Origin: Acidimicrobiaceae bacterium
Lineage (GTDB): Bacteria; Actinomycetota; Acidimicrobiia; Acidimicrobiales; RAAP-2
Reading direction: 5' to 3'
Length of the DNA: 64,000 nt
NCBI GenBank assembly: GCA_003142095.1
Contig: PLON01000044.1
Coordinates: 34,369 to 98,368, forward strand
Position 1 is the first letter of the stretch. The number at the start of each line of letters is the position of its first letter. The notes under the pieces are model-generated. The model searched no databases. It saw nothing but the letters and a program-made list of their open reading frames with translations, and was not told where the DNA came from. The position numbers and the translations under genes are program-made. Shown here piece after piece: positions 1 through 64,000 of the stretch.

Positions 1-315
1 GTAGGTTGAGAACTTAAAGCCGCGTTCCCAGTCGAACTTCTCGACGGCGCGTAGTAGGCCGAAGGTACCCTCTTGAACGAGGTCGACCATTTCGACACCG
101 CGGTCTTGGTAGCGGCGTGCCCAGTGCAGGACGAGTCGCAAGTTGGCCGCGACCATCTGTTTTTTCGCTTCTTCGTCACCGGCCGTGACGCGCTTAGCGA
201 GTTCTACCTGCTCGTCGTAGTTCGGCATGGGGTAGCGATCGAGATCGCGCATGAGAAGGCCCAACATGTCGTTGGTATTAACCGCTGAGCGGCGGGGGGT
301 TGTACTGGTATTCAC
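1..315 (-). CDS. RNA polymerase sigma-70 factor, N-terminal part (cut by window edge)
   Basis: Primary-type sigma factor that would direct RNA polymerase to promoters. The visible residues contain sigma region 1.2 and most of region 2, including the signatures [12 protein letters not shown] and [20 protein letters not shown], ending inside the -10 recognition segment (KFSTY). There is no long acidic region 1.1, so a group 2 factor is more likely than the housekeeping RpoD/HrdB, but the C-terminal half is outside the window. Start choice: an AAGGAG sits directly against an ATG at 321-319 (no spacing), but is 6 bases before a GTG two codons later at 315-313. The GTG is therefore preferred; the ATG is the alternative. 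Confidence 0.85.
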
Positions 316-457
316 TTGCATCTCCTTGTCTGTGGGGGGCACAAAGTCGATATGTCCTAAGACTGGGTATTTCTCCTATGGGCGTCTTATTATTTTACCA
401 CGAGGTAAAACGTTTTTCAAGACCCCAGACCCTAGAAACGCGGCAATCTCTACCAGT

Positions 458-907
458 TTAGCCGCTGTGGGTGCGGGCCACGGGCCTGCCTCCCCGGGCT
501 TGGGTGACCATATCGGCCAACGTGAAGCTGGCGAGATGCTCGCGCATGTGATTTCCCACGTCAGCCCAGACGCCGAGGAGCACGCACTGGCCCTCGTGGT
601 CACAGGCCCCGTCCTGGTGGGGCTCGCCAAAATCACCGGCCGCAATGGGCCCGTCTACGGCCGCCACGATCTCAGCGAGAGTGATCGATTCGGCGGGGCG
701 TGCGAGCACGTAACCACCTCCCACACCGCGTTTTGAGCGCACCAGGCCCACGCCCTTCAAACTCAGGAGAATCTGCTCGAGGTAGGGCTGGGGGAGTCCG
801 GTGCGTTCGGCGAGGTCACGAACGGACGTGGGGGAACTGTAATTGTCGCGTAGGGCCAAACTGAGCAGCGCCCGACTGGCGTAGTCCCCTCGCGTGGATA
901 CTCTCAC
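458..907 (-). CDS. Rrf2-family transcriptional regulator
   Basis: A 149-residue protein with the Rrf2 winged helix at the N-terminus (MRVSTRGDYASRALL, and the recognition region LPQPYLEQILLSLKGVGLV followed by the wing SKRGVGGGY). Family members (IscR, NsrR, RsrR, CymR) repress or activate Fe-S, nitric oxide or sulfur genes. The cluster-binding loop keeps Cys102 and Cys108, spaced like the last two cysteines of IscR relative to the conserved LW/VW motif, but the first cysteine position is not Cys; His97 is nearby. An Fe-S cluster with mixed ligands, or none, is possible. The gene appears to be leaderless from its own promoter. Target genes cannot be read from the sequence. Confidence 0.9.
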   Translation of the reverse strand: MRVSTRGDYASRALLSLALRDNYSSPTSVRDLAERTGLPQPYLEQILLSLKGVGLVRSKRGVGGGYVLARPAESITLAEIVAAVDGPIAAGDFGEPHQDGACDHEGQCVLLGVWADVGNHMREHLASFTLADMVTQARGGRPVARTHSG

Positions 908-913
908 GGCGCC

Positions 914-919
914 ATCCTA
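914..919 (-). promoter_or_regulatory. -10 element of leaderless promoter for the Rrf2 gene
   Basis: On the minus strand TAGGAT ends 6 bases before the GTG start at 907, and no Shine-Dalgarno precedes the start. This matches the recurring TANNNT-N6-8-start arrangement in this window. Confidence 0.6.
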
Positions 920-984
920 TCGACGCTCCGCCCTATTTTCTGAGGTCGTGCACGAAGTGTTCGTTTGTCTGGCACACTGCTGTT

Positions 985-1470
985 ATGACCAATGAAACCA
1001 ACGACGACGTGAGTGTGAACCCCGACCAAGTGCTCTCGCCGGGTGAAAGCGACCAGCGCCCCGACGACGACAGCACCGACTATATCAGCCAGCCGGCGAA
1101 GGTCATGCGGATCGGATCGATGGTCAAGCTCTTACTCGACGAAGCCCGCAGCGCACCCCTTGACGAGGCTGGCCGTGCGAGGTTGAAAGAAATCTACGAG
1201 ACCTCAGTGAGTGAACTCTCGGGCGCCCTGTCGCCGGATCTGTCGAAAGAACTCTCACGTATGGCCATACCCTTTAGCGTTGAAGTTCCCTCGGAATCAG
1301 AGTTGCGCATTGCCCAAGCTCAGCTCGTCGGATGGTTGGAGGGCCTTTTTCATGGCATTCAGGCGTCGCTGTTCGCCCAGCAAGCGGCAGCCGCCGCGCA
1401 ACTCGAAAAGATGCGTGATCGTTCGCTGCCACCCGGGGCTCATGAGCCGCGCGCCGGGACCTATCTCTAG
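985..1470 (+). CDS. bpa: Bacterial proteasome activator Bpa/PafE
   Basis: ATP-independent activator that forms a ring on the actinobacterial 20S proteasome and opens its gate for unfolded substrates. The 161-residue product closely matches the known family (DUF2587, Rv3780 of Mycobacterium): a disordered acidic N-terminus, the segment QPAKVMRIGSMVKLLLDE at about 36-53, the helical core, and AQLVGWLEGLFHGIQ at about 111-125. The last four residues are GTYL, equivalent to the GQYL tail that docks into the proteasome pockets, so Tyr and Leu are conserved. No SD is visible. CACACT lies 6 bases before the ATG and may be a weak leaderless -10. The gene implies a proteasome elsewhere in the genome. 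Confidence 0.93.
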   Translation: MTNETNDDVSVNPDQVLSPGESDQRPDDDSTDYISQPAKVMRIGSMVKLLLDEARSAPLDEAGRARLKEIYETSVSELSGALSPDLSKELSRMAIPFSVEVPSESELRIAQAQLVGWLEGLFHGIQASLFAQQAAAAAQLEKMRDRSLPPGAHEPRAGTYL

Positions 1471-1677
1471 GGGGTAGTGGGGTAGTGGCCTTGCTTCATG
1501 ACCTCCGCGGATTCAAGACCCGCTGGGCTCTACCGGCCCTTGACTTCAATGATGCCAAAGCTCTGTGACATTCGTGAAGTGGGCCACGACCGGACATTGC
1601 GAGGTGGGCGTGAGAGTACTAGCGTTCAAATCCCATTCGTGTAGTTTGCGAAGAGTTCCAGAGAAAGAGTTTGGCTG

Positions 1678-4600
1678 ATGGCTGAGGGCTTCGTCCATCT
1701 GCATAATCACACCGAGTATTCGATGCTTGACGGCGCGGCGCGCGTTGAGGAGATGGTGCTGGCCGCGAAAGCCGATGGTCAGCGCGCTATCGCCATCACC
1801 GACCACGGAAACCTTTACGGCGTGATCGACTTCTACGAGGCGTGTCGACGACACGACGTCACACCGATCATTGGCCTTGAGGCCTACATGGCGGCGAACT
1901 CGCGCTTCGATCGTCCGGCTCGTCGCGGCAAGATGGACGACACGGGTGGCGACTCCGAAGGTGGCCAGAAGCTCTATCACCACCTCACTCTGCTTGCGGT
2001 GTCCAATGAGGGATACAAAAACCTGCGAGAGCTCTCGTCGCAGGCGTTTCTCGAGGGCTACTACTACAAGCCTCGACTCGACTGGGAACTTCTTGAGCGA
2101 TTCGCGGGGGGAATTGTCGCGACGTCGGGCTGTCTCGGGGGCGTTGTCCTTCAAGCGTTGCTGCACAACGACTACGTAAAAGCGTTGGAGTTGGCCGGTC
2201 GCCTGCAAACGATCTTCGGCCCCGAGAACTTCTACATCGAGCTCCAAGACCACGGCCTCGCGGCCCAGCAGCGAACAAACCCTCAACTGATGCGCATCGC
2301 GAGCGACCTGGCCGCGCCACTGCTCGCGACCAACGACCTGCACTACGTTCGCCACGAAGATCACGAAATGCACGACGCCCTCCTCTGTATTGGCACCGGT
2401 TCACGGGTGGCCGATCCCGATCGGTTTCGCTTCGAGAGCGATCAGAACTACCTGAAGACCGCCGCCGAGATGCGTTACCTCTTTCGCGAAGTTCCCCAAG
2501 CCTGCGACAACACGCTGGTGATTGCCGAACGAGCGAACGTGACGATCGAATTCGACAACGACGGCTTACCGGAGTTTCCGCTGCCCGAAGGTTTTCACGG
2601 TGATACCCATAAAGAAGGTGCGACAAGGTATCTGCGCGAGCTCACTTACCGCGGCGCCATCGAGCGTTACGGCGACACGTTGAGCGATGAAGTACGGACC
2701 CGACTTGATTACGAACTCGGGGTCATTGCGGACATGGGCTTCTCTGACTACTTCTTGGTCGTGTGGGACCTCATCCGCCACGCCCACGACGAGGGAATTC
2801 GCGTCGGTCCCGGCCGCGGGTCGTCGGCGGGATGTTGCGTGGCGTACTGCCTACGCATTGTCGATCTCGATCCGCTGCGCTACGGACTGTTCTTCGAACG
2901 ATTCCTCAATCCGGGACGGCGTTCCATGCCCGACATCGATATGGACTTCGACGAGCGCTACCGCGGCGACATGATTCGCTACGCCGCCGAACGCTACGGC
3001 GCCGACCACGTCGCACAGATCGTGACGTTCTCCACGATCAAGGCGCGCGCCGCCGTACGCGACTCGGCTCGCGTCCTCGGGTATCCACCGCAGCTCGGCG
3101 ACAAGATCGCGAAAGCCATGCCCCCGCTCGTCATGGGCCAGGACCTGCCGCTCGCGGCCTGCTTTACTCCCATGCCCGGGTACGAGAACCGCTACAGCGA
3201 AGCGAGTGAGTTGCGCGCGCTCTACCAATCGGACGACGAAGTGAAACACGTTGTCGACGTCGCGAAAGGCTTCGTCGACAAGCGTCGCCAGGACGGGATT
3301 CACGCCGCGGCGGTCGTCATCACGAAGGGTCCGGTGCTCGATTACGTGCCGGTGCAGCGCAAATCTGGTCCGAACGGATCGTCCGAGGGCGCGCCTATCG
3401 TCACGCAGTACGAAGCGACGGCCATCGAGAAGCTCGGACTTTTGAAGATGGACTTTCTCGGACTACGCAACTTGGCGATCATCGAGCGCACGCTCGATCA
3501 CATTGAACGCCGTCACGGTGCGAAGGTCGATATCGACCACGTGGCGCTCGATGATCCCAAAGTGTACGAAATGCTTCGCCTGGGTAATTCGGTCGGGATT
3601 TTTCAGCTCGAAGGCGACAAGATGCGTCAACTCATGCGCCGTCTCGCTCCGACCAGCTTCGACGACATTGCGGCCCTTAACGCCCTCTACCGACCGGGTC
3701 CACTGAGCGAGAACGTCCACAACGACTACGCCGATCGAAAGAATCACCGCCAAGAGGTGTCGTACGACCACGAGGTCTTGAGCGAGATTCTCTCGGGCAC
3801 CTACGGCCTGATGATCTACCAAGAAGACATCATGGCAGTAGCGACGACGATTGCCGGTTTTTCGTTGAGCGAAGCGGACGATTTGCGTAAAGCGTGCTCC
3901 AAGAAGATCCGCGAGATGATTCGCGCGCAGCGAACTAAGTTCGTCGACGGAGTCGAGCGCGAAGGATACGGCCGCGATCTCGGCGACGCGATCTTCGACA
4001 AGATCGAGCCCTTCGCCGACTACGCCTTTCCGAAGAGCCACGCGTATGGCTACGCGCTCCTTGGGTACCAGAACGCGTGGCTGAAGGCCAACTATCCCGT
4101 CGAATACATGGCCGCGCTGTTGACATCGTTTCGCGACGACAAGGACAAAGCTGCGGTGTACCTCAATGAGGCGCGCCAGATGGGCATCACCGTGGGCGTG
4201 CCCAACGTCAATGAGTCTTTTGCCGATTACGCGCCATCGCTCAGTTCAGAGAGCACCATCCTCTTTGGCATGGCGGCCGTGCGAAACGTCGGCGAAGCCC
4301 TGGTCGAAAAGATCGTGGCCGAGCGCGAATTAAAGGGTCCCTTCGTGGACGTCTACGACTTTGTACGCCGGGTTGATCCGATGGTCTTGAACCGCAGAAC
4401 AATGGAGTCACTCATTAAAGCCGGCGCCTTCGACTCTCTTGGGGTGCCGCGACTCGCGTTTCTTCTCAAGGTCGACGAGATCGTTGACGTGACGCTCAGT
4501 CGTCGAAAGGATCTGTCTCTTGGGATCTCGACCCTCTTCGCCGCGTTCGACTCTGAGGGCGAGGGGGACTGGGAGGGCACCGAGATTGCGCTGTCGGAGA

Positions 4601-5238
4601 TCGAGTTTGAGCAGTCCATCAAACTCGATTTCGAACGCGAGATGCTCGGCACGTACATCTCCGATCATCCACTTCTCGGCGTGATGGACAGCCTCAGCAC
4701 CAAGACCGACGGCGCGATTGTCGCCATCCGCGAACGAGCGGAAGAGCTCGCGCGCGGCTCGAAAGCCGTCACGGTGGGGGGCATCCTCGCCGAAGTCCAA
4801 CTGCGCCAGACCAAGGCCAACAAGCAGTACGCGCGCGTTATCTTGGAAGACCTTGGAGGTTCGCTCGAGATTAACTTCTCGGTCGCCGCCTTTGAGCGCT
4901 TCAGTGGTTTCCTGGCGAAGGACAACGTGGTCTTGATCAAGGTTCGCGTCAGCGACAACGACGAAGAACTTCGATTCAGTGCCGTCGACGTGGAGCGTTT
5001 TCACGGCGAACGGAAGGACGCCGAATTACGCCTGTCACTTCGCCCCGAGGATCTCACCCAGCACGCCATTTCTACGCTGCGCGAAATCTTGACTCGATAT
5101 CCGGGACCATCGCCGGTCGTTGTTGATACCGGTTCTGCAGGAAAGATCTTTCGTCTGGGGCCAGCATTTAACGTGAGCATTCCGAGTGTTGTCGCCGATC
5201 TGCGCACGGAATTTGGCCGAAACGTCATTAAGGCCTGA
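1678..5238 (+). CDS. dnaE: DNA polymerase III alpha subunit
   Basis: Replicative polymerase, 1186 residues, a normal length for DnaE1. It opens with the PHP domain (HLHNHTEYSMLDGA at about 7-20), followed by the polymerase core with GPGRGSSAG and the catalytic PDIDMDFD aspartates near residues 421-427. The tau-interaction and helix-hairpin-helix region follow, and the C-terminal OB-fold is near residues 1010-1080. It belongs to the DnaE1 type, not DnaE2/ImuC. A purine-rich stretch (GAGAAAGAG) lies about 10 bases before the ATG and could act as SD. The roughly 200 bases upstream (1471-1677) hold no gene that I can recognise. The gene stands alone. Confidence 0.97.
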   Translation: MAEGFVHLHNHTEYSMLDGAARVEEMVLAAKADGQRAIAITDHGNLYGVIDFYEACRRHDVTPIIGLEAYMAANSRFDRPARRGKMDDTGGDSEGGQKLYHHLTLLAVSNEGYKNLRELSSQAFLEGYYYKPRLDWELLERFAGGIVATSGCLGGVVLQALLHNDYVKALELAGRLQTIFGPENFYIELQDHGLAAQQRTNPQLMRIASDLAAPLLATNDLHYVRHEDHEMHDALLCIGTGSRVADPDRFRFESDQNYLKTAAEMRYLFREVPQACDNTLVIAERANVTIEFDNDGLPEFPLPEGFHGDTHKEGATRYLRELTYRGAIERYGDTLSDEVRTRLDYELGVIADMGFSDYFLVVWDLIRHAHDEGIRVGPGRGSSAGCCVAYCLRIVDLDPLRYGLFFERFLNPGRRSMPDIDMDFDERYRGDMIRYAAERYGADHVAQIVTFSTIKARAAVRDSARVLGYPPQLGDKIAKAMPPLVMGQDLPLAACFTPMPGYENRYSEASELRALYQSDDEVKHVVDVAKGFVDKRRQDGIHAAAVVITKGPVLDYVPVQRKSGPNGSSEGAPIVTQYEATAIEKLGLLKMDFLGLRNLAIIERTLDHIERRHGAKVDIDHVALDDPKVYEMLRLGNSVGIFQLEGDKMRQLMRRLAPTSFDDIAALNALYRPGPLSENVHNDYADRKNHRQEVSYDHEVLSEILSGTYGLMIYQEDIMAVATTIAGFSLSEADDLRKACSKKIREMIRAQRTKFVDGVEREGYGRDLGDAIFDKIEPFADYAFPKSHAYGYALLGYQNAWLKANYPVEYMAALLTSFRDDKDKAAVYLNEARQMGITVGVPNVNESFADYAPSLSSESTILFGMAAVRNVGEALVEKIVAERELKGPFVDVYDFVRRVDPMVLNRRTMESLIKAGAFDSLGVPRLAFLLKVDEIVDVTLSRRKDLSLGISTLFAAFDSEGEGDWEGTEIALSEIEFEQSIKLDFEREMLGTYISDHPLLGVMDSLSTKTDGAIVAIRERAEELARGSKAVTVGGILAEVQLRQTKANKQYARVILEDLGGSLEINFSVAAFERFSGFLAKDNVVLIKVRVSDNDEELRFSAVDVERFHGERKDAELRLSLRPEDLTQHAISTLREILTRYPGPSPVVVDTGSAGKIFRLGPAFNVSIPSVVADLRTEFGRNVIKA

Positions 5239-5266
5239 CTCTGGCCGAGGCACCCTCGCCGCGCCG

Positions 5267-5272
5267 TAGAAT
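5267..5272 (+). promoter_or_regulatory. -10 element of leaderless promoter
   Basis: TAGAAT ends 8 bases before the ATG at 5281. No Shine-Dalgarno separates them, so transcription probably begins at or next to the start codon. Confidence 0.55.
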
Positions 5273-5280
5273 GGTTACCT

Positions 5281-5952
5281 ATGGCAATGACGGTCACCAC
5301 CAAAGACACCACCGCCCTCAGCGATGCAGAGTTGGCCGAAATGGCCGACCTCTGCGTTGACCGAGAGCCCAACTTTGACATTGGTTTTCTTTCGAAGCAA
5401 CGCGAGGAGTGGGTACTTGTCACCCACGCGCGCGAAGGCAACAAACTTCGCGGGTACTCCTTTTGCACGCTCGAACGAATTGGCGGCACTCCGTCGCTCC
5501 TCGTTGGCTTATTGCTCGTGGACCGAAACGCGAAGTCGGATCAAACGCTGAGGACCATCCTGCACGACCAGTTTCGACGGGCCCTGCTTGCTTTCCCTGA
5601 TGAGGATGTTCTGCTCGGGGCCCGCTTGACGTCACCGGACGGGTTTCGCGCCTTCACCGGGCTGGACGACGTGGTGCCCCGCCTCGGATACCGTCCGACC
5701 GGCGAAGATCGCGCGTGGGGACGACGTCTCGCGAAGCGCTACGGCTCGGAGAAGTCGATTGACGACAAGACCTTCATCATGACGGTGAACCCGGGTCCGG
5801 TCGGGGGTCTCGACTACGTCGCGTCCAAGGGACCGATTCCTGAAGGTGCCGATACGTTCTTCAAGGGACTGAAGGCTGAAAAGGGTCAGCGACTGGTTGT
5901 CTTTGGCTGGGCGATGGCCGAGGCGCTCGCGACCGGCAAGCTGCCCAAGTAG
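5281..5952 (+). CDS. Conserved hypothetical protein, possibly GNAT-like
   Basis: A soluble 223-residue protein without signal peptide or membrane segment that I cannot assign to a named family. The N-terminal half alternates predicted strands and helices (EEWVLVTHAREG, LRGYSFCTLERIGG, LLVGLLLVDR, then a helix FRRALLAF) in a way that recalls an acetyltransferase fold, but no clear acetyl-CoA loop is visible. The C-terminal half has conserved-looking segments such as RAWGRRLAKRYG. It starts 42 bases after dnaE but has its own probable promoter, and it ends one base from the convergent gene at 5954. Coding potential is supported by length, strong third-position GC and clean junctions. Confidence 0.75.
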   Translation: MAMTVTTKDTTALSDAELAEMADLCVDREPNFDIGFLSKQREEWVLVTHAREGNKLRGYSFCTLERIGGTPSLLVGLLLVDRNAKSDQTLRTILHDQFRRALLAFPDEDVLLGARLTSPDGFRAFTGLDDVVPRLGYRPTGEDRAWGRRLAKRYGSEKSIDDKTFIMTVNPGPVGGLDYVASKGPIPEGADTFFKGLKAEKGQRLVVFGWAMAEALATGKLPK

Positions 5953-5953
5953 T

Positions 5954-6673
5954 TCAGCCGCGAGGCAAAAGACCGGTGCAGCTCTTGTAGCAGTGCCCGT
6001 CGAGCGGTTGCGAGAGCGTCGTCAACACGTACGTGGGTCGAAAACCGAGAGCGGTCGCGAGGTCTTTTCCCGAAAGGGACGTGCGCCGCGTCGCTTCAAT
6101 CGTCCGAATTGCGTGAGCGTCCTCGCACAGTAACCATACGTCGTCGCCGAACCATCCAAAACGCACCCAGGTCGACCCGTCGTCGGGTCGACGCAGTAGT
6201 TGAGGACCACGATCCGCCGCGATCAGCGCCACACTGGGTCGCTCGCCGCGGAACTCCCAATAGGGCGCACTCGGACCGCGAAAGCCGAACAATGGACCGT
6301 CCGCGGGACTAGCCAACTGTTCGAGCCAGGTGCGCACGCGTCGGCCGCGGTACGTACCGAGACGTCGCGGCAAGTCGAGCAGCGTCACGGCCTCAGGCTG
6401 AGCTAAGTCGTCACGCTCGATGTTCTGGGCCAGTTGGCCCTCGACGACATCAAAGGCGGCGAGGTCAGTCTCGATGTCGAGCGGCCAGGGAATGCGCCAG
6501 CGAACGATGGCCTGGCTCGCTAGATCCACCACGGTCGTGGATTCGTTGGTGGATCCAAGGACGAGACCGTAGACCGCCGCGCCGGGCGAGAGGTCAACGG
6601 AATCTCGCTGCGGGGTCCGCGAGATTAGGCGTCGCGTCGCGCGAACAGCCGGGTCGCGACTTAAGAGCGCCAC
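5954..6673 (-). CDS. Hypothetical protein downstream of the YyaL-type gene
   Basis: A 239-residue soluble protein of unknown function. Its start overlaps the end of the thioredoxin-domain gene by 13 bases, so the two are almost certainly translated from one transcript. The sequence has an N-terminal strand-rich part (AAVYGLVLGSTNESTTVVDL), a central Arg/Leu-rich segment and a short C-terminal tail with a CYKSC pair. There is no signal peptide and no recognisable motif. Translational coupling suggests a role tied to its upstream partner, but that is inference only. Confidence 0.7.
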   Translation of the reverse strand: MALLSRDPAVRATRRLISRTPQRDSVDLSPGAAVYGLVLGSTNESTTVVDLASQAIVRWRIPWPLDIETDLAAFDVVEGQLAQNIERDDLAQPEAVTLLDLPRRLGTYRGRRVRTWLEQLASPADGPLFGFRGPSAPYWEFRGERPSVALIAADRGPQLLRRPDDGSTWVRFGWFGDDVWLLCEDAHAIRTIEATRRTSLSGKDLATALGFRPTYVLTTLSQPLDGHCYKSCTGLLPRG

Positions 6674-8667
6674 GCGCCACTCCTTCGTAGGTCGTCTTCA
6701 AGCGCCTCGACGCTCGAGACGGGCAGGTCGCATACCCCGGCGCGACAGACGTAGGCCCACCCCTCGTTGCGGCCCTCGAGCAAGGGGGAGCGGCCAGTGC
6801 CGGTGATTAATACGGTGCGTGACATTGCCATCGATCGTACGTGGTCGGCCAGTGCACCCTGGTCGCCCGGGATGACCACCTCCACGCTCTCGAGGGCGTA
6901 GCCCGCCGCCGCGACGAGATCTACAACGGCGCCCGGATGTGACACGAGGAGGGATCCGGCGAGTTCGACGAGACGCTGGGCGATGACGAGCAGGGACGTG
7001 GTCGTGTCGCATATGGCGAGGCGCGAGAACGCGCGCGTGCAGGTGGCGTGGCTGGACGGCGTGGCGCCGTCAAAGATCTCCTTCGGTCGCGTGGAAAGGT
7101 CGCCCACGAGATCGCTCTGACTGAAGAAACCGGCACCGACGTGGGGCTCAATGTCGTTGGGGACGGGTCCGTCCCAGAAGTGTTCGACCAGATACTGCGC
7201 GACCTCGTGGCCGAGATCGAGCCATTCGTCATCACCGGTGAGCTCGTATGCGTCGACGGCTGCGTCGATGAGCCACGCGAGGTCGCTCGCGGTGGCGTGA
7301 GCGCGACGGTGCTCGGTGCGCCACCATGTGGCCTCGTGGAAATGGGTTCTCTGAAGTGAGCGCAGGAGATCGAAGCCCCGTTGCTCGAACTCCTCGGCGC
7401 CACTCCTGAGAAACGCTGACGCGAGCATGGCGTTCCACTCGAGGATGATCTTTTCGTCGCGACTCGGTTGCACGCGTAACTGACGAGCGGAGATGAGCGC
7501 CGCGTGCGCTGCTCGTAGCGCGGGTGGAGTGGAGAAGGGCTCGCCGTCCAGAAGCCGAGGGATGGAACGGCCCTCGAAGGAACCAGGGTTTTCGATGCGC
7601 CAGCGCGCGAGGACGTCACGAACCACATCGTCAGGGAATGCCGCGAGAATGGCGCGCACGCCATCGACGGTCCACGTTATGTGCGAGCCTTCCATACCAC
7701 CGGCGTCGGCGTCGAGCGAAGAGGCGTATCCCAAAGGAAGCCGCAGGGCACGTTCGACAAAGTTCAACGTGTCCAGGGCCACGTCACGCCAGGAGGAGTT
7801 GAGCATGATGCGACTCGCGCGCAGATAGCAACGTGCCAGCAACGCCTGGTCGCTCAGCATTTTTTCGAAGTGCGGCACGTGCCATTCACCGTCGACGCTG
7901 TAGCGAGCGAAGCCTCCGCCGAAGTGGTCGTAGAGCCCTCGTCGGGACATGGCGTCAAGGGTTCGTGACGCTGCGTCGCGAGAGACCTCGTCGTTGAATT
8001 CGAGCAGGGCGTCGACGTAACTCGGGCGAGGAAACTTCGGCGCGTTGCCGAAACCGCCGACTTTGTCAACTTGTTCCACGAGTTCGTCGCGCAGATGCGT
8101 ACGTACTTCGGACAGATCGATCGTGTCGTGAAACGGTGCCAGGTGGTCAACGAAGTGAACCTCGCGCGAGAGGGCGCCTGAGAGCTCGTCGGCCTGGCGC
8201 TCAATGAGTCCTCGCTGGTTCACCCACGCGTCGTGCAAAGCGCCCAAGAGTCGCAAGAAACCCACCTGGCCAGCACGATCAGTCGGCGGATAGTAGGTGC
8301 CGGCCATGAAAGGGCGGCCGTCGGGTAGGAGAAAGACGGACATGGGCCAGCCTCCGTGACCCGACACGAGTTGGGTGGCGGCCATATAGAGCGCGTCCAC
8401 GTCGGGACGCTCTTCACGGTCGACTTTGATCGGTACGTAGAAGTCGTTCAATACCTTCGCCACGGACTCGTCCTCGAATGATTCATGGGCCATGACGTGA
8501 CACCAGTGACAGGCCGCGTATCCCACCGAGAGAAAAATCGGACGATCGCTGCGTCGAGCTTCTTCGAGCGCGTCGTCGTCCCACGTGCGCCACAGCACCG
8601 GATTATCGACGTGATCGAGCAGATAGGAGGATCCGAGTTCAGATCTCACGTCGCGTAACAGTGTCAT
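6661..8667 (-). CDS. Thioredoxin-domain protein of the YyaL/SSP411 (DUF255) family
   Basis: A 668-residue two-domain protein. The N-terminal thioredoxin-like domain carries the family signature GYAACHWCHVMAHESFED with the CHWC pair at residues 53-56, then VDREERPDVDALYM and GGWPMSVFLLPDG. The remainder is the alpha/alpha-barrel region related to N-acylglucosamine 2-epimerase (HFEKMLSDQALLA, WNAMLASAFLR). The family is widespread, but its biochemical role is not settled. Length is normal. It is followed by the coupled gene ending at 5954 and preceded, 40 bases away, by a GNAT gene on the same strand. TAAGAT lies 9 bases before the ATG, slightly wider than the leaderless spacing seen elsewhere. 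Confidence 0.93.
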   Translation of the reverse strand: MTLLRDVRSELGSSYLLDHVDNPVLWRTWDDDALEEARRSDRPIFLSVGYAACHWCHVMAHESFEDESVAKVLNDFYVPIKVDREERPDVDALYMAATQLVSGHGGWPMSVFLLPDGRPFMAGTYYPPTDRAGQVGFLRLLGALHDAWVNQRGLIERQADELSGALSREVHFVDHLAPFHDTIDLSEVRTHLRDELVEQVDKVGGFGNAPKFPRPSYVDALLEFNDEVSRDAASRTLDAMSRRGLYDHFGGGFARYSVDGEWHVPHFEKMLSDQALLARCYLRASRIMLNSSWRDVALDTLNFVERALRLPLGYASSLDADAGGMEGSHITWTVDGVRAILAAFPDDVVRDVLARWRIENPGSFEGRSIPRLLDGEPFSTPPALRAAHAALISARQLRVQPSRDEKIILEWNAMLASAFLRSGAEEFEQRGFDLLRSLQRTHFHEATWWRTEHRRAHATASDLAWLIDAAVDAYELTGDDEWLDLGHEVAQYLVEHFWDGPVPNDIEPHVGAGFFSQSDLVGDLSTRPKEIFDGATPSSHATCTRAFSRLAICDTTTSLLVIAQRLVELAGSLLVSHPGAVVDLVAAAGYALESVEVVIPGDQGALADHVRSMAMSRTVLITGTGRSPLLEGRNEGWAYVCRAGVCDLPVSSVEALEDDLRRSGAWRS

Positions 8668-8707
8668 GGCGATGAAATCTTACGGGCTGGGCGTGGTGTC
8701 GCACTCG

Positions 8708-9286
8708 CTACAACGAGTTGCGAGACTGTCGCCAATCGCTCTGCAGAATCGCGAGCACGATCTCGTCAGTCCACTCACCTTTGACGAATTCATTTTCCAC
8801 AAAGTGCGCCTCCTGGTGAAGACCGGCCTTTTCCAGCGATCGCACGGAGGGGGCGTTTCGTCCGTCGCATCGCCCCACCACGCGGTGAAGGTCGTACTCC
8901 TCAAAGGCGAGTTCGAGTAGCGCTTGGTAAATCTCGGTGGCGTATCCGAGGCCGTGATTCTCAGGGTGGAGCGATCCACCAATTTCGCCCTGACGATGCT
9001 CATCGTCGTGCCAGCGCAGCATGAAGTCACCAACAAGCCGCTGGGTCTCGCGCAGTTCGATTGCTACGTGTACAACGTTGTCGAGCTCGGTGACGTCGCT
9101 ACCTTCGGGGATGCTGATGCGCTTTTCGAGCGCCTCCTGGGTCTGTGCGCGAGTGCGCGGCACGCTGTAGAGGTATCGATTGACGGACTCTTCTTCGAAG
9201 ATGCGCGCGAGATCATCGAGATCGCGTCGTTCGAACCGTCGAAGGATGAGACGTCGCGTACTGACGGGGCGGGAGAGTTGGACCAC
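8708..9286 (-). CDS. GNAT-family N-acetyltransferase (RimJ/RimL type)
   Basis: A 192-residue acetyltransferase likely to transfer acetyl from acetyl-CoA to an amine, either a small molecule or a protein N-terminus. Family features are RLILRRFERRDLDDL at the N-terminus, GEIGGSLHPENHGLGYATEI (the strand and acetyl-CoA loop, about 100-119) and NAPSVRSLEKAGLHQEAHF near the C-terminus, typical of the RimJ/RimL branch. The substrate cannot be inferred. The GTG start at 9286 gives a full N-terminus, and no clear SD is seen. It lies upstream of the YyaL-type gene on the same strand. Confidence 0.88.
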   Translation of the reverse strand: MVQLSRPVSTRRLILRRFERRDLDDLARIFEEESVNRYLYSVPRTRAQTQEALEKRISIPEGSDVTELDNVVHVAIELRETQRLVGDFMLRWHDDEHRQGEIGGSLHPENHGLGYATEIYQALLELAFEEYDLHRVVGRCDGRNAPSVRSLEKAGLHQEAHFVENEFVKGEWTDEIVLAILQSDWRQSRNSL

Positions 9287-9370
9287 CTGTACTTTTTACT
9301 GCCTGACGCGAGTCGTTAGTTGTGATGCCCTCGCTACTATGAAGAGTTCACCCCGACCACCGGAGACAAG

Positions 9371-10378
9371 ATGACCGAACCGATTCGATGGGGCGTCATT
9401 GGCACCGGCGGCATCGCGCACACGTTTGTACGAGACCTCACGTTCATTGACGACTGCGTGGTCGCCGCGGTGGGCTCGCGTTCCGAAGCGTCGGCGCAGG
9501 CCTTCGGTGATGAGTTCAACGTCCCGCGTCGCTACGACTCCTACGAAGCACTGGTCGCCGACGACGATATTGACGCGGTCTACGTGGCGACGCCGCACCC
9601 GATGCACTTCGCCAACGCCTCGCTCGCCCTCGAACACGGAAAGCCGGTGCTCGTCGAAAAGGCCTTCACCATGAATGGCCAGGAGGCGAGGGATCTCGTG
9701 GCGCTCGCCCGATCGAAGAACCTGTTCTTGATGGAAGCGATGTGGACGAGGTTTCTGCCCCACGTAGTGGCTCTGCGCGAACTGGTGGCGAGCGGTGAAC
9801 TCGGAGAGCTCGTCTCTTTCGAGGCCGATCACGGCCAGTGGTTCGAGCTCGATCCGGAGTTTCGGCTCTTCGCACCGGAACTTGGTGGCGGCGCCATCCT
9901 CGACCTCGGCGTCTATACGATTTCGTTTGCGTCCATGCTGCTCGGCACCCCCGAACGGATCATGGCCATGGTCGAACCAGCCTTCACCGGCGTCGACGGC
10001 CAAGCCTCGATGGTCTTTGGCTATCCAAGCGGTGCGCAGTCGATCCTGACCTGCACGTCGCTCGCTCGAACCGCAACACGCGCGTTCCTCTCGGGTACAC
10101 GCGCTCGAGTCGCGATCGACAGCGAATTCTATGCGCCGACCTCGTACACAGTGATTACGAAAGAGGGTGCGAGTGAGCGCTCTAACTTCGAGACTCGCGG
10201 GCGAGGGCTTCACTACCAAGCCCAAGAAGTGGCTCGCTGCCTTCGAGAAGGTCTCCTTGAGAGCAGTACGATGCCGCTCAACGAATCGGTAGCCATCATG
10301 GAGACGATCGACAAGGTGCTCTTGGGTGCGGTCACTGTTGACTCCTTGGCGCGTCGAAGCCGAACCCTGCTCGATTAG
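9371..10378 (+). CDS. Gfo/Idh/MocA-family oxidoreductase
   Basis: An NAD(P)-dependent dehydrogenase, 335 residues, a normal family length. The N-terminal Rossmann fold has GVIGTGGIAHTFVRDL, followed by the family's EKP-like motif in the variant form LVEKAFTMNG. The C-terminal alpha/beta domain contains GGGAILDLGVYTISFA, which matches the conserved D-x-G-x-Y segment. Family members act on sugars, inositols or dihydrodiols; the substrate here is unknown. A GGAG precedes the ATG by 6 bases, and TACTAT at about 9330 may be the -10, so this gene has a short conventional leader, unlike many neighbours. Confidence 0.92.
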   Translation: MTEPIRWGVIGTGGIAHTFVRDLTFIDDCVVAAVGSRSEASAQAFGDEFNVPRRYDSYEALVADDDIDAVYVATPHPMHFANASLALEHGKPVLVEKAFTMNGQEARDLVALARSKNLFLMEAMWTRFLPHVVALRELVASGELGELVSFEADHGQWFELDPEFRLFAPELGGGAILDLGVYTISFASMLLGTPERIMAMVEPAFTGVDGQASMVFGYPSGAQSILTCTSLARTATRAFLSGTRARVAIDSEFYAPTSYTVITKEGASERSNFETRGRGLHYQAQEVARCLREGLLESSTMPLNESVAIMETIDKVLLGAVTVDSLARRSRTLLD

Positions 10379-10397
10379 GTATCACCGCGTCGAATAG

Positions 10398-11504
10398 TTA
10401 GTGCAGATTGACGAGTTCGCTCCGGCGGATCTTGCCATTGGTGGTGCGTGGGATCGCGACGACGTAGCGGATCTCTTTGGGTTTAGCCCACGGACCGAGG
10501 CGGTCGCTCGCGGTCGCTCGGATCTTGTCGTCGAGATTCTTGACGTCGGCGACGACGAGTGCAATCACACGCTGGCCCCATTCGGGATCGTCAACGGCCG
10601 TGATCGCGACGTCGGTGATCCCCGCGAGAGACGACAGTACGGCTTCGAGGTCTTCCGGCCAGAGTTTTTCGCCGCCGGTATTAATGACAAAGCCGATCCG
10701 CCCGCGCACACGCACACGCCCGTCGGTGACCTCCCCGGCGTCGCCCGTCGGGAACCAGTTGAGGCCCTCAGGCCCAACGACCTGAGGCCGCGGTGCGTTT
10801 CGATACGATCGAAAGAGTGTCGGTGTGCGCACGCAGAGTTCGCCCTCTCGGGCCATGAATTCGACTCCCGGCAGGGGTAGTCCGCCATAGACGACGCCGG
10901 ACCCGGTTTCGGTCATTCCCCATGTCGGGATCACGTTTGCCGGCAATTGTTTGGGTGGACGGGCACCTCCGAGGAGAACTCGGTAGTACGAGCTCACGTC
11001 GAAGCGCGCGAGTTGAGTGCGCACCAACGAGACGTGCGTCGCGCCCTCACGGCTCGCTCGCTCGACGTCGTCGGCGCCCGTCCAGAGCAACGTCGCGTCA
11101 GAAAGCACGGCGCGCAGTAACACCGCCAGACCGCCGATGTGATTCGCCGGCAAGCACGGGAACCAGACCGGGGGGGTCTCGCTTCGAAGGGTCGCCTGCG
11201 TGAGTTCGGCGCTCGCCGTGAGTGCTTCCCAAGTCAGTTCGGCGGCTTTTGGCTCACCGCTCGACCCCGACGTCAACATGACGAGACCGATCTCGTCGTC
11301 GACGGCGCGGCCCTCAGGGCGCTCATATCGTCCGTTCTCGTCGAGAACTGACGTTGCGCCGAGCAGCGAAAGTTCTTCTTCGCGGCGCCGGGGTGAGAGT
11401 CGCTGGTCGAGCACGCAAAACGCCTCGCGACGCTCTGCACAGTCGCGTAGGGCGATCTCCAACGCCGGGCCGAGAGGTAGATCCAGCGCCAGCAATGATT
11501 GCAC
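10398..11504 (-). CDS. menE: o-Succinylbenzoate-CoA ligase
   Basis: Adenylate-forming ligase that would activate o-succinylbenzoate to its CoA thioester in menaquinone synthesis. The 368-residue protein is short for an ANL enzyme, as is usual for actinobacterial MenE. It has the P-loop MLTSGSSGEPKAAELTW, the motif WGMTETGSG, the hinge aspartate region TGDAGEVTDGRVRVRGR, and the C-terminal catalytic lysine in TTNGKIRRSEL. Family membership alone would allow another acid substrate. Its position, divergent from menB-menA and beside menH-menD, supports MenE. It appears leaderless from the GTG at 11504. Confidence 0.9.
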   Translation of the reverse strand: MQSLLALDLPLGPALEIALRDCAERREAFCVLDQRLSPRRREEELSLLGATSVLDENGRYERPEGRAVDDEIGLVMLTSGSSGEPKAAELTWEALTASAELTQATLRSETPPVWFPCLPANHIGGLAVLLRAVLSDATLLWTGADDVERASREGATHVSLVRTQLARFDVSSYYRVLLGGARPPKQLPANVIPTWGMTETGSGVVYGGLPLPGVEFMAREGELCVRTPTLFRSYRNAPRPQVVGPEGLNWFPTGDAGEVTDGRVRVRGRIGFVINTGGEKLWPEDLEAVLSSLAGITDVAITAVDDPEWGQRVIALVVADVKNLDDKIRATASDRLGPWAKPKEIRYVVAIPRTTNGKIRRSELVNLH

Positions 11505-11510
11505 TCAGAG

Positions 11511-11516
11511 AGATTA
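11511..11516 (-). promoter_or_regulatory. -10 element of leaderless menE promoter
   Basis: On the minus strand TAATCT ends 6 bases before the menE GTG. It shares a 76-base intergenic region with the divergent menB promoter. Confidence 0.6.
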
Positions 11517-11567
11517 GGTCGCGAGTGTCCCTTTACCCGCGGCGCAAAGGCCGTTCGTGGCGAACGG

Positions 11568-11573
11568 TAGCGT
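11568..11573 (+). promoter_or_regulatory. -10 element of leaderless menB promoter
   Basis: TAGCGT ends 7 bases before the menB ATG at 11581; there is no Shine-Dalgarno. Confidence 0.6.
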
Positions 11574-11580
11574 GGTCGCC

Positions 11581-12474
11581 ATGGCAACGACCGTGATTCA
11601 AGGCCCCCCGAACGACCCGCTGGAGGAGTTTCGATCCCTGGCGTTACCCGCGTGGCAGCGCCGCGGCGAGTACGGCGACATCGTGTACGAGGTGGCCGAG
11701 GGAATGGCGCGCATCACCATTAACCGGCCCGAGGTTCGAAACGCCTTTCGCCCTCAGACGCTCTTTGAACTTTCACACGCCTTCGAGCAGGCCCGCGACG
11801 ACTTGACCGTCGGAGTCGTGGTGCTCACCGGTGCCGGCAACGACGCTTTTTGCTCCGGTGGTGACCAACGTATCCGCGGCGATGACGGCTACATGGGTGA
11901 CGACAACGTGGCCCAGAGTGGCGTCGGACGTTTGAACGTGCTCGACCTTCAGATTCAGATTCGCCGACTGCCCAAACCCGTGATCGCTCAGGTGGCGGGA
12001 TATGCCATTGGTGGGGGACACATCTTGCATCTCGTGTGCGACCTCTCGCTGGCGGCCGATAACGCGCGCTTCGGTCAGACCGGACCGCGAGTTGGCTCCT
12101 TTGACGGCGGCTACGGCTCGTCACTCCTCGCACGCACCATTGGAGTGAAACGCGCGAAGGAAGTGTGGTTTCTCTGTCGCCAGTACGACGCGGCGCAGGC
12201 GCTGAGTTGGGGACTCGTGAATACGGTCGTTCCCCTCGATGACCTGGAACGTGAGACGGCGGCGTGGTGTCGCCAGATCCTGACGCTGTCGCCCCTGGCG
12301 CTTCGCATGTTGAAGGCGGGCTTTAACGCCGCCGAAGACGGGCTGGCCGGTGTGCAGCAACTCGCCGGTGACGCGACGATGCTCTTCTACATGTCCGAGG
12401 AAGGACAAGAGGGACGAAACGCCTACATCGAGCACCGAAAGCCAGACTTCTCGAAGTTTCCCAAACGTCCATGA
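11581..12474 (+). CDS. menB: 1,4-Dihydroxy-2-naphthoyl-CoA synthase
   Basis: Crotonase-superfamily ring-closing enzyme of menaquinone synthesis. It converts o-succinylbenzoyl-CoA to DHNA-CoA. The 297-residue product has [16 protein letters not shown], the oxyanion-hole segments ([14 protein letters not shown] at about 90-103; [19 protein letters not shown]) and the MenB hallmark [17 protein letters not shown]. The C-terminal [17 protein letters not shown] is also diagnostic. An in-frame ATG lies further upstream, but the start at 11581 fits both the promoter spacing and the family N-terminus. It overlaps menA by 4 bases (ATGA), so the two are translationally coupled. Confidence 0.96.
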
Positions 12475-13349
12475 CCGACGCGCCCGGGCCGTTTCGGCGG
12501 TGGGTCCTCGCGGCGCGTCCTCGTACTCTCCCGGCGGCCGGGGTGCCGGTGGTGGTCGGCTCGCTGCTGATACGACCACTCAGTGTTAATTGGCTCAACT
12601 CCGTTCTGTGCCTACTCATCGCGCTCTCGCTGCAAGTGGCGACGAACTACGCGAATGACTACTCCGACGGCCTGCGTGGCACGGACGAGAAACGAGTCGG
12701 TCCCTTTCGTTTGACGGCGTCGCGCCTCGTGGCCGCGCCGAGCGTTCGCCGCGCGGCGTATGGCGGTTTCGCCATTGCCTGCGTCGCGGGGCTGGTGCTC
12801 GCGTCGCGCACGACGTGGTGGCTTGTGCTGATTGGTGCGACGGCGGTTCTGGCCGGTTGGTTTTACACGGGCGGCCCACGGCCCTACGGGTACTACGGCT
12901 TTGGCGAGTTGTTCGTCTTCGTGTACTTCGGCCTCGTCGCCACGGTGGGCACCGCGTACGTCCAACACCTCACCATTCCTTCGCGGGCGTGGTGGCTCGG
13001 TGTGGCGGCGGGATTCATGGCCTGTGCGTTGTTAGAGGCGAACAACCTGCGCGACGTGGACGGTGATCGAGCGATCGGAAAGAAGACGTTGGCCGCGCGT
13101 CTCGGTCGTCGGCGCAGCTCGTGGTTATACGTTCTCTGCGTGGCGGGGGTGGCGATCGGGGCGCTCGTCGCGGGCCAACTGGTCGTGGCGTTCGTAGCCA
13201 TTCTCGTGTACGTGCCGGCTCTTCGTTACGCCTTTTCGGCGCGGAGCGGGCGAGAACTGTTACCGATGCTCAAATACTCCGCGCGGGCGCAGCTCCAGAT
13301 TGGTGCTCTTCTCGCGGTGCTGCTGGCGGCCAACGCCTACTGGGGCTAA
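12471..13349 (+). CDS. menA: 1,4-Dihydroxy-2-naphthoate polyprenyltransferase
   Basis: Membrane prenyltransferase of the UbiA superfamily that attaches the isoprenoid tail to DHNA. The 292 residues form about eight or nine hydrophobic helices. The first Asp-rich motif is [11 protein letters not shown] near residues 62-72 and the second is [18 protein letters not shown] near 191-208, both needed for magnesium-diphosphate binding. The context (menB upstream, overlapping by 4 bases) supports MenA over other UbiA enzymes. Its stop overlaps the stop of the convergent menH by 4 bases. Confidence 0.95.
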
Positions 13350-14086
13350 AGGGCGCCAATAAGTTCCGCGACGGCGTCAGGTCGCTCGAGATGTGCGGCG
13401 TGGCCGGCGTCGGGGACCAGGGCGAACGTGGCGAGCGGCAAAGAACTGTGAAGCCGAACCGCTTCGGCGACGAATTTGGCGTCATGAGCACCGGCGAGAA
13501 TCAACGTGGGTACGTCGAGTGACGTCAGGGGCGTCGTGAGGTCCCTCTGGGTACCGGTGCCCGAGAATCGCAGTGAGTTAGCGAGACCGCGCCCGTCGGC
13601 ACTGCGAGCAGCGCGTTCGAGGTCATCGCGTGGCAGGGTGCGAAACATGGGCTGGGCGAGCCACTCATCGAGAAAGGTCTCCACACCGACGGATTCAATA
13701 TGTGTGGCCAACGTCTCGTCGCGTTCTCGTCGCACGCGTCGTTCCGCCTCGTCGCTCATGCCCGGAGTCGTGCTGAGAAGTACGAGGTGTCGCAGGCGTT
13801 CTGGATGGCGCAGTGCGAAGTGCAGCGCGACGCGCCCGCCGAATGAATATCCGCCGAGAATAAAGGGCTCGTCGGGCAGCGCATCGGCGAGCAGATCGGC
13901 GCTTTCCTCCAGTGAGGCCATGATCGGGGCATTCTCGCCGTGACCGGGCAGGTCGATGGTGAGCACTTCGTAGGTTCCTGTCAGAATGGAACGGAACTGA
14001 TGGCTCGAGGTTTTTGTTTGAGTGAAGCCGTGCAGCCACACCAGGGTGGGCCCGGAGCCAACACGTTCTAGACCGAGGAGCGACAT
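13346..14086 (-). CDS. menH: Alpha/beta hydrolase, probable SHCHC synthase MenH
   Basis: A 246-residue alpha/beta-hydrolase likely to remove pyruvate from the MenD product. It has the oxyanion segment VWLHGFTQT, the nucleophile elbow GGYSFGGR (Ser), an acid near LILAGAHDAKF, and the catalytic His in DAGHAAHLE. These match MenH better than a generic esterase, and the neighbours menA and menD support it. The reading frame continues open 141 bases into menD, but the ATG at 14086 is chosen because TACGCT lies 8 bases before it and the protein then begins at the family's usual first strand. The start codon shares its first base with the menD start on the other strand. Confidence 0.88.
   Translation of the reverse strand: MSLLGLERVGSGPTLVWLHGFTQTKTSSHQFRSILTGTYEVLTIDLPGHGENAPIMASLEESADLLADALPDEPFILGGYSFGGRVALHFALRHPERLRHLVLLSTTPGMSDEAERRVRRERDETLATHIESVGVETFLDEWLAQPMFRTLPRDDLERAARSADGRGLANSLRFSGTGTQRDLTTPLTSLDVPTLILAGAHDAKFVAEAVRLHSSLPLATFALVPDAGHAAHLERPDAVAELIGAL
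14075..14080 (+). promoter_or_regulatory. Shine-Dalgarno fixing the TTG start of menD
   Basis: GAGGAG lies 5 bases before the TTG start of menD and inside the menH coding sequence. It decides the non-ATG start. Confidence 0.7.
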
Positions 14087-15735
14087 TGTCACGTAGCGTA
14101 CCGAGCGCCAGCGAGGCGCAGGCCACGTTCGCCGCCACGCTCTTTGATCAGTGGGCGCGACGCGGGCTGCGCGACGTGGTTCTTTCTCCGGGATCACGTT
14201 CCACCCCACTGGCCCTGGCTGCGGCAACGTGTGACGGACTTACCGTGCACGTGCGTCTTGATGAGCGCAGCGCCGGATTCTTCGCCCTCGGACGTGCGCT
14301 CGCGACCACCCAACCCGTCGTCGTGGTCGTGACCAGTGGTACGGCCGCCGCTGAACTTCACGCCTGCGTCGCCGAAGCCGACCTCGCCTTTGTGCCGCTG
14401 ATCATCGTGACCGCGGACCGTCCTCCTGAGTTGCATGGGGTCGGCGCTCCGCAGACGATCGACCAGCGTCATCTGTATGGCGACATGGTGCGCCGCTTTG
14501 ACGATGTCTTCGCGGTCGATTTTCACGAGTCGCCGACGTGGCGGGTGCGCGCGAACGAGCTCTGGGATGCGTCGCTCGGGGTGCGGCCCGGTCCGGTCCA
14601 CCTCAACTCCGCATTCGTCGAGCCTCTTCTCGCCGATGCGCTGGAGTTGCCCGCGCTCGTCGAGTCGCCCGAGCGCATCGTCGACATGGTGGTGGTCACC
14701 GCGTTGGACCTGCGCGATCTCGCGGTGCTCTGTGTCATCGGCCGAGGGGTGTCATCGGACACCGTCGCCGAGTGCCGCGCTCTCAACTGGGTGATTCTCG
14801 GCGACGCCACGGCGCTTGGAACCCTGCCCTACTTTGACCCACTACTGCGCTCACCGGATTTCGTGAGCCGCGTTCGACCCGACGTGGTTGTTCGCCTCGG
14901 AGGACTCCCCGCGTCAAAGGTACTGAGCGAACAGCTGCGCGCGTGGTCGGTGCGGACGGTGGCCCTCGAGGGCGCGGGCTTCGTCGCCGATCCCGATCGA
15001 CTGGTCAGCGAGTTCTTCGTGGGACTGCCGACGCGCGACGCGGCGTCGCTCAAGGCGAGTGAGACGTACATGACAACGTGGCGCAACGCTTCTAACGAAG
15101 TGGGTCGCTGGCTCGAATCGTTGGACGCCGCGAGTGAGCTGAGCGAACCGGCCGTGGCGCGGGTCGTCGTCACCGCGAGCAATGACTCGGGGGCGGCGCT
15201 CGTCGTCGGATCTTCTATGCCGGTGCGCGACGTGGAGTGGTGGGCTCCCGCGCGAACGAGTGCGACGTTCGCCAATCGCGGCGTGAACGGCATCGACGGA
15301 GTGGTCTCCACGATTCTCGGAGTGGCGTCGGGTTCGAAGGCACTGGGCTTCGTGGGGGACTTGACGATGTTGCACGACGTCTCGGGGTTGGTTGACGGTC
15401 TCGGCGCAGCGGGCGGAACCTGCGTGCTCGTCGTCGCCGACAATCGCGGCGGGGGCATCTTCTCCTTTCTTCCTCAGGCCACTCGAGTCGAGCCCACTCG
15501 CTTTGAGCAGCTTTTCGCAACACCGCGTGACCACGACCTCGAAGTGGTCGCTGACGCGTTCGGCTACGAGGCCGTATCGGTCGCGACGCTCGATGAGCTG
15601 CGCCGCGCGATCGATAAGGGCCTCGCCGGTGAGGGACTCAGCGTCGTCGTGGCGAAGATGCCTTCGCGCGAGGACAACGTGCGCCTGCACGACGCCTGGA
15701 ACGACGAAGTCGCGAGACGGGTGGGGTGCCCGTGA
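14086..15735 (+). CDS. menD: SEPHCHC synthase (thiamine-diphosphate enzyme)
   Basis: First committed step of menaquinone synthesis: adds succinic semialdehyde, derived from 2-oxoglutarate, to isochorismate using ThDP. The 549-residue protein has the N-terminal signature VVLSPGSRSTPLALA, the active-site Glu region HVRLDERSAGFFALG, RPPELHGVGAPQTIDQ, and the C-terminal ThDP motif FVGDLTMLHDVSGL followed by NRGGGIFSFLPQA. Start choice: TTG at 14086 is preceded at 5 bases by GAGGAG (14075-14080), a strong SD, and gives a family-length N-terminus. Its first base is also the first base of the menH ATG on the opposite strand. Confidence 0.95.
   Translation: MSRSVPSASEAQATFAATLFDQWARRGLRDVVLSPGSRSTPLALAAATCDGLTVHVRLDERSAGFFALGRALATTQPVVVVVTSGTAAAELHACVAEADLAFVPLIIVTADRPPELHGVGAPQTIDQRHLYGDMVRRFDDVFAVDFHESPTWRVRANELWDASLGVRPGPVHLNSAFVEPLLADALELPALVESPERIVDMVVVTALDLRDLAVLCVIGRGVSSDTVAECRALNWVILGDATALGTLPYFDPLLRSPDFVSRVRPDVVVRLGGLPASKVLSEQLRAWSVRTVALEGAGFVADPDRLVSEFFVGLPTRDAASLKASETYMTTWRNASNEVGRWLESLDAASELSEPAVARVVVTASNDSGAALVVGSSMPVRDVEWWAPARTSATFANRGVNGIDGVVSTILGVASGSKALGFVGDLTMLHDVSGLVDGLGAAGGTCVLVVADNRGGGIFSFLPQATRVEPTRFEQLFATPRDHDLEVVADAFGYEAVSVATLDELRRAIDKGLAGEGLSVVVAKMPSREDNVRLHDAWNDEVARRVGCP
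14095..14100 (-). promoter_or_regulatory. -10 element of leaderless menH promoter, inside menD
   Basis: On the minus strand TACGCT ends 8 bases before the menH ATG. The site lies within codons 4-5 of menD, so the menH promoter must sit in menD coding sequence. Confidence 0.5.
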
Positions 15736-16475
15736 TGGCCGCGACGCTTCCGGCGTCACTCTTTGCCGCGATCCCACTGGCGATCGCCGCCGGACTTATC
15801 TCTTTTGCCTCTCCCTGCGTCCTGCCCTTAGTGCCGGGGTATCTCGCTTTTCTGACGGGAGCGGCAGGTCGACTCGAGGGTCGCTCGGGCCGGGGTCGAG
15901 CCGTGGTGGGTTCCATCGCCTTTATCGCGGGCTTCACTCTCGTTTTCGTGAGCTTCGGCGCCCTGTTCGGTGGCTTTGGCCAGCGCCTCGACGCACACCA
16001 GCGCGTCTTGGAGATCATCTTTGGCGTCATCACCATTGGTCTGGGCCTCTTTTTCGCGGGGTGGTGGCCGTCGTCATGGCTGAACCGTGAGAGACGCCTC
16101 CATCACTTGCCCCGGGCCACCATCGTGGGAGCAGCGGCTCTCGGCTTTACCTTCGGACTTGGGTGGACACCCTGCATCGGGCCCACGCTGTCGGCGATAC
16201 TTCTTCTCGCCTCGGCGTCCTCGGGGGCGACGGCTCTGCGCGGTTCGATCCTCGCGCTGTTCTACTGCGTGGGCCTGGGCATACCGTTTCTGGTGGCGGC
16301 ACTGGCCACGGAGTGGATGTCGGTCATTTCGACCTGGTTGCGCCGCCACGCCAAGGCGATTGGCGTTATCGGTGGTGTTCTTCTCATCGCCATTGGCGTG
16401 TGCGAGATCACAGGCTGGTGGCACACATTTGTTTTGTGGCTACAGACCCACCTCCCCTCCACGTCTTCGTTCTAA
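15735..16475 (+). CDS. ccdA: Cytochrome c biogenesis protein CcdA
   Basis: Six-helix membrane protein that passes reducing equivalents from cytoplasmic thioredoxin to the outer face for cytochrome c maturation or thiol repair. The 246-residue product has the two family cysteine motifs in their usual places: SFASPCVLPLVPGYL in helix 1 and GLGWTPCIGPTLSAIL in helix 4. The ATG at 15735 overlaps the menD stop by one base (TGATG), so it is cotranscribed with menD, an unexpected pairing. The other system II genes (resB, ccsB) are not in the window. Confidence 0.93.
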   Translation: MAATLPASLFAAIPLAIAAGLISFASPCVLPLVPGYLAFLTGAAGRLEGRSGRGRAVVGSIAFIAGFTLVFVSFGALFGGFGQRLDAHQRVLEIIFGVITIGLGLFFAGWWPSSWLNRERRLHHLPRATIVGAAALGFTFGLGWTPCIGPTLSAILLLASASSGATALRGSILALFYCVGLGIPFLVAALATEWMSVISTWLRRHAKAIGVIGGVLLIAIGVCEITGWWHTFVLWLQTHLPSTSSF

Positions 16476-16488
16476 CCAGCGCGCCTCG

Positions 16489-16494
16489 TAGACT
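16489..16494 (+). promoter_or_regulatory. -10 element of leaderless tyrS promoter
   Basis: TAGACT ends 7 bases before the tyrS ATG at 16502; there is no Shine-Dalgarno. Confidence 0.6.
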
Positions 16495-16501
16495 GACCCC
16501 C

Positions 16502-17782
16502 ATGAAACTCCGCGAAGACTGGCAGTTTCGTGGTCTGATACACCAGACCACCGACGAAGGGGTCTTTGACCGCCTGGATGCGGGTGCCGTCACGCTTTAT
16601 GTCGGCTTCGACCCAACGGCTTCCTCCTTGCACCTGGGCAGCTTGATTCCTCTGTTGAACATGCGACGACTTCAAATCGCGGGGAACTGCCCGATCGCGC
16701 TCGCCGGTGGGGGCACCGGGCTCATTGGAGACCCCAGTTTCAAGGACGCCGAGCGCCCGCTACTGACCCGCGAAGTACTCGAAGAGAACGTCGCGGGCAT
16801 TCGCGAGCAGATGGCGCACTTCTTGGATTTCGAGCCCAGCGCCGGCAAAGCCCAGGCGAAGCTGCTCAATAACGCCGACTGGCTCACGACTGTCGGACTA
16901 ACGGATTTTTTGCGCGACGTCGGCAAGCACTTCACGGTGAACCAGATGATTGCGAAGGAGTCGGTGAAGAGTCGACTCGACCGCGACGACGTCGGGCTTT
17001 CCTTCACCGAGTTTTCGTACATGCTGTTGCAGGCCTACGACTTCCTGCGGCTCTACCTCGACCAGGGGTGCACCCTGCAGCTCGGCGGCTCGGACCAATG
17101 GGGCAATATCACCGTCGGCGCCGAGCTCGTGCGTAAGGCCGCCGGGGGAGACGCCGACGCACTGACGTCGCCGTTGCTGTTGCGCGCTGACGGTACAAAG
17201 TTCGGCAAGTCCGAAGGTGGCGAGCAGGTGTGGCTCGACGCCGCGCGGACGTCACCGTTCAAGATGTACCAATTCCTCGTGAACAGTGACGACGTGGTCA
17301 CCCCGATGCTGCTTCGCTACTTCACCTTCCTCAGCCACGACGAGATTCGCGCACTTGACGAGTCACTCGCGAGCGCGCCTCAGGAACGCCGCGCTCAACG
17401 CGCTCTCGCGCGCGAAGTCGTGACGATGGTCCACGGCGAAGAGGCCGCCGTGAAGTCTGAGCGGGCCAGCGTCGCTCTCTTTGGCGAGTCGATCGCCGAG
17501 CTCGACGAGTCAACTCTGCTCGAAGTCGTGGCGGACGCCCCGTCGTCGACCTGGTCGCGTGACGCGCTGTTGGCTGGCGTTGATCCGGTCGATCTCCTCG
17601 TCGAGAGCCACCTCGCAAAATCTAAGGCAGAAGCGCGTCGCTTCCTCGAACAAGGCGGGGTCTACCTCAACAACGTGCGCCTCGACGCCGAATCGCGCGT
17701 CGGCATTGGCGACGCTCTGCACGGACGCTACCTCGTCGTGCGACGTGGTCCGCGTCAGTTGCACCTCGTCGTCGCCTCGTGA
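16502..17782 (+). CDS. tyrS: Tyrosyl-tRNA synthetase
   Basis: Class I aminoacyl-tRNA synthetase charging tRNA-Tyr, 426 residues. The N-terminus includes VTLYVGFDPTASSLHLGSL, where HLG is the HIGH-type motif. The KMSKS-type loop is LLRADGTKFGKSEGG, and the tyrosine-site QLGGSDQWGNI is present. A C-terminal S4-like RNA-binding domain (ESHLAKSKAEARRFLEQGG) completes a bacterial TyrRS. The frame is open for 339 bases upstream inside ccdA, but family alignment and promoter spacing fix the start at 16502. The next gene overlaps by 4 bases. Confidence 0.97.
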   Translation: MKLREDWQFRGLIHQTTDEGVFDRLDAGAVTLYVGFDPTASSLHLGSLIPLLNMRRLQIAGNCPIALAGGGTGLIGDPSFKDAERPLLTREVLEENVAGIREQMAHFLDFEPSAGKAQAKLLNNADWLTTVGLTDFLRDVGKHFTVNQMIAKESVKSRLDRDDVGLSFTEFSYMLLQAYDFLRLYLDQGCTLQLGGSDQWGNITVGAELVRKAAGGDADALTSPLLLRADGTKFGKSEGGEQVWLDAARTSPFKMYQFLVNSDDVVTPMLLRYFTFLSHDEIRALDESLASAPQERRAQRALAREVVTMVHGEEAAVKSERASVALFGESIAELDESTLLEVVADAPSSTWSRDALLAGVDPVDLLVESHLAKSKAEARRFLEQGGVYLNNVRLDAESRVGIGDALHGRYLVVRRGPRQLHLVVAS

Positions 17783-18210
17783 TACGAACGATCGCGATTC
17801 TCCTCGCCGGCGGTCTGCTCCTCAGCGCGTGCGGCACACAGTCGATGTTGTCCGCGATGAAGTCCTGGACGTCGGAGAGCGGTTACGCGGCGAACAATAA
17901 GACCCTCATTAATGACGCCCGACACTCCGCGACGGCCTTACGGATACCCACGGAGTCCAACAACGAACTTCACACCGTCTGTGGAGTGATGCTGTACGAA
18001 TCAGAAGAGGCGAACGCCGCGCTGCCGACGCCGGATCACCTCGTCAACAAGCTGCTCTCGAACGCGTACGGATCTCTCGGAGCCGGCGCCAACGTCTGTT
18101 ACGGGTCGGGGACCGATCCCGCGAAGCGTACGCGAGCGCTGGACTACCTCTCGAAGGGTGTCGGACTACTCGCCGAGGCGTCCGCACAGATTAAGAGCGA
18201 TCTCTCTTAA
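17779..18210 (+). CDS. Small lipoprotein of unknown function
   Basis: A 143-residue exported protein. The N-terminus is a lipoprotein signal: Arg at residue 3, a hydrophobic run, and the lipobox LLLSAC, giving lipidated Cys19. The mature part is mostly helical and has three further cysteines, including one in CGVMLYESEEANAALP. I do not recognise a family. It begins with a GTG that overlaps the tyrS stop (GTGA), so it is cotranslated with tyrS, and it ends in a 4-base stop overlap with the convergent gene at 18207. Confidence 0.82.
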   Translation: MIRTIAILLAGGLLLSACGTQSMLSAMKSWTSESGYAANNKTLINDARHSATALRIPTESNNELHTVCGVMLYESEEANAALPTPDHLVNKLLSNAYGSLGAGANVCYGSGTDPAKRTRALDYLSKGVGLLAEASAQIKSDLS

Positions 18211-18431
18211 CTCGTCGGGGGACGAAGGTCGATCTCCAGACGCAAAATCCCGTCGTCGAGTGTCGCGGTCGCGTCGCCGAGCATCGCGAAGTCTTGAAAG
18301 TCAAGTTTCGCGGCCTCCATGAAGCGCAGGCGCTCGGGACCCTCGACCGGTGGCAGGCCCCGTCGCTTCACGGCGTCGGCTCGTTCGCGAAAACGCACAA
18401 TCATCTCTTGGGGGTCAAAGGCTGGGCTCAC
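18207..18431 (-). CDS. Small conserved hypothetical protein
   Basis: A 74-residue protein with two charged helices (MIVRFRERADAVKRRGLPPVEGPERLRFMEAAKLDFQ split across residues 10-46) followed by a C-terminal strand region (ATATLDDGILRLEIDLRP). Its start is supported by TAGCCT 7 bases before the GTG at 18431. The stop shares TTAA with the lipoprotein gene. No function can be assigned. The balanced helix-strand layout and promoter argue that it is real despite its size. Confidence 0.65.
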   Translation of the reverse strand: MSPAFDPQEMIVRFRERADAVKRRGLPPVEGPERLRFMEAAKLDFQDFAMLGDATATLDDGILRLEIDLRPPTS

Positions 18432-18438
18432 AAGGCAA

Positions 18439-18444
18439 AGGCTA
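18439..18444 (-). promoter_or_regulatory. -10 element of leaderless promoter for the 18207-18431 gene
   Basis: On the minus strand TAGCCT ends 7 bases before the GTG start at 18431. Confidence 0.55.
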
Positions 18445-18470
18445 GGGGTTTTAGAGAGGGGTGCAGTTGG

Positions 18471-18476
18471 TAGTAT
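18471..18476 (+). promoter_or_regulatory. Probable -10 element for the 18550 gene
   Basis: TAGTAT lies about 75 bases before the GTG at 18550, so the transcript would have a leader of about 65 bases that contains a hairpin and an SD. Confidence 0.4.
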
Positions 18477-18506
18477 GGGTTCTCAGCTCAGGTGAAATTG
18501 AGTTGT

Positions 18507-18535
18507 GGCCGCCGCCCAGGTCTTGGCCCGCGGCC
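18507..18535 (+). promoter_or_regulatory. Leader hairpin before the 18550 gene
   Basis: GGCCGC at 18507-18512 can pair with GCGGCC at 18530-18535, just upstream of the SD GAGGAG. No U-tract follows, so it is not an intrinsic terminator. A role in translation or mRNA stability is possible. Confidence 0.35.
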
Positions 18536-18549
18536 AGTGAGGAGTTGAC

Positions 18550-18762
18550 GTGAAAAAGGGTCGCCACCGTCGTTTTGTAGAAGCTCGAGAATTAAAGAGG
18601 TCTACGGGTCCTCGCGCCACCACCTGCGCGGAGTGCAGCGCCGCCCCCGATGACGTTCACGCCGAATGGTGTCTCGCCGAAGAGGACCGTTACGACGAGA
18701 TTCTTGGTTCTCTGCCGCGTACGTCCTTTAATGAGGAAGACCCCCTCGCCGCCGAGGGTTAA
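18550..18762 (+). CDS. Small hypothetical protein with CxxC motif
   Basis: A 70-residue protein starting at GTG, with GAGGAG 6 bases upstream. The N-terminus is basic (MKKGRHRRFVEARELKR). Cysteines at CAEC and a later WCLAEED could form a metal site, and the C-terminus is acidic. This basic-then-Cys layout is compatible with a small nucleic-acid-associated or zinc protein, but no family is recognised. The stop shares TTAA with the convergent gene at 18759. Confidence 0.6.
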   Translation: MKKGRHRRFVEARELKRSTGPRATTCAECSAAPDDVHAEWCLAEEDRYDEILGSLPRTSFNEEDPLAAEG

Positions 18763-19499
18763 GCCTTCTTGCGCACGACCGGGTGCGCCAAACGGGTGCC
18801 CTTGGGTTGAGCGGCACGCTGGTTCATGTAGGCGTAGAGCCGGTCGTAGACCGGTTGGCTGACCATGGCGACGAGTTCCTCGCGCATGGAATCGACGACC
18901 CGCGTCTTACCGACGAAGGCTGAAGCCGACTCCGTGCACCACCAATGAAACTCTGCACCGCCCGGGCCCCAGTCACGTCGGTCCCACTGCGAGATGCGCG
19001 TAATGACGTGGCCGTCGTCTTGGACCTCTTCATCGCGTCGTAGCGGCAGCTGCCAGCAGACTTCGGGCTTTAGGGGGATGTAGCTCTCTTCGTTATCGAT
19101 GGCCATCACGTGTAGCGCGCAGCCCGCGCCGCGGGGAAAGTCCGGACGATTCAAAAAGATGCACGCATTTTGAACCAGTCGCGTGACCATCTCACCGTTC
19201 TTCTTGACCCGGGTCGTGCCGTTCCTGCCCTTCGACTTGAACTGCCACTGGTCGGCGGTGAGGCGTTTGGCGGCCCTTTCCACGCGTCGGCGATCCTTTT
19301 CGTCGACGAAGTGCGCCCCGTAGCTGCAACAACCTTGCACCAGTTCGGGCGTGGCGCCGGTGAGGACACCCTGGCAGCCATTACCGAAAATGCAGGTCCA
19401 GTTGCTCTCGAGGAAGGTTACGTCGAACATCCACGTTCGCTCGCGTTTGAGGTCTTCGAAACTCACCCATTCGTGGGCGTCATTGGGGATGGAAGTCAC
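18759..19499 (-). CDS. Cysteine-rich conserved protein, possible metal-cluster protein
   Basis: A 246-residue soluble protein with eight cysteines placed at residues 36, 42, 57, 58, 113, 127, 148 and 188, counting from the chosen start. The segments WTCIFGNGCQGVL and VQGCCSYGAHF recall Cys-rich proteins that bind an Fe-S cluster or zinc. It resembles a family of uncharacterised actinobacterial proteins, but I cannot name it with certainty. The GTG at 19499 (MTSIPNDAHEW) is preferred over a TTG two codons upstream, because TAAGTT ends 6 bases before it. It is divergent from nfuA, a [Fe-S] carrier, across 54 bases, which fits a shared Fe-S theme. Confidence 0.8.
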   Translation of the reverse strand: MTSIPNDAHEWVSFEDLKRERTWMFDVTFLESNWTCIFGNGCQGVLTGATPELVQGCCSYGAHFVDEKDRRRVERAAKRLTADQWQFKSKGRNGTTRVKKNGEMVTRLVQNACIFLNRPDFPRGAGCALHVMAIDNEESYIPLKPEVCWQLPLRRDEEVQDDGHVITRISQWDRRDWGPGGAEFHWWCTESASAFVGKTRVVDSMREELVAMVSQPVYDRLYAYMNQRAAQPKGTRLAHPVVRKKA

Positions 19500-19505
19500 G
19501 CACAA

Positions 19506-19511
19506 AACTTA
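19506..19511 (-). promoter_or_regulatory. -10 element of leaderless promoter for the Cys-rich gene
   Basis: On the minus strand TAAGTT ends 6 bases before the GTG at 19499. It is 30 bases from the divergent nfuA -10. Confidence 0.55.
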
Positions 19512-19541
19512 CTGTGCGTGGCGGGTTTGTCGAGCCACCTC

Positions 19542-19547
19542 TAGACT
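19542..19547 (+). promoter_or_regulatory. -10 element of leaderless nfuA promoter
   Basis: TAGACT ends 6 bases before the ATG at 19554. Confidence 0.6.
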
Positions 19548-19553
19548 TTGCGC

Positions 19554-20207
19554 ATGACCTCGATCGATACCTTTGACGTTCTGACGATGACGGATGAAGC
19601 ACGTAACGTCGTCATCGACGCGATGAGCGGCGAAACGCCGAGTGACACCTTGGCGTTGTGGGTGGAAGTGACCGGCACGCGCGGCGCGGGCTACGCCTAC
19701 GACTTGTACTTCTCTGAACTGAACCTCGCGCCCGAAGGCGCCGCGATCGGTCGCGACGGCGATGTCACCATTGTCATCCCAGCGGCGAGCGTTGATCGCC
19801 TGCGCGGAAGTCGACTCGAGTTCGCCAACGAAGGCGGCGGTGGTCTCGTGCTCGTCAATCCCAACAGCCCCACGCTCGAAGAGACCAACCCCGGTGTGCC
19901 CGCCGACATCTTGGCCCTCGGCATCGAGGGAACCCTCGGATCCATCGCGGTCGTCGTACTCGAAGAGCAGGTCAATCCCTCCATTGCCCAACACGGAGGA
20001 CGAGCCGACCTCATTGCCATGGACGAAGAGAGTGGCACGGCGTACGTCAAACTTTCGGGAGGATGCCAGGGCTGCTCGATGAGCCGGATGACGTTGACCC
20101 AAGGCATCGAGACGATGCTGCGCGAAGCCATCCCTGAACTCACGAAGGTGCTCGACGTCACCGATCACGCCTCGGGCGACAACCCCTTTTACACCTCCGA
20201 GCAGTAA
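19554..20207 (+). CDS. nfuA: NfuA-type Fe-S cluster carrier
   Basis: Accepts an Fe-S cluster and delivers it to client enzymes. The 217-residue protein has a degenerate A-type (HesB/IscA-like) N-terminal domain lacking that domain's cysteines, as in E. coli NfuA. The C-terminal NifU-like domain begins near VPADILALGIEGTLGSI, with the cluster-binding pair in LSGGCQGCSMSRMTL. A TTG two codons upstream is the alternative start, but the ATG fits the promoter spacing. The adjacent divergent Cys-rich protein may be a client or partner (inference). Confidence 0.9.
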   Translation: MTSIDTFDVLTMTDEARNVVIDAMSGETPSDTLALWVEVTGTRGAGYAYDLYFSELNLAPEGAAIGRDGDVTIVIPAASVDRLRGSRLEFANEGGGGLVLVNPNSPTLEETNPGVPADILALGIEGTLGSIAVVVLEEQVNPSIAQHGGRADLIAMDEESGTAYVKLSGGCQGCSMSRMTLTQGIETMLREAIPELTKVLDVTDHASGDNPFYTSEQ

Positions 20208-20226
20208 CCGCCTCGATTCTTCAACG

Positions 20227-20232
20227 TAGAAT
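20227..20232 (+). promoter_or_regulatory. -10 element of leaderless aroC promoter
   Basis: TAGAAT ends 3 bases before one ATG and 6 bases before the next. The 6-base spacing points to the second ATG, at 20239, as the leaderless start. Confidence 0.55.
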
Positions 20233-20238
20233 CGAATG

Positions 20239-21429
20239 ATGTTGCGCTTCCTCACGGCCGGTGAGAGTCATGGTCCATCACTCAGTGTCATCGTCGAGGG
20301 ACTGCCGGCGGGGCTCGCCATCGACGAAGAAACGATGTCCGCGGAACTGGCGAGACGCCGGCTCGGCTACGGACGTGGCCCCCGTATGCGTTTCGAACGC
20401 GACGTCGTTCGACTAATCGGCGGCGTGCGTCACGGACGCACTCTCGGCTCTCCCGTGTCGGTGGAGATCTTGAACTCCGAATGGCCCAAGTGGGAGCAAG
20501 AGATGTCGGCCGCTCCCGGGACGCCTACAAAGAAACTCACCACGCCACGCCCGGGCCATGCGGACCTCGCGGGAATGCAGAAGTACGGCTTCGACGACGC
20601 GCGCGACGTTCTCGAACGTGCCAGCGCGCGAGAAACGGCCGCGCGAGTTGCGGCTGGTCATCTCGCAAAGACTCTGCTGGCGACCATTGACATTGCCATT
20701 CTCAGTCACATTGTGCGCATTGGTGCGGCGGCGTCGCCCGAGGGAGGACGACCAACGTTGTCGGATCTCACCCGGATCGACGAGAGCGAAGTGCGATGCT
20801 TCGACGCAGACGCAGAAGCCGCCATGATCGCCGAGATCAAGGCCGCCGCCAAAGACGGCGATTCGCTCGGAGGAATTGCCGAAGTGATCGCTTACGGCGT
20901 GCCGGTCGGACTGGGCAGTTACGTCCACTGGGATCGCAAGCTCGACGGCCTCCTCGCGGGAGCGTTAATGAGCATTCATGCCGTCAAGGCCGTCGAGATC
21001 GGTGACGGAATGATTCAGGCGAGCCAGCGTGGCAGTGTGGCCCACGACGCCATCGCGCGCGATCCGAGTTTCGAACGTGGCGGAGGATACATTCGACGCA
21101 CCGACCACGCCGGCGGGCTCGAAGGTGGAGTCTCGTCGGGGGCACCCATCATTGCCAAAGTCGCGATGAAGCCGCTCGCGACGTTGAATCGTCCGGTCCT
21201 CGAGACCGTGGACATCGCCACGGGGGAGCCGACCGTTTCATTTAAAGAGCGAACCGACGTCACGGCCGTACCCGCCATGGGCGTCGTCAGCGAATCCATG
21301 ATGGCGTTGGTGCTCGCGAACGAGGCACTGCGCAAGTTCGGCGGCGATTCCGTCGAAGAGTTCGTCCGCAATCACCACTCCTACGTCGCGGCTCTCGGCA
21401 CGGTCGTCTCTGGCGCCCGTCCGGCATAA
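20239..21429 (+). CDS. aroC: Chorismate synthase
   Basis: Final shikimate-pathway enzyme: eliminates phosphate from EPSP to give chorismate, requiring reduced FMN. The 396-residue protein begins LRFLTAGESHGPSLS, the first family signature, and contains RRLGYGRGPRMRFERD, ADLAGMQKYGFDDARDVLERASARET and the C-terminal GVVSESMMALVLANEALRKFGG. Two adjacent ATG codons exist (20236 and 20239); the second is chosen by promoter spacing. It leads an operon with aroK, aroB and aroQ. The product also feeds the menaquinone pathway encoded upstream. Confidence 0.97.
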   Translation: MLRFLTAGESHGPSLSVIVEGLPAGLAIDEETMSAELARRRLGYGRGPRMRFERDVVRLIGGVRHGRTLGSPVSVEILNSEWPKWEQEMSAAPGTPTKKLTTPRPGHADLAGMQKYGFDDARDVLERASARETAARVAAGHLAKTLLATIDIAILSHIVRIGAAASPEGGRPTLSDLTRIDESEVRCFDADAEAAMIAEIKAAAKDGDSLGGIAEVIAYGVPVGLGSYVHWDRKLDGLLAGALMSIHAVKAVEIGDGMIQASQRGSVAHDAIARDPSFERGGGYIRRTDHAGGLEGGVSSGAPIIAKVAMKPLATLNRPVLETVDIATGEPTVSFKERTDVTAVPAMGVVSESMMALVLANEALRKFGGDSVEEFVRNHHSYVAALGTVVSGARPA

Positions 21430-21431
21430 CC

Positions 21432-21932
21432 GTGGCCCGGTTGGTGTTGGTCGGGCTACCGGGAGTAGGTAAGTCCACCGTGGCCCACGCACTCGCGCAA
21501 CGCTGGCAATGCGAGGCGCTGGATACGGACGATGTGTTGGCGATCGCGGTCGCCATGCCGGCGGCGCAGTATCTACGCGAGTTCGGCGAGTCTCACTTTC
21601 GAGAGCGTGAACTCGAGGCGCTACAAAGCGCCGTCGAGAACGACGCGATAATTGCCACCGGAGCCGGAATCGTCACGAGTGAACGAGCGAGAGAAGTTGT
21701 AAAGAGCGAATTCGCAGTGTGGCTGGACGTTGATGACGATACGTTGCTCGAGCGTGTGGCGGTGGGTGAGCGTCCCCTGCTGGGGGACGATCACGCCCAA
21801 GCACTGACACGTCTGCGACGTGAGCGCGACGAGTGGTACCGCGAGAGCGCTCGCGTCCGTGTTGACGCTGCCGGGTCACTCGACGACGTGCTCGAACGAA
21901 TCGTTGACGCGACGCGCGAGGTCACCTCGTGA
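21432..21932 (+). CDS. aroK: Shikimate kinase
   Basis: Phosphorylates shikimate with ATP. The 166-residue protein has the P-loop LVGLPGVGKSTVAHALA at about 4-20, the substrate-binding DTDD motif (in LDTDDVLAI), FRERELEAL (the FRxxE motif) and IIATGAGIV, which corresponds to the GGG loop with one Gly-to-Ala change. It starts with GTG 3 bases after aroC and overlaps aroB by 4 bases. Confidence 0.95.
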   Translation: MARLVLVGLPGVGKSTVAHALAQRWQCEALDTDDVLAIAVAMPAAQYLREFGESHFRERELEALQSAVENDAIIATGAGIVTSERAREVVKSEFAVWLDVDDDTLLERVAVGERPLLGDDHAQALTRLRRERDEWYRESARVRVDAAGSLDDVLERIVDATREVTS

Positions 21933-22978
21933 ACTTTACGGTGGAACTAGCTGAGCGCAGTTACGACGTTGTAGTGCGCGACGGAGCGCGTGACCAACTC
22001 GCCGCGTTGATCGCCGAACGGGCACCACGGGCGAAGAGCGTTGTCGTGGTGACGTCGGCCTCGCTGGCTCAACAGCCCTGGTTTACTCTGACGAGTGGTC
22101 TCGAAGAGTTCACGCTGTTTGTACCCGAGGGCGAATCGGCGAAGACAATGACGGCCCTCGACGAACTTCTCGAGGCGTTCGCCGATCGACGCCTGTCGCG
22201 AGATGACGTGGTCGTCGCGGTGGGCGGAGGTGCAATCACCGACCTTGCGGGTTTCGCGGCCGCAACATATTTGCGTGGCGTTGCGTTGGTGCAGATACCC
22301 ACGTCGCTCGTGGGTCAAGTCGACGCGGCAATCGGCGGCAAGACCGGAGTCAATCTCGCCGCGGGCAAGAACCTGGTCGGTGCGTTCTACCAACCGCTGG
22401 GTGTGCTCTGTGACACCAGCGTCTTAGCGACGCTCGCGTCGCGCGAGCGTCTGAGCGGACTGGGGGAAGTCGCCAAATGTTGGTTGCTTGAGAATCGTAA
22501 CGTCGAACGTCTTCGTGGCGCCTCTCTCGACTCACTGATTGAAATGGCGGTAGGTCTGAAAGTTGCCATCGTCGGTGCCGACGAGCGCGAAGGAAGTTCG
22601 CGGGTTCTTTTAAACTACGGCCATACGCTCGCTCACGCGCTGGAGAAGTTGGCGTTGCGCCGCGGACCCGACGAGTTGCGCCACGGCGAGGCGGTCGCCA
22701 TCGGCCTCGCGTTCGCGGCTCGTCTCGCGTGCGCACTCGATCGAGTCGGCGACGACGAGGTGAAGTACCACGACGCGGTATTGGCGACCCTGGAGCTCGA
22801 CGGACGTCTGCCACGCCACTACGACACGGATGAACTGCTGGAGGCCATGACCTTCGATAAGAAAGCTCGTCACGATCTTGGCTTTGTTCTCGCGGGAGTC
22901 GACGGGTATTCGCTCGTCACTGGGATCGACCGCGCGGTCGTCGCTGACGTACTTGAGCGTTTTAAAGGAGAATTGTGA
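21929..22978 (+). CDS. aroB: 3-Dehydroquinate synthase
   Basis: Cyclises DAHP to 3-dehydroquinate using NAD and a divalent metal. The 349-residue protein shows the NAD-binding AVGGGAITDLAGFAAATYLRG, the sequence IPTSLVGQVDAAIGGKTGVN, and metal ligands: Glu in GLGEVAK, His in NYGHTLAHALE and His in LRHGEAVAIGL. GTG start overlapping aroK by 4 bases; its own stop overlaps aroQ by 4 bases. The usual order aroC-aroK-aroB-aroQ-efp-nusB is typical of many actinobacteria. Confidence 0.97.
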   Translation: MNFTVELAERSYDVVVRDGARDQLAALIAERAPRAKSVVVVTSASLAQQPWFTLTSGLEEFTLFVPEGESAKTMTALDELLEAFADRRLSRDDVVVAVGGGAITDLAGFAAATYLRGVALVQIPTSLVGQVDAAIGGKTGVNLAAGKNLVGAFYQPLGVLCDTSVLATLASRERLSGLGEVAKCWLLENRNVERLRGASLDSLIEMAVGLKVAIVGADEREGSSRVLLNYGHTLAHALEKLALRRGPDELRHGEAVAIGLAFAARLACALDRVGDDEVKYHDAVLATLELDGRLPRHYDTDELLEAMTFDKKARHDLGFVLAGVDGYSLVTGIDRAVVADVLERFKGEL

Positions 22979-23418
22979 GTGGGCAGATACTGCTGTTATC
23001 GGGACCGAACCTGGACTTGTTGGGCACTCGCACGCCCGAAATCTACGGTTCGACGACGTTGGCCGAGCACGTTAACGCATTTCGCACTCGTGCGGAGGCG
23101 GTGGGCTACAGCGTTCACGCCGTCCAGTCGAACTTTGAGGGCGATCTGATCGAAGCAGTCCACGCCGCACGGGAGACCAGTGTGGCGATTGTTATTAACG
23201 CGGGAGCGCTAACGCACACTTCCTGGGCGCTCACTGACGCGCTGGCGACCTTTGAAGGCGTCAAGATCGAAGTTCATCTCTCGAACCCGGCCGCCCGAGA
23301 GCCCTTTCGACACACGAGCACGATTGCCGGAGTGGTGAACGGCACGATCGCGGGCTTTGGCGCACTCAGTTACGTCTTGGCATTTGACGCGCTGGTTCAC
23401 CTTCTCGAGTCCAACTAG
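22975..23418 (+). CDS. aroQ: 3-Dehydroquinate dehydratase, type II
   Basis: Dehydrates 3-dehydroquinate to 3-dehydroshikimate. The 147 residues match the type II dodecameric family: LLLSGPNLDLLGTRTPEIYG with the catalytic Tyr at about 24, the QSNFEGDLIEAVHAA region, INAGALTHTSWAL, and EVHLSNPAAREPFRHTS with the catalytic His. The GTG start is preceded by AAAGGAG inside aroB at the normal distance. It ends the aro cluster. Confidence 0.96.
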   Translation: MSGQILLLSGPNLDLLGTRTPEIYGSTTLAEHVNAFRTRAEAVGYSVHAVQSNFEGDLIEAVHAARETSVAIVINAGALTHTSWALTDALATFEGVKIEVHLSNPAAREPFRHTSTIAGVVNGTIAGFGALSYVLAFDALVHLLESN

Positions 23419-23441
23419 ATCGACGCCTCGCGGGCGCTAAC

Positions 23442-23447
23442 TAGAAT
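23442..23447 (+). promoter_or_regulatory. Probable -10 element for efp
   Basis: TAGAAT lies 35 bases before the efp ATG, so efp would have a short 5' leader of about 30 bases, in contrast to the leaderless genes nearby. Confidence 0.45.
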
Positions 23448-23482
23448 GGGCGACGCACCAATCGCGAAAGGCATCAGGGCCC

Positions 23483-24046
23483 ATGGCCGCAATCTCTACT
23501 TCCGACTTACGAAACGGCATCACGCTCAAGATCGACGAAGGGCTCTTCACGGTCCTCGAGTTCCAGCACGTTAAGCCCGGTAAAGGGGGCGCTTTCGTTC
23601 GCACCAAGTTGCGCAACGCCCGTACGGGCGCCGTCATCGAGCGCACGTACCGCGGCGACGAACGCCTCGAACAGGCCATCATCGACAAGCGCGACACGCA
23701 GTATCTGTACCGCGACGGTGACGACTACATCTTTATGGACCAGAGCAACTTTGATCAGGTTCCCGTTTCGTCGAAGAGCCTTGGCGAAGCGACAAACTTT
23801 CTCGTCGAGACGGGAAAAGCCATGCTTATTTCCTACGACGACGAAATTATCGGTGTCGAACTTCCCGCTTCGGTGGAGCTGACGATCACGGACACCGAGC
23901 CGGGCGTTCAGGGTGATCGAGTCTCCGGGGCGCGCAAGCCCGCGACCCTGCAGACGGGTTATGTCGTTCAGGTCCCGCTCTTCGTCGGTCCGGGCGAGGC
24001 CATCAAGGTCGACACGCGCACCGGTGAGTACATGACCCGAGCGTAG
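23483..24046 (+). CDS. efp: Elongation factor P
   Basis: Rescues ribosomes stalled at consecutive prolines. The 187-residue product has the three-domain layout: domain I with FQHVKPGKGGAFVRTKLRN, where the lysine in PGKGG sits at the tip reaching the peptidyl-transferase centre, then YLYRDGDDYIFMDQSNF, and the C-terminal OB signature VQVPLFVGPGEAIKVDTRTGEYMTR. The modification enzymes (epmA/epmB or others) are not in the window. nusB begins immediately after the stop. Confidence 0.97.
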   Translation: MAAISTSDLRNGITLKIDEGLFTVLEFQHVKPGKGGAFVRTKLRNARTGAVIERTYRGDERLEQAIIDKRDTQYLYRDGDDYIFMDQSNFDQVPVSSKSLGEATNFLVETGKAMLISYDDEIIGVELPASVELTITDTEPGVQGDRVSGARKPATLQTGYVVQVPLFVGPGEAIKVDTRTGEYMTRA

Positions 24047-24047
24047 G

Positions 24048-24449
24048 GTGAGCGAACTCGGTCAAAATCGACACCGCGCCCGCGAACGAGCGTTGGAGAT
24101 CCTCTATGAATCGACGATCAAGGAACGACCCGTCGCCATCATTTTGACGGAGTTAAGCGCGCGTCCCGACGCCTACGTTGTGGCGTTGCTAACTTCTGCG
24201 GCCGATCACCAGAATCAAGCCAATGAACTCATGAGCGAGTTGTCGATCGACTGGCCGCTTGAGCGGATCGCCCTCGTCGATCGACTGATCATGACCCTCG
24301 CGATTGGCGAGATGCTGATGGAAAATGCGCCACCCGTCGCTGTTATTCTGGACGAAGCCGTGGAGATGGCGAAGATCTTTTCCACCGATGGATCCTCATC
24401 TTTCGTGAACGGGGTGCTGTCGTCGGTCGCCCAGAGGCTTGTCGAGTAG
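24048..24449 (+). CDS. nusB: Transcription antitermination factor NusB
   Basis: All-helical RNA-binding factor that, with NusE (S10), binds boxA in rRNA operons. The 133-residue protein begins with the Arg-rich RHRARERALEILYES. It contains LPLERIALVDRLI-like WPLERIALVDRLIMTLAIGE and ends with AVEMAKIFSTDGSSSFVNGVL, all characteristic. GTG start one base after efp. It is the last gene before the oxidase locus, and in many actinobacteria pyrR follows it directly. Confidence 0.95.
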   Translation: MSELGQNRHRARERALEILYESTIKERPVAIILTELSARPDAYVVALLTSAADHQNQANELMSELSIDWPLERIALVDRLIMTLAIGEMLMENAPPVAVILDEAVEMAKIFSTDGSSSFVNGVLSSVAQRLVE

Positions 24450-24464
24450 ATATTGGAGCGTTGA

Positions 24465-26201
24465 ATGCCGGGAATGGGTCAGAACAACGTTTCGTTGACC
24501 AATCCGATCGTTGTCTCAGTATTTCGGCACCATCTCTACGTCACGAGCGTCTACTGGATCATCGGTATCGCACTCGTGGCACTGCTCGGCGCGACGTTGC
24601 TGCGTCGACTGAACACCTTCAATCTTTCGAAGGCCGGACTCAGCGAACCTCGTAGTCGAACGATCCTCAGAATCGGTTTCGGGATTATCTGGGTCTTTGA
24701 CGGCATCTTGCAGTTTCAACCCGGAATGCCGCTTGGCCTAGCAAACGCCGTCGTGCGTCCGACGCTGTCGGGTGCGCCCAGTTGGCTTCACCCGCTCATG
24801 TTGCACGCGATCAATCTGTGGAACGCGCATCCCATCGATCTCGCGACGGGCACGGCGTGGATACAGGTCGGTATCGGACTCGCGCTCATTACCTCAAACG
24901 CCACCATCGGCCGCGGCGCCGCCGTCGTGGCCGCGGGCTGGGCGGGGCTCATTTGGTTAATCGGCAACGGTGCGGGCGGGGCCTTCGCGTCGGGCTCGTC
25001 GGTGCTTTTTGGGTGGCCCGGCGCCACGTTCTTTTATTTTGTGGCGGCGGTATGGATCGTGTTGCCTCCGGGGTACTTCGCCGAGCACTTTTCGCGCTGG
25101 ACGCTGCGCGTGGTCGCACTAGTCCTTCTTATTGCCGCGGTGTTGCAGTGTCTCGCGTCAGCGGGCTTTTGGCACGGCGGCAACAGCAACGCCCTGACGG
25201 CAATGTCGCGATCGATGACGGAGACGGCCCAACCGCACGCACTCGCGTGGATTGTTCGTCACGTCGGCGATCTCGCCGGGACGTTGGGTGGGGGATTTAA
25301 CGTCATCATCATTTTGTGGCTTGTCGCGTGTGCGGTCGGTCTCTGGTACGCCAGCACTCACCAGATCAACTGGCCCGTCGTGACCCTGGTCGTCGGCGCG
25401 GTGATTGTGTGGGTCGTGGGCGAGGACATCGCGATCTACGGCGGAGTGGGCACGGACATCAACTCAATGATCCCGCTCGCTCTATTGGTGTGGTGCTCCC
25501 GACCGGCGTGGCGATCCGCCGCCCCGCTGGTACGTCGTCTTCCCGAGGAGTTCCGATCGAGCTCGGGGGCGGTCGTGGCGGCCTTCGCGACGGGCATGAT
25601 CCTCTTCTCCGTGGTATCGATGGGCATTGCGTCGGTGTCGGCCGCCGAGCTGACGCTCTTCGTTGCGCAAAATGGTCCGGCGGCGTCGGTGAACACCAAG
25701 GCACCGGTGTTCACCCTGACCGATCAGCACGACGAGCCCTACCGTCTTGAGGAACACAAGGGGCGCTACATCCTGATGACCTTCCTCGACCCGGTCTGTT
25801 ACACCGACTGCCCGTTGCTCGCGGCTCAGCTTCGCCAAGTTCGCGCACAATTGCCCGCGTCGACGCCTCTCGACATCGTGGTGGTTGCGGCCAACCCGCT
25901 GCATCAAACCCTCGCTAACGTGCGACACTTCATCAAGATCCACGATCTATCGTCGGTTCCGAACTTCTATTTCGTCACGGGTTCGACGGCCAAGACTCGA
26001 AAAGTATGGAACTCGTACGGCATAAGTGTTACCAATGAGCCGGGGGACATCATGAGCATCCACTCCGACTACATGTTCATTATCAAGCCGTCGGGACGGC
26101 TACGTTGGATCATTCCCGACGACCCGCTGTCGAGCTCCGCGGGCCAGCAGTCGAGTGAGAGTGAACTGATGAGCCTCTTGCGCCAAGCCGGACTTCACTA
26201 G
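24465..26201 (+). CDS. Membrane protein fused to SCO1/SenC copper-chaperone domain
   Basis: A 578-residue fusion. Residues about 25-390 form roughly nine or ten hydrophobic helices, beginning with a segment (LRIGFGIIWVFDGILQFQPG) reminiscent of DoxX-like membrane proteins. Residues about 405-578 form an exported thioredoxin-fold SCO domain with the copper-binding pair C445-YTD-C449 and the conserved His533 in IHSDYMFII. SCO proteins deliver copper to the CuA site of oxidase subunit II, and coxB lies in the same locus. ctaG, another copper-insertion factor, begins 3 bases downstream. Free SCO proteins normally have one anchor helix; the large membrane part is unusual and its role unknown. Confidence 0.88.
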   Translation: MPGMGQNNVSLTNPIVVSVFRHHLYVTSVYWIIGIALVALLGATLLRRLNTFNLSKAGLSEPRSRTILRIGFGIIWVFDGILQFQPGMPLGLANAVVRPTLSGAPSWLHPLMLHAINLWNAHPIDLATGTAWIQVGIGLALITSNATIGRGAAVVAAGWAGLIWLIGNGAGGAFASGSSVLFGWPGATFFYFVAAVWIVLPPGYFAEHFSRWTLRVVALVLLIAAVLQCLASAGFWHGGNSNALTAMSRSMTETAQPHALAWIVRHVGDLAGTLGGGFNVIIILWLVACAVGLWYASTHQINWPVVTLVVGAVIVWVVGEDIAIYGGVGTDINSMIPLALLVWCSRPAWRSAAPLVRRLPEEFRSSSGAVVAAFATGMILFSVVSMGIASVSAAELTLFVAQNGPAASVNTKAPVFTLTDQHDEPYRLEEHKGRYILMTFLDPVCYTDCPLLAAQLRQVRAQLPASTPLDIVVVAANPLHQTLANVRHFIKIHDLSSVPNFYFVTGSTAKTRKVWNSYGISVTNEPGDIMSIHSDYMFIIKPSGRLRWIIPDDPLSSSAGQQSSESELMSLLRQAGLH

Positions 26202-26203
26202 CG

Positions 26204-27055
26204 ATGTCACCTCTGGGCGCCGTCGCCGTCCTCGGGGCTGTGGCGTCGATCGTGGCGTACTCTCGGCGTAAGACAACGCCGCTGCGCGTGAAGTGCCAGT
26301 TCGTCATCGCTTTACTCAGTTGGGCGCTTCTTTGGTACGCCACCGCGTCGCCGTTTGCCGCCAAGGGAATGGTCAGTCTCCCCGATCACATGATCGCGCA
26401 CATTCTGGTCATGTTTCTGGTGCCCATTGGCCTCGTCGGGTCGGGGGCGCTGCGCTCGATGTGGTGGATTCTGCGACCGGACTCGCGACGTCGCCTGCTT
26501 TCGTGGTGGTATCTTCGACGGACCTGGCACGCGCCGAAATGGCTGTTCCATCCCGTCACCGCGACCATTGTCCTCAACGCAGTCATGCTCGCTTCGCATA
26601 TGCCACGGATCTTCGACTACGTGATGGCGCGTACCTGGACGATGCAGTGGGTTGTCGAACCGGCCTTTCTTTTGAGCGGACTGTTCTTTTTTCACTTCAT
26701 CGTGTCGTCGCCGCCGCGCGTCAATCGGGTACGAGTTCGCTATCAACTCTTCGCGCTCCTCGTGACCTTGTTCGAGATGTTGATGCTTGCGATGTCGATG
26801 GCGATCTTTACGAAGACGTCGTGGTACAGCGTGATGGTGATGCACTCGGGCATGACTGCGATGCCCGGCATGGCTCGCTCGGCGAGCGTGGCCTTCAGCC
26901 AGCAACGTCTCGCCGCAGGGATCTTGTGGATCTGTGGTGACGGCTGGGCCGTACCGTGCTTAATTCTTGTTCTCCATCGGATCGTGAAAAAAGAAGGTTC
27001 GCTCTTCGCCGCGCTCGAGCGTCAGACCTCGCGGTTGTCGGGCGTGACCGGCTGA
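26204..27055 (+). CDS. ctaG: Cytochrome c oxidase assembly factor CtaG (caa3 type)
   Basis: Integral membrane protein thought to assist CuB insertion into oxidase subunit I. The 283 residues contain about seven hydrophobic helices and the family features LPDHMIAHILVMFLVPIGLVG, the Met/His-rich VMVMHSGMTAMPGMARS and a final helix ILWICGDGWAVPCLILVLHR. It belongs to the caa3_CtaG family, not the periplasmic Cox11 type. It starts 3 bases after the SCO-fusion gene, so both copper-handling genes are coexpressed. The 3' end overlaps the convergent small membrane gene by 34 bases. Confidence 0.9.
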   Translation: MSPLGAVAVLGAVASIVAYSRRKTTPLRVKCQFVIALLSWALLWYATASPFAAKGMVSLPDHMIAHILVMFLVPIGLVGSGALRSMWWILRPDSRRRLLSWWYLRRTWHAPKWLFHPVTATIVLNAVMLASHMPRIFDYVMARTWTMQWVVEPAFLLSGLFFFHFIVSSPPRVNRVRVRYQLFALLVTLFEMLMLAMSMAIFTKTSWYSVMVMHSGMTAMPGMARSASVAFSQQRLAAGILWICGDGWAVPCLILVLHRIVKKEGSLFAALERQTSRLSGVTG

Positions 27056-27366
27056 TCGGACTGGTGGATCGAGGCCAGGTAGGCGTTCCAGGCCTCGAGG
27101 CGCGCGTCGTCTTCGACGCCCTTGGAACGCTTGACTTTTACTTGTCCGCGCTCTTCACGCAGCATCTTCTTCCACATATAAATGGCGTAGATGCCGAGGG
27201 CGGGCCACTCCACCACGTAGGCCCACGAGAGAATGTTGCCCGAGAGCGCGCGGTACATTTCGAAGGCGAAGGCCGGTATGCACATGAGCTCGGCGAGAAA
27301 GAGCCCTAGATGGATCCTGAAGATGTTCTTAGGTTCACCCGCCACTTCAGGTGACTTTAGCGCCAA
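27022..27366 (-). CDS. Small membrane protein of unknown function
   Basis: A 114-residue protein with two hydrophobic segments (HLGLFLAELMCIPAFAFEMY and ILSWAYVVEWPALGIYAIYMW) and a charged cytoplasmic-looking tail (KMLREERGQVKVKRSKG). The tail overlaps ctaG by 34 bases on the opposite strand. The frame opens at a TTG; a GTG seven codons in is an alternative start, and neither has a clear SD. Position within the oxidase locus suggests a relation to it, but this is not shown by the sequence. Confidence 0.65.
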   Translation of the reverse strand: MALKSPEVAGEPKNIFRIHLGLFLAELMCIPAFAFEMYRALSGNILSWAYVVEWPALGIYAIYMWKKMLREERGQVKVKRSKGVEDDARLEAWNAYLASIHQSDQPVTPDNREV

Positions 27367-27454
27367 ATTATTGCGCTCTTACAGTACGGTATGTACGGCG
27401 AACGGGGAAGTGAGAACAATCACAACCCGATGAGAAAGCGTCAAAGGAGATTGA

Positions 27455-28135
27455 ATGATTCGCTCCAAGTCCCTTGGGGTAGCCCTGGCCTCGGTGCTGC
27501 TCGGCGGTGGCGCACTGGCGCTCGCGGGCTTTGCGTTGGCCAGCGCCACGCCCCATCAAACACCGTTGAAGTGCGTAGAAAGCACCACCAAAGCTCACAC
27601 CTGCAACGTCACGCTGAGTACTTTTCCCGACTCACTTGAGGGCGTTCACGGCGCCAACGGCGGGCCACACCCCGACTGGGTGACCTACTCGAATGACAAC
27701 GTCGACGTGCCGGCGCACACCACCATTGACGTCACCATTGACCAGTACGACACGGGTGGCGCGGCAGACAACCCCTTCTTTGACAACGTGATCGGTACGA
27801 ACGGCGGCTTTGACACCGTGAACGGCGTCGTGACGCGACACGTCGGTGCGAACGACATCGGGCATACCTTTACGTTGCGCGGAATTCCCGGAAACGGCAA
27901 GACCCTTTTCCTCTCCGTACCTCTGCCCTACAACCACGGCACGACGGATCCCGTGAAATTAGACACTGGTGCGTACCCCAAGCCCGTCGTCGTGAAGTTC
28001 TCATTCACGACCGGCGGCCCGACCGTGTACGAGTTCAACTGCGAATTTCCCTGCGGTGGTGGCCGTGAAGGCGCCGGCTTCGGCTACGCCATGAGCAGTT
28101 ATGGCTACATGTCCGGCACGTTCACGGTTCAATAA
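27455..28135 (+). CDS. Secreted cupredoxin-like protein with CxxxC loop
   Basis: A 226-residue exported protein: Arg/Lys N-terminus, a long hydrophobic segment and a probable cleavage site near ALASA (about residue 31). The mature part is beta-rich. It ends in FNCEFPCGGGREGAGFG and YGYMSGTFTV, a loop resembling the copper loop of cupredoxins. Candidate ligands are His137 (GHTFTL), Cys196, Cys200 and Met213 or Met219. The second His of a standard CuA site (CxxxCxxxH) is absent. Two further cysteines (40 and 50) may form a disulfide. It has an SD (GGAG) and directly precedes coxB in the same operon, so it may be an extra copper subunit or electron carrier (inference). Confidence 0.75.
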   Translation: MIRSKSLGVALASVLLGGGALALAGFALASATPHQTPLKCVESTTKAHTCNVTLSTFPDSLEGVHGANGGPHPDWVTYSNDNVDVPAHTTIDVTIDQYDTGGAADNPFFDNVIGTNGGFDTVNGVVTRHVGANDIGHTFTLRGIPGNGKTLFLSVPLPYNHGTTDPVKLDTGAYPKPVVVKFSFTTGGPTVYEFNCEFPCGGGREGAGFGYAMSSYGYMSGTFTVQ

Positions 28136-28144
28136 GGAGACTCT

Positions 28145-28876
28145 GTGGCTACTTCTAGTACTAAGCGATCGCTGACAAGGTTCTATTGGGCCTGGGGAAT
28201 ATTGACGGTCGTCGGCGTGGTGCTGTCAATATGGCTGCCCCATCGTTACGTGCCGCGCATGATGAGCAACGACGGGAATCTGTCGCTAACGACCATGATT
28301 CTCTTCAGTGTCTTGGCGGCACCGGTCGCTTCCGGTGTCTACGCGGCAGCGCTTCACATCATGCACGCCGACCGCTACCGCGGAGAGGGCGTGCCGCCGG
28401 CGGCCGAGCCGATTCGTGAGAACACCAAGTTGCTCGTGACGTGGCTCACGGTCTCTGCGGTGTTGACCGTCTTCGTGCTGGTCTGGGGCCTCGGCGCCTT
28501 GGCGGCAGAAAACTCAACTTCGGGAAATCCGCTGGTCGTGGACGTGACCGGTCAGCAGTGGGTGTGGACGTTTGCCTACCCCGGAACCCACGTGGTCTCA
28601 AACGAACTGTACGTACCTGACAATCGTGAAGTCGAGTTTCGCGTCACGTCACTTGACGTCACCCATGGCTTTTGGGTCGTGAACTTTGGTGTCCAGGTCG
28701 ACGCGAACCCTGGAGTCATTACGACCATCCATACGACCCCCGACAAACTTGGCACGATCGAGGTTCGATGTGAGCAGTTCTGTGGACTTAACCACGCGTT
28801 CATGGACGCGATTGGCCACGTCGTCACCCCGTCACAATTCTCTGCTTGGCTCTCGAGCCAGCCGCAGGGAGCGTAG
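28145..28876 (+). CDS. coxB: Cytochrome c oxidase subunit II
   Basis: Carries the CuA electron-entry site of the heme-copper oxidase. The 243-residue protein has three hydrophobic segments (about 13-32, 48-74 and 98-121), one more than canonical subunit II, before the exported cupredoxin domain. All CuA ligands are visible: His174 in VTHGFW, then Cys209, Cys213, His217 and Met220 in the C-terminal loop CEQFCGLNHAFM. The GTG start follows AAGGAG at 6 bases. No cytochrome c domain is fused to the C-terminus. It lies 8 bases upstream of coxA. Confidence 0.94.
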   Translation: MATSSTKRSLTRFYWAWGILTVVGVVLSIWLPHRYVPRMMSNDGNLSLTTMILFSVLAAPVASGVYAAALHIMHADRYRGEGVPPAAEPIRENTKLLVTWLTVSAVLTVFVLVWGLGALAAENSTSGNPLVVDVTGQQWVWTFAYPGTHVVSNELYVPDNREVEFRVTSLDVTHGFWVVNFGVQVDANPGVITTIHTTPDKLGTIEVRCEQFCGLNHAFMDAIGHVVTPSQFSAWLSSQPQGA

Positions 28877-28884
28877 GAGGCATC

Positions 28885-30750
28885 ATGACCACAACTCTTG
28901 AACACACGGCAACTTCCGCCGAACCCCGCGGCGGGGGACTGGCGCGTCACCAAAACTTCGGCACCGCCATCGTCGCCGGCGTGATCCTCGCCTGGGTCGG
29001 CTGGTTTGTCGCGCGCCACCTCTTCTGGAGCGGAAGCGACAACTGGTCCGACCAGGTAGCGACCATGACGGCCACAGGCTGGATGATTGGCTTTTGGATT
29101 GGGATCGGCGCTTTCAACGCGCCGTTTCGTTGGTTAGTCGGTAACGACAACTCTCGCGACGAAGATCTCTACTACGCGGGGTACAAGCAGGGACGTGCAC
29201 GGTACTGGAAGTACACGACGGACCACAAGGTCGTCGGTGTTCAGTACATCATCCTGACGATGTCTTTGTTGGCCGTCGGCGGCATCCTCGCGATGGCGAT
29301 TCGCACCGAACTGATTGTGCCCGGTACCCACTTCGTGAACCAGCAGGTCTATAACAGCTTCATCGCCATTCACGGAATGGTCATGATCTTGGCCCTCATC
29401 GTGGCGGTCGCGGGGCCGTGGGGCAACTTCGTCATGCCGATCATGGTCGGCGCTCGAGACATGGCGTTTCCACGACTGAACGCACTTAGCCTCTGGACCC
29501 TCGTTAGTGCGGCCTTTCTGCTCGTTACGGTCCTGGCGGTCGGTGGTCTGCCCGTTGGTTGGGTAGTTCTTGGCACCATTTCTGACCAAGCCGGTGTCGG
29601 GATGGACTTCTTCGCCATGACCATTGTCGTCTTTACAGTGTCGACAACTGTGGCCAGTATCAACCTGATCACCACGGTCATTACCATGCGAACCAAGGGG
29701 ATGACCCTTGACCGGCTTCCCATATTCGTGTGGGGCACCATGATCACAGCGGTGCTTGCCTTGTACGCTTTTCCGTTCTTCTTCGTGGCAGAACTGAACC
29801 AAATCCTTGACCGCACAGTGTCGACGAGCTTCTACGTCGCCTCCGGCGGTGGTACGAGTTGGCTCCAAGCGAACCTCTTCTGGCTCATGGGACACCCCGA
29901 GGTCTACGTCATCTTGATCCCGGCCGTGGCGGCGCTCTTTGAGATCTCTTCGGTCATGGCGCGAAAGCCACTCTTTAGTTATAAAACCGCCATAGGAGCG
30001 ATGGTCGCCCTCTCGGGACTGTCGGCTCTCGTGTGGGCGCACCACATGTTCACGTCGGGCTGGGCGCCCACCCTGGGAGGACCGTTCATGGTGACGACGG
30101 AAGTCATCTCCATTCCGACCGGCATCTTCTTCCTGGTTCTCGTGGGTACGCTCTGGCGCGGCAACGTCTGGATGAGGTTACCGACGCTGTGGATGTTCGG
30201 TTTCATCTTTAACTTCATCGTCGGCGGAGTTACCGGGATATACCTCTCGGACATTCCCCTCGACGAGCAACTGCACGGAACCATGTTCGTCACGGCCCAC
30301 TTCCACTACATCTTCGTGGGATCAGTGCTGTTCGGCGCGATTGCGGCGTTGGCGTTCTGGTTCCCGAAGGTGACGGGGAGATTCCTTGACGAGAGACTGG
30401 GTCGCTACTCATTCTGGCTCGTGTTCATTGGCGTACAATTAACTTTCGGCGCCATGTTCCTCTCAGGACTGAAGGGCATGCCACGACGTGACGCGTCCTA
30501 CAGCCTGGCCTTTGAGCACACGAACTTCATCTCGACGATCGGTGCGTACATCATCATGGCGGGCATGCTCATTCTGCTCGGCGCGATCATCACCTCGTGG
30601 CGTAAGGGTGAACCGTCCGGGCCGAACCCGTGGCACGCCAACTCGCTTGAGTGGCAGGTACCTACACCCGTGCCGCTCGAGAACTTCCTCGAAGATCCAG
30701 TCATTACGCAAGACCCCTACCACTACGGAGAGGAACTGGTGCGTCCATGA
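28885..30750 (+). CDS. coxA: Cytochrome c oxidase subunit I
   Basis: Catalytic subunit with heme a, heme a3 and CuB; reduces O2 and pumps protons. The 621-residue protein has AIHGMVMIL (low-spin heme His), GNFVMPIMVGARDMAFPRLN, the CuB ligands and A1-type Glu in MGHPEVYVILIP, HHMF, and TAHFHYIFVG (heme His pair). Two extra hydrophobic segments at about 26-46 and 62-84 precede canonical helix I, making the N-terminus longer than usual. The start at 28885 follows AGGAGG by 4 bases; an upstream in-frame start would lie in coxB. Confidence 0.96.
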   Translation: MTTTLEHTATSAEPRGGGLARHQNFGTAIVAGVILAWVGWFVARHLFWSGSDNWSDQVATMTATGWMIGFWIGIGAFNAPFRWLVGNDNSRDEDLYYAGYKQGRARYWKYTTDHKVVGVQYIILTMSLLAVGGILAMAIRTELIVPGTHFVNQQVYNSFIAIHGMVMILALIVAVAGPWGNFVMPIMVGARDMAFPRLNALSLWTLVSAAFLLVTVLAVGGLPVGWVVLGTISDQAGVGMDFFAMTIVVFTVSTTVASINLITTVITMRTKGMTLDRLPIFVWGTMITAVLALYAFPFFFVAELNQILDRTVSTSFYVASGGGTSWLQANLFWLMGHPEVYVILIPAVAALFEISSVMARKPLFSYKTAIGAMVALSGLSALVWAHHMFTSGWAPTLGGPFMVTTEVISIPTGIFFLVLVGTLWRGNVWMRLPTLWMFGFIFNFIVGGVTGIYLSDIPLDEQLHGTMFVTAHFHYIFVGSVLFGAIAALAFWFPKVTGRFLDERLGRYSFWLVFIGVQLTFGAMFLSGLKGMPRRDASYSLAFEHTNFISTIGAYIIMAGMLILLGAIITSWRKGEPSGPNPWHANSLEWQVPTPVPLENFLEDPVITQDPYHYGEELVRP

Positions 30751-31493
30751 GCATCGCCGATATCGAACCTCAGAGCGAGATGCACGGTGGCACAGAGGGC
30801 CACCACGAAGATCCCGTAAAGGTCGACGGACGTCAGCGTGTAGGTATTTGGTTGTTCATCGGCGCCGACGTCGTCACGGTGGCGGCGATACTCTTCACGT
30901 ATCTCTATCTGCGCGGTGTTGACACTGCCGGTCACTGGATGGAGATGGAGGGGTACAAGGGGAACCTGCATACGTACGCGTTCTGGGAGAACCAGTATCT
31001 GAACGGTACGCTCGCGAACCCCAAGGCGATTTACGTCGGGACGCTCTCGGCGGGCCTGCAGTGGCTGACGGCGGGACTCACGGTCGTTAGCGCCGCGGTG
31101 CTGTGGTTCGGAGAGAAGGGCCTGCGCGCAACGAAGAACGCGAAGGCGTTCTCCCCGGTCGCGGTAGTAGCGATGCTGCTTACCTTGGCCGGCGTGGTCG
31201 TGTCCGCGATCCAGTTGCGCGACATTCCTCAGATCTTCGTCGCGGTGAACGACTCCATCACGATGTCCTACACCACGTACGACTCGGCGATGATGGCCAT
31301 CGTCGGTTCGACGCTGGGCCACCTGGTGCTCCTCGCCTTCCTCGGACTCGGTCTCGCAATTCGATCCGCCCGCGGTGCGATCAGCGGAGAGAAGTGGTAT
31401 CAAGTTCGACTGGTTCGCTATTTCTGGGTCTGGGTCGCTATTTCGAGCGTTGTTACAACGCTGATTACGACTAGCATTAACACGGTTCACTAA
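30747..31493 (+). CDS. coxC: Cytochrome c oxidase subunit III
   Basis: Core membrane subunit that supports proton uptake and oxidase stability. The 248-residue protein has five or so hydrophobic helices and the family segment QRVGIWLFIGADVVTVAAILF, where the usual conserved Glu of FIASE is replaced by Asp. Later segments SAGLQWLTAGLTVVSA and GHLVLLAFLGLGLA fit helices IV-VI. The ATG overlaps the coxA stop (ATGA). No separate subunit IV gene follows; the next gene is pyrR behind a regulated leader. Confidence 0.9.
   Translation: MSIADIEPQSEMHGGTEGHHEDPVKVDGRQRVGIWLFIGADVVTVAAILFTYLYLRGVDTAGHWMEMEGYKGNLHTYAFWENQYLNGTLANPKAIYVGTLSAGLQWLTAGLTVVSAAVLWFGEKGLRATKNAKAFSPVAVVAMLLTLAGVVVSAIQLRDIPQIFVAVNDSITMSYTTYDSAMMAIVGSTLGHLVLLAFLGLGLAIRSARGAISGEKWYQVRLVRYFWVWVAISSVVTTLITTSINTVH
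31450..31477 (+). promoter_or_regulatory. Probable promoter of the pyr operon inside coxC
   Basis: TTGTTA at 31450-31455 and TAGCAT at 31472-31477 are separated by 16 bases. Transcription from about 31484 would give an 80-85 base leader that includes the PyrR-binding hairpin. Confidence 0.5.
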
Positions 31494-31501
31494 GACAACA
31501 G

Positions 31502-31563
31502 CTCCTCGGGCGTGCCCGGGGGACTGTCGTGAAACGAGTCCTGCGAGGCTCGTACGACAGGAG
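31502..31563 (+). promoter_or_regulatory. PyrR-binding leader hairpin controlling the pyr operon
   Basis: AGTCCTGCGAGGCT at 31537-31550 matches the known PyrR RNA-binding consensus. It sits in a hairpin: ACGAG (31534-31538) pairs with CTCGT (31549-31553), and CTGTCGT (31524-31530) pairs with ACGACAG (31554-31560). The lower stem ends on the SD (AGGAG, 31559-31563). CTCCTC at 31502-31507 could pair with that SD in an alternative fold. No U-tract follows, so translational rather than transcriptional control is likely, as reported for mycobacterial PyrR. Confidence 0.8.
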
Positions 31564-31567
31564 AGAA

Positions 31568-32131
31568 ATGACGAACGACGACGAACGCCTGGCGCCCTCG
31601 CGCGGTGCGGGGTTTGTGGCGAAGAGCCAACTCCTTTCTGAGGATGACGTTGCGCGCGCACTAACGCGGATGGCCCACGAGATCGTCGAACGCAACCGCG
31701 ATCTCAAAATGGTGTCGCTGATTGGTCTTCAGACCGGCGGCGAACCCATCGCCCAGCGACTGGTGAGTCTTCTCGGTGACGTCGCCGGAGAAGCTCCGCC
31801 GCTCGGGCTGCTCGACGTGTCGTTCTACCGCGATGACCTGTCATTGAATCCTGTGCCGCGCTCGTCGCACACCGTTATCGATCACGACCTGACGGACCGC
31901 ACGGTGGTGCTGGTCGACGACGTTCTCTTTACTGGTCGCACCATTCGCGCGGCTCTCAACGCGCTCACCGACTGGGGCCGACCCCGCTCGGTTCAACTGG
32001 CGGTCATGGTCGACCGCGGGCATCGCGAACTACCGATCCGACCGGACTACGTCGGAAAGAATCTCCCGACGTCGCTGGACGAAGACATCAAGGCCACCCT
32101 CGAGGGCGTCTGGATCGGGACGAGTTCCTGA
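31568..32131 (+). CDS. pyrR: Pyrimidine operon regulator PyrR
   Basis: UMP-responsive RNA-binding regulator of the pyr operon, with weak uracil phosphoribosyltransferase activity in many species. The 187-residue protein has the PRTase fold: VSLIGLQTGGEPIAQRL near 45-61, DVSFYRDDLS, the PRPP-binding motif VVLVDDVLFTGRTIRAALNAL, and VQLAVMVDRGHRELPI. The start at 31568 follows the AGGAG of the leader at 4 bases; an upstream in-frame start would lie in the hairpin. Its stop overlaps pyrB by one base (TGATG). Confidence 0.96.
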   Translation: MTNDDERLAPSRGAGFVAKSQLLSEDDVARALTRMAHEIVERNRDLKMVSLIGLQTGGEPIAQRLVSLLGDVAGEAPPLGLLDVSFYRDDLSLNPVPRSSHTVIDHDLTDRTVVLVDDVLFTGRTIRAALNALTDWGRPRSVQLAVMVDRGHRELPIRPDYVGKNLPTSLDEDIKATLEGVWIGTSS

Positions 32132-33111
32132 TGGAAACACTTCGTGGCCAGAGTCTGCTCTCGCTCGAGGATCTTTCGCGCGACGCAGTCGTGGAGATCC
32201 TCGACGTGGCTGAAACCTTCGTCGAAGTCAACCAGCGCACCATTAAGAAGGTGCCGGCCCTGAAAGGCCGCGTCGTGGCGTCACTCTTTTTCGAGGAGTC
32301 GACGCGTACCCGGTTGAGTTTTGAAACGGCGGCGAAACGACTGAGCGCAGACGTTCTCTCGCTCGCCATTGCTTCGAGCAGCGTCAAAAAGGGTGAGTCG
32401 CTACGCGACACCATCTCCACGATCGACGCTCTCGGGATCGACGCAGTCGTTATGCGTCACCAGTCGAGTGGCGCGGCCCTGCAAGTCAGTCGCTACGTGC
32501 CGCAAGTGCGCGTCATCAACGGCGGCGACGGACAGCACCAACACCCGACCCAGGGACTGCTCGACGCCTTTACGATTCGACAAATATTGGCTGAACGCAA
32601 CGACACCTCCGGACCGGAGTCGGGAGCGGAGCTCTTCGCCGGACTACGCATTCTCATCGTGGGCGACCTTCGCCACAGCCGCGTCGCGCGCAGCGACGTC
32701 AGCGCCTACGTCACGTTGGGCGCCGAGGTCCGCGTCGCCGCGCCCGGCACGTTGCTGCCGGACGACGTTGCGTCGTGGCCCGTGACGGTGGCGACGAACT
32801 TCGACGAGGCCCTGGCCTGGGCCGACGTCGTTGGTCTGTTGCGTCTGCAGGTCGAGCGGGGATCCGGTTCCTTCGTGCCGACGCTGCGTGAATTTACAAC
32901 AACGTACGGTCTCACGATCGAACGCGCACGGGCTCTACGGCCAGAAACGATCATTATGCACCCCGGGCCCATCAACCGTGGGGTCGAGATCGATTCCAGC
33001 GTGGCGGACTTACCCTCGGCGGTTATTGATCGCCAGGTCACGAACGGCGTGCCGGTACGCATGGCGGTGTTGTACTTGAGTGTGGCCGGCGCGAAAGAGG
33101 AGAGACCGTGA
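32131..33111 (+). CDS. pyrB: Aspartate carbamoyltransferase catalytic chain
   Basis: Condenses carbamoyl phosphate with aspartate in UMP synthesis. The 326-residue protein has the carbamoyl-phosphate motif FFEESTRTRLSFE at about 54-66, HQHPTQGLLDAFTI, and LRLQVERGSGSF and MHPGPINRGVEI in the aspartate domain. There is no regulatory pyrI gene nearby, so the enzyme is probably the simple class found with PyrR control. It overlaps pyrR by one base and pyrC by four. Confidence 0.97.
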   Translation: METLRGQSLLSLEDLSRDAVVEILDVAETFVEVNQRTIKKVPALKGRVVASLFFEESTRTRLSFETAAKRLSADVLSLAIASSSVKKGESLRDTISTIDALGIDAVVMRHQSSGAALQVSRYVPQVRVINGGDGQHQHPTQGLLDAFTIRQILAERNDTSGPESGAELFAGLRILIVGDLRHSRVARSDVSAYVTLGAEVRVAAPGTLLPDDVASWPVTVATNFDEALAWADVVGLLRLQVERGSGSFVPTLREFTTTYGLTIERARALRPETIIMHPGPINRGVEIDSSVADLPSAVIDRQVTNGVPVRMAVLYLSVAGAKEERP

Positions 33112-34415
33112 CGATACTTGTACGTGGCGGGCTGCTCATCGGAGAGAGCTCGAACGAGATTGGCGATGTGCTCATCGAGGACGGACGCGTCCGCGACGTG
33201 GGCGAGACGCTCGACGCACCGGCCGGCGCCACGGTGATCGACGCCGAGGGCTGTTGGGTCGGTCCGAGTTTCGTCGATCTGCATACACACCTTCGCGAAC
33301 CCGGACGTGAAGAGGCGGAGACCATCGAGTCCGGCGCGCGCGCGGGAGCACTGGGCGGTTACGGCGCACTGGTCGCGATGCCTAACACCGAGCCGGCCCT
33401 CGACACGCCGGCGCTCGTCGCCTACGTCTTGGCGCGCGGCGCGACAACGCCGCTCGACATCTCCGTCGCTGGGGCCATCACCCAAGGTCGGCTCGGCGAA
33501 AAGCTCGCGCCGATGGCCGAGATGGCGGCCCTCGGCGTACGCCTCTTTACCGACGACGGCACTGGCGTGCAGAACCCCGCCATCATGCGTCGCGCCCTCA
33601 CGTACGCCAAGTCCCTCGGCGTACGCCTCGCCCAGCACTGTGAAGACGAACAACTCGCGGCCGGTGGCGTAATGAACGAAGGAGCACTCAGCAGTCGACT
33701 CGGTCTCGTGGGTCGTCCGGCACTCGCCGAAGAACTGATGGTCTTGCGCGACATCGAACTCGTTCGACTCACGGGCTGTCCACTTCACTTCATGCACGTA
33801 TCCACCCGGCGTTCAGTGGCGCTGGTGTCAGCGGCTCGAGGAGAAGGACTGCCCGTCACGTGCGAAGTGACGCCTCACCACCTGACCCTCGATGAGAGTT
33901 TGCTGGAGTCGTACGACCCGCTCTTCAAGGTGCACCCACCGCTACGCGGACATGACGAGGTCGCGGGACTTCGCGCGGCGCTCGTGGCGGGCGAGGTTGA
34001 TGCCGTGGCGACCGACCACGCACCGCACGCCAGTGAGTTGAAGGACCTTCCCTTTGACGAAGCGCCCGCGGGCATGTTGAATCTGGAGCATGCGGCATCA
34101 CTCACCTACGAAGCGCTCGGTGCTGACCCGAGTGCGCAGATGTTCTTTTCGGTGATGAGCCGTAACCCGGCGCGCATCGCGCAACTCCGCCGCGACGATG
34201 AACATCCTGGTCACAGCAGTCATGGAGGGGCTCTTCGTCCTGGTGAAGATGCCAACCTCGTGGTCTTCGATCCGTCGGCGCGCTGGCGCGTCGAGCGCAG
34301 TGCCCTCGCGAGTCGCGCGACGAACACCCCGTACGATCAGCGCGACATGCGCGGGCGAGTGCGGGCTCTCGTGGTGCGCGGTGCGCTCGTCGTCAACGAC
34401 GGGACACTTGCGTGA
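33108..34415 (+). CDS. pyrC: Dihydroorotase
   Basis: Zinc amidohydrolase closing carbamoyl-aspartate to dihydroorotate. The 435-residue length and motifs fit the larger class I type: metal ligands in VDLHTHLREPGREEAETI, the MPNTEPALDTP segment, a metal-binding His in ARLAQHCEDEQ-type context, the MHVSTRRSV stretch, and the catalytic Asp and His in ATDHAPH. GTG start overlapping pyrB by 4 bases; overlaps carA by 4. Confidence 0.96.
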   Translation: MTILVRGGLLIGESSNEIGDVLIEDGRVRDVGETLDAPAGATVIDAEGCWVGPSFVDLHTHLREPGREEAETIESGARAGALGGYGALVAMPNTEPALDTPALVAYVLARGATTPLDISVAGAITQGRLGEKLAPMAEMAALGVRLFTDDGTGVQNPAIMRRALTYAKSLGVRLAQHCEDEQLAAGGVMNEGALSSRLGLVGRPALAEELMVLRDIELVRLTGCPLHFMHVSTRRSVALVSAARGEGLPVTCEVTPHHLTLDESLLESYDPLFKVHPPLRGHDEVAGLRAALVAGEVDAVATDHAPHASELKDLPFDEAPAGMLNLEHAASLTYEALGADPSAQMFFSVMSRNPARIAQLRRDDEHPGHSSHGGALRPGEDANLVVFDPSARWRVERSALASRATNTPYDQRDMRGRVRALVVRGALVVNDGTLA

Positions 34416-35496
34416 CGCGTCACGACGCCTGGCTCGTCCTCGCCGATGGCACGACCTTCGAGGGGCACGCCGCGGGCTATTTACCACCGCTTGGATCCAC
34501 GACCGGTGAGTTCGTCTTCAACACCTCGACGAGTGGTTACCAAGAGGTCATCACGGATCCGAGCTACGCCGGTCAGATCGTCACGTTCACGTACCCTCAC
34601 ATCGGAAACTATGGCGTGACGCCACTCGACGACGAAGCTGCGCGACCGTGGTGCCGCGGCGTGGTGGTGCGTGATCTCAGCGAACTACCGTCGAGTTGGC
34701 GTTCGCACGAATCACTCGAGGCGTTCCTCGTGCGCCACGAAGTTCCGGTCATCGTGGGTGTCGACACTCGGCGTCTCACGCGTCACTTGCGCTCGAACGG
34801 AACTTTACCGGGAGCCTTCGGCCACGGGCCAGACGTCGCCACGGCGGCAACGTCGGCGACGGGGACTGACGGACTCGACTTCGTGCACGACGTCTCCACG
34901 CGCGAGCCCTATCAGCGCGGCGACGGCGACCTGCACGTGGTGGCCCTCGACTACGGCATCAAGACCACGATGGTGAATCAGCTCGCCGAGCGATTCCGCC
35001 TCACCGTCGTTCCGGCGTCGACCGGCGCCGACGAAGTGCGTGCGCTTCACCCCGACGGCATCTTCCTCTCGAACGGTCCAGGCGACCCGGCCGCTCTCGG
35101 TGCGCAGGTCTCGGTGCTCGCTGATCTTCTTGGCTCGACGCCAATCTTTGGCATCTGCCTCGGTCACCAACTTCTCGCCGACGCCCTCGGGGGACGGACC
35201 TTCAAGTTGCCCTTCGGTCACCACGGCAGCAATCACCCCGTCCAGGATCTCGCGACTGGGCGCATTGAGATCACGGCCCAGAATCACAACTACGCCGTCG
35301 TACCTGATTCGCTCGAGCGCGGTGTGGTGAGTCACGTGAATCTGAACGACGGAGTCATTGAGGGCATCAGTTGCGCCGACGAACGTTGCTTCTCGGTCCA
35401 GTACCACCCGGAAGCCGGTCCCGGCCCCCACGACGCCCGTTATCTCTTTGATCGCTTTGAGACACTGCTTCGCACGAACACTCTGGAGTCTCGATA

Positions 35497-35497
<1 letters not shown>
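34412..35497 (+). CDS. carA: Carbamoyl-phosphate synthase small subunit
   Basis: Glutaminase subunit supplying ammonia to CarB. The 361 residues have the N-terminal CPSase domain ([19 protein letters not shown]) and a class I glutamine amidotransferase domain with the nucleophile in [15 protein letters not shown], and the His/Glu pair in [12 protein letters not shown]. It sits inside the pyr operon, although its product also serves arginine synthesis; the arg genes are at the other end of the window. It overlaps carB by one base (TAGTG). Confidence 0.97.
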
Positions 35498-38783
<3,286 letters not shown>

Positions 38784-38787
<4 letters not shown>

Positions 38788-39692
38788 CGAACCTCACGAC
38801 ACGAGTCGGCGGCGTGGCCTTCACGTCACCGGTCTTCACCGCGTCGGGCACCGCGGGCCACGGCGACGAACTCGCGGACTACGGCGACCTCAGCGAACTC
38901 GGCGCGATCGTGACGAAGTCTCTGGCTGCATTTGCTTTCGATGGCAACCCGCCGCCGCGACTCGCGACCTCGGGCGCGCACATGGTGAACGCGGTGGGTC
39001 TCGCCGGACCGGGCGTCGCCGCGTGGCGTTCTGCGTATCTGCCGGCACTACGACGGCGCAACGCGACGGTCGTCGGCTCCATCTGGGGTCGCACCACTGA
39101 GGAGTTCGCCGAGGCCGCCGAGGCCATGCGCGGCGCCGACGTGGTTGCTCTCGAAGTGAACGCAAGTTGTCCGAATCTCGAGAGTCGTCGCGAGATCTTT
39201 GCGCACTCGCCGCGCGCGACCGCTGACATTGTCACGGCGGCAAGGGCGGCGGGACTGCCGCTGTGGGCGAAGCTCAGTCCCAACACGCCGCTCCTGCTCG
39301 ACGTGGCCGCTGCGGCACTCGAGGCGGGAGCCGAGGCGCTCGTCTTAGTGAACACGGTGCTCGGCCTCGTCATTGATGTCGAGGCGCGTCGCCCTACTCT
39401 TGGCAACGTCGGCGGGGGAGTCAGTGGGGCGGGAATCTTGCCCGTTGCATTACGCGCCGTGTTCGAATGTCGCGCGGCCTTTCCCGACGCCGCGATTGTT
39501 GGCGTCGGCGGCATCAGTCGAGGCGAGGACGTGGTGGCGATGTTGATGGCCGGAGCGAACGCCGTAGAAGTCGGCACGGCCACGTTCGCCAACCCCCGCG
39601 CACCGTGGACCATCCAGCGCGAGTTATTTGCGTGGATGGACGCTCACGGCGTGAGCAATATCGATGAAGTGATTGGGGTAGCCCATGGCTGA
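38784..39692 (+). CDS. pyrD: Dihydroorotate dehydrogenase, class 1 type
   Basis: FMN enzyme oxidising dihydroorotate to orotate. The 302-residue protein has a Cys at 129 in [10 protein letters not shown], marking it as a cytosolic class 1 enzyme, since class 2 membrane enzymes have Ser there. The sequence [27 protein letters not shown], split at the phosphate-binding strand near residues 248-274, also fits. There is no N-terminal membrane helix. Class 1B enzymes need the electron-transfer partner PyrK, which normally lies next door but is absent here. The ATG overlaps carB by 4 bases, and the end overlaps pyrF by 8. Confidence 0.93.
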
Positions 39693-40518
39693 GACGTTTG
39701 GCGTACGACTGCACGAACGTATTCGTGAGCTGGGACCACTGTGCGTGGGGATCGATCCGAGTCGTGAACTCCTCGCGCGATGGGACCGTCCCGACACTAC
39801 CGAGTCACTCGAGTTCTTTGCGATGACGGTGCTGGAGGCCGCGACGGGGGTCGCTTCCGCGATCAAGCCGCAAGTTGCGTTCTTCGAGCGTTTCGGGTCA
39901 GCGGGCTTTCGCGTCCTCGAGAGGCTCGTAGCGGAAGCGCGCGACGCCGAGGTGCTGGTCATCGCCGACGCGAAGCGTGGAGACTTCTCCCTGACCAACG
40001 AGGCTTACGCGCAGGCCTGGTTGAGTGACGCCTCACCTCTCGCGGTCGACGCGCTGACCGTGAGCCCCTACCTCGGAGTGGACGCTCTGACGCCGTTCTT
40101 CGACGCGGCTCGAAATAGTGGACGCGGCGTTTTTGTTCTCGCGGCGACGTCGAATCCCGAAGGACGAGTCCTGCAACGCGCGCGCACCGACGACCACGAG
40201 CGCGTCGAGGACATGGTGCTTCGTGAAGTGGCGAACTTGAATCACCGAGACGAAGGACTTGGTTCATTTGGCGTGGTTTTGGGCGCAACGCGCGACGCTC
40301 CGGAGTTCGATCTCGACACATTGGCCGGTCCTTATCTGGTGCCAGGAGTCGGGGCGCAGGGGGCGGACGCGAACGACGTGGCGCGACTGTTTTCTCGCTG
40401 TGAATCGGCGACCGTTCTCGTCAGCGTCTCGCGCGACATTTTATTTACTGGCCCGGAAAGGCGGCCGTTGCACGACGTCGCACGGCGTTGGCGCGACGAC
40501 CTGTGGGGGGTTCTCTAG
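39685..40518 (+). CDS. pyrF: Orotidine 5'-phosphate decarboxylase, type 2
   Basis: Final step to UMP. The 277 residues belong to the longer type 2 (actinobacterial and myxobacterial) family: VGIDPSRELLARWD at the N-terminus, the catalytic DAKRGDFSLTNEAYAQA (Lys and Asp of the DxKxxD network), and VFVLAATSNPEGR. It starts 8 bases inside pyrD, so translation is coupled. It is the last gene of the pyr operon; mihF downstream has its own promoter. Confidence 0.95.
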   Translation: MAETFGVRLHERIRELGPLCVGIDPSRELLARWDRPDTTESLEFFAMTVLEAATGVASAIKPQVAFFERFGSAGFRVLERLVAEARDAEVLVIADAKRGDFSLTNEAYAQAWLSDASPLAVDALTVSPYLGVDALTPFFDAARNSGRGVFVLAATSNPEGRVLQRARTDDHERVEDMVLREVANLNHRDEGLGSFGVVLGATRDAPEFDLDTLAGPYLVPGVGAQGADANDVARLFSRCESATVLVSVSRDILFTGPERRPLHDVARRWRDDLWGVL

Positions 40519-40538
40519 TAACCGTCACGTTGTGGGAG

Positions 40539-40544
40539 TAGTCT
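40539..40544 (+). promoter_or_regulatory. -10 element of leaderless mihF promoter
   Basis: TAGTCT ends 7 bases before the mihF GTG at 40552, with no Shine-Dalgarno. It separates mihF expression from the pyr operon. Confidence 0.6.
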
Positions 40545-40551
40545 GATTTTC

Positions 40552-40872
40552 GTGACACCGACTCCACCAACACTGTCGCAAGAACAGCGCGTCGAGGCGT
40601 CACGCTTGGCGGTGGCAAATAGACGCCGTCGCGCTGAGGTTAAGCGAATGGTGAAATCGGGTGAGCTGTCGCTCGAAGAGCTATTCAAGCTGGCCGCCCA
40701 CGAAGAGTGTGTTGCCCAGATGCGCGCGTATGACTTGATCAGCGCATTGCCGGCGATCGGCGAAGTGAAGGCGGAGCGCATTATGAAGAGTGCGTCCATC
40801 GCGAAGACTCGTCGAATTCGTGGGCTCGGCCCCAAGCAACGCAGCGAACTGTTTCGAGCTCTTGTCCGCTGA
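40552..40872 (+). CDS. mihF: Actinobacterial integration host factor (mIHF)
   Basis: Nucleoid-associated DNA-binding protein specific to actinobacteria and unrelated to HU/IHF. The 106-residue protein has a basic N-terminal helix (ASRLAVANRRRRAEVKRMVKSGE) and a helix-hairpin-helix-like region ALPAIGEVKAERIMKSASI followed by RIRGLGPKQRSELF. Both match the mIHF family (e.g. Rv1388). The family gene order mihF-gmk-rpoZ is conserved here and supports the assignment. Confidence 0.95.
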   Translation: MTPTPPTLSQEQRVEASRLAVANRRRRAEVKRMVKSGELSLEELFKLAAHEECVAQMRAYDLISALPAIGEVKAERIMKSASIAKTRRIRGLGPKQRSELFRALVR

Positions 40873-41437
40873 GCCACTGCTGGTCGTTTTTATTGGACCG
40901 GGTGGCGTTGGCAAAGGCACATTGGCGAGGCGCGTCGTGCGCGCCGACAATCACTTATGGCTCAGTCAAAGTTGGACGACGCGCGAACGACGCCCGAGTG
41001 AGAACGGTGACGAGTATCACTTCGTCGATCGCGCCACCTTCGAGAAGGCGATCGAGGCCGGACAGTTTCTCGAGTGGGCCGAGTTCCAGGGCCACCTCTA
41101 CGGCACGCCGCAACCGAGGGCTCCCGACGGCGCCGACCTGTTGCTCGAGATCGAAGTACAAGGGGCTGAGCAGGTACTTGCTACTCGTCCCGACGCCGAG
41201 GTCTTTTTGATTCTGCCGCCTTCAATGGAGCGACTCGAAGAGCGTCTGCGCGCTCGTGGCGACGACGACACCCACGTCGCCGATCGCCTGGCCAGCGCCC
41301 CCGCGGAGCTCGAAAAGGGCCACCAGTTGGCCTCGCACGTGGTTGTGAACGACGACGTGGAGCGAGCATGTGGAGAAATCCTCTCTATACTGGAAGAACT
41401 CCGCCGGCGACGGCGCGATCTCTCGTCAAAGGACTGA
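40862..41437 (+). CDS. gmk: Guanylate kinase
   Basis: Phosphorylates GMP to GDP. The 191-residue product has the P-loop VVFIGPGGVGKGTLARRV, the GMP-binding SWTTRERRPSENGDEYHFVD and the lid region RLRARGDDDTHVADRL. The frame is open upstream to an ATG at 40790 inside mihF, but a TTG at 40862 gives the usual short N-terminus before the P-loop and overlaps mihF by only 11 bases. The exact start is uncertain. It lies immediately before rpoZ. Confidence 0.93.
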   Translation: MSAEPLLVVFIGPGGVGKGTLARRVVRADNHLWLSQSWTTRERRPSENGDEYHFVDRATFEKAIEAGQFLEWAEFQGHLYGTPQPRAPDGADLLLEIEVQGAEQVLATRPDAEVFLILPPSMERLEERLRARGDDDTHVADRLASAPAELEKGHQLASHVVVNDDVERACGEILSILEELRRRRRDLSSKD

Positions 41438-41442
41438 CTTTC

Positions 41443-41796
41443 ATGGCCGAACGCCCCACTCTTGTCGACCCGCCCATCGAGAACCTGCTCGGGAAGGTCG
41501 GCGACTCAAAATTCACCCTCGTGGCGGTGACGGCAATTCGTGCCCGCGAGATCAACGAGTACTACAACGGCCTCGGTTCGGGCCACGGCGCTCTCATCCC
41601 GCCCCAGGTGACGTCGCTTTCGAACAAGTCGCTCTCGCTCGCCATGGAAGAGCTCTACGAAGGCAAACTGCAGTTCCACCGCCCGACGGTCGACGAGCTC
41701 GAAGGCGAGCGTCTGCAGGCCGAAGCGTTGGAGCAGGCTCGCCAGGACGCCAACAGTGACCTGGACGCCTTCACCGATGCCCTCCGCGACGCCTAA
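41443..41796 (+). CDS. rpoZ: RNA polymerase omega subunit
   Basis: Small subunit that helps fold and assemble the beta-prime subunit. The 117-residue protein begins ERPTLVDPPIENLLGKVGDS and contains FTLVAVTAIRAREINEYYNG, the omega signature, with the later KSLSLAMEELYEGKL segment common in actinobacteria. It lies 5 bases after gmk; its 3' end overlaps coaBC by 20 bases. Confidence 0.95.
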   Translation: MAERPTLVDPPIENLLGKVGDSKFTLVAVTAIRAREINEYYNGLGSGHGALIPPQVTSLSNKSLSLAMEELYEGKLQFHRPTVDELEGERLQAEALEQARQDANSDLDAFTDALRDA

Positions 41797-43009
41797 GTCG
41801 TCGACCCCCCGCATCGTCCTCGGCGTCGCCGGGGGCATTGCCGCTTACAAATCCGTCGAGTTACTGCGCCTCTTGCGCGACCGGGGCTATCACGTGGCAC
41901 CCATCCTGACTCCGGACGCCACTCGATTCGTGGGTACCGTCACGTTCTCCGCGCTCGCGAGCGAGCCCGCGCGCACGTCGCTCTACGGTGATCCGACGAC
42001 ACCGATCCCGCACACCTACCTGGGCTCGAATGCTGACGTCGTTGTGGTCGCACCCGCGACGGCGCATCTGATTGCCCGCTACGCAATGGGACTTGCAGAC
42101 GACCTTTTGACGGCGACGTTGCTCGCCACGCGCGCGCCGGTCATTCTGTGCCCCGCCATGCACGAAGAGATGTGGGAGCAGCCCTCGGTCCAAGAGAATC
42201 TGGCAACGCTGCGCCGTCGCGGGGTACTTGTACTCGAACCAGAATCGGGCCACCTCGCCGGTGGCGACGAGGGGACTGGGCGTCTACCCGAACCCGCGAC
42301 GATCGCCGAACTGGTCGAGCGCGTCGTGGACGGCTATCGCGGTGTACTGAGCGGAGTCTCGGTGTTGATCAGCGCTGGCGGTTCTCGCGAAGCCATCGAT
42401 CCGGTGCGCTTCATCACGAATCGTTCGTCGGGTCGTCAGGGCTACGCGCTCGCGGAAGTTGCCGCTCGCCTCGGAGCGCGCGTCACGCTCGTGACGACCG
42501 TCGAGCGTGAGCTGAGTCTCGACACGAGACGAACCATCGACGTTGTGCGCGTCGAGAGCGCGAGTGAGATGCACGAGGCGATGATGTTACGGAGCGCATC
42601 AAACGACTGCGTGATTATGGCGGCGGCCGTGGCGGACTTCACGCTGAAGGCGTCAAACGAAAAGTTAAAGCGACGTGATGGACCGCCGGAACTGCACTTC
42701 GAACCGGCGGTCGATATCTTGGCTGACCTGGTGGCTCATCGCCACGCAGGTCAAGTGATTGTCGGCTTCGCGGCCGAAACGACTGACGTTGAAACGAACG
42801 CGGCGCTCAAGTGGCAGAAGAAGGGTGTTGATCTTCTCGTCGTCAACGACGTCAGCGCGAACGGCGTCGGCTTCGAATACCAAACGAACGAAGTCGTGCT
42901 GCTGAGTGGTGACCGCGAGCCCGAACGGATCTCGCAGCGCTCGAAAGAAGAGGTTTCACGGTCGATCTTGGCTAGGGTGGCTACATTGTTACCCGAAGGA
43001 GCACCATGA
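41777..43009 (+). CDS. coaBC: Phosphopantothenoylcysteine synthetase/decarboxylase
   Basis: Bifunctional coenzyme A enzyme, 410 residues. The N-terminal FMN decarboxylase half (CoaC) has [16 protein letters not shown], the catalytic His segment [18 protein letters not shown] and the lid Cys in [13 protein letters not shown]. The C-terminal CTP-dependent synthetase half (CoaB) starts at [24 protein letters not shown] and contains MAAAVADF and a KLKRRDG loop. The ATG at 41777 lies within the end of rpoZ. It overlaps metK by 4 bases. Confidence 0.96.
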
Positions 43010-44202
43010 GCGATCGGACCCTCTTCACGTCGGAGTCGGTGACCGAAGGTCACCCCGATAAGATCGCCGACCAGGTGTCGGACGGTGTTCTCGACGCCAT
43101 TCTGGCCCAGGACCCCATGGCGCGCGTGGCCTGTGAAACGCTGCTGACGACGGGACTGTGCGTGGTGGCCGGTGAGATCACCACGAGCGCGGTGGTTGAC
43201 ATTTCGGCCATCGCTCGTAAAACGATTCTCGATATTGGTTACGACGACGGGGCCAAGGGCTTTGACGGCAAGAACTGCGCCGTACTGGTCTCGCTCGATA
43301 AGCAGAGCCCCGATATCGCGGGCGGCGTCGATATGGCGTTTGAACAGCGCACCGGTTCCGGTGGCGAAGACGAACTCAACGCGCTGGGTGCGGGCGACCA
43401 AGGAATGATGTTCGGCTACGCCTGCAACGACAACGACGACTTCATGCCGCTGCCGATCTGGCTCGCGCACCGACTCTCCATGCGGCTCAGCCAAGTGCGT
43501 CGTTCGGGCCAGGTGCCCTACTTGCGGCCCGACGGCAAGACCCAGGTGACGGTCGCCTACGAAGACGGACGACCTATCGGCATTGACACGGTCCTCGTCT
43601 CGACGCAGCACGAAGACGGTTACGACCACGACACGATTCACCGCGACGTCCTCGAGCACGTCATTCGCCCGATGTTGCCGAGCGACCTCGACACCAGTTC
43701 GATGCGCGTCTTCGTGAACCCGTCGGGAAAGTTCGTCCTCGGTGGTCCCCACGCGGACGCCGGACTGACGGGCCGCAAGATCATCGTCGACACCTACGGC
43801 GGCATGGCTCGTCACGGTGGCGGTGCGTTTTCCGGCAAGGACCCGAGCAAGGTTGACCGCTCGGCCGCCTACGCCGCGCGCTGGGTGGCGAAGCACGTCG
43901 TCGCCTCGGGCGCGGCGGAGCGCTGCGAAGTTCAAGTGGCCTACGCGATCGGCGTTGCGCGCCCGGTGTCGGTGCTCGTCGAAACCTTCGGCACCGAGCG
44001 CGTGGATCGTCAAAAGATCGCCAAGGCCGTCGATGCGCTGTTTGATCTACGACCGGCCGCCATCATTCGCGACCTCGATCTTCGTCGACCGATCTACCAA
44101 CGCACCGCCGCCTACGGTCACTTCGGACGAACTGACCAGGGCTTCGCGTGGGAACAGACGCCCCGGCTCGACGACCTGCGCCGGGAACTGTCGCTGACCT
44201 AG
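43006..44202 (+). CDS. metK: S-adenosylmethionine synthetase
   Basis: Makes SAM from methionine and ATP. The 398-residue protein has [32 protein letters not shown], the P-loop-like [19 protein letters not shown] and the C-terminal TAAYGHFGR, all diagnostic. A clear AAGGAG lies 5 bases before the ATG, inside coaBC. No SAM riboswitch precedes it, since there is no intergenic space. priA begins at its last base. Confidence 0.98.
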
Positions 44203-45899
44203 TGGCCCGCGCGGTCCGCGTCATTACCGAAGTCGCCGCCGTCGATCGACCATTCGATTACGAACTCAACGACGCGACAGCGAACGTCGGAGTCGGCGAT
44301 CGGGTTCGCGTTGATTTTCATAACCGTTCGGTGCGTGGCTGGGTGGTTGACGAGGTCGCGGTCAGCGAAGAACTAAAAATCGTAAAGAAGTGGCTCGGGT
44401 TGGGCCCACCGGCGTCAGAGCTCGCGCTGCTGCGTTGGGCGAGTGAGCGCTGGTACTCGACGTGGTCGCGGTTTTTGCTCGCCGCCTCACCCAAACGCAT
44501 CGTAACGTCGCTGCCGACGCCGCCCGTCGCGGCATCACTCGTGCAGACGCCAACACTCACGTATGAGCCGGGAGTCGTGCAACTGGCGCCAACGACTGAC
44601 CCGCTCGGTCTGGTTCTCAGTGCCTACGAGGCGACGAGGGAACGACCGGGATCGCTCCTCGTACTCGTGCCGACCGAAGCCTGGGCCATGCGCCTGCGCG
44701 GTCGACTCGAGCAGCGCGGGTGCGCCGTCGCCTCCGGCGAAGAGCAGTGGGAGCGCATGCGCGCCGGGTGGCCCGTGGTGGTGGGTGCGCGCGGCACGGC
44801 GCTTGCCCCCGTGCCTCTCGTGGCGGGAGCCGTTGTCGTTGACGCCGACGATGAATCGTTCCGTTCGAGCGCGTCGCCGACGTGGGAAGCGGTCGCCATG
44901 CTGCGCGAACGGTGTCGTCTCGACGGCGCGCCGCTCTGGTGTACGTCAATAATCCCGTCGCCCGCGTTGCTCGATCGCGGTGACTACCAGTGCGATCCTG
45001 ATCTCGCCGGCGGCTGGCCGCGTGTCGACGTCGTGGATCGTCGCCAGAGTGACCCTCACGAGGGAGTGCTCTCGGACGTCGCATTGCGCGCGGCGCACCG
45101 CGCTCTCGAGGGTGACGAGGTGGTGGCCGTCGTCGTGATCCTTCAGCGCTTGGGCACCGGGCGACTGCTCGCGTGCGCGAAGTGTGGTGAGTTAGCACGC
45201 TGCGCCCAATGCCTTCAAGCCGAAGAGGAAGTGGATGACATGGTGGCGTGCGCGGCGCGTCACGAACTTCGCGCCCGATTCTGTCGCCACTGCGGATCGA
45301 CAAACCTGCGCCGTGTTCGTTCCGGCGTGACGACCCTTGCGCGCGACGTGGCCGCCCAGTTGCAGTGCCCCGTGAGTGAGGTCACGGCGTCGCTCGACGC
45401 GAACGCCAAATTGGAGCGCGTTGTTGTCGGAACCGAAGCGACGTGGCAGCGCGTGCGCCGCACTGGTGTTGTCATCTTCGCCGACTTCGATCAATATTTG
45501 CTGGCTCCTCGTGAATCGGCGAGACGAACGGCCGTGAATGCGGTGGGCAAGGCCGGTCGACTGGTGGGTTCGAGACGAGAGGGGCGCGGTCTCGTCATTG
45601 TCCAGACGCGCCGGGGCGAGGACGGCGTGCTGGAGGCTCTGCGTGAAGGAAGTTTCGAGACAATCGTGGCCGGCGATGTCGCCACCGCCGAACTCCTCGG
45701 AATTGCGCCGTACGGCGCGAGCGCCGAGGTAACGGGCGACGGTGCCCGTGACTTTGTCGAAGGAGTGGCGCACGAGTTCGTCAACGTGCTCGTGGCACCG
45801 AGTGGCTTCGTGTTGCGCGCGAAAGATATTGAGACGTTGACGAGAGCGCTGCGCGACGCACCGCGACCCGCAGCGAAGTTCCGCGTCGCGGTTTTCTAG
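44202..45899 (+). CDS. priA: Degenerate primosomal protein N' (PriA-like, no helicase motifs)
   Basis: Replication-restart protein homologue of 565 residues, shorter than E. coli PriA (about 730). The N-terminal 3'-DNA-binding domain is recognisable (VDRPFDYELNDATANVGVGDRVRVDF). At the Walker A position the sequence reads LLVLVPTEAWAMRLR without GxGKT, and DEEH is replaced by VVDADDESFR, so ATPase and helicase activity are not expected. This is known for actinobacterial PriA. The zinc region (about 325-365) keeps CAKC, CAQC and CRHC, but one of the eight cysteines is missing. GTG start overlaps the metK stop by one base. Confidence 0.88.
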   Translation: MARAVRVITEVAAVDRPFDYELNDATANVGVGDRVRVDFHNRSVRGWVVDEVAVSEELKIVKKWLGLGPPASELALLRWASERWYSTWSRFLLAASPKRIVTSLPTPPVAASLVQTPTLTYEPGVVQLAPTTDPLGLVLSAYEATRERPGSLLVLVPTEAWAMRLRGRLEQRGCAVASGEEQWERMRAGWPVVVGARGTALAPVPLVAGAVVVDADDESFRSSASPTWEAVAMLRERCRLDGAPLWCTSIIPSPALLDRGDYQCDPDLAGGWPRVDVVDRRQSDPHEGVLSDVALRAAHRALEGDEVVAVVVILQRLGTGRLLACAKCGELARCAQCLQAEEEVDDMVACAARHELRARFCRHCGSTNLRRVRSGVTTLARDVAAQLQCPVSEVTASLDANAKLERVVVGTEATWQRVRRTGVVIFADFDQYLLAPRESARRTAVNAVGKAGRLVGSRREGRGLVIVQTRRGEDGVLEALREGSFETIVAGDVATAELLGIAPYGASAEVTGDGARDFVEGVAHEFVNVLVAPSGFVLRAKDIETLTRALRDAPRPAAKFRVAVF

Positions 45900-45923
45900 G
45901 CCAGGGCGGCATTTCTCGCACGG

Positions 45924-45929
45924 TAACCT
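45924..45929 (+). promoter_or_regulatory. -10 element of leaderless def promoter
   Basis: TAACCT ends 7 bases before the GTG at 45937. This spacing favours 45937 over the GTG at 45931. Confidence 0.55.
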
Positions 45930-45936
45930 AGTGGTC

Positions 45937-46467
45937 GTGAGCACGCTTCCTATTCGCACCTACGGCGACCCCGTGTTGAACATGCCGACGACCGAAATTG
46001 AGAACATCGACGCCAAAGTCGCCGCCCTGGCTGAATCCATGATCGAGACCATGCAGGAGGCTCCCGGGGTCGGACTCGCGGCCAACCAGATTGGCGTGCA
46101 GAAGAGGCTCTTCGTCTACGACAAGGGCGACGGACCCCACGTGGTCGTGAATCCGGTCATTGTCGAGACGTCGGGTGAGTGGGTGTACGAGGAGGGCTGC
46201 CTGTCGGTGCCGGGACTGAGTTGGGAGATCGTTCGTCCGAACGCCGTGCACTTGAAGGGCTACGACCTTGACGGCAACGAACTGGACATTGAGACCGACG
46301 AGTACGAGGGGCGCATCTTCCAACACGAGTGCGATCACCTGGATGGAGTGCTGCTCGTCGAACGTCTGACCGACGAGCAGAAGAAGGAAGCGAAGAAGTA
46401 CCTGCGCAAGCGCCGATTCAACTTGTCGCACGACGAAGACGGACTGCACCAACTGCTTGGCGAATAG
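45937..46467 (+). CDS. def: Peptide deformylase
   Basis: Removes the formyl group from new proteins, using a metal ion. The 176-residue protein has the three family motifs: GVGLAANQIGVQKR (motif 1), EEGCLSVPGL with the metal Cys (motif 2) and FQHECDHLDGVLL with the HExxH histidines in the form HECDH (motif 3). The C-terminal extension after motif 3 is moderately long and charged. It is followed directly by fmt, which adds the formyl group, so the two form a functional pair. Confidence 0.96.
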   Translation: MSTLPIRTYGDPVLNMPTTEIENIDAKVAALAESMIETMQEAPGVGLAANQIGVQKRLFVYDKGDGPHVVVNPVIVETSGEWVYEEGCLSVPGLSWEIVRPNAVHLKGYDLDGNELDIETDEYEGRIFQHECDHLDGVLLVERLTDEQKKEAKKYLRKRRFNLSHDEDGLHQLLGE

Positions 46468-47340
46468 ATGCGCCTCGTTTTTCTCGGTACTCCCGAGGCG
46501 GCCGTTCCCACGCTCGAGGCAATTCTCGACGCGGGCCACGACGTGGTTCTCGTCGTGACGCGACCCGACCGTCGCCGCGGGCGGGGAAGTCAGCTAACGC
46601 CGAGCCCCGTGAAAGAGGCCGCCCTTCGCCACGGCCTCAAGGTGACCCATCGTCTCGCGGACGTGGCGAACGTTGACGCGCAACGCGGCATCGTCGTCGC
46701 CTACGGTGCCATCATTCCTGAGGCCCTCCTCGAGAAATTGCCAATGCTGAACGTGCACTTCTCACTTCTTCCACGCTGGCGCGGCGCGGCACCGGTTCAG
46801 CGAGCGATGCTCGCGGGCGATGAGGAGACCGGCGTGGCGATCATTTCGCTCGAGGCGTCGCTCGATACGGGCCCGGTGCATCTCGAACGACGGATCGTCG
46901 TTGGAGACGACAGCGCCGAAGAGCTCACCCGTCGCCTCGCGGTACTCGGCGCCGGTGCACTCGTCGACGTGCTCGCGAGCCCTGAGCTCTTGGATCACCC
47001 GACGCCGCAGTCGGGCGAGACCACTTACGCCGAGAAGCTCAGTGCCGACACGTTCCGGCTCCTCCCGACCATGTCGAGCGACCTCGCGTGGAGAACGGTT
47101 CGACTTGGTCACGCGTACTTCTCTTTCGGGCCAAAGCGCATCGGCGTTGTAGAAGCCCATCGCGCCAACGAGTCGCCCTCGCCGGGGGAGTTATTCCAGC
47201 ACGACGGCGACATCGTTCTGGGCGTGAGCGACGGTGGTGTCGTGTTGACCTCCGTCCGCCCGGAAGGCGGAAAGACCATGAACGCGCGTTCGTGGTGGAG
47301 TGGTCTTCGTCCCGCTGAAGAGCGCAGGACGTGGACGTAG
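46468..47340 (+). CDS. fmt: Methionyl-tRNA formyltransferase
   Basis: Formylates initiator Met-tRNA with 10-formyl-THF. The 290-residue protein has the N-terminal LVFLGTPEAAVPTLEAIL, PDRRRGRG, the catalytic region NVHFSLLPRWRGAAPVQRA and MLAGDEETGVAIISLE, followed by a smaller C-terminal OB-like domain. It is slightly shorter than the usual ~310. The ATG directly abuts the def stop. The downstream rpe has its own promoter. Confidence 0.95.
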   Translation: MRLVFLGTPEAAVPTLEAILDAGHDVVLVVTRPDRRRGRGSQLTPSPVKEAALRHGLKVTHRLADVANVDAQRGIVVAYGAIIPEALLEKLPMLNVHFSLLPRWRGAAPVQRAMLAGDEETGVAIISLEASLDTGPVHLERRIVVGDDSAEELTRRLAVLGAGALVDVLASPELLDHPTPQSGETTYAEKLSADTFRLLPTMSSDLAWRTVRLGHAYFSFGPKRIGVVEAHRANESPSPGELFQHDGDIVLGVSDGGVVLTSVRPEGGKTMNARSWWSGLRPAEERRTWT

Positions 47341-47353
47341 TGCGAGGCGGCCC

Positions 47354-47359
47354 TAGGCT
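47354..47359 (+). promoter_or_regulatory. -10 element of leaderless rpe promoter
   Basis: TAGGCT ends 7 bases before the GTG at 47367, in the 26-base gap after fmt. Confidence 0.6.
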
Positions 47360-47366
47360 CGAACGC

Positions 47367-48056
47367 GTGACGGCGATAGACGCGGGCCCCGTGGGCGAGA
47401 TCCGTATTGCGCCGTCAATTCTGGCCGCGGATTTCGGCGAACTTGGACGCTGCATCGAGGAGATCGATCCCGAGACCGACTGGCTACACGTCGATGTGAT
47501 GGACGGACACTTCGTGCCCAACGTCTCACTCGGACCGCCGGTCGTCTCCTCGCTTCGCAGCTACAGTTCCCGGTTTTTTGACTGTCACCTGATGATGACC
47601 GACCCCGGTCGTTACCTCGAGGCGTTTCAACGCGCCGGCGCGAATGGCTGCACCGTGCACGTCGAGATCGGCGGCACGCTCGGGCTTATCGAACAGGTGC
47701 GCTCACTCGGACTGCGTGTCGGACTCGCCGCCAACCCCGATACGCCCTTTGACGTCGTGGCGCCCTTTCTACGCGACATCGACCTTCTGCTCTTGATGAC
47801 CGTGTTTCCTGGCTTCGGTGGCCAATCGTTCATCGGAGACGTCATGGAAAAAGTTGAGGCGGCGCGCTACGAGGTCGACCGCTTTGACCTCGCGCTCGAC
47901 ATCGAGGTCGATGGGGGCATCGATATCGAGACCGCGCCACGCGCAATTCGCGCGGGCGCCAACGTGTTGGTCGCGGGATCGGCGATCTTCGCGAAGCCCG
48001 ATCCGCTCGGCGCGGCACGCGAACTTCGCGCCGCGGCGACCAGCGCGCGCCAATGA
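47367..48056 (+). CDS. rpe: Ribulose-phosphate 3-epimerase
   Basis: Interconverts ribulose 5-phosphate and xylulose 5-phosphate. The 229-residue TIM barrel has IAPSILAADFGELG, LHVDVMDGHFVPNVSLGPPV with catalytic Asp and metal His, FDCHLMM, LMTVFPGFGGQSFI and DIEVDGGID with the second catalytic Asp. The frame is open to 47331, but GTG at 47367 fits both promoter spacing and family start. It overlaps ribD by 4 bases. Its substrate, ribulose 5-phosphate, is also the substrate for the RibB half of ribBA downstream. Confidence 0.95.
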   Translation: MTAIDAGPVGEIRIAPSILAADFGELGRCIEEIDPETDWLHVDVMDGHFVPNVSLGPPVVSSLRSYSSRFFDCHLMMTDPGRYLEAFQRAGANGCTVHVEIGGTLGLIEQVRSLGLRVGLAANPDTPFDVVAPFLRDIDLLLLMTVFPGFGGQSFIGDVMEKVEAARYEVDRFDLALDIEVDGGIDIETAPRAIRAGANVLVAGSAIFAKPDPLGAARELRAAATSARQ

Positions 48057-49038
48057 AGTTCTCTCCCTCTGAGTTGATGCTGATGGCGATGGCCGAAGGC
48101 GACAAGGCACGCCTGCACGCCCCGCCGAATCCTTGGGTGGGGGCTCTCGTCGTCAACGATCGCGGGGTCATCGTGGGCGAAGGGCATACGCAGGCCCCCG
48201 GAGAATCCCACGCCGAAATCGAAGCGCTACGTCGAGCGGGGGCCGCGGCACGCGGCGCCACGATGGTCGTGACACTCGAACCGTGTTGCCACGTTGGTCG
48301 CACCGGCCCGTGCGCCAACGCGATCATCGAAGCCGGGATCGCGCGCGTCGTCGTCGCCACGATTGACCCGGATTCGCGCGTTGCGGGCAAAGGCGTCGAA
48401 CTGTTGAAGGCGTCGGGCGTCGACGTAGAAGTGGGCGTCGAGGGAGACGCCGTACGCGCGCAGCTCGCGCCCTATATCTGGCAGCGCGTCACGGGGCGGC
48501 CCTACGTCGTGGCGAAAATTGCCAGCACCATTGATGGCGTCGTCGCTATGGCTGATGGCTCGAGCCAGTGGATCACGGGACCCGACGCTCGTCGCGATGC
48601 GCACGTGCTGCGCGCCCAGAGCCAGGCCATTGTCGTCGGAGCGGGCACGGTGCGCAGTGACGATCCTTCGTTGACGGCGCGTCTGGACGACATCGTGATC
48701 GAACCGCTGCGTGTGGTTCTCGGGCGAGCCCCCGAAGGCGCGAAAGTACGCCCGTGTCTGGAACTCTCGGGGGATCTCGGCTTCGTGCTCGACGAACTCG
48801 GTGACCATGACGTGCTCCAAGTTCTGATCGAAGGAGGGCCGACCACGACCAGTGCCTTCTTCGACGCCGGTCTCGTGAACCACGTGGTCTGGTATCAGGC
48901 ACCGGCCTTCGCGGGCGCTTCGGGCACTCTCGCGGCGCTAAAGGGCCTGTCGACCCCTACGATGGATGCCTTACGGCGAGGTCGGCTGATGGACGTACGT
49001 AGAATTGGTGACGATATCCGCATTGACGTGGAGGTTTA

Positions 49039-49039
<1 letters not shown>
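48053..49039 (+). CDS. ribD: Riboflavin biosynthesis deaminase/reductase RibD
   Basis: Bifunctional enzyme: deaminates and then reduces the pyrimidine intermediate from GTP. The 328-residue protein has the zinc-deaminase motif ESHAEIEAL and LEPCCHVGRTGPCANAI in the N-terminal half. The reductase half starts near RPYVVAKIASTIDGVVAMADG and contains IVVGAGTVRSDDPSLTAR. The riboflavin synthase gene (ribE/ribC) usually found next is absent; ribBA begins at the last base of ribD. No FMN riboswitch precedes the operon. Confidence 0.95.
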
Positions 49040-50245
<1,206 letters not shown>

Positions 50246-50259
<14 letters not shown>

Positions 50260-50788
50260 CGACACGGCGCTCGATCTCCAGGTCGCGCGCCGTCTCAACG
50301 AACGTGCCGGTGAGGTCATTGAGCCAGTTCTGTCGGGTCGGGGACTTCGCGTCGGTGTGGTCTGTGGCCAGTTCAACGGCGCCATTACCACGCGACTTTT
50401 AGACGGCGCCCTCGCGGCGTTCGACGAAGCGGGCGTAGACCGCAGTGATATCTCGATCGCGTGGGTGCCCGGCGCCTTCGAAATACCTCTCACCGCGTTG
50501 GCCTACGCCGACGCCGATCGGCCCTACGACGCGGTCATCGCGCTCGGTGCGGTCATACGCGGCGACACGGGACACTACGAACTTGTGGCCGGTGAGTGCG
50601 CTCGCGGTGTGCAGGACGTGCAACTGAGCACGCGAGTACCGGTGATCTTTGGGGTGCTCACCACGAACACGGTCGAACAAGCGCTCGAACGATCGTTGCC
50701 CGATGAGTCCAACAAGGGCCGCGAGTCGGCCCTCAGCGCACTGGCGATGGTCAGTGTCCTACGCCAAGGGTCTATCGCCAACTCGTGA
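50246..50788 (+). CDS. ribH: 6,7-Dimethyl-8-ribityllumazine synthase
   Basis: Penultimate riboflavin enzyme. The 180-residue product has the core FNGAITTRLLDGALAAF, VPGAFEIPLTALAYA, VIALGAVIRGDTGHYELVA with the catalytic His, and FGVLTTNTVEQALER. The first ~30 residues before the lumazine synthase core are longer than in many homologues. The ATG at 50246 lies inside the end of ribBA. It overlaps the cold-shock-like gene by 4 bases. Confidence 0.94.
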
Positions 50789-51006
50789 GAGTCGTTGGCG
50801 TCATCGAATCATTTGACGACCGTCGCGGCGACGGCGTGGTGCGTAGTGACGGCGGGGAGCGTTTCTATTTCCACTGCGTTTCGATCGCGGACGGCACTCG
50901 CCACATTGAACCCGGGGTGCGGGTAAGCGGCGAACGTTTCGTGGGACACGTGGGCCGCGACGAAGTTGTCGCGGTGACGAAGAGTGACGCGCGTAGCGAG
51001 AACTAA
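50785..51006 (+). CDS. Cold-shock-domain-like protein
   Basis: A 73-residue protein with the layout of a cold-shock domain: GVIESFDDRRGDGVVRSDGG (strand 1 and RNP1-like region), ERFYFHCVSIADGTRHI (RNP2-like FYFHC) and GVRVSGERFVGHVGRDEV. The aromatic residues are fewer than in classic CspA. It is a small nucleic-acid-binding candidate. GTG start overlapping the ribH stop by 4 bases, so it is the last gene of the rib operon. The link with riboflavin synthesis is unexplained. Confidence 0.8.
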   Translation: MRVVGVIESFDDRRGDGVVRSDGGERFYFHCVSIADGTRHIEPGVRVSGERFVGHVGRDEVVAVTKSDARSEN

Positions 51007-51009
51007 AAG

Positions 51010-51363
51010 TTAAAGACTCGGGGGCGTCGGCGCTGCGCCGAGCGTCACGAGGCTGGAACTTCGAACGGCGGCCGCCTGAATGATGGCGGTCTGCATGGCC
51101 TGTTGAGCGGCACTGCGCTCCGCCGACGTGGTGGCACTGGCGGTGGCTTTGAGAGAGTTGGACCGCGCGGACGCTACCGCCGCGCGAAAGGTGGCTTCAA
51201 TGGCGTCGCGAGATGAGCGGTACGACGCGAGCTCCGCTCGGTAGGTCTTTTCGCTCACGCCGCTGTGCGGCGCCTTGCTGGCACTGGACACGCTGGCCGT
51301 CGCCAGACCAAGAGCGCCCACCAAGCTGAGCGCCACGAAACCACGAACTACGAACTTTCTCAT
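51010..51363 (-). CDS. Small secreted protein of unknown function
   Basis: A 117-residue exported protein. It has a typical Sec signal: MRKFVVRG basic start, hydrophobic FVALSLVGALGLATA, and a probable cleavage after SVSSASKA (about residue 30). The mature chain is Ala/Ser-rich and helical (RAAVASARSNSLKATASATTSAERSA spans about 60-86), with no cysteine. No family is recognised. It lies between the rib operon and a divergent two-component system and has its own leaderless promoter. Confidence 0.75.
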   Translation of the reverse strand: MRKFVVRGFVALSLVGALGLATASVSSASKAPHSGVSEKTYRAELASYRSSRDAIEATFRAAVASARSNSLKATASATTSAERSAAQQAMQTAIIQAAAVRSSSLVTLGAAPTPPSL

Positions 51364-51370
51364 GCTCTTC

Positions 51371-51376
51371 AGGGTA
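51371..51376 (-). promoter_or_regulatory. -10 element of promoter for the secreted-protein gene
   Basis: On the minus strand TACCCT ends 7 bases before the ATG at 51363. A GAAGAG also lies just upstream of the start, so a very short leader is an alternative. Confidence 0.5.
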
Positions 51377-51466
51377 GTCAGGGGTGGTCAGAAAATGCTG
51401 TGAAGTCACTGTCGAAACCTTTAGAACTACTGGTCATTGGTTCCGGTAGGGGACCCCGCGAGAGGA

Positions 51467-51472
51467 TACGCT
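51467..51472 (+). promoter_or_regulatory. -10 element for the response regulator gene
   Basis: TACGCT lies about 20 bases before the ATG at 51493, giving a leader of about 14 bases that includes GGCGGA as a weak SD. Confidence 0.45.
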
Positions 51473-51492
51473 CACCCTATGGCGGAACCAGT

Positions 51493-52182
51493 ATGACGAC
51501 AATTTTGGTGATTGACGACGAGCCCGGAGTGCGTGACCTGCTCCAAGACGCCCTGACCGGCGCCGGCTACCGGGTCCAGAGCGCGACGAACGGCGCCGAC
51601 GGCCTCGACCAGTTGCGGCGCCGCAGCGCAGACCTCTGCATTGTGGACATCAACATGCCCACCATGAACGGCTTCGAGTTCTTGGAAAAACTGCGGGCCC
51701 ACGATCCCAAGACGCCAGTGTTGATGTTGACGGCTCGAGACTCCTCAGACGACGTAGAGCACGGTCTGCGCGTCGGGGCGGACGATTACGTGCGCAAGCC
51801 CTTCAGCATTGAGGAACTGTTGTTGCGCGTGGCGGCAATCCTTCGCCGTACCGGCCTCGATGAGAATGACGACCACGTCTTCACGTGTGGCCCACTCACC
51901 ATGAACATCGACCAGCACGTTGTCACACTCTCCGAAGAGGAGATCGAACTCTCGGCGACAGAGTTTCGCCTCCTCGAAGTGCTGCTGGAACACCAAGACC
52001 GAGTCGTAACGCGTGAACAGCTGTTGCGCGACGTCTGGAACATCGACTTCGATTCGGAGACATCGGTGCTCGACACGTATATCTCGTACGTACGGCGCAA
52101 GATTCACCACGACGACTTTGCCCCCATTACGACGATTCGAGGAGTGGGCTTTAAGTTGGTGAACCCGACCGCGAGACAGTGA
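51493..52182 (+). CDS. Two-component response regulator, OmpR/PhoB family
   Basis: DNA-binding regulator of 229 residues. The receiver domain has acidic residues in IDDEPG, the phospho-acceptor Asp in LCIVDINMPTMNGF (about 53), the Thr in VLMLTARD and the Lys in DDYVRKPFS. The C-terminal winged helix has ELSATEFRLLEVLLEHQDRVVTREQLL and YISYVRRKI. The start at 51493 is chosen because the domain begins right after it. It overlaps the kinase gene by 4 bases and resembles the MprA/TcrA group. Targets are unknown. Confidence 0.95.
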   Translation: MTTILVIDDEPGVRDLLQDALTGAGYRVQSATNGADGLDQLRRRSADLCIVDINMPTMNGFEFLEKLRAHDPKTPVLMLTARDSSDDVEHGLRVGADDYVRKPFSIEELLLRVAAILRRTGLDENDDHVFTCGPLTMNIDQHVVTLSEEEIELSATEFRLLEVLLEHQDRVVTREQLLRDVWNIDFDSETSVLDTYISYVRRKIHHDDFAPITTIRGVGFKLVNPTARQ

Positions 52183-53531
52183 GGATTGCCACACGCTTCA
52201 CTCTGCTGTTCGTTTGTCTCACGTTGCTGGTAGCCCTCACGGTGGGCTGGTTCGCGGTCGCCGAGAGTTCGCGTGCACAGTACGCCACGATCGATACCTC
52301 TATTGACGAAGTCGTGGCCAGTGGTCTACGTAACCCGAACACCGCGCTGAGCAACGCTCTCTACGTCGTTCAGCGAAACAACTACAACTTGGACCTTGAC
52401 GTGGTCTTTCCGACCGGCCCGCCCACTCCGGTCAAAACGGGCACCGTGCCGTTGAGTGGTCGACCCACGTTCACCGATGTCCGCGAGTCGCTCAATCGTG
52501 CGGTGCACGTCGCGAACCTGCCCGGCTTTCAGGTGCGCTCGTTGAACGTGGGCGGGGGCGACTACCTCATCGTCGCCGGTTCGACGGCGGGTATCACGAA
52601 GCAGAATGAACATCTCGCGTTACTCGTGGCGGCGGCCGCTCTTTTGGTGGCGCTCCTGAGTCTCGCTCTCGCGCGTCAGGTAACGCGTCGCGATTTTCGC
52701 ACCATGACGCGACTCATTGAGTACGCGGGAGATGTAGCCAGTGGTAACCAAGACCAACCCACGCCGCAGAGCGAGGGGAGTACGGACCTCAAAGAACTCC
52801 GAGAGGCTCTCGTCATCATGGTCGAGTCTCTTCAAGAACGCATCGCCCTTGAAGCCCAGAACGCTGAAGCGATGCAACAGTTCATCAACGACGCCTCGCA
52901 CGAGTTGCGAACTCCTCTCACCGTCGTGAAGGGGTACAACGAACTTTTGGCAAGCGGGACGGCCAGCGCGGAACTCCAGGCGCGCGCCGTCACCCGTGTC
53001 CAGCGCGAGGTCGAGAGGATGGAAGAACTCGTGCGCGATCTCTTGTTGCTGGCCGAACTGCGCGAGGCGCCCCACCACGCATCTCAGCGCGTGGCGCTGA
53101 GCGACCTCGTGATCCAGCGGGCCAGCGAGTTCACCTTCGAGCACCCCGAGCGCTCCGTCACGAGCAACGTCACTGAGGGAATCGCGATCGACGGCCGTCC
53201 TGAATTCGTCGAACGGCTGATGAACAACGCTCTGACGAACATTCTTCGCTACACGCCGAGCGACGCACCGGTGCGCATCGCTCTCGACGCCGTGGGGTCC
53301 ACTGCGCGACTGGTCATAGAAGATGGTGGCCCGGGGCTACCCGCCTACGGCGTGCGCCCGCAACGATTCCAACGCTTTGACGAGTCGCGTTCTCGCGAGA
53401 CCGGGGGCTCGGGTCTCGGGATGAGCATCATGGCTGACGTCGCCGACTCGCTCGGAGGAGAGATGTTGACCGAACGGAGTCCTCTCGGTGGTCTGCGACT
53501 GACCTTTAGCGTGCCGCTCGCGGCCAGTTAA
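52179..53531 (+). CDS. Two-component sensor histidine kinase
   Basis: A membrane kinase of 450 residues. Helix 1 is at about 7-28, an extracellular sensor segment runs to about 145, and helix 2 (LLVAAAALLVALLSLALA) lies at about 147-164. A short HAMP-like linker leads to the phospho-acceptor H-box FINDASHELRTPLTVVKG near residue 246. The N-box MNNALTNILRY, G1 EDGGPGLP and G2 GGSGLGMSI are present. The G1 box lacks the usual second Asp, but the rest is intact. Cognate partner of the upstream regulator. The signal sensed is unknown. Confidence 0.95.
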   Translation: MRIATRFTLLFVCLTLLVALTVGWFAVAESSRAQYATIDTSIDEVVASGLRNPNTALSNALYVVQRNNYNLDLDVVFPTGPPTPVKTGTVPLSGRPTFTDVRESLNRAVHVANLPGFQVRSLNVGGGDYLIVAGSTAGITKQNEHLALLVAAAALLVALLSLALARQVTRRDFRTMTRLIEYAGDVASGNQDQPTPQSEGSTDLKELREALVIMVESLQERIALEAQNAEAMQQFINDASHELRTPLTVVKGYNELLASGTASAELQARAVTRVQREVERMEELVRDLLLLAELREAPHHASQRVALSDLVIQRASEFTFEHPERSVTSNVTEGIAIDGRPEFVERLMNNALTNILRYTPSDAPVRIALDAVGSTARLVIEDGGPGLPAYGVRPQRFQRFDESRSRETGGSGLGMSIMADVADSLGGEMLTERSPLGGLRLTFSVPLAAS

Positions 53532-53818
53532 TTCGCGCTTTTCGCGCGCACGTAAGCCTGTTGGACCTCCGCGAGGGCGCTGCGGTAGATCTCCGCGTGT
53601 TCGCCCAGGCGGTCTCCCGCAACACTGATCATGGCCGCCACCGTGTCGATCACCAGTTGGGCGGCTTCGAGGTTGGGCGGCGTTTCGCCGAGACGAAGGG
53701 CGGCGACCTGAAAGAGCACGAAGAGGTGATTACCGAGAATCGCTTCTACGGGCGTTGATCGCAAGAACGCAATCTCTTCGGCTTCGTTAAAATCCTCTTC
53801 ACGCGGTTCATCACTCAC
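53528..53818 (-). CDS. DUF1844-like protein
   Basis: A 96-residue helical protein resembling the DUF1844 family that often neighbours infC in actinobacteria: an acidic N-terminus, then FLRSTPVEAILGNHLFVLFQVAALRLGE and PNLEAAQLVIDTVAAMI, followed by a final helix. The function of the family is unknown. The GTG at 53818 is preferred over a TTG three codons upstream, because TACTTT ends 7 bases before it. The stop shares TTAA with the kinase gene. Confidence 0.78.
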   Translation of the reverse strand: MSDEPREEDFNEAEEIAFLRSTPVEAILGNHLFVLFQVAALRLGETPPNLEAAQLVIDTVAAMISVAGDRLGEHAEIYRSALAEVQQAYVRAKSAN

Positions 53819-53825
53819 GCGAACC

Positions 53826-53831
53826 AAAGTA
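53826..53831 (-). promoter_or_regulatory. -10 element of leaderless promoter for the DUF1844-like gene
   Basis: On the minus strand TACTTT ends 7 bases before the GTG at 53818. Confidence 0.55.
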
Positions 53832-53891
53832 TCGCCCCAGACACTGTTTGGTGTGACTTCGGGGCCGCGGGGCCCTCGTCGGGCCGTCTGG

Positions 53892-54033
53892 TAACGTAGT
53901 TGGGCAGTTCAGCAAGCGAGGTTGGCAGTGCCAACGTCCACCCGGCCACCCGTGTGCGTCCGGGTTCCAGAGTCATGCGCCTCGCTTGCCGTGGCGACAC
54001 CACCATGGTGTCGCGTAGAGCAAGGAGTGAGTT
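53892..54033 (+). promoter_or_regulatory. Promoter and structured leader of the infC operon
   Basis: TAACGT at 53892-53897 is a probable -10, giving a leader of about 130 bases. GCAAGCGAGG (53912-53921) can pair perfectly with CCTCGCTTGC (53980-53989). Enclosed are two hairpins: GTTGGC/GCCAAC (53921-53935) and ACCCGG/CCGGGT (53940-53965). After the outer stem, GCGACACCA/TGGTGTCGC (53994-54014) forms a 9-pair hairpin just before the SD. No U-tract is present. A role in IF3 or L20 autoregulation is likely but not proven. Confidence 0.65.
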
Positions 54034-54675
54034 ATCGCAACAGTGCCTGGAGACCACCGCGTCAACGATCGTATCCGCGTCGAGACCGTTCGCCTGATTG
54101 ACCAAGATGGCAATCAAAGAGGTGTCATGGCGACGAGAGATGCATTGGCGTTGGCCCGAAGCCTCGACTTGGACTTGGTCGAAATTGCGCCCACCGCGCA
54201 ACCACCCGTGTGTCGCATCATGGACTACGGCAAGTTTAAGTTTGACGAAGCGCAAAAGGCCAAGGAGTCGCGACGAAAGACTCTCAACGTAGGTGTCAAG
54301 GAGATGAAGTACCGTCCGAAAATCGGTAACGGCGACTTCGACACTAAGACGCGCCTCGTCGAGAAGTTCTTGAGCGAAGGTCACAAGGTCAAGGTCACCA
54401 TCATGTTCCGCGGACGAGAGTCGGCCCACCCAGAGTTGGGCAAGAAGATTCTCGACCGGATCGTCGAACGCCTCGAGGACGTCGCCAAAGTGGAATCGGC
54501 GCCCAAGATTGACGGGCGCAACATGATTATGGTGCTCGGTCCCGATAAGAAGGCCAAAGCGAAACCAACAGAAAGTTCGAAAGCAGTTGAGGATCACGTG
54601 GCGCCGTCCGGCACCGAAGTGGTTGAGAATCACGTGGCGCCGTCCGGCGCCGAAGTTTCGCTAGAGGAGGGCTGA
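54034..54675 (+). CDS. infC: Translation initiation factor IF-3
   Basis: Binds the 30S subunit and enforces correct start-codon choice. The 213-residue protein has the N-domain HRVNDRIRVETVRLIDQDG, LDLVEIAPTAQPPVCRIMDY, and the C-domain MKYRPKIGNGDFDTK and VKVTIMFRGRE. Start: AAGGAG (54022-54027) lies 6 bases before an ATC at 54034. The first GTG is 15 bases away from that SD, so AUC is the likely start, in keeping with the rare AUU/AUC starts known for infC. A C-terminal tail beyond the family end contains a duplicated 12-residue unit. Confidence 0.92.
   Translation: MATVPGDHRVNDRIRVETVRLIDQDGNQRGVMATRDALALARSLDLDLVEIAPTAQPPVCRIMDYGKFKFDEAQKAKESRRKTLNVGVKEMKYRPKIGNGDFDTKTRLVEKFLSEGHKVKVTIMFRGRESAHPELGKKILDRIVERLEDVAKVESAPKIDGRNMIMVLGPDKKAKAKPTESSKAVEDHVAPSGTEVVENHVAPSGAEVSLEEG
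54586..54657 (+). repeat. In-frame 36-base tandem duplication in infC tail
   Basis: Two adjacent 36-base units (54586-54621 and 54622-54657) differ at three positions. They encode VEDHVAPSGTEV and VENHVAPSGAEV, extending the C-terminus of IF3. Confidence 0.9.
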
Positions 54676-54676
54676 A

Positions 54677-54871
54677 ATGCCGAAGATGAAAACGTTTAGT
54701 GGTGCGAAGAAGCGCATCAAGGTCACCGGCAGCGGTAAGTTACGCCGTCGCAAGGCCTTTCGTGGTCACATTATGGAAAAGAAGTCGTCGGTGCGCTCGC
54801 GTCGTCTTGGGCGCGAGACCGACATCGCGCCGGGCCAGTTGAAGCACGTCAAGCGCATGTTGGGTCTCTAG
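54677..54871 (+). CDS. rpmI: 50S ribosomal protein L35
   Basis: Small basic ribosomal protein of 64 residues. It has the family start MPKMKTFSGAKKRIKVTG, then LRRRKAFRGHIMEKKSS and the end LKHVKRMLG. It begins one base after the infC stop, with GAGGAGG about 10 bases upstream, and lies in the universal order infC-rpmI-rplT. Confidence 0.98.
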   Translation: MPKMKTFSGAKKRIKVTGSGKLRRRKAFRGHIMEKKSSVRSRRLGRETDIAPGQLKHVKRMLGL

Positions 54872-54898
54872 GAAGAACGAGCAGAAAGAGGAAGTGCC

Positions 54899-55258
54899 AT
54901 GGCACGAGTAAAGAGGGCGGTAAACGCCAAGAAGCACCACAAGGCAATTCTCGAAGAGGCCAAGGGTTACTACGGTGACCGCAGCCGCACCTTTCGCAGT
55001 GCGAACCAGGCCGTCCAGCACGCCGGGGTGTACGCATTTCGAGACCGACGTGCGCGCAAAGGCGACATGCGTCGTTTGTGGATCCAGCGCATCAACGCGG
55101 GCACCCGCGCGTACGGCATGAGCTATAGCCGTTTCGTCGCCGGGTTGAACGCCGCGGGAATCGAAGTCGATCGTCGCATGCTCGCGGACCTCGCGGTGAA
55201 CGATAACCAAGCTTTTGGTGCCATCGTCTCCCAGGCGAGCAACGCACTGGCGAAGTAG
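54899..55258 (+). CDS. rplT: 50S ribosomal protein L20
   Basis: rRNA-binding ribosomal protein of 119 residues, needed for early 50S assembly and often the autogenous repressor of this operon. Features: [37 protein letters not shown] and the C-terminal domain [20 protein letters not shown] with the usual NAA-type helix after it. An SD (GAGGAAG) lies near 54889. The C-terminal domain is the part that binds leader RNA in characterised systems. Confidence 0.98.
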
Positions 55259-55276
55259 GTCACACTGATCGAGGCG

Positions 55277-56089
55277 TTGGGCTCGTCACACCAACGGGTG
55301 CGTCGACTGCGACGTCTCGTGCAAAAGCGTTCACTTCGCTGGAGTGAAGGCGTCTGCGTCCTCGAGGGACCTGATCTCGTGGCGAGTGCCCTCGCCTCGG
55401 GCATCGAGTTTGAAGCGATCTACGTCGATCAGACCCACACGTCGCACGACACATCCGGTGAACTCTACGAACTCGCGGCCCGTCACGGAGTTCGGGTCTT
55501 TACCCTCGCGCCCGGCGTCCTCGAGCGCGTGGCCGACGCCACGACGCCCCAGCCCGTCCTCGCGGCCGTGCGCATTCCCGTCACGGAAGTGGGCGCGATC
55601 GCTTGTGAGGGGCTCATTGTGGCGCTTCACGACGTACGCGATCCCGGCAACGCCGGGACCTTGATTCGCTCCGCCGACGCCGCTGGGGCGACGGCCGTTA
55701 TCTTCACGGGACACTCGGTGGATCCCTTCAACCCCAAAACGCTGCGGGCGACAGCGGGGTCGATCTTTCATCTCCCCATCGCCGTGAGCGAACTCGACGT
55801 CGCGCTCAACTCGTTTGCGTCACGTGGCGCCGCGACCTTCGCGACCGTCGTACGCGGGGGAGTGGATCACCGCGAAGTCGACTATTCCCGAGCGACCGTG
55901 GTGGTCATCGGAAATGAAGCCGAAGGGCTCGACGAGGCGGCCATTGCGCTCTGCGACGGAGCCATCTCGATTCAGATGGCCGGATCGAGCGAATCGCTCA
56001 ACGCGGGAGTGGCCGGTTCGCTGATCGCCTTCGAAGCGATGTGGCGCCGCCAAGGCACGACCTCGAGGCCGCCAACCCCTAGCCTTTAG
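55277..56089 (+). CDS. TrmH/SpoU-family RNA 2'-O-methyltransferase
   Basis: SAM-dependent RNA methyltransferase of the SPOUT class, 270 residues. The N-terminal substrate-binding domain has RVRRLRRLVQKRSLRWSEG and VLEGPDLVASAL. The knotted C-terminal domain has the three motifs HDVRDPGNAGTLIRSADAAG, VVVIGNEAEGL and SESLNAGVAGSLIAFEA. The target nucleotide is unknown; related actinobacterial genes beside rplT are annotated as 23S rRNA methyltransferases. The TTG start is uncertain; no SD is seen, and the frame is open only six codons further upstream. Confidence 0.92.
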   Translation: MGSSHQRVRRLRRLVQKRSLRWSEGVCVLEGPDLVASALASGIEFEAIYVDQTHTSHDTSGELYELAARHGVRVFTLAPGVLERVADATTPQPVLAAVRIPVTEVGAIACEGLIVALHDVRDPGNAGTLIRSADAAGATAVIFTGHSVDPFNPKTLRATAGSIFHLPIAVSELDVALNSFASRGAATFATVVRGGVDHREVDYSRATVVVIGNEAEGLDEAAIALCDGAISIQMAGSSESLNAGVAGSLIAFEAMWRRQGTTSRPPTPSL

Positions 56090-56094
56090 ACGTC

Positions 56095-57168
56095 ATGTCA
56101 CCATCGCCCCTTGCTCAGTTGGACCAACAGACGGCCGAACTGCTGTCGACGATCGACGCTCTGACGAGCCTCGATGCCCTGCGCGACGTCGAAGCGACAC
56201 TGACCGGCAAGCGGTCGGTCCTGGCGGCACTGCAGAAGTCCCTCGGTTCACTCGAGCCCGACGAGCGTCGAGCCGCAGGCGCCGAGCTGCAGGAGGCCCG
56301 TCGTGTGGTCACGGCCGCCTTCGATGAACGTCGTCGACTGCTCGAGCGAGACGCCCGCCTCGAATCTCTCGAGAGCGATCGACTCGATCTGGGTGACGTC
56401 GTCACACCCGACGTCGTGCGGCCGCTCGCGCCAGGTCATCCGAGTCTTGTTGCGATTACTCAACGTGAACTCGAGGACGTGTTTGTGGCGATGGGGTTCA
56501 CCGTCGCCGACGGGCCGGAAGTCGAGACCGACTGGTACAACTTCGAGGCCCTGAACATTCCTCCGGCTCACCCCGCGCGCGGCATGTGGGACACCTTTTA
56601 CGTTGACCTCGGCGAACCCGAAACTGTGGTGCTACGTACCCACACCTCGCCGTCGCAGATCCACCTCATGGAAGAGGCCGTTGCGAAGGGGACCTTGCCA
56701 ATTCACGCGGTCATGCCGGGCCGGTGTTTCCGTCGCGACACTCCCGACGCGAGCCACCTCTACGCCTTTCATCAAATAGAGGGCCTGGTCGTGGACCGTG
56801 GGATCACCTTCGGCGATCTCGCGGGCACCATCGAGACATTCACCCGGGCCTACTTCGGCCCGGACATCACCTCGCGACTACGCCCGGGATATTTTCCTTT
56901 CACCGAACCGTCGGCGGAGTTCGAAGTCACGTGCACGATCTGTCGTGGTGAAGGATGTCGAACCTGTTCGTTCACGGGCTGGATTGAGCTCGGAGGGTGC
57001 GGCGTGTTGGACCCCGCCGTCTTTGACGCCGTCGGAATTGATAGCACGCAGTGGAGCGGCTTCGCCTTTGGTTTCGGCGTCGACCGCTGTGGTCAGATGC
57101 GCCATCAGCTGACCGACATGCGCGCCCTCACCGAAAACGACACGCGCTTTTTGGAGCAGCTCTCGTGA
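56095..57168 (+). CDS. pheS: Phenylalanyl-tRNA synthetase alpha chain
   Basis: Catalytic subunit of the alpha2-beta2 PheRS. The 357-residue protein has the N-terminal coiled-coil that binds tRNA-Phe (about 1-90), then class II motif 2 (TSPSQIHLMEEA and MPGRCFRRDTPDASH) and the motif 3 segment GFAFGFGVDRCGQMRH. The strip TEPSAEFEVTCTICRGEGC with the cysteines CxxC and CRTC is usual. TAGCCT lies 9 bases before the ATG, wider than the leaderless spacing elsewhere. It overlaps pheT by 4 bases. Confidence 0.97.
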   Translation: MSPSPLAQLDQQTAELLSTIDALTSLDALRDVEATLTGKRSVLAALQKSLGSLEPDERRAAGAELQEARRVVTAAFDERRRLLERDARLESLESDRLDLGDVVTPDVVRPLAPGHPSLVAITQRELEDVFVAMGFTVADGPEVETDWYNFEALNIPPAHPARGMWDTFYVDLGEPETVVLRTHTSPSQIHLMEEAVAKGTLPIHAVMPGRCFRRDTPDASHLYAFHQIEGLVVDRGITFGDLAGTIETFTRAYFGPDITSRLRPGYFPFTEPSAEFEVTCTICRGEGCRTCSFTGWIELGGCGVLDPAVFDAVGIDSTQWSGFAFGFGVDRCGQMRHQLTDMRALTENDTRFLEQLS

Positions 57169-59636
57169 AGATATCTCTCGCGTGGTTGCGCGAGTTCGTT
57201 GACCTGCCCGAACCAGTCAGTGAACTGCAAGAAATATTGAGCGACCTCGGCTTGGTCGTCGAGGGCACCGAGACTGTCGGCGAGAGTCTCGACGACGTCG
57301 TAGTCGCGCGCGTCGACGAGATTCGCGCCATCAAGGGTGCCGATCGGGTACGCCTGGTGGTCGTCGATGCGGGCGACGGGCCACTCGAGATCGTCTGTGG
57401 CGCCATGAACTTCGAAGTTGGAAACTACGTACCGTTAGCGCCCGTCGGCGCGGTATTGCCCGGCGGCTTCGAGATCGCGGCGCGCACGATGCGCGGAGTG
57501 ACCTCGCACGGCATGCTCTGTTCCTCGCGTGAACTGCGTATGAGTGACGACCACCAGGGTCTCATGATTCTCGACGACCTCATTGAGCCACACGTGGGCG
57601 AACGACTCCTTGACGCTCTCGCCTTGACGCCCGACGTGATCTTCGATATCTCAGTCGAGGGCAATCGCCCCGACGCCTGGTCGATCGAGGGCGTGGCGCG
57701 CGACCTCGCGGTGCGTCTTCGCCGGCCACTTCGCGGGCCGGTCCTCGCGTCCCCCAACGTCACCGAGACGAGCGACTCCTTCGCGAAGGCCGGCATCGAC
57801 GATCCGGAGTCGTGCGGTCGTCTGACAGTCTCGGTCCTGCGTAACGTACGCGTCGCGCTGTCGCCATCGTGGGTCGCTCAGCGCCTGCAACACGCTGGCA
57901 TGCGCCCCATCTCGAACGTGGTGGACGCGTCCAACTTCGTGATGCTCGAACTCGGTCAACCGACTCACCCGTACGACGCGGCGTCCGTGGCGGGTCACAC
58001 AATTCGGGTTAGACGCGCCCGACCGGGCGAGACGCTCACGACGCTTGACGGCGTCGAGAGAGTGTTGGCCACGCCCGGACGCGGACTCGGCGACACGGGT
58101 GAAGACTGCGTAATTGTCGACGGCGACGACCAGATTCTTGGACTCGCGGGCGTCATGGGCGGGGCCTCGAGCGGGACCAGTGACGAGACGAGTGACGTGT
58201 TGCTCGAAGCTGCGTTCTTTGACCCCATGACTATTGCGCGGTCGTCCAAGCGTCACGGACTGCGTAGCGAAGCGTCACATCGTTTCGAACGCGGCGTCGA
58301 TCCCGAGCTCGGACTTCGCGCGGCTGCGCGCTTCGTGGCCGTGCTTCAAGAGAGCGTTCCCGAATTGGAGTGGCTGGCGGCACCGCTCGACGTGCGTGGT
58401 GACGTGCCGGTACCGCCGACTCTCACCCTCGACGACGACGACTTGAAGGGTCTTCTCGGGATCACCATCGACCGCGACGACTTGACGTCAATTCTTTCGG
58501 GCATGGACTTTACGGTGAGCGAACGAGACGGTGGCTTGGAAGTAACGGCGCCGAGCCGTCGACTCGATATTCGCTCAGGCCACCTGGGCCGAGCGGACGT
58601 GATTGAAGAGATCGCGCGGATTTACAGCTACCGGCGAATCCCGCGCCACAATCCCGCCTGGCCCGAGGTGGGCGGACTGACGGAGCGCCAAATGCTTCGT
58701 CGTCACCTACGCGACGTCATTGTTGACGCCGGCGCATTCGAAGCGTGGACGCCATCGCTCGGCAGCGACGCGGATTTCGATTTGCTCTATCCCGGTCGCG
58801 AGCGCGTTCGAATTACGAACCCACTTTCATCCGACGAGTCGGTGCTGCGCGCCACGATGATCACCGGTCTGGTCCGAGCGTGGGCCCGGAATTTCGAGCG
58901 TGGTACGGGCGACGTCGTGATGGCCGAGTTTGGCGTGGTCTTCGAGCACCCCAGTGAGACGTCTGCACCGCACGTTGCACGCGGTGGGGTGGGGGGCGCG
59001 CTGACCTTGAACCTGCCGCGTGAGAACGAACGTCTAACCGTGATACTGGGTCGACCCGACGACGACGCGCGCAGCGCCGTTGCGCTCTGGCGACTACTCG
59101 AGGGCCGTCTTGGTCTCGACGACGTCGTCGTTCGCGCGAGCGAGGCGCCCGCGGGCCTACACCCCACGCGCACCGGCACACTCGTCGATCGCGCGAGCGG
59201 CCGGACTCTTGGGTTCGTCGGCGAAGTGGACGGTGAACTCGTCGGCGCCATCACCACCGTGCCCGGGGTTCGTCGCCTGGGGCTTCTCGACATTGACCTC
59301 GACGCTGTGGCCGATCCTGACGTCGCAATTCGCCGTTCGCCACTTGTGCGAGTTCCGGGTCGCTTTCCAAGCGCCGTCATTGACCTCGCGTTTGTGACGC
59401 CACGTACGGTGCACGCCGCGGACCTGGAGTTCGCCCTTCGTGGCGCGAGCGACCTCATCGAATCGGTCGAACTCTTTGACGTCTACGAAGGACCCGGTCT
59501 CAGCGAAGGGTCGCGCTCGCTCGCGTACAACGTCCGGTTCAGCTCGAGCGAGCGCACGTTGAGCGACCAAGAGATCTCCGAGGCTCGCGCGGCGCTGATC
59601 GCCGCGGCGTCATCGCTCGGCGCGCAGCTGCGCTAG
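57165..59636 (+). CDS. pheT: Phenylalanyl-tRNA synthetase beta chain
   Basis: The 823-residue partner subunit providing tRNA binding and editing. It starts KISLAWLREFVDLPEPVSEL, then the EMAP-like tRNA-binding domain (about 45-150), the B3/B4 editing region near RPISNVVDASNFVMLELGQP and DGVERVLATPGRG, the B5 domain, a catalytic-like core and the C-terminal ferredoxin-fold anticodon-binding domain (about 730-823). GTG start overlapping pheS by 4 bases. Length is normal for bacteria. Confidence 0.96.
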   Translation: MKISLAWLREFVDLPEPVSELQEILSDLGLVVEGTETVGESLDDVVVARVDEIRAIKGADRVRLVVVDAGDGPLEIVCGAMNFEVGNYVPLAPVGAVLPGGFEIAARTMRGVTSHGMLCSSRELRMSDDHQGLMILDDLIEPHVGERLLDALALTPDVIFDISVEGNRPDAWSIEGVARDLAVRLRRPLRGPVLASPNVTETSDSFAKAGIDDPESCGRLTVSVLRNVRVALSPSWVAQRLQHAGMRPISNVVDASNFVMLELGQPTHPYDAASVAGHTIRVRRARPGETLTTLDGVERVLATPGRGLGDTGEDCVIVDGDDQILGLAGVMGGASSGTSDETSDVLLEAAFFDPMTIARSSKRHGLRSEASHRFERGVDPELGLRAAARFVAVLQESVPELEWLAAPLDVRGDVPVPPTLTLDDDDLKGLLGITIDRDDLTSILSGMDFTVSERDGGLEVTAPSRRLDIRSGHLGRADVIEEIARIYSYRRIPRHNPAWPEVGGLTERQMLRRHLRDVIVDAGAFEAWTPSLGSDADFDLLYPGRERVRITNPLSSDESVLRATMITGLVRAWARNFERGTGDVVMAEFGVVFEHPSETSAPHVARGGVGGALTLNLPRENERLTVILGRPDDDARSAVALWRLLEGRLGLDDVVVRASEAPAGLHPTRTGTLVDRASGRTLGFVGEVDGELVGAITTVPGVRRLGLLDIDLDAVADPDVAIRRSPLVRVPGRFPSAVIDLAFVTPRTVHAADLEFALRGASDLIESVELFDVYEGPGLSEGSRSLAYNVRFSSSERTLSDQEISEARAALIAAASSLGAQLR

Positions 59637-59642
59637 GTACGC

Positions 59643-60347
59643 GTGCCCGAGTTCGTCCCGCTCACCAACGAGGGTCGTCGCTATAACTCGGAGTACCTGA
59701 TACGACTCGGCGACGCGGACGAAAAGGGTCTGTTGCGCGTGGACGGGGCGGCCCGTTTTCTCCAAGACGTGGCGAGCGACGACTGGACTGACACGGGCAT
59801 CATCACAAGTGACACCTGGGTCGTACGAAGAACGCGACTCCGCCTCGTTGAAGGAGCGCGCTGGCCGCAGTATCTCGACCGCGTGACGCTGACGACCTGG
59901 TGCGGGGGAGTCGGAGCGGCGTGGGCCGAACGGCGGACCAACTTTGATCTTGACGGAGAGACCTCGCTCGAAGCGGAGGGCCTCTGGGTACCGGTCAACC
60001 CGAATGGGAATCCGGTGCGAGTGCGCGACAGCTTTTTTGACATCTACGGCACGGCGGCCAAAGCGAGGAAAGTTTCGGGTCGTGTCGAGACGCCGCCCGT
60101 TGCTGAGGGCGCGACGTCTCGTCCCTGGCCGCTACGCGTCGCTGACATCGACCTGATCGGCCACGTCAATAATGCCGCCGTCTGGCAGGCACTCAGCGAG
60201 GTCGTTCGCTCTCCGGTGCGCTTCGTGAGCGTGACCCATCATCAGTCCATTGAACGTGACGACGAGGTCGTCCTCGCGAGCGTGCCAGGGTCGCTGTGGC
60301 TGGTGGTGGAGGGCGTCGTTAAGGTCTCGGCGACGTACGAGAGTTAG
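59643..60347 (+). CDS. Acyl-ACP thioesterase-like protein
   Basis: Two tandem hotdog domains in 234 residues, resembling the FatA/FatB-type acyl-ACP thioesterase family. The first contains DADEKGLLRVDGAARFLQDVASDDW and WVVRRTRLRLVEG. The second contains RVADIDLIGHVNNAAVWQALSE, in which D and HVNN are the family hallmarks. It would release free fatty acids from acyl carrier protein, or act on a related thioester. It starts with GTG 6 bases after pheT and shares a 4-base stop overlap with the convergent transporter gene. Confidence 0.82.
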   Translation: MPEFVPLTNEGRRYNSEYLIRLGDADEKGLLRVDGAARFLQDVASDDWTDTGIITSDTWVVRRTRLRLVEGARWPQYLDRVTLTTWCGGVGAAWAERRTNFDLDGETSLEAEGLWVPVNPNGNPVRVRDSFFDIYGTAAKARKVSGRVETPPVAEGATSRPWPLRVADIDLIGHVNNAAVWQALSEVVRSPVRFVSVTHHQSIERDDEVVLASVPGSLWLVVEGVVKVSATYES

Positions 60348-61207
60348 AGGAGCGCCGGCTTCGGTCGGCTCGTCGCAATGACGCAGCCGATGATCACGAG
60401 CGGGAAACCGACGACGATCCCGCCGGTGAGGGGTTCGTGCAGCCCGGTGATACCGAGTACCACGGCAATTGCCGTATTGAAGTAGGTCACCACCACCGCA
60501 CGAGTCGATCCGACTTCTTTGATGAGCTCGAAGAAGGTGAGGAACGCTCCGGCGGTGCAGACGACCGACAGGACGGCGACGCAGCTCCACGTCTCGCCAG
60601 AGGTGTGCGCCGGCCAGTGCGTCAGCGCCCAAGGCGTCCAGGCGAGGGCCACGATCGAGGTAGCGCCGAAGACGATGGTCGGGCCCGCGACGTGGTTCAG
60701 TTTTGTCGCGAGGATGATCGGCCCGAGCGTGTAGCCCACGCAGACGAGCATCATCATCGCGATCCACGTCAAGGTGCCTCCACCCAGGTCGAGTCCGACG
60801 AGAAAGGCGACGCCCAGCGCGCCAACGCCGAGACCGACGTACCGGCGAGGATCAATGCGGTCCTCGGTGCGTCGAATTCGCTGGGCGACGACGGACAAGA
60901 GCGGGACGGCGCAGATGAGCAGGCTGGTCAGAGAGCTCGTGATGTGTTGTTCCGCGGTTGCCATGAGAAACCACGGCGCACCGAACTCAACGACACCGAA
61001 GACCGCGATCCACTTGAGGTTGCGCATGAGCGCGGGCCACTGGCGATGCGAAGTGACGACCGGTGCGAGCAGTAGTGCCGCGGGGGCCGTGCGCAGCCAG
61101 ACGAGCAGGCCCGGATCTACCTGGCGGACCGCGACGCGAATCAACAGGTAGGGCAGTCCCCAAATAACGGCCATCATTAAAAAGAGGACCCACCCGCGCT
61201 TCGACAC
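60344..61207 (-). CDS. EamA/DMT-family membrane transporter
   Basis: A transporter of 287 residues with ten hydrophobic helices, formed by two five-helix EamA repeats. N-terminal features are VLFLMMAVIWGLPYLLIRVA and RTAPAALLLAPV. The second half has VGYTLGPIILATKLN, FLTFFELIKEVGSTRAVVVTY and GITGLHEPLTGGIVVGFPLVI. Substrates are typically metabolites or amino acids; this one is unknown. An upstream ATG at 61261 is possible, but GTG at 61207 is chosen because TACACT ends 6 bases before it and the protein then begins at helix 1. Divergent from argC. Confidence 0.88.
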   Translation of the reverse strand: MSKRGWVLFLMMAVIWGLPYLLIRVAVRQVDPGLLVWLRTAPAALLLAPVVTSHRQWPALMRNLKWIAVFGVVEFGAPWFLMATAEQHITSSLTSLLICAVPLLSVVAQRIRRTEDRIDPRRYVGLGVGALGVAFLVGLDLGGGTLTWIAMMMLVCVGYTLGPIILATKLNHVAGPTIVFGATSIVALAWTPWALTHWPAHTSGETWSCVAVLSVVCTAGAFLTFFELIKEVGSTRAVVVTYFNTAIAVVLGITGLHEPLTGGIVVGFPLVIIGCVIATSRPKPALL

Positions 61208-61213
61208 GGAGAA

Positions 61214-61219
61214 AGTGTA
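61214..61219 (-). promoter_or_regulatory. -10 element of leaderless promoter for the EamA gene
   Basis: On the minus strand TACACT ends 6 bases before the GTG at 61207. It shares a 65-base region with the divergent argC promoter. Confidence 0.6.
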
Positions 61220-61260
61220 TACAGATTCACAAATTTTGAACTTTTGCTCCTGTTTATGCA

Positions 61261-61266
61261 TAAAAT
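61261..61266 (+). promoter_or_regulatory. -10 element of leaderless argC promoter
   Basis: TAAAAT ends 6 bases before the argC ATG at 61273. The surrounding AT-rich stretch (about 61214-61275) contrasts with the GC-rich genome and could also hold ArgR sites, given the probable argR downstream. Confidence 0.6.
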
Positions 61267-61272
61267 GTCATT

Positions 61273-62286
61273 ATGCAAATTGGGGTTATGGGAGCGACCG
61301 GCTACGCCGGAAGTGAAGTGCTGCGCCTTTGCAGCTCTCACCCCGACCTAAAGGTGCTGGTCGCAACAGGTGCGTCGAGCGCCGGGCGACGGTTGGGTGA
61401 ACACGTTCCCTCCCTCGCGGGCGCCTACCCCGACTTAGTGGTTAGCGACTCCTCAGCGGTCTTAGAGGCCGCTTTAGACGTTGTTTTCCTGGCGCTTCCG
61501 CATGGTGAAAGCCAGTCGTTCGTCCCGGAACTACTCCGGCGCGGCACCCAGGTCGTCGATCTGGGTGCGGACTACCGGCTGAAGAATCCCGAGGACTATC
61601 CGACCTGGTATGGCCATAGTCACACGTCGAGCGAACTCCTCACGCAGTCGGTCTACGGCCTCGTGGAACGACATCGCGATGGACTGCAAGGCGCGCGGCT
61701 CATTGCGGTGCCGGGGTGTTTCCCGACGGCGGGCGCGTTAGCGCTCGGGCCGTTTATTGACGCGGGTCTCATCGAACGTAGCGGCATTGTTGTGAACGCT
61801 CTGAGCGGCGCCTCGGGAGCGGGCCGGGCCACGGCCGACCGTCTGCAGTTTTCGCGTCTCGTCGGCAACGCCGAAGCGTACGGTCTGTTGACACATCGCC
61901 ACACCCCCGAAATGCAACAAGAACTCGGCGCGACGTTGCTCTTCACGCCGCACCTGGTGCCGGTGGCGCGCGGCATGCTGGTCACGGCTTACGGGCGCAT
62001 CACTTCTTCGATTTCGAGTGATGAAGCACTCGCGCTGTTGCGCTCGACTTACGCCCGCGACCCTTTTGTCGTCGTGACCGACGAACCGCCGACGCTGAAA
62101 GATCCCCTCGGCAGCAACCTCTGTTTCGTGAGTGCCCGGGTCGATGAGCGAACCGGTTGGCTGATCGCGATGAGCTCGATCGACAATCTCGGCAAGGGTG
62201 CCGCCGGTCAGGCCATCCAGGCCTGGAACGTCTCGACCGGACGCGACGAAACGCTCGGGCTCAGTCTCGCGGGGGTGAATCCGTGA
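61273..62286 (+). CDS. argC: N-acetyl-gamma-glutamyl-phosphate reductase
   Basis: NADPH-dependent third step of arginine synthesis. The 337-residue protein has the Rossmann GVMGATGYAGSEVLRL, VFLALPHGESQ, the catalytic Cys in AVPGCFPTAGALALGP and the segment ALSGASGAGR. The final helix region IDNLGKGAAGQAIQAWNV is also diagnostic. It leads the operon argC-argB-argF-(argR). Length and start are normal; the ATG fits the promoter spacing. Overlaps argB by 4 bases. Confidence 0.97.
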   Translation: MQIGVMGATGYAGSEVLRLCSSHPDLKVLVATGASSAGRRLGEHVPSLAGAYPDLVVSDSSAVLEAALDVVFLALPHGESQSFVPELLRRGTQVVDLGADYRLKNPEDYPTWYGHSHTSSELLTQSVYGLVERHRDGLQGARLIAVPGCFPTAGALALGPFIDAGLIERSGIVVNALSGASGAGRATADRLQFSRLVGNAEAYGLLTHRHTPEMQQELGATLLFTPHLVPVARGMLVTAYGRITSSISSDEALALLRSTYARDPFVVVTDEPPTLKDPLGSNLCFVSARVDERTGWLIAMSSIDNLGKGAAGQAIQAWNVSTGRDETLGLSLAGVNP

Positions 62287-63062
62287 GCTACGTCGTCAAA
62301 CTCGGTGGGCACGCGCTCGATTCGCTGTCGCCGACGTCGCCCGTCCTCGTGGCGCTGGCGAGTGATCTCGCCGCTCTGGCACCTGACGTGCTGCTGGTGC
62401 ACGGTGGGGGACCACAGATTCAGACGTTGCTTGAAGAGGTGGGCCAGGTCAGTCGTTTCCACGACGGCCTACGCATCACCGACGAAGCCACCATGGAATA
62501 CGTCGCCATGGGGCTCAGTCAGGTCAACGTTCATCTCGTGGCCGCTCTCGGACGCTCCGGGCTGCGCTGTGCGGGTGTGTCGGGAGTCGACGCTTCAACG
62601 CTTCGCGCGCAGTCGGTTGGAGAACCCTGGGGCCGCATCGGCTCGTCGCCCAAAGTCGATTCCGATTTTGTGATGACCCTGTGGGCCCGGCACGTGGTTC
62701 CCGTCTTGTTGCCCCTCGCCGTTGACGACGACGGTGGGCTCGTGAACTGCAACGCGGACGTCGCGGCCGGTGCTCTCGCTGGTGCGCTCGACGCTGAGGT
62801 GCTCGTTCTCTTGAGCGACGTGGATCAGTTGCGTCGCGACCCCATGGACGAATCAACGGCTCTCGCCACGGTGAGCGGTGACGACGTGCGCGAGATGCTC
62901 GCGAGTGACGCGGTGCGTGAAGGGATGCGCCCCAAGATGACGGCTGCCCTCGACGCCCTCGACGCGGGCGCACGCCGAGTGCTTCTGGCCAACGGCACGC
63001 GACCCCACGCCCTGCGCGATGCGCTGGCCGGGAACATTCCGACGACTGAGGTGCTCGCGTGA
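62283..63062 (+). CDS. argB: N-acetylglutamate kinase
   Basis: Phosphorylates N-acetylglutamate. The 259-residue protein starts at SYVVKLGGHALD, directly at the first core strand, so it lacks the N-terminal helix present in arginine-inhibited kinases and resembles the E. coli-type enzyme. Other features are VLVHGGGPQIQTLLEE, DGLRITDEATMEYV and VNCNADVAAGALAGAL. GTG start overlapping argC by 4 bases. The gene for ArgJ, usually between argC and argB in actinobacteria, is not present. Confidence 0.93.
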   Translation: MSYVVKLGGHALDSLSPTSPVLVALASDLAALAPDVLLVHGGGPQIQTLLEEVGQVSRFHDGLRITDEATMEYVAMGLSQVNVHLVAALGRSGLRCAGVSGVDASTLRAQSVGEPWGRIGSSPKVDSDFVMTLWARHVVPVLLPLAVDDDGGLVNCNADVAAGALAGALDAEVLVLLSDVDQLRRDPMDESTALATVSGDDVREMLASDAVREGMRPKMTAALDALDAGARRVLLANGTRPHALRDALAGNIPTTEVLA

Positions 63063-63979
63063 GTCGATACTTCATCACGATTGAGAAACTTTCGGACGAC
63101 GATTTGGCGTCGATCTTCAAGCTGGCGACCTCACCCTTTGATGACACCACGCTGAGTGGCCAGGGCGTGGCGTTGGTCTTTGAGCGCCCGAGCCTGCGCA
63201 CGCGGGCCTCAAGTTCAGCGGCGGTGCACGAACTCGGGGGCTACGCGACGTTCTTCAGTGATGAAGAGATTGGTCGCGACAGCCGCGAATCAGCCGAGGA
63301 TATTGGGCGCACCATTGCCGAGACGTACGCCATCGCGGCACTGAGGGTGCGCGACCACGCGGTGTTTGCTCGTATGCGGGCGGCGACCAACGAACGTCTG
63401 TCACTCATCAACTTGATGAGCAATGAGGCGCACCCTACCCAGGCGGTAGCGGACGTTCTCACGATCGCCGACGAGTTCGCGAGCGGAGACGTGACGAAAC
63501 TCTCGGGCCTCGAAGTCGCCTACGTGGGTGACGCGACCAACGTGACGCGGTCGCTCGCGGTCGCTCTCTTACGACTCGGTGTCAACGTCACCGTGGGTGC
63601 ACCCGAGGCGTACCAACTGGTCGCCGGTGCTAGTGAAGATCCGTCGCGCGTGTCGGGCCCGGGAACACTTCGCCAGGTCGACGACGCCCGTGACGCGGTG
63701 AAGAACGCCGACGTGGTCTATACCGACGCGTGGGTCTCCATGGGACTCGAAGACGAGACCGCTCGCCGTCGAACTGACCTCGCGCAGTTTCAAGTCAACG
63801 AGGCTCTCATGGTGCTCGCGAAACCCGAAGCGATTCTGCTGCACTGTCTGCCCGCGCATCGCGGAGACGAAATCTCAAACGAAGTACTCGACGGAGCGCA
63901 GTCACGTGTGTGGCGGCAGGTATTTCACCGGCGCTCCTCGATGATGGGCGTACTTCGCTGGATAAAAGGAGAAGTATGA
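63059..63979 (+). CDS. argF: Ornithine carbamoyltransferase (divergent phosphate motif)
   Basis: Converts ornithine and carbamoyl phosphate to citrulline. The 306-residue protein has the carbamoyl-phosphate site in the variant FERPSLRTR (residues 41-49; usually STRTR), then SNEAHPTQAVADVLTI, TDAWVSMGLEDE (ornithine SMG loop) and LLHCLPAHRGDEI with the catalytic Cys. The SMG and HCLPAHRGDE motifs favour ornithine over acetyl- or succinylornithine as substrate, but SLRTR and HPTQ are unusual. GTG start overlapping argB by 4 bases. Confidence 0.9.
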   Translation: MSRYFITIEKLSDDDLASIFKLATSPFDDTTLSGQGVALVFERPSLRTRASSSAAVHELGGYATFFSDEEIGRDSRESAEDIGRTIAETYAIAALRVRDHAVFARMRAATNERLSLINLMSNEAHPTQAVADVLTIADEFASGDVTKLSGLEVAYVGDATNVTRSLAVALLRLGVNVTVGAPEAYQLVAGASEDPSRVSGPGTLRQVDDARDAVKNADVVYTDAWVSMGLEDETARRRTDLAQFQVNEALMVLAKPEAILLHCLPAHRGDEISNEVLDGAQSRVWRQVFHRRSSMMGVLRWIKGEV

Positions 63980-64000
63980 CCAAGATCCAACGTCAACATC
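63976..64000 (+). CDS. argR: Start of a gene, probably arginine repressor (partial)
   Basis: Only eight codons are visible (MTKIQRQH), beginning at an ATG that overlaps the argF stop (ATGA) and follows AAAGGAG at 5 bases. The N-terminus and position after argF fit ArgR, which starts with a short basic segment before its winged helix. The rest is outside the window, so the name rests mainly on context. Confidence 0.55.

Follow-up and report, generated by a model that had tools for sequence, protein, structure and literature searches.

What does an additional cupredoxin-like protein do at the head of an actinobacterial terminal oxidase operon? The window, as we call the whole 64,000-nucleotide stretch analysed here, carries the gene run CUPX-coxB-coxA-coxC, in which the protein in question, CUPX, comes first; the genes for an SCO protein and CtaG form a separate upstream block past an opposite-strand gene (Table 1). 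A preliminary description of this DNA had pointed to a secreted protein encoded 5' of coxB, with His137, Cys196, Cys200 and a single late methionine as copper-type residues and lacking the second histidine of CuA. The sequence confirms the gene order and these residues, except that there are two invariant late methionines, M213 and M219. The CUPX gene starts with ATG behind a purine-rich RBS-type sequence (aaaggag), and its stop codon is separated by 9 bp from the GTG start of coxB; no match to a sigma-70 promoter or a terminator was found near it. Since the CuA motif of the neighbouring CoxB is complete, CUPX is an addition to the oxidase rather than a replacement. The C-x3-C-x3-H-x2-M pattern is kept in all CoxB proteins examined, including the standard CoxB of the same genome. 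In the window CoxB, the motif (28769-28804) has the form CEQFC, with Gln where many relatives carry Glu.

Table 1 Features of the oxidase locus, with positions in the window
Feature	Positions	Strand	Description
SCO1/SenC domain protein	24465..26201	+	domain fused C-terminally to a long membrane domain; probably a copper-assembly factor
Caa3_CtaG assembly factor	26204..27055	+	domain match
Small membrane protein, ~114 aa	27022..27366	-	between ctaG and CUPX; kept in most loci
CUPX	27455..28135	+	226 aa; anchor (aa 2-30) and cupredoxin domain; putative copper ligands H137, C196, C200, M213, M219
His137 codon	27863..27865	+	aligned with the core CuA ligand His via the A5 paralogue profile
C196-x3-C200 (CEFPC)	28040..28054	+	C196 codon at 28040, C200 codon at 28052; aligned to both CuA Cys
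M213-x5-M219 pair	28091..28111	+	M213 codon at 28091, M219 codon at 28109; loop without His
coxB	28145..28876	+	oxidase subunit II; intact CuA motif CEQFCGLNHAFM
coxA	28885..30750	+	oxidase subunit I; GHPEVY motif and His ligands present
coxC	30747..31493	+	oxidase subunit III; identified by its position and by conserved synteny

Two of the upstream genes deserve mention in their own right. The small opposite-strand protein has membrane-like segments and no Pfam match, has relatives in other loci (for example L079 and L128) and may be another undescribed oxidase partner. The N-terminal membrane domain of the SCO protein, about 400 residues long, likewise matches no Pfam model; a relative of it that stands alone (37% over residues 61-365) is encoded at L163:3256-4806, beside a cupredoxin cluster of the FeS/NrfD type described below.

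Homologues of CUPX were collected from 61 related genomes and from a scan of GTDB species genomes, where the best 80 of 207 confirmed stretches yielded 79 loci. The resulting alignment of 106 sequences, in which some rows are near-duplicates and a few genomes were reached twice, comprises 87 sequences of type A, the type of the window, and 19 of type B, which are about 30-40% identical to the window CUPX. All 106 share H137, C196, C200, M213 and M219, so that the conservation of the histidine and the two cysteines, on which the preliminary description had staked its proposal, holds without exception. Further B-type sequences, including that of genome G139 (taken as Acidimicrobium ferrooxidans DSM 10331), have the same five residues. 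Judged from these alignments, the conservation of the set is far beyond chance, and from the residue set we infer that CUPX probably binds copper. H72, part of an HPxW motif, was weighed as a possible sixth ligand but rejected, as it is kept in 94 of the 106 sequences and lost in L159, L160 and L162; C40 and C50 are conserved in close relatives only.

The residue set differs from those of familiar copper sites. The last histidine of CUPX is H161, so the second His of CuA is truly missing, and the only methionines besides the initiator are the two conserved ones of the C-terminal loop. From the CuA pattern C-x3-C-x3-H-x2-M, an upstream His, the C-x3-C and a late Met are present and the conserved second His is absent. 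The type 1 blue copper set of two His, one Cys and one Met is not found, since CUPX has one invariant His, nor is the AcoP pattern C-x6-H-x4-M, which calls for a His after C196. Searches with family models gave a similar picture: CUPX matched no Pfam or NCBIfam model, PF00116 (COX2, CuA domain) included, and 52 family members gave no convincing Pfam match. The curated cut-off of PF13473 (Cupredoxin_1) was reached neither by CUPX nor by 51 relatives. CUPX did not match PCuAC (PF04314) either, nor does it fit the PCuAC motif H(M)x10Mx21HxM, M213 and M219 being its only Met apart from the initiator. Against the PDB, phmmer returned one spurious siglec match and nothing else for CUPX, and the CUPX profile returned only sub-significant matches to auracyanin and blue-copper proteins. 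No plasmid homologues of CUPX were found.

The predicted structure places CUPX securely among the cupredoxins. An AlphaFold2 model built with a 52-sequence alignment (mean pLDDT 86, pTM 0.81) consists of a helix at residues 2-30 and a beta sandwich, with residues 201-208 of the ligand loop below pLDDT 50. A separate model of a B-type CUPX (pLDDT 80) matches the cupredoxin domains of nitrite reductase and rusticyanin (21-22% identity). Both models show the Greek-key beta sandwich and match many cupredoxins at Z 8-10, in agreement with the cupredoxin fold that had been set as a test beforehand. The subfamily is less certain by fold. The top Foldseek matches, with low TM-scores, are cupredoxin domains of nitrite reductase, N2O reductase and multicopper oxidases and the CuA domain of ba3 oxidase, while a second structural aligner placed CupA (4f2e, Z 10.3), nitrosocyanin and the metal-binding domain of CopA (4f2f, Z 10.2) first. 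The CuA domain of N2O reductase followed with Z 9.1 and 20% identity. CupA is a structural match only (12% identity), with no counterpart in the PDB sequence search, and AcoP is absent among the structural matches listed. A segment of 19 residues with a mean Kyte-Doolittle value above 1.6 lies within the first 45 residues in 69 of 71 homologues. Together with the model helix, this suggests that CUPX is more likely membrane-anchored than secreted, with a cleaved signal as the lesser alternative.

CUPX is coupled to one class of heme-copper oxidase. In 74 of the 79 loci, coxB follows on the same strand, commonly at a spacing of 4-12 bp, and the five exceptions are contig ends, truncated hits and one decayed copy (L120). 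The family is present in 14 of 396 actinobacterial genomes, and A-type CoxA, defined by 54% identity or more, occurs in 8 of the 396, which are exactly the eight with A-type CUPX. Within one genus, a fixed chromosomal place (EFP-NusB ... PyrR-PyrB) is occupied by an A-type oxidase in some species and by a B-type one in others, and the CUPX type equals the oxidase type in all 28 typed loci (10 A/A, 18 B/B, no mixed pair). The correlation of tree distances between CUPX and CoxB is 0.94, as high as that between CoxB and CoxA. Because the counts are not independent of phylogeny or operon inheritance, we attach no p-value to them, and the correlation is to be read with the same caution. The association with oxidase genes elsewhere, on which the original proposal depended, is near-perfect.

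A comparison of L042:5233-17782 with the window (23483-33108) shows a whole-oxidase replacement, in which the same EFP-NusB and PyrR-PyrB flanks enclose two coxBA sets that differ widely, with about 40% identity between their CoxA proteins. In genome G010, an A-type locus has decayed (L038:6498-7927, G010:C1): CUPX contains stops, coxB and coxA are gone, and parts of ctaG and coxC remain. A B-type oxidase operon survives elsewhere in that genome.

More distant relatives of CUPX are clustered in other Acidimicrobiales. Two groups of them, A4 and A5, align with CUPX in hhalign (99.9% and 99.4%, respectively) and keep the H ... C-x3-C ... M-x5-M arrangement. The paralogues of locus L048 adjoin a 4Fe-4S protein and an NrfD membrane protein, both confirmed by Pfam; similar FeS/NrfD-type clusters in L163 and L050 were judged from ORF lists. 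No oxidase or other copper enzyme is in view of these paralogues. The three regions (L048:6317-10158, L163:3256-10220 and L050:7733-13269) each hold several C-x3-C...M-x5-M cupredoxins by the membrane proteins, often with response-regulator and kinase genes nearby, and possibly encode an unrecognized quinone-linked redox complex.

The respiratory setting was surveyed in the same genomes. The window genome has two COX1 genes, that of the window oxidase and that of a standard aa3 oxidase on contig C9, and a qcrCAB-like cluster on contig C7. The standard aa3 operon has no adjacent CUPX, as the preliminary description had expected of such operons. In eight small CUPX genomes, including G000, that of Acidimicrobium ferrooxidans and IMCC19121, the PF13442 matches are limited to one diheme QcrC-like protein each, and a mobile cytochrome c was thus not found by this search.

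Together, these results suggest that CUPX is a membrane-anchored extracytoplasmic cupredoxin that works with one actinobacterial heme-copper oxidase class, either as an additional subunit or as a partner dedicated to electron transfer, a reading to which we assign a probability of about one half. It is favoured by the position of CUPX in the structural gene run and its strict match to the oxidase type, by the failure to detect a mobile cytochrome c and by the precedent of AcoP (PMC4059628, PMC5982212). In the proposed model, His137, C196-x3-C200 and Met213/Met219 would bind either a single copper or a CuA-like copper pair in which Met takes the role of the second His. Electrons would enter CUPX from a membrane donor and pass from CUPX to CuA in CoxB; the donor could be QcrC, the diheme protein of the bc complex, or one tied to a particular substrate, for example in Fe(II) oxidation in acidophiles. 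A purely iron-oxidation role was dropped on account of the many hosts, such as Nocardioides, Intrasporangium and Planktophila, that to our knowledge are not iron oxidizers. Of the three roles first suggested for the protein, namely electron donor, CuA assembly intermediate and new copper site, the data thus favour an electron-transfer partner, with copper delivery still a rival.

That rival, a delivery role akin to that of CupA or PmoD, holds that CUPX is a membrane-anchored Cu(I) metallochaperone with CupA-like chemistry, which would load CuA (or CuB) of the co-encoded oxidase. We regard it as a serious though less likely alternative. Two Cys and two Met with a His would make a good Cu(I) site, CupA and the CopA domain are among the best structural matches, and CupA, too, is a cupredoxin tethered to the membrane that combines a bis-thiolate with a Met-rich site (PMC7558416). 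The genes for SCO and CtaG are neighbours of CUPX. The case for electron transfer is weakened by the standard oxidase of the window genome, which does without a CUPX beside it. PCuAC is absent from every CUPX genome tested, and neither PCuAC nor Sco was detected in Acidimicrobium ferrooxidans despite its two COX1 genes, which leaves a vacancy for a chaperone. However, the absence of PCuAC is not specific, since G044 and G279, which have no CUPX oxidase, also lack it, and an SCO protein and CtaG are already present in most of the genomes (Sco was found in most CUPX genomes tested). CUPX also sits outside the assembly block, and its paralogues accompany membrane redox proteins with no copper enzyme to be loaded in view, a setting that fits electron transfer better than oxidase assembly.

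A further proposal, which overlaps with electron transfer as a sub-case of it, is that the site in CUPX is genuinely dinuclear and of the CuA type, one His being replaced by Met, and that CUPX acts as a second CuA-like relay in the oxidase. The A5 paralogues, which exceed the Pfam Cupredoxin_1 cut-off (31.1 and 28.1 versus 27 bits), form the sole bridge between CUPX and CuA domains at the sequence level. Their profile aligns with the CuA domain of CoxB (probability 95.6, E 1.3e-8), with the Cys pair and His in register and the last Met aligned, and finds the CuA domain of N2O reductase in the PDB (E 8e-6). The structural matches to the CuA domains of N2O reductase and ba3 oxidase point the same way, and PmoD illustrates that CuA-type centres can form from Cys/Met/His sets other than the canonical one (PMC6189053). 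On the other hand, the direct comparison of the CUPX and CoxB profiles is weak (probability 13%), the loop past C200 is variable in length and poorly modelled, and a mononuclear site is equally possible, with the crystal structure of His143Met rusticyanin (2cal) among the listed matches. We consider a dinuclear centre in CUPX possible but less likely than not. Finally, it is very improbable that the copper site is degenerate and CUPX merely a structural accessory subunit: the canonical second His is missing and the remaining sequence is mostly variable, but a dead site would not be expected to keep five metal-type residues invariant at about 30-80% overall identity, and to keep them again in paralogues.

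If electron transfer by CUPX is taken further, one may speculate, with considerable reserve, that His, Cys-x3-Cys and Met-x5-Met make up a natural copper centre of a new sort, perhaps a version of CuA in which Met stands in for His. All oxidases of this actinobacterial class would then depend on it as an additional electron relay, as would quinone-linked FeS/NrfD complexes in the case of the paralogues, and it would take the place of mobile cytochrome c in organisms in which the QcrC-like diheme protein is the only c-type heme protein detected. Although terminal oxidases are among the best-known enzymes, the family libraries searched do not include this conserved component and its probable copper site. 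As an electron relay, CUPX would explain how a second oxidase is supplied in a group poor in cytochrome c, to which freshwater actinobacteria and an iron-oxidizing acidophile belong; as a copper donor, it would account for CuA assembly in the absence of PCuAC and, in some cases, of Sco. Either way, the ligand set is directly testable by bioinorganic chemists, with Intrasporangium chromatireducens and Acidimicrobium ferrooxidans as cultured hosts.

The preliminary description regarded the protein as a candidate for an undescribed component. Neither the family libraries nor the open literature searched yielded the CUPX family, its ligand pattern or its link to a class of actinobacterial oxidases, but oxidase-linked cupredoxins as a kind are already known from AcoP (PMC4059628) and sulfocyanin (PMC10654088), and a passage in PMC8239418 cites Degli Esposti 2020 for membrane-bound cupredoxins beside oxidases. 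Sulfocyanin and rusticyanin are cupredoxins that feed oxidases, and rusticyanin is a good match to the B-type model; they have a mononuclear His2-Cys-Met blue site, whereas CUPX has one His fewer and one Cys more. CupA and the CopA domain of Streptococcus pneumoniae share with CUPX the cupredoxin fold and two Cys plus Mets, and CupA is also membrane-anchored and gives the best structural Z, but these are copper-resistance proteins with a chaperone role, no oxidase link and about 12-13% identity. PmoD of methane oxidizers (PMC6189053) is an operon-associated, membrane-anchored cupredoxin with a non-canonical Cys/Met/His set as well. Its ligands, however, come from a different region of the fold, with one Cys per monomer in a homodimer, its anchor is C-terminal and its partner is pMMO. 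The CuA domain of oxidase subunit II and N2O reductase (PF00116) has the cupredoxin fold, the core His, the C-x3-C and the late Met in common with CUPX, to which it is linked through the A5 profile; CuA needs C-x3-C-x3-H-x2-M, whereas CUPX has C-x3-C, a variable loop and M-x5-M without His. AcoP of Acidithiobacillus ferrooxidans uses H85, C159, H166 and M171 (PMC4059628), and by these published ligands its one Cys and two His differ from the two Cys of CUPX and its loop without a C-terminal His; the searches described above revealed no sequence link between CUPX and AcoP. AcoP is recovered together with its oxidase on purification, and electrons pass between AcoP and cytochrome c4 (PMC5982212, PMC4059628); like CUPX, this proposed electron shuttle is a membrane-anchored single-domain cupredoxin whose gene lies inside an oxidase cluster.
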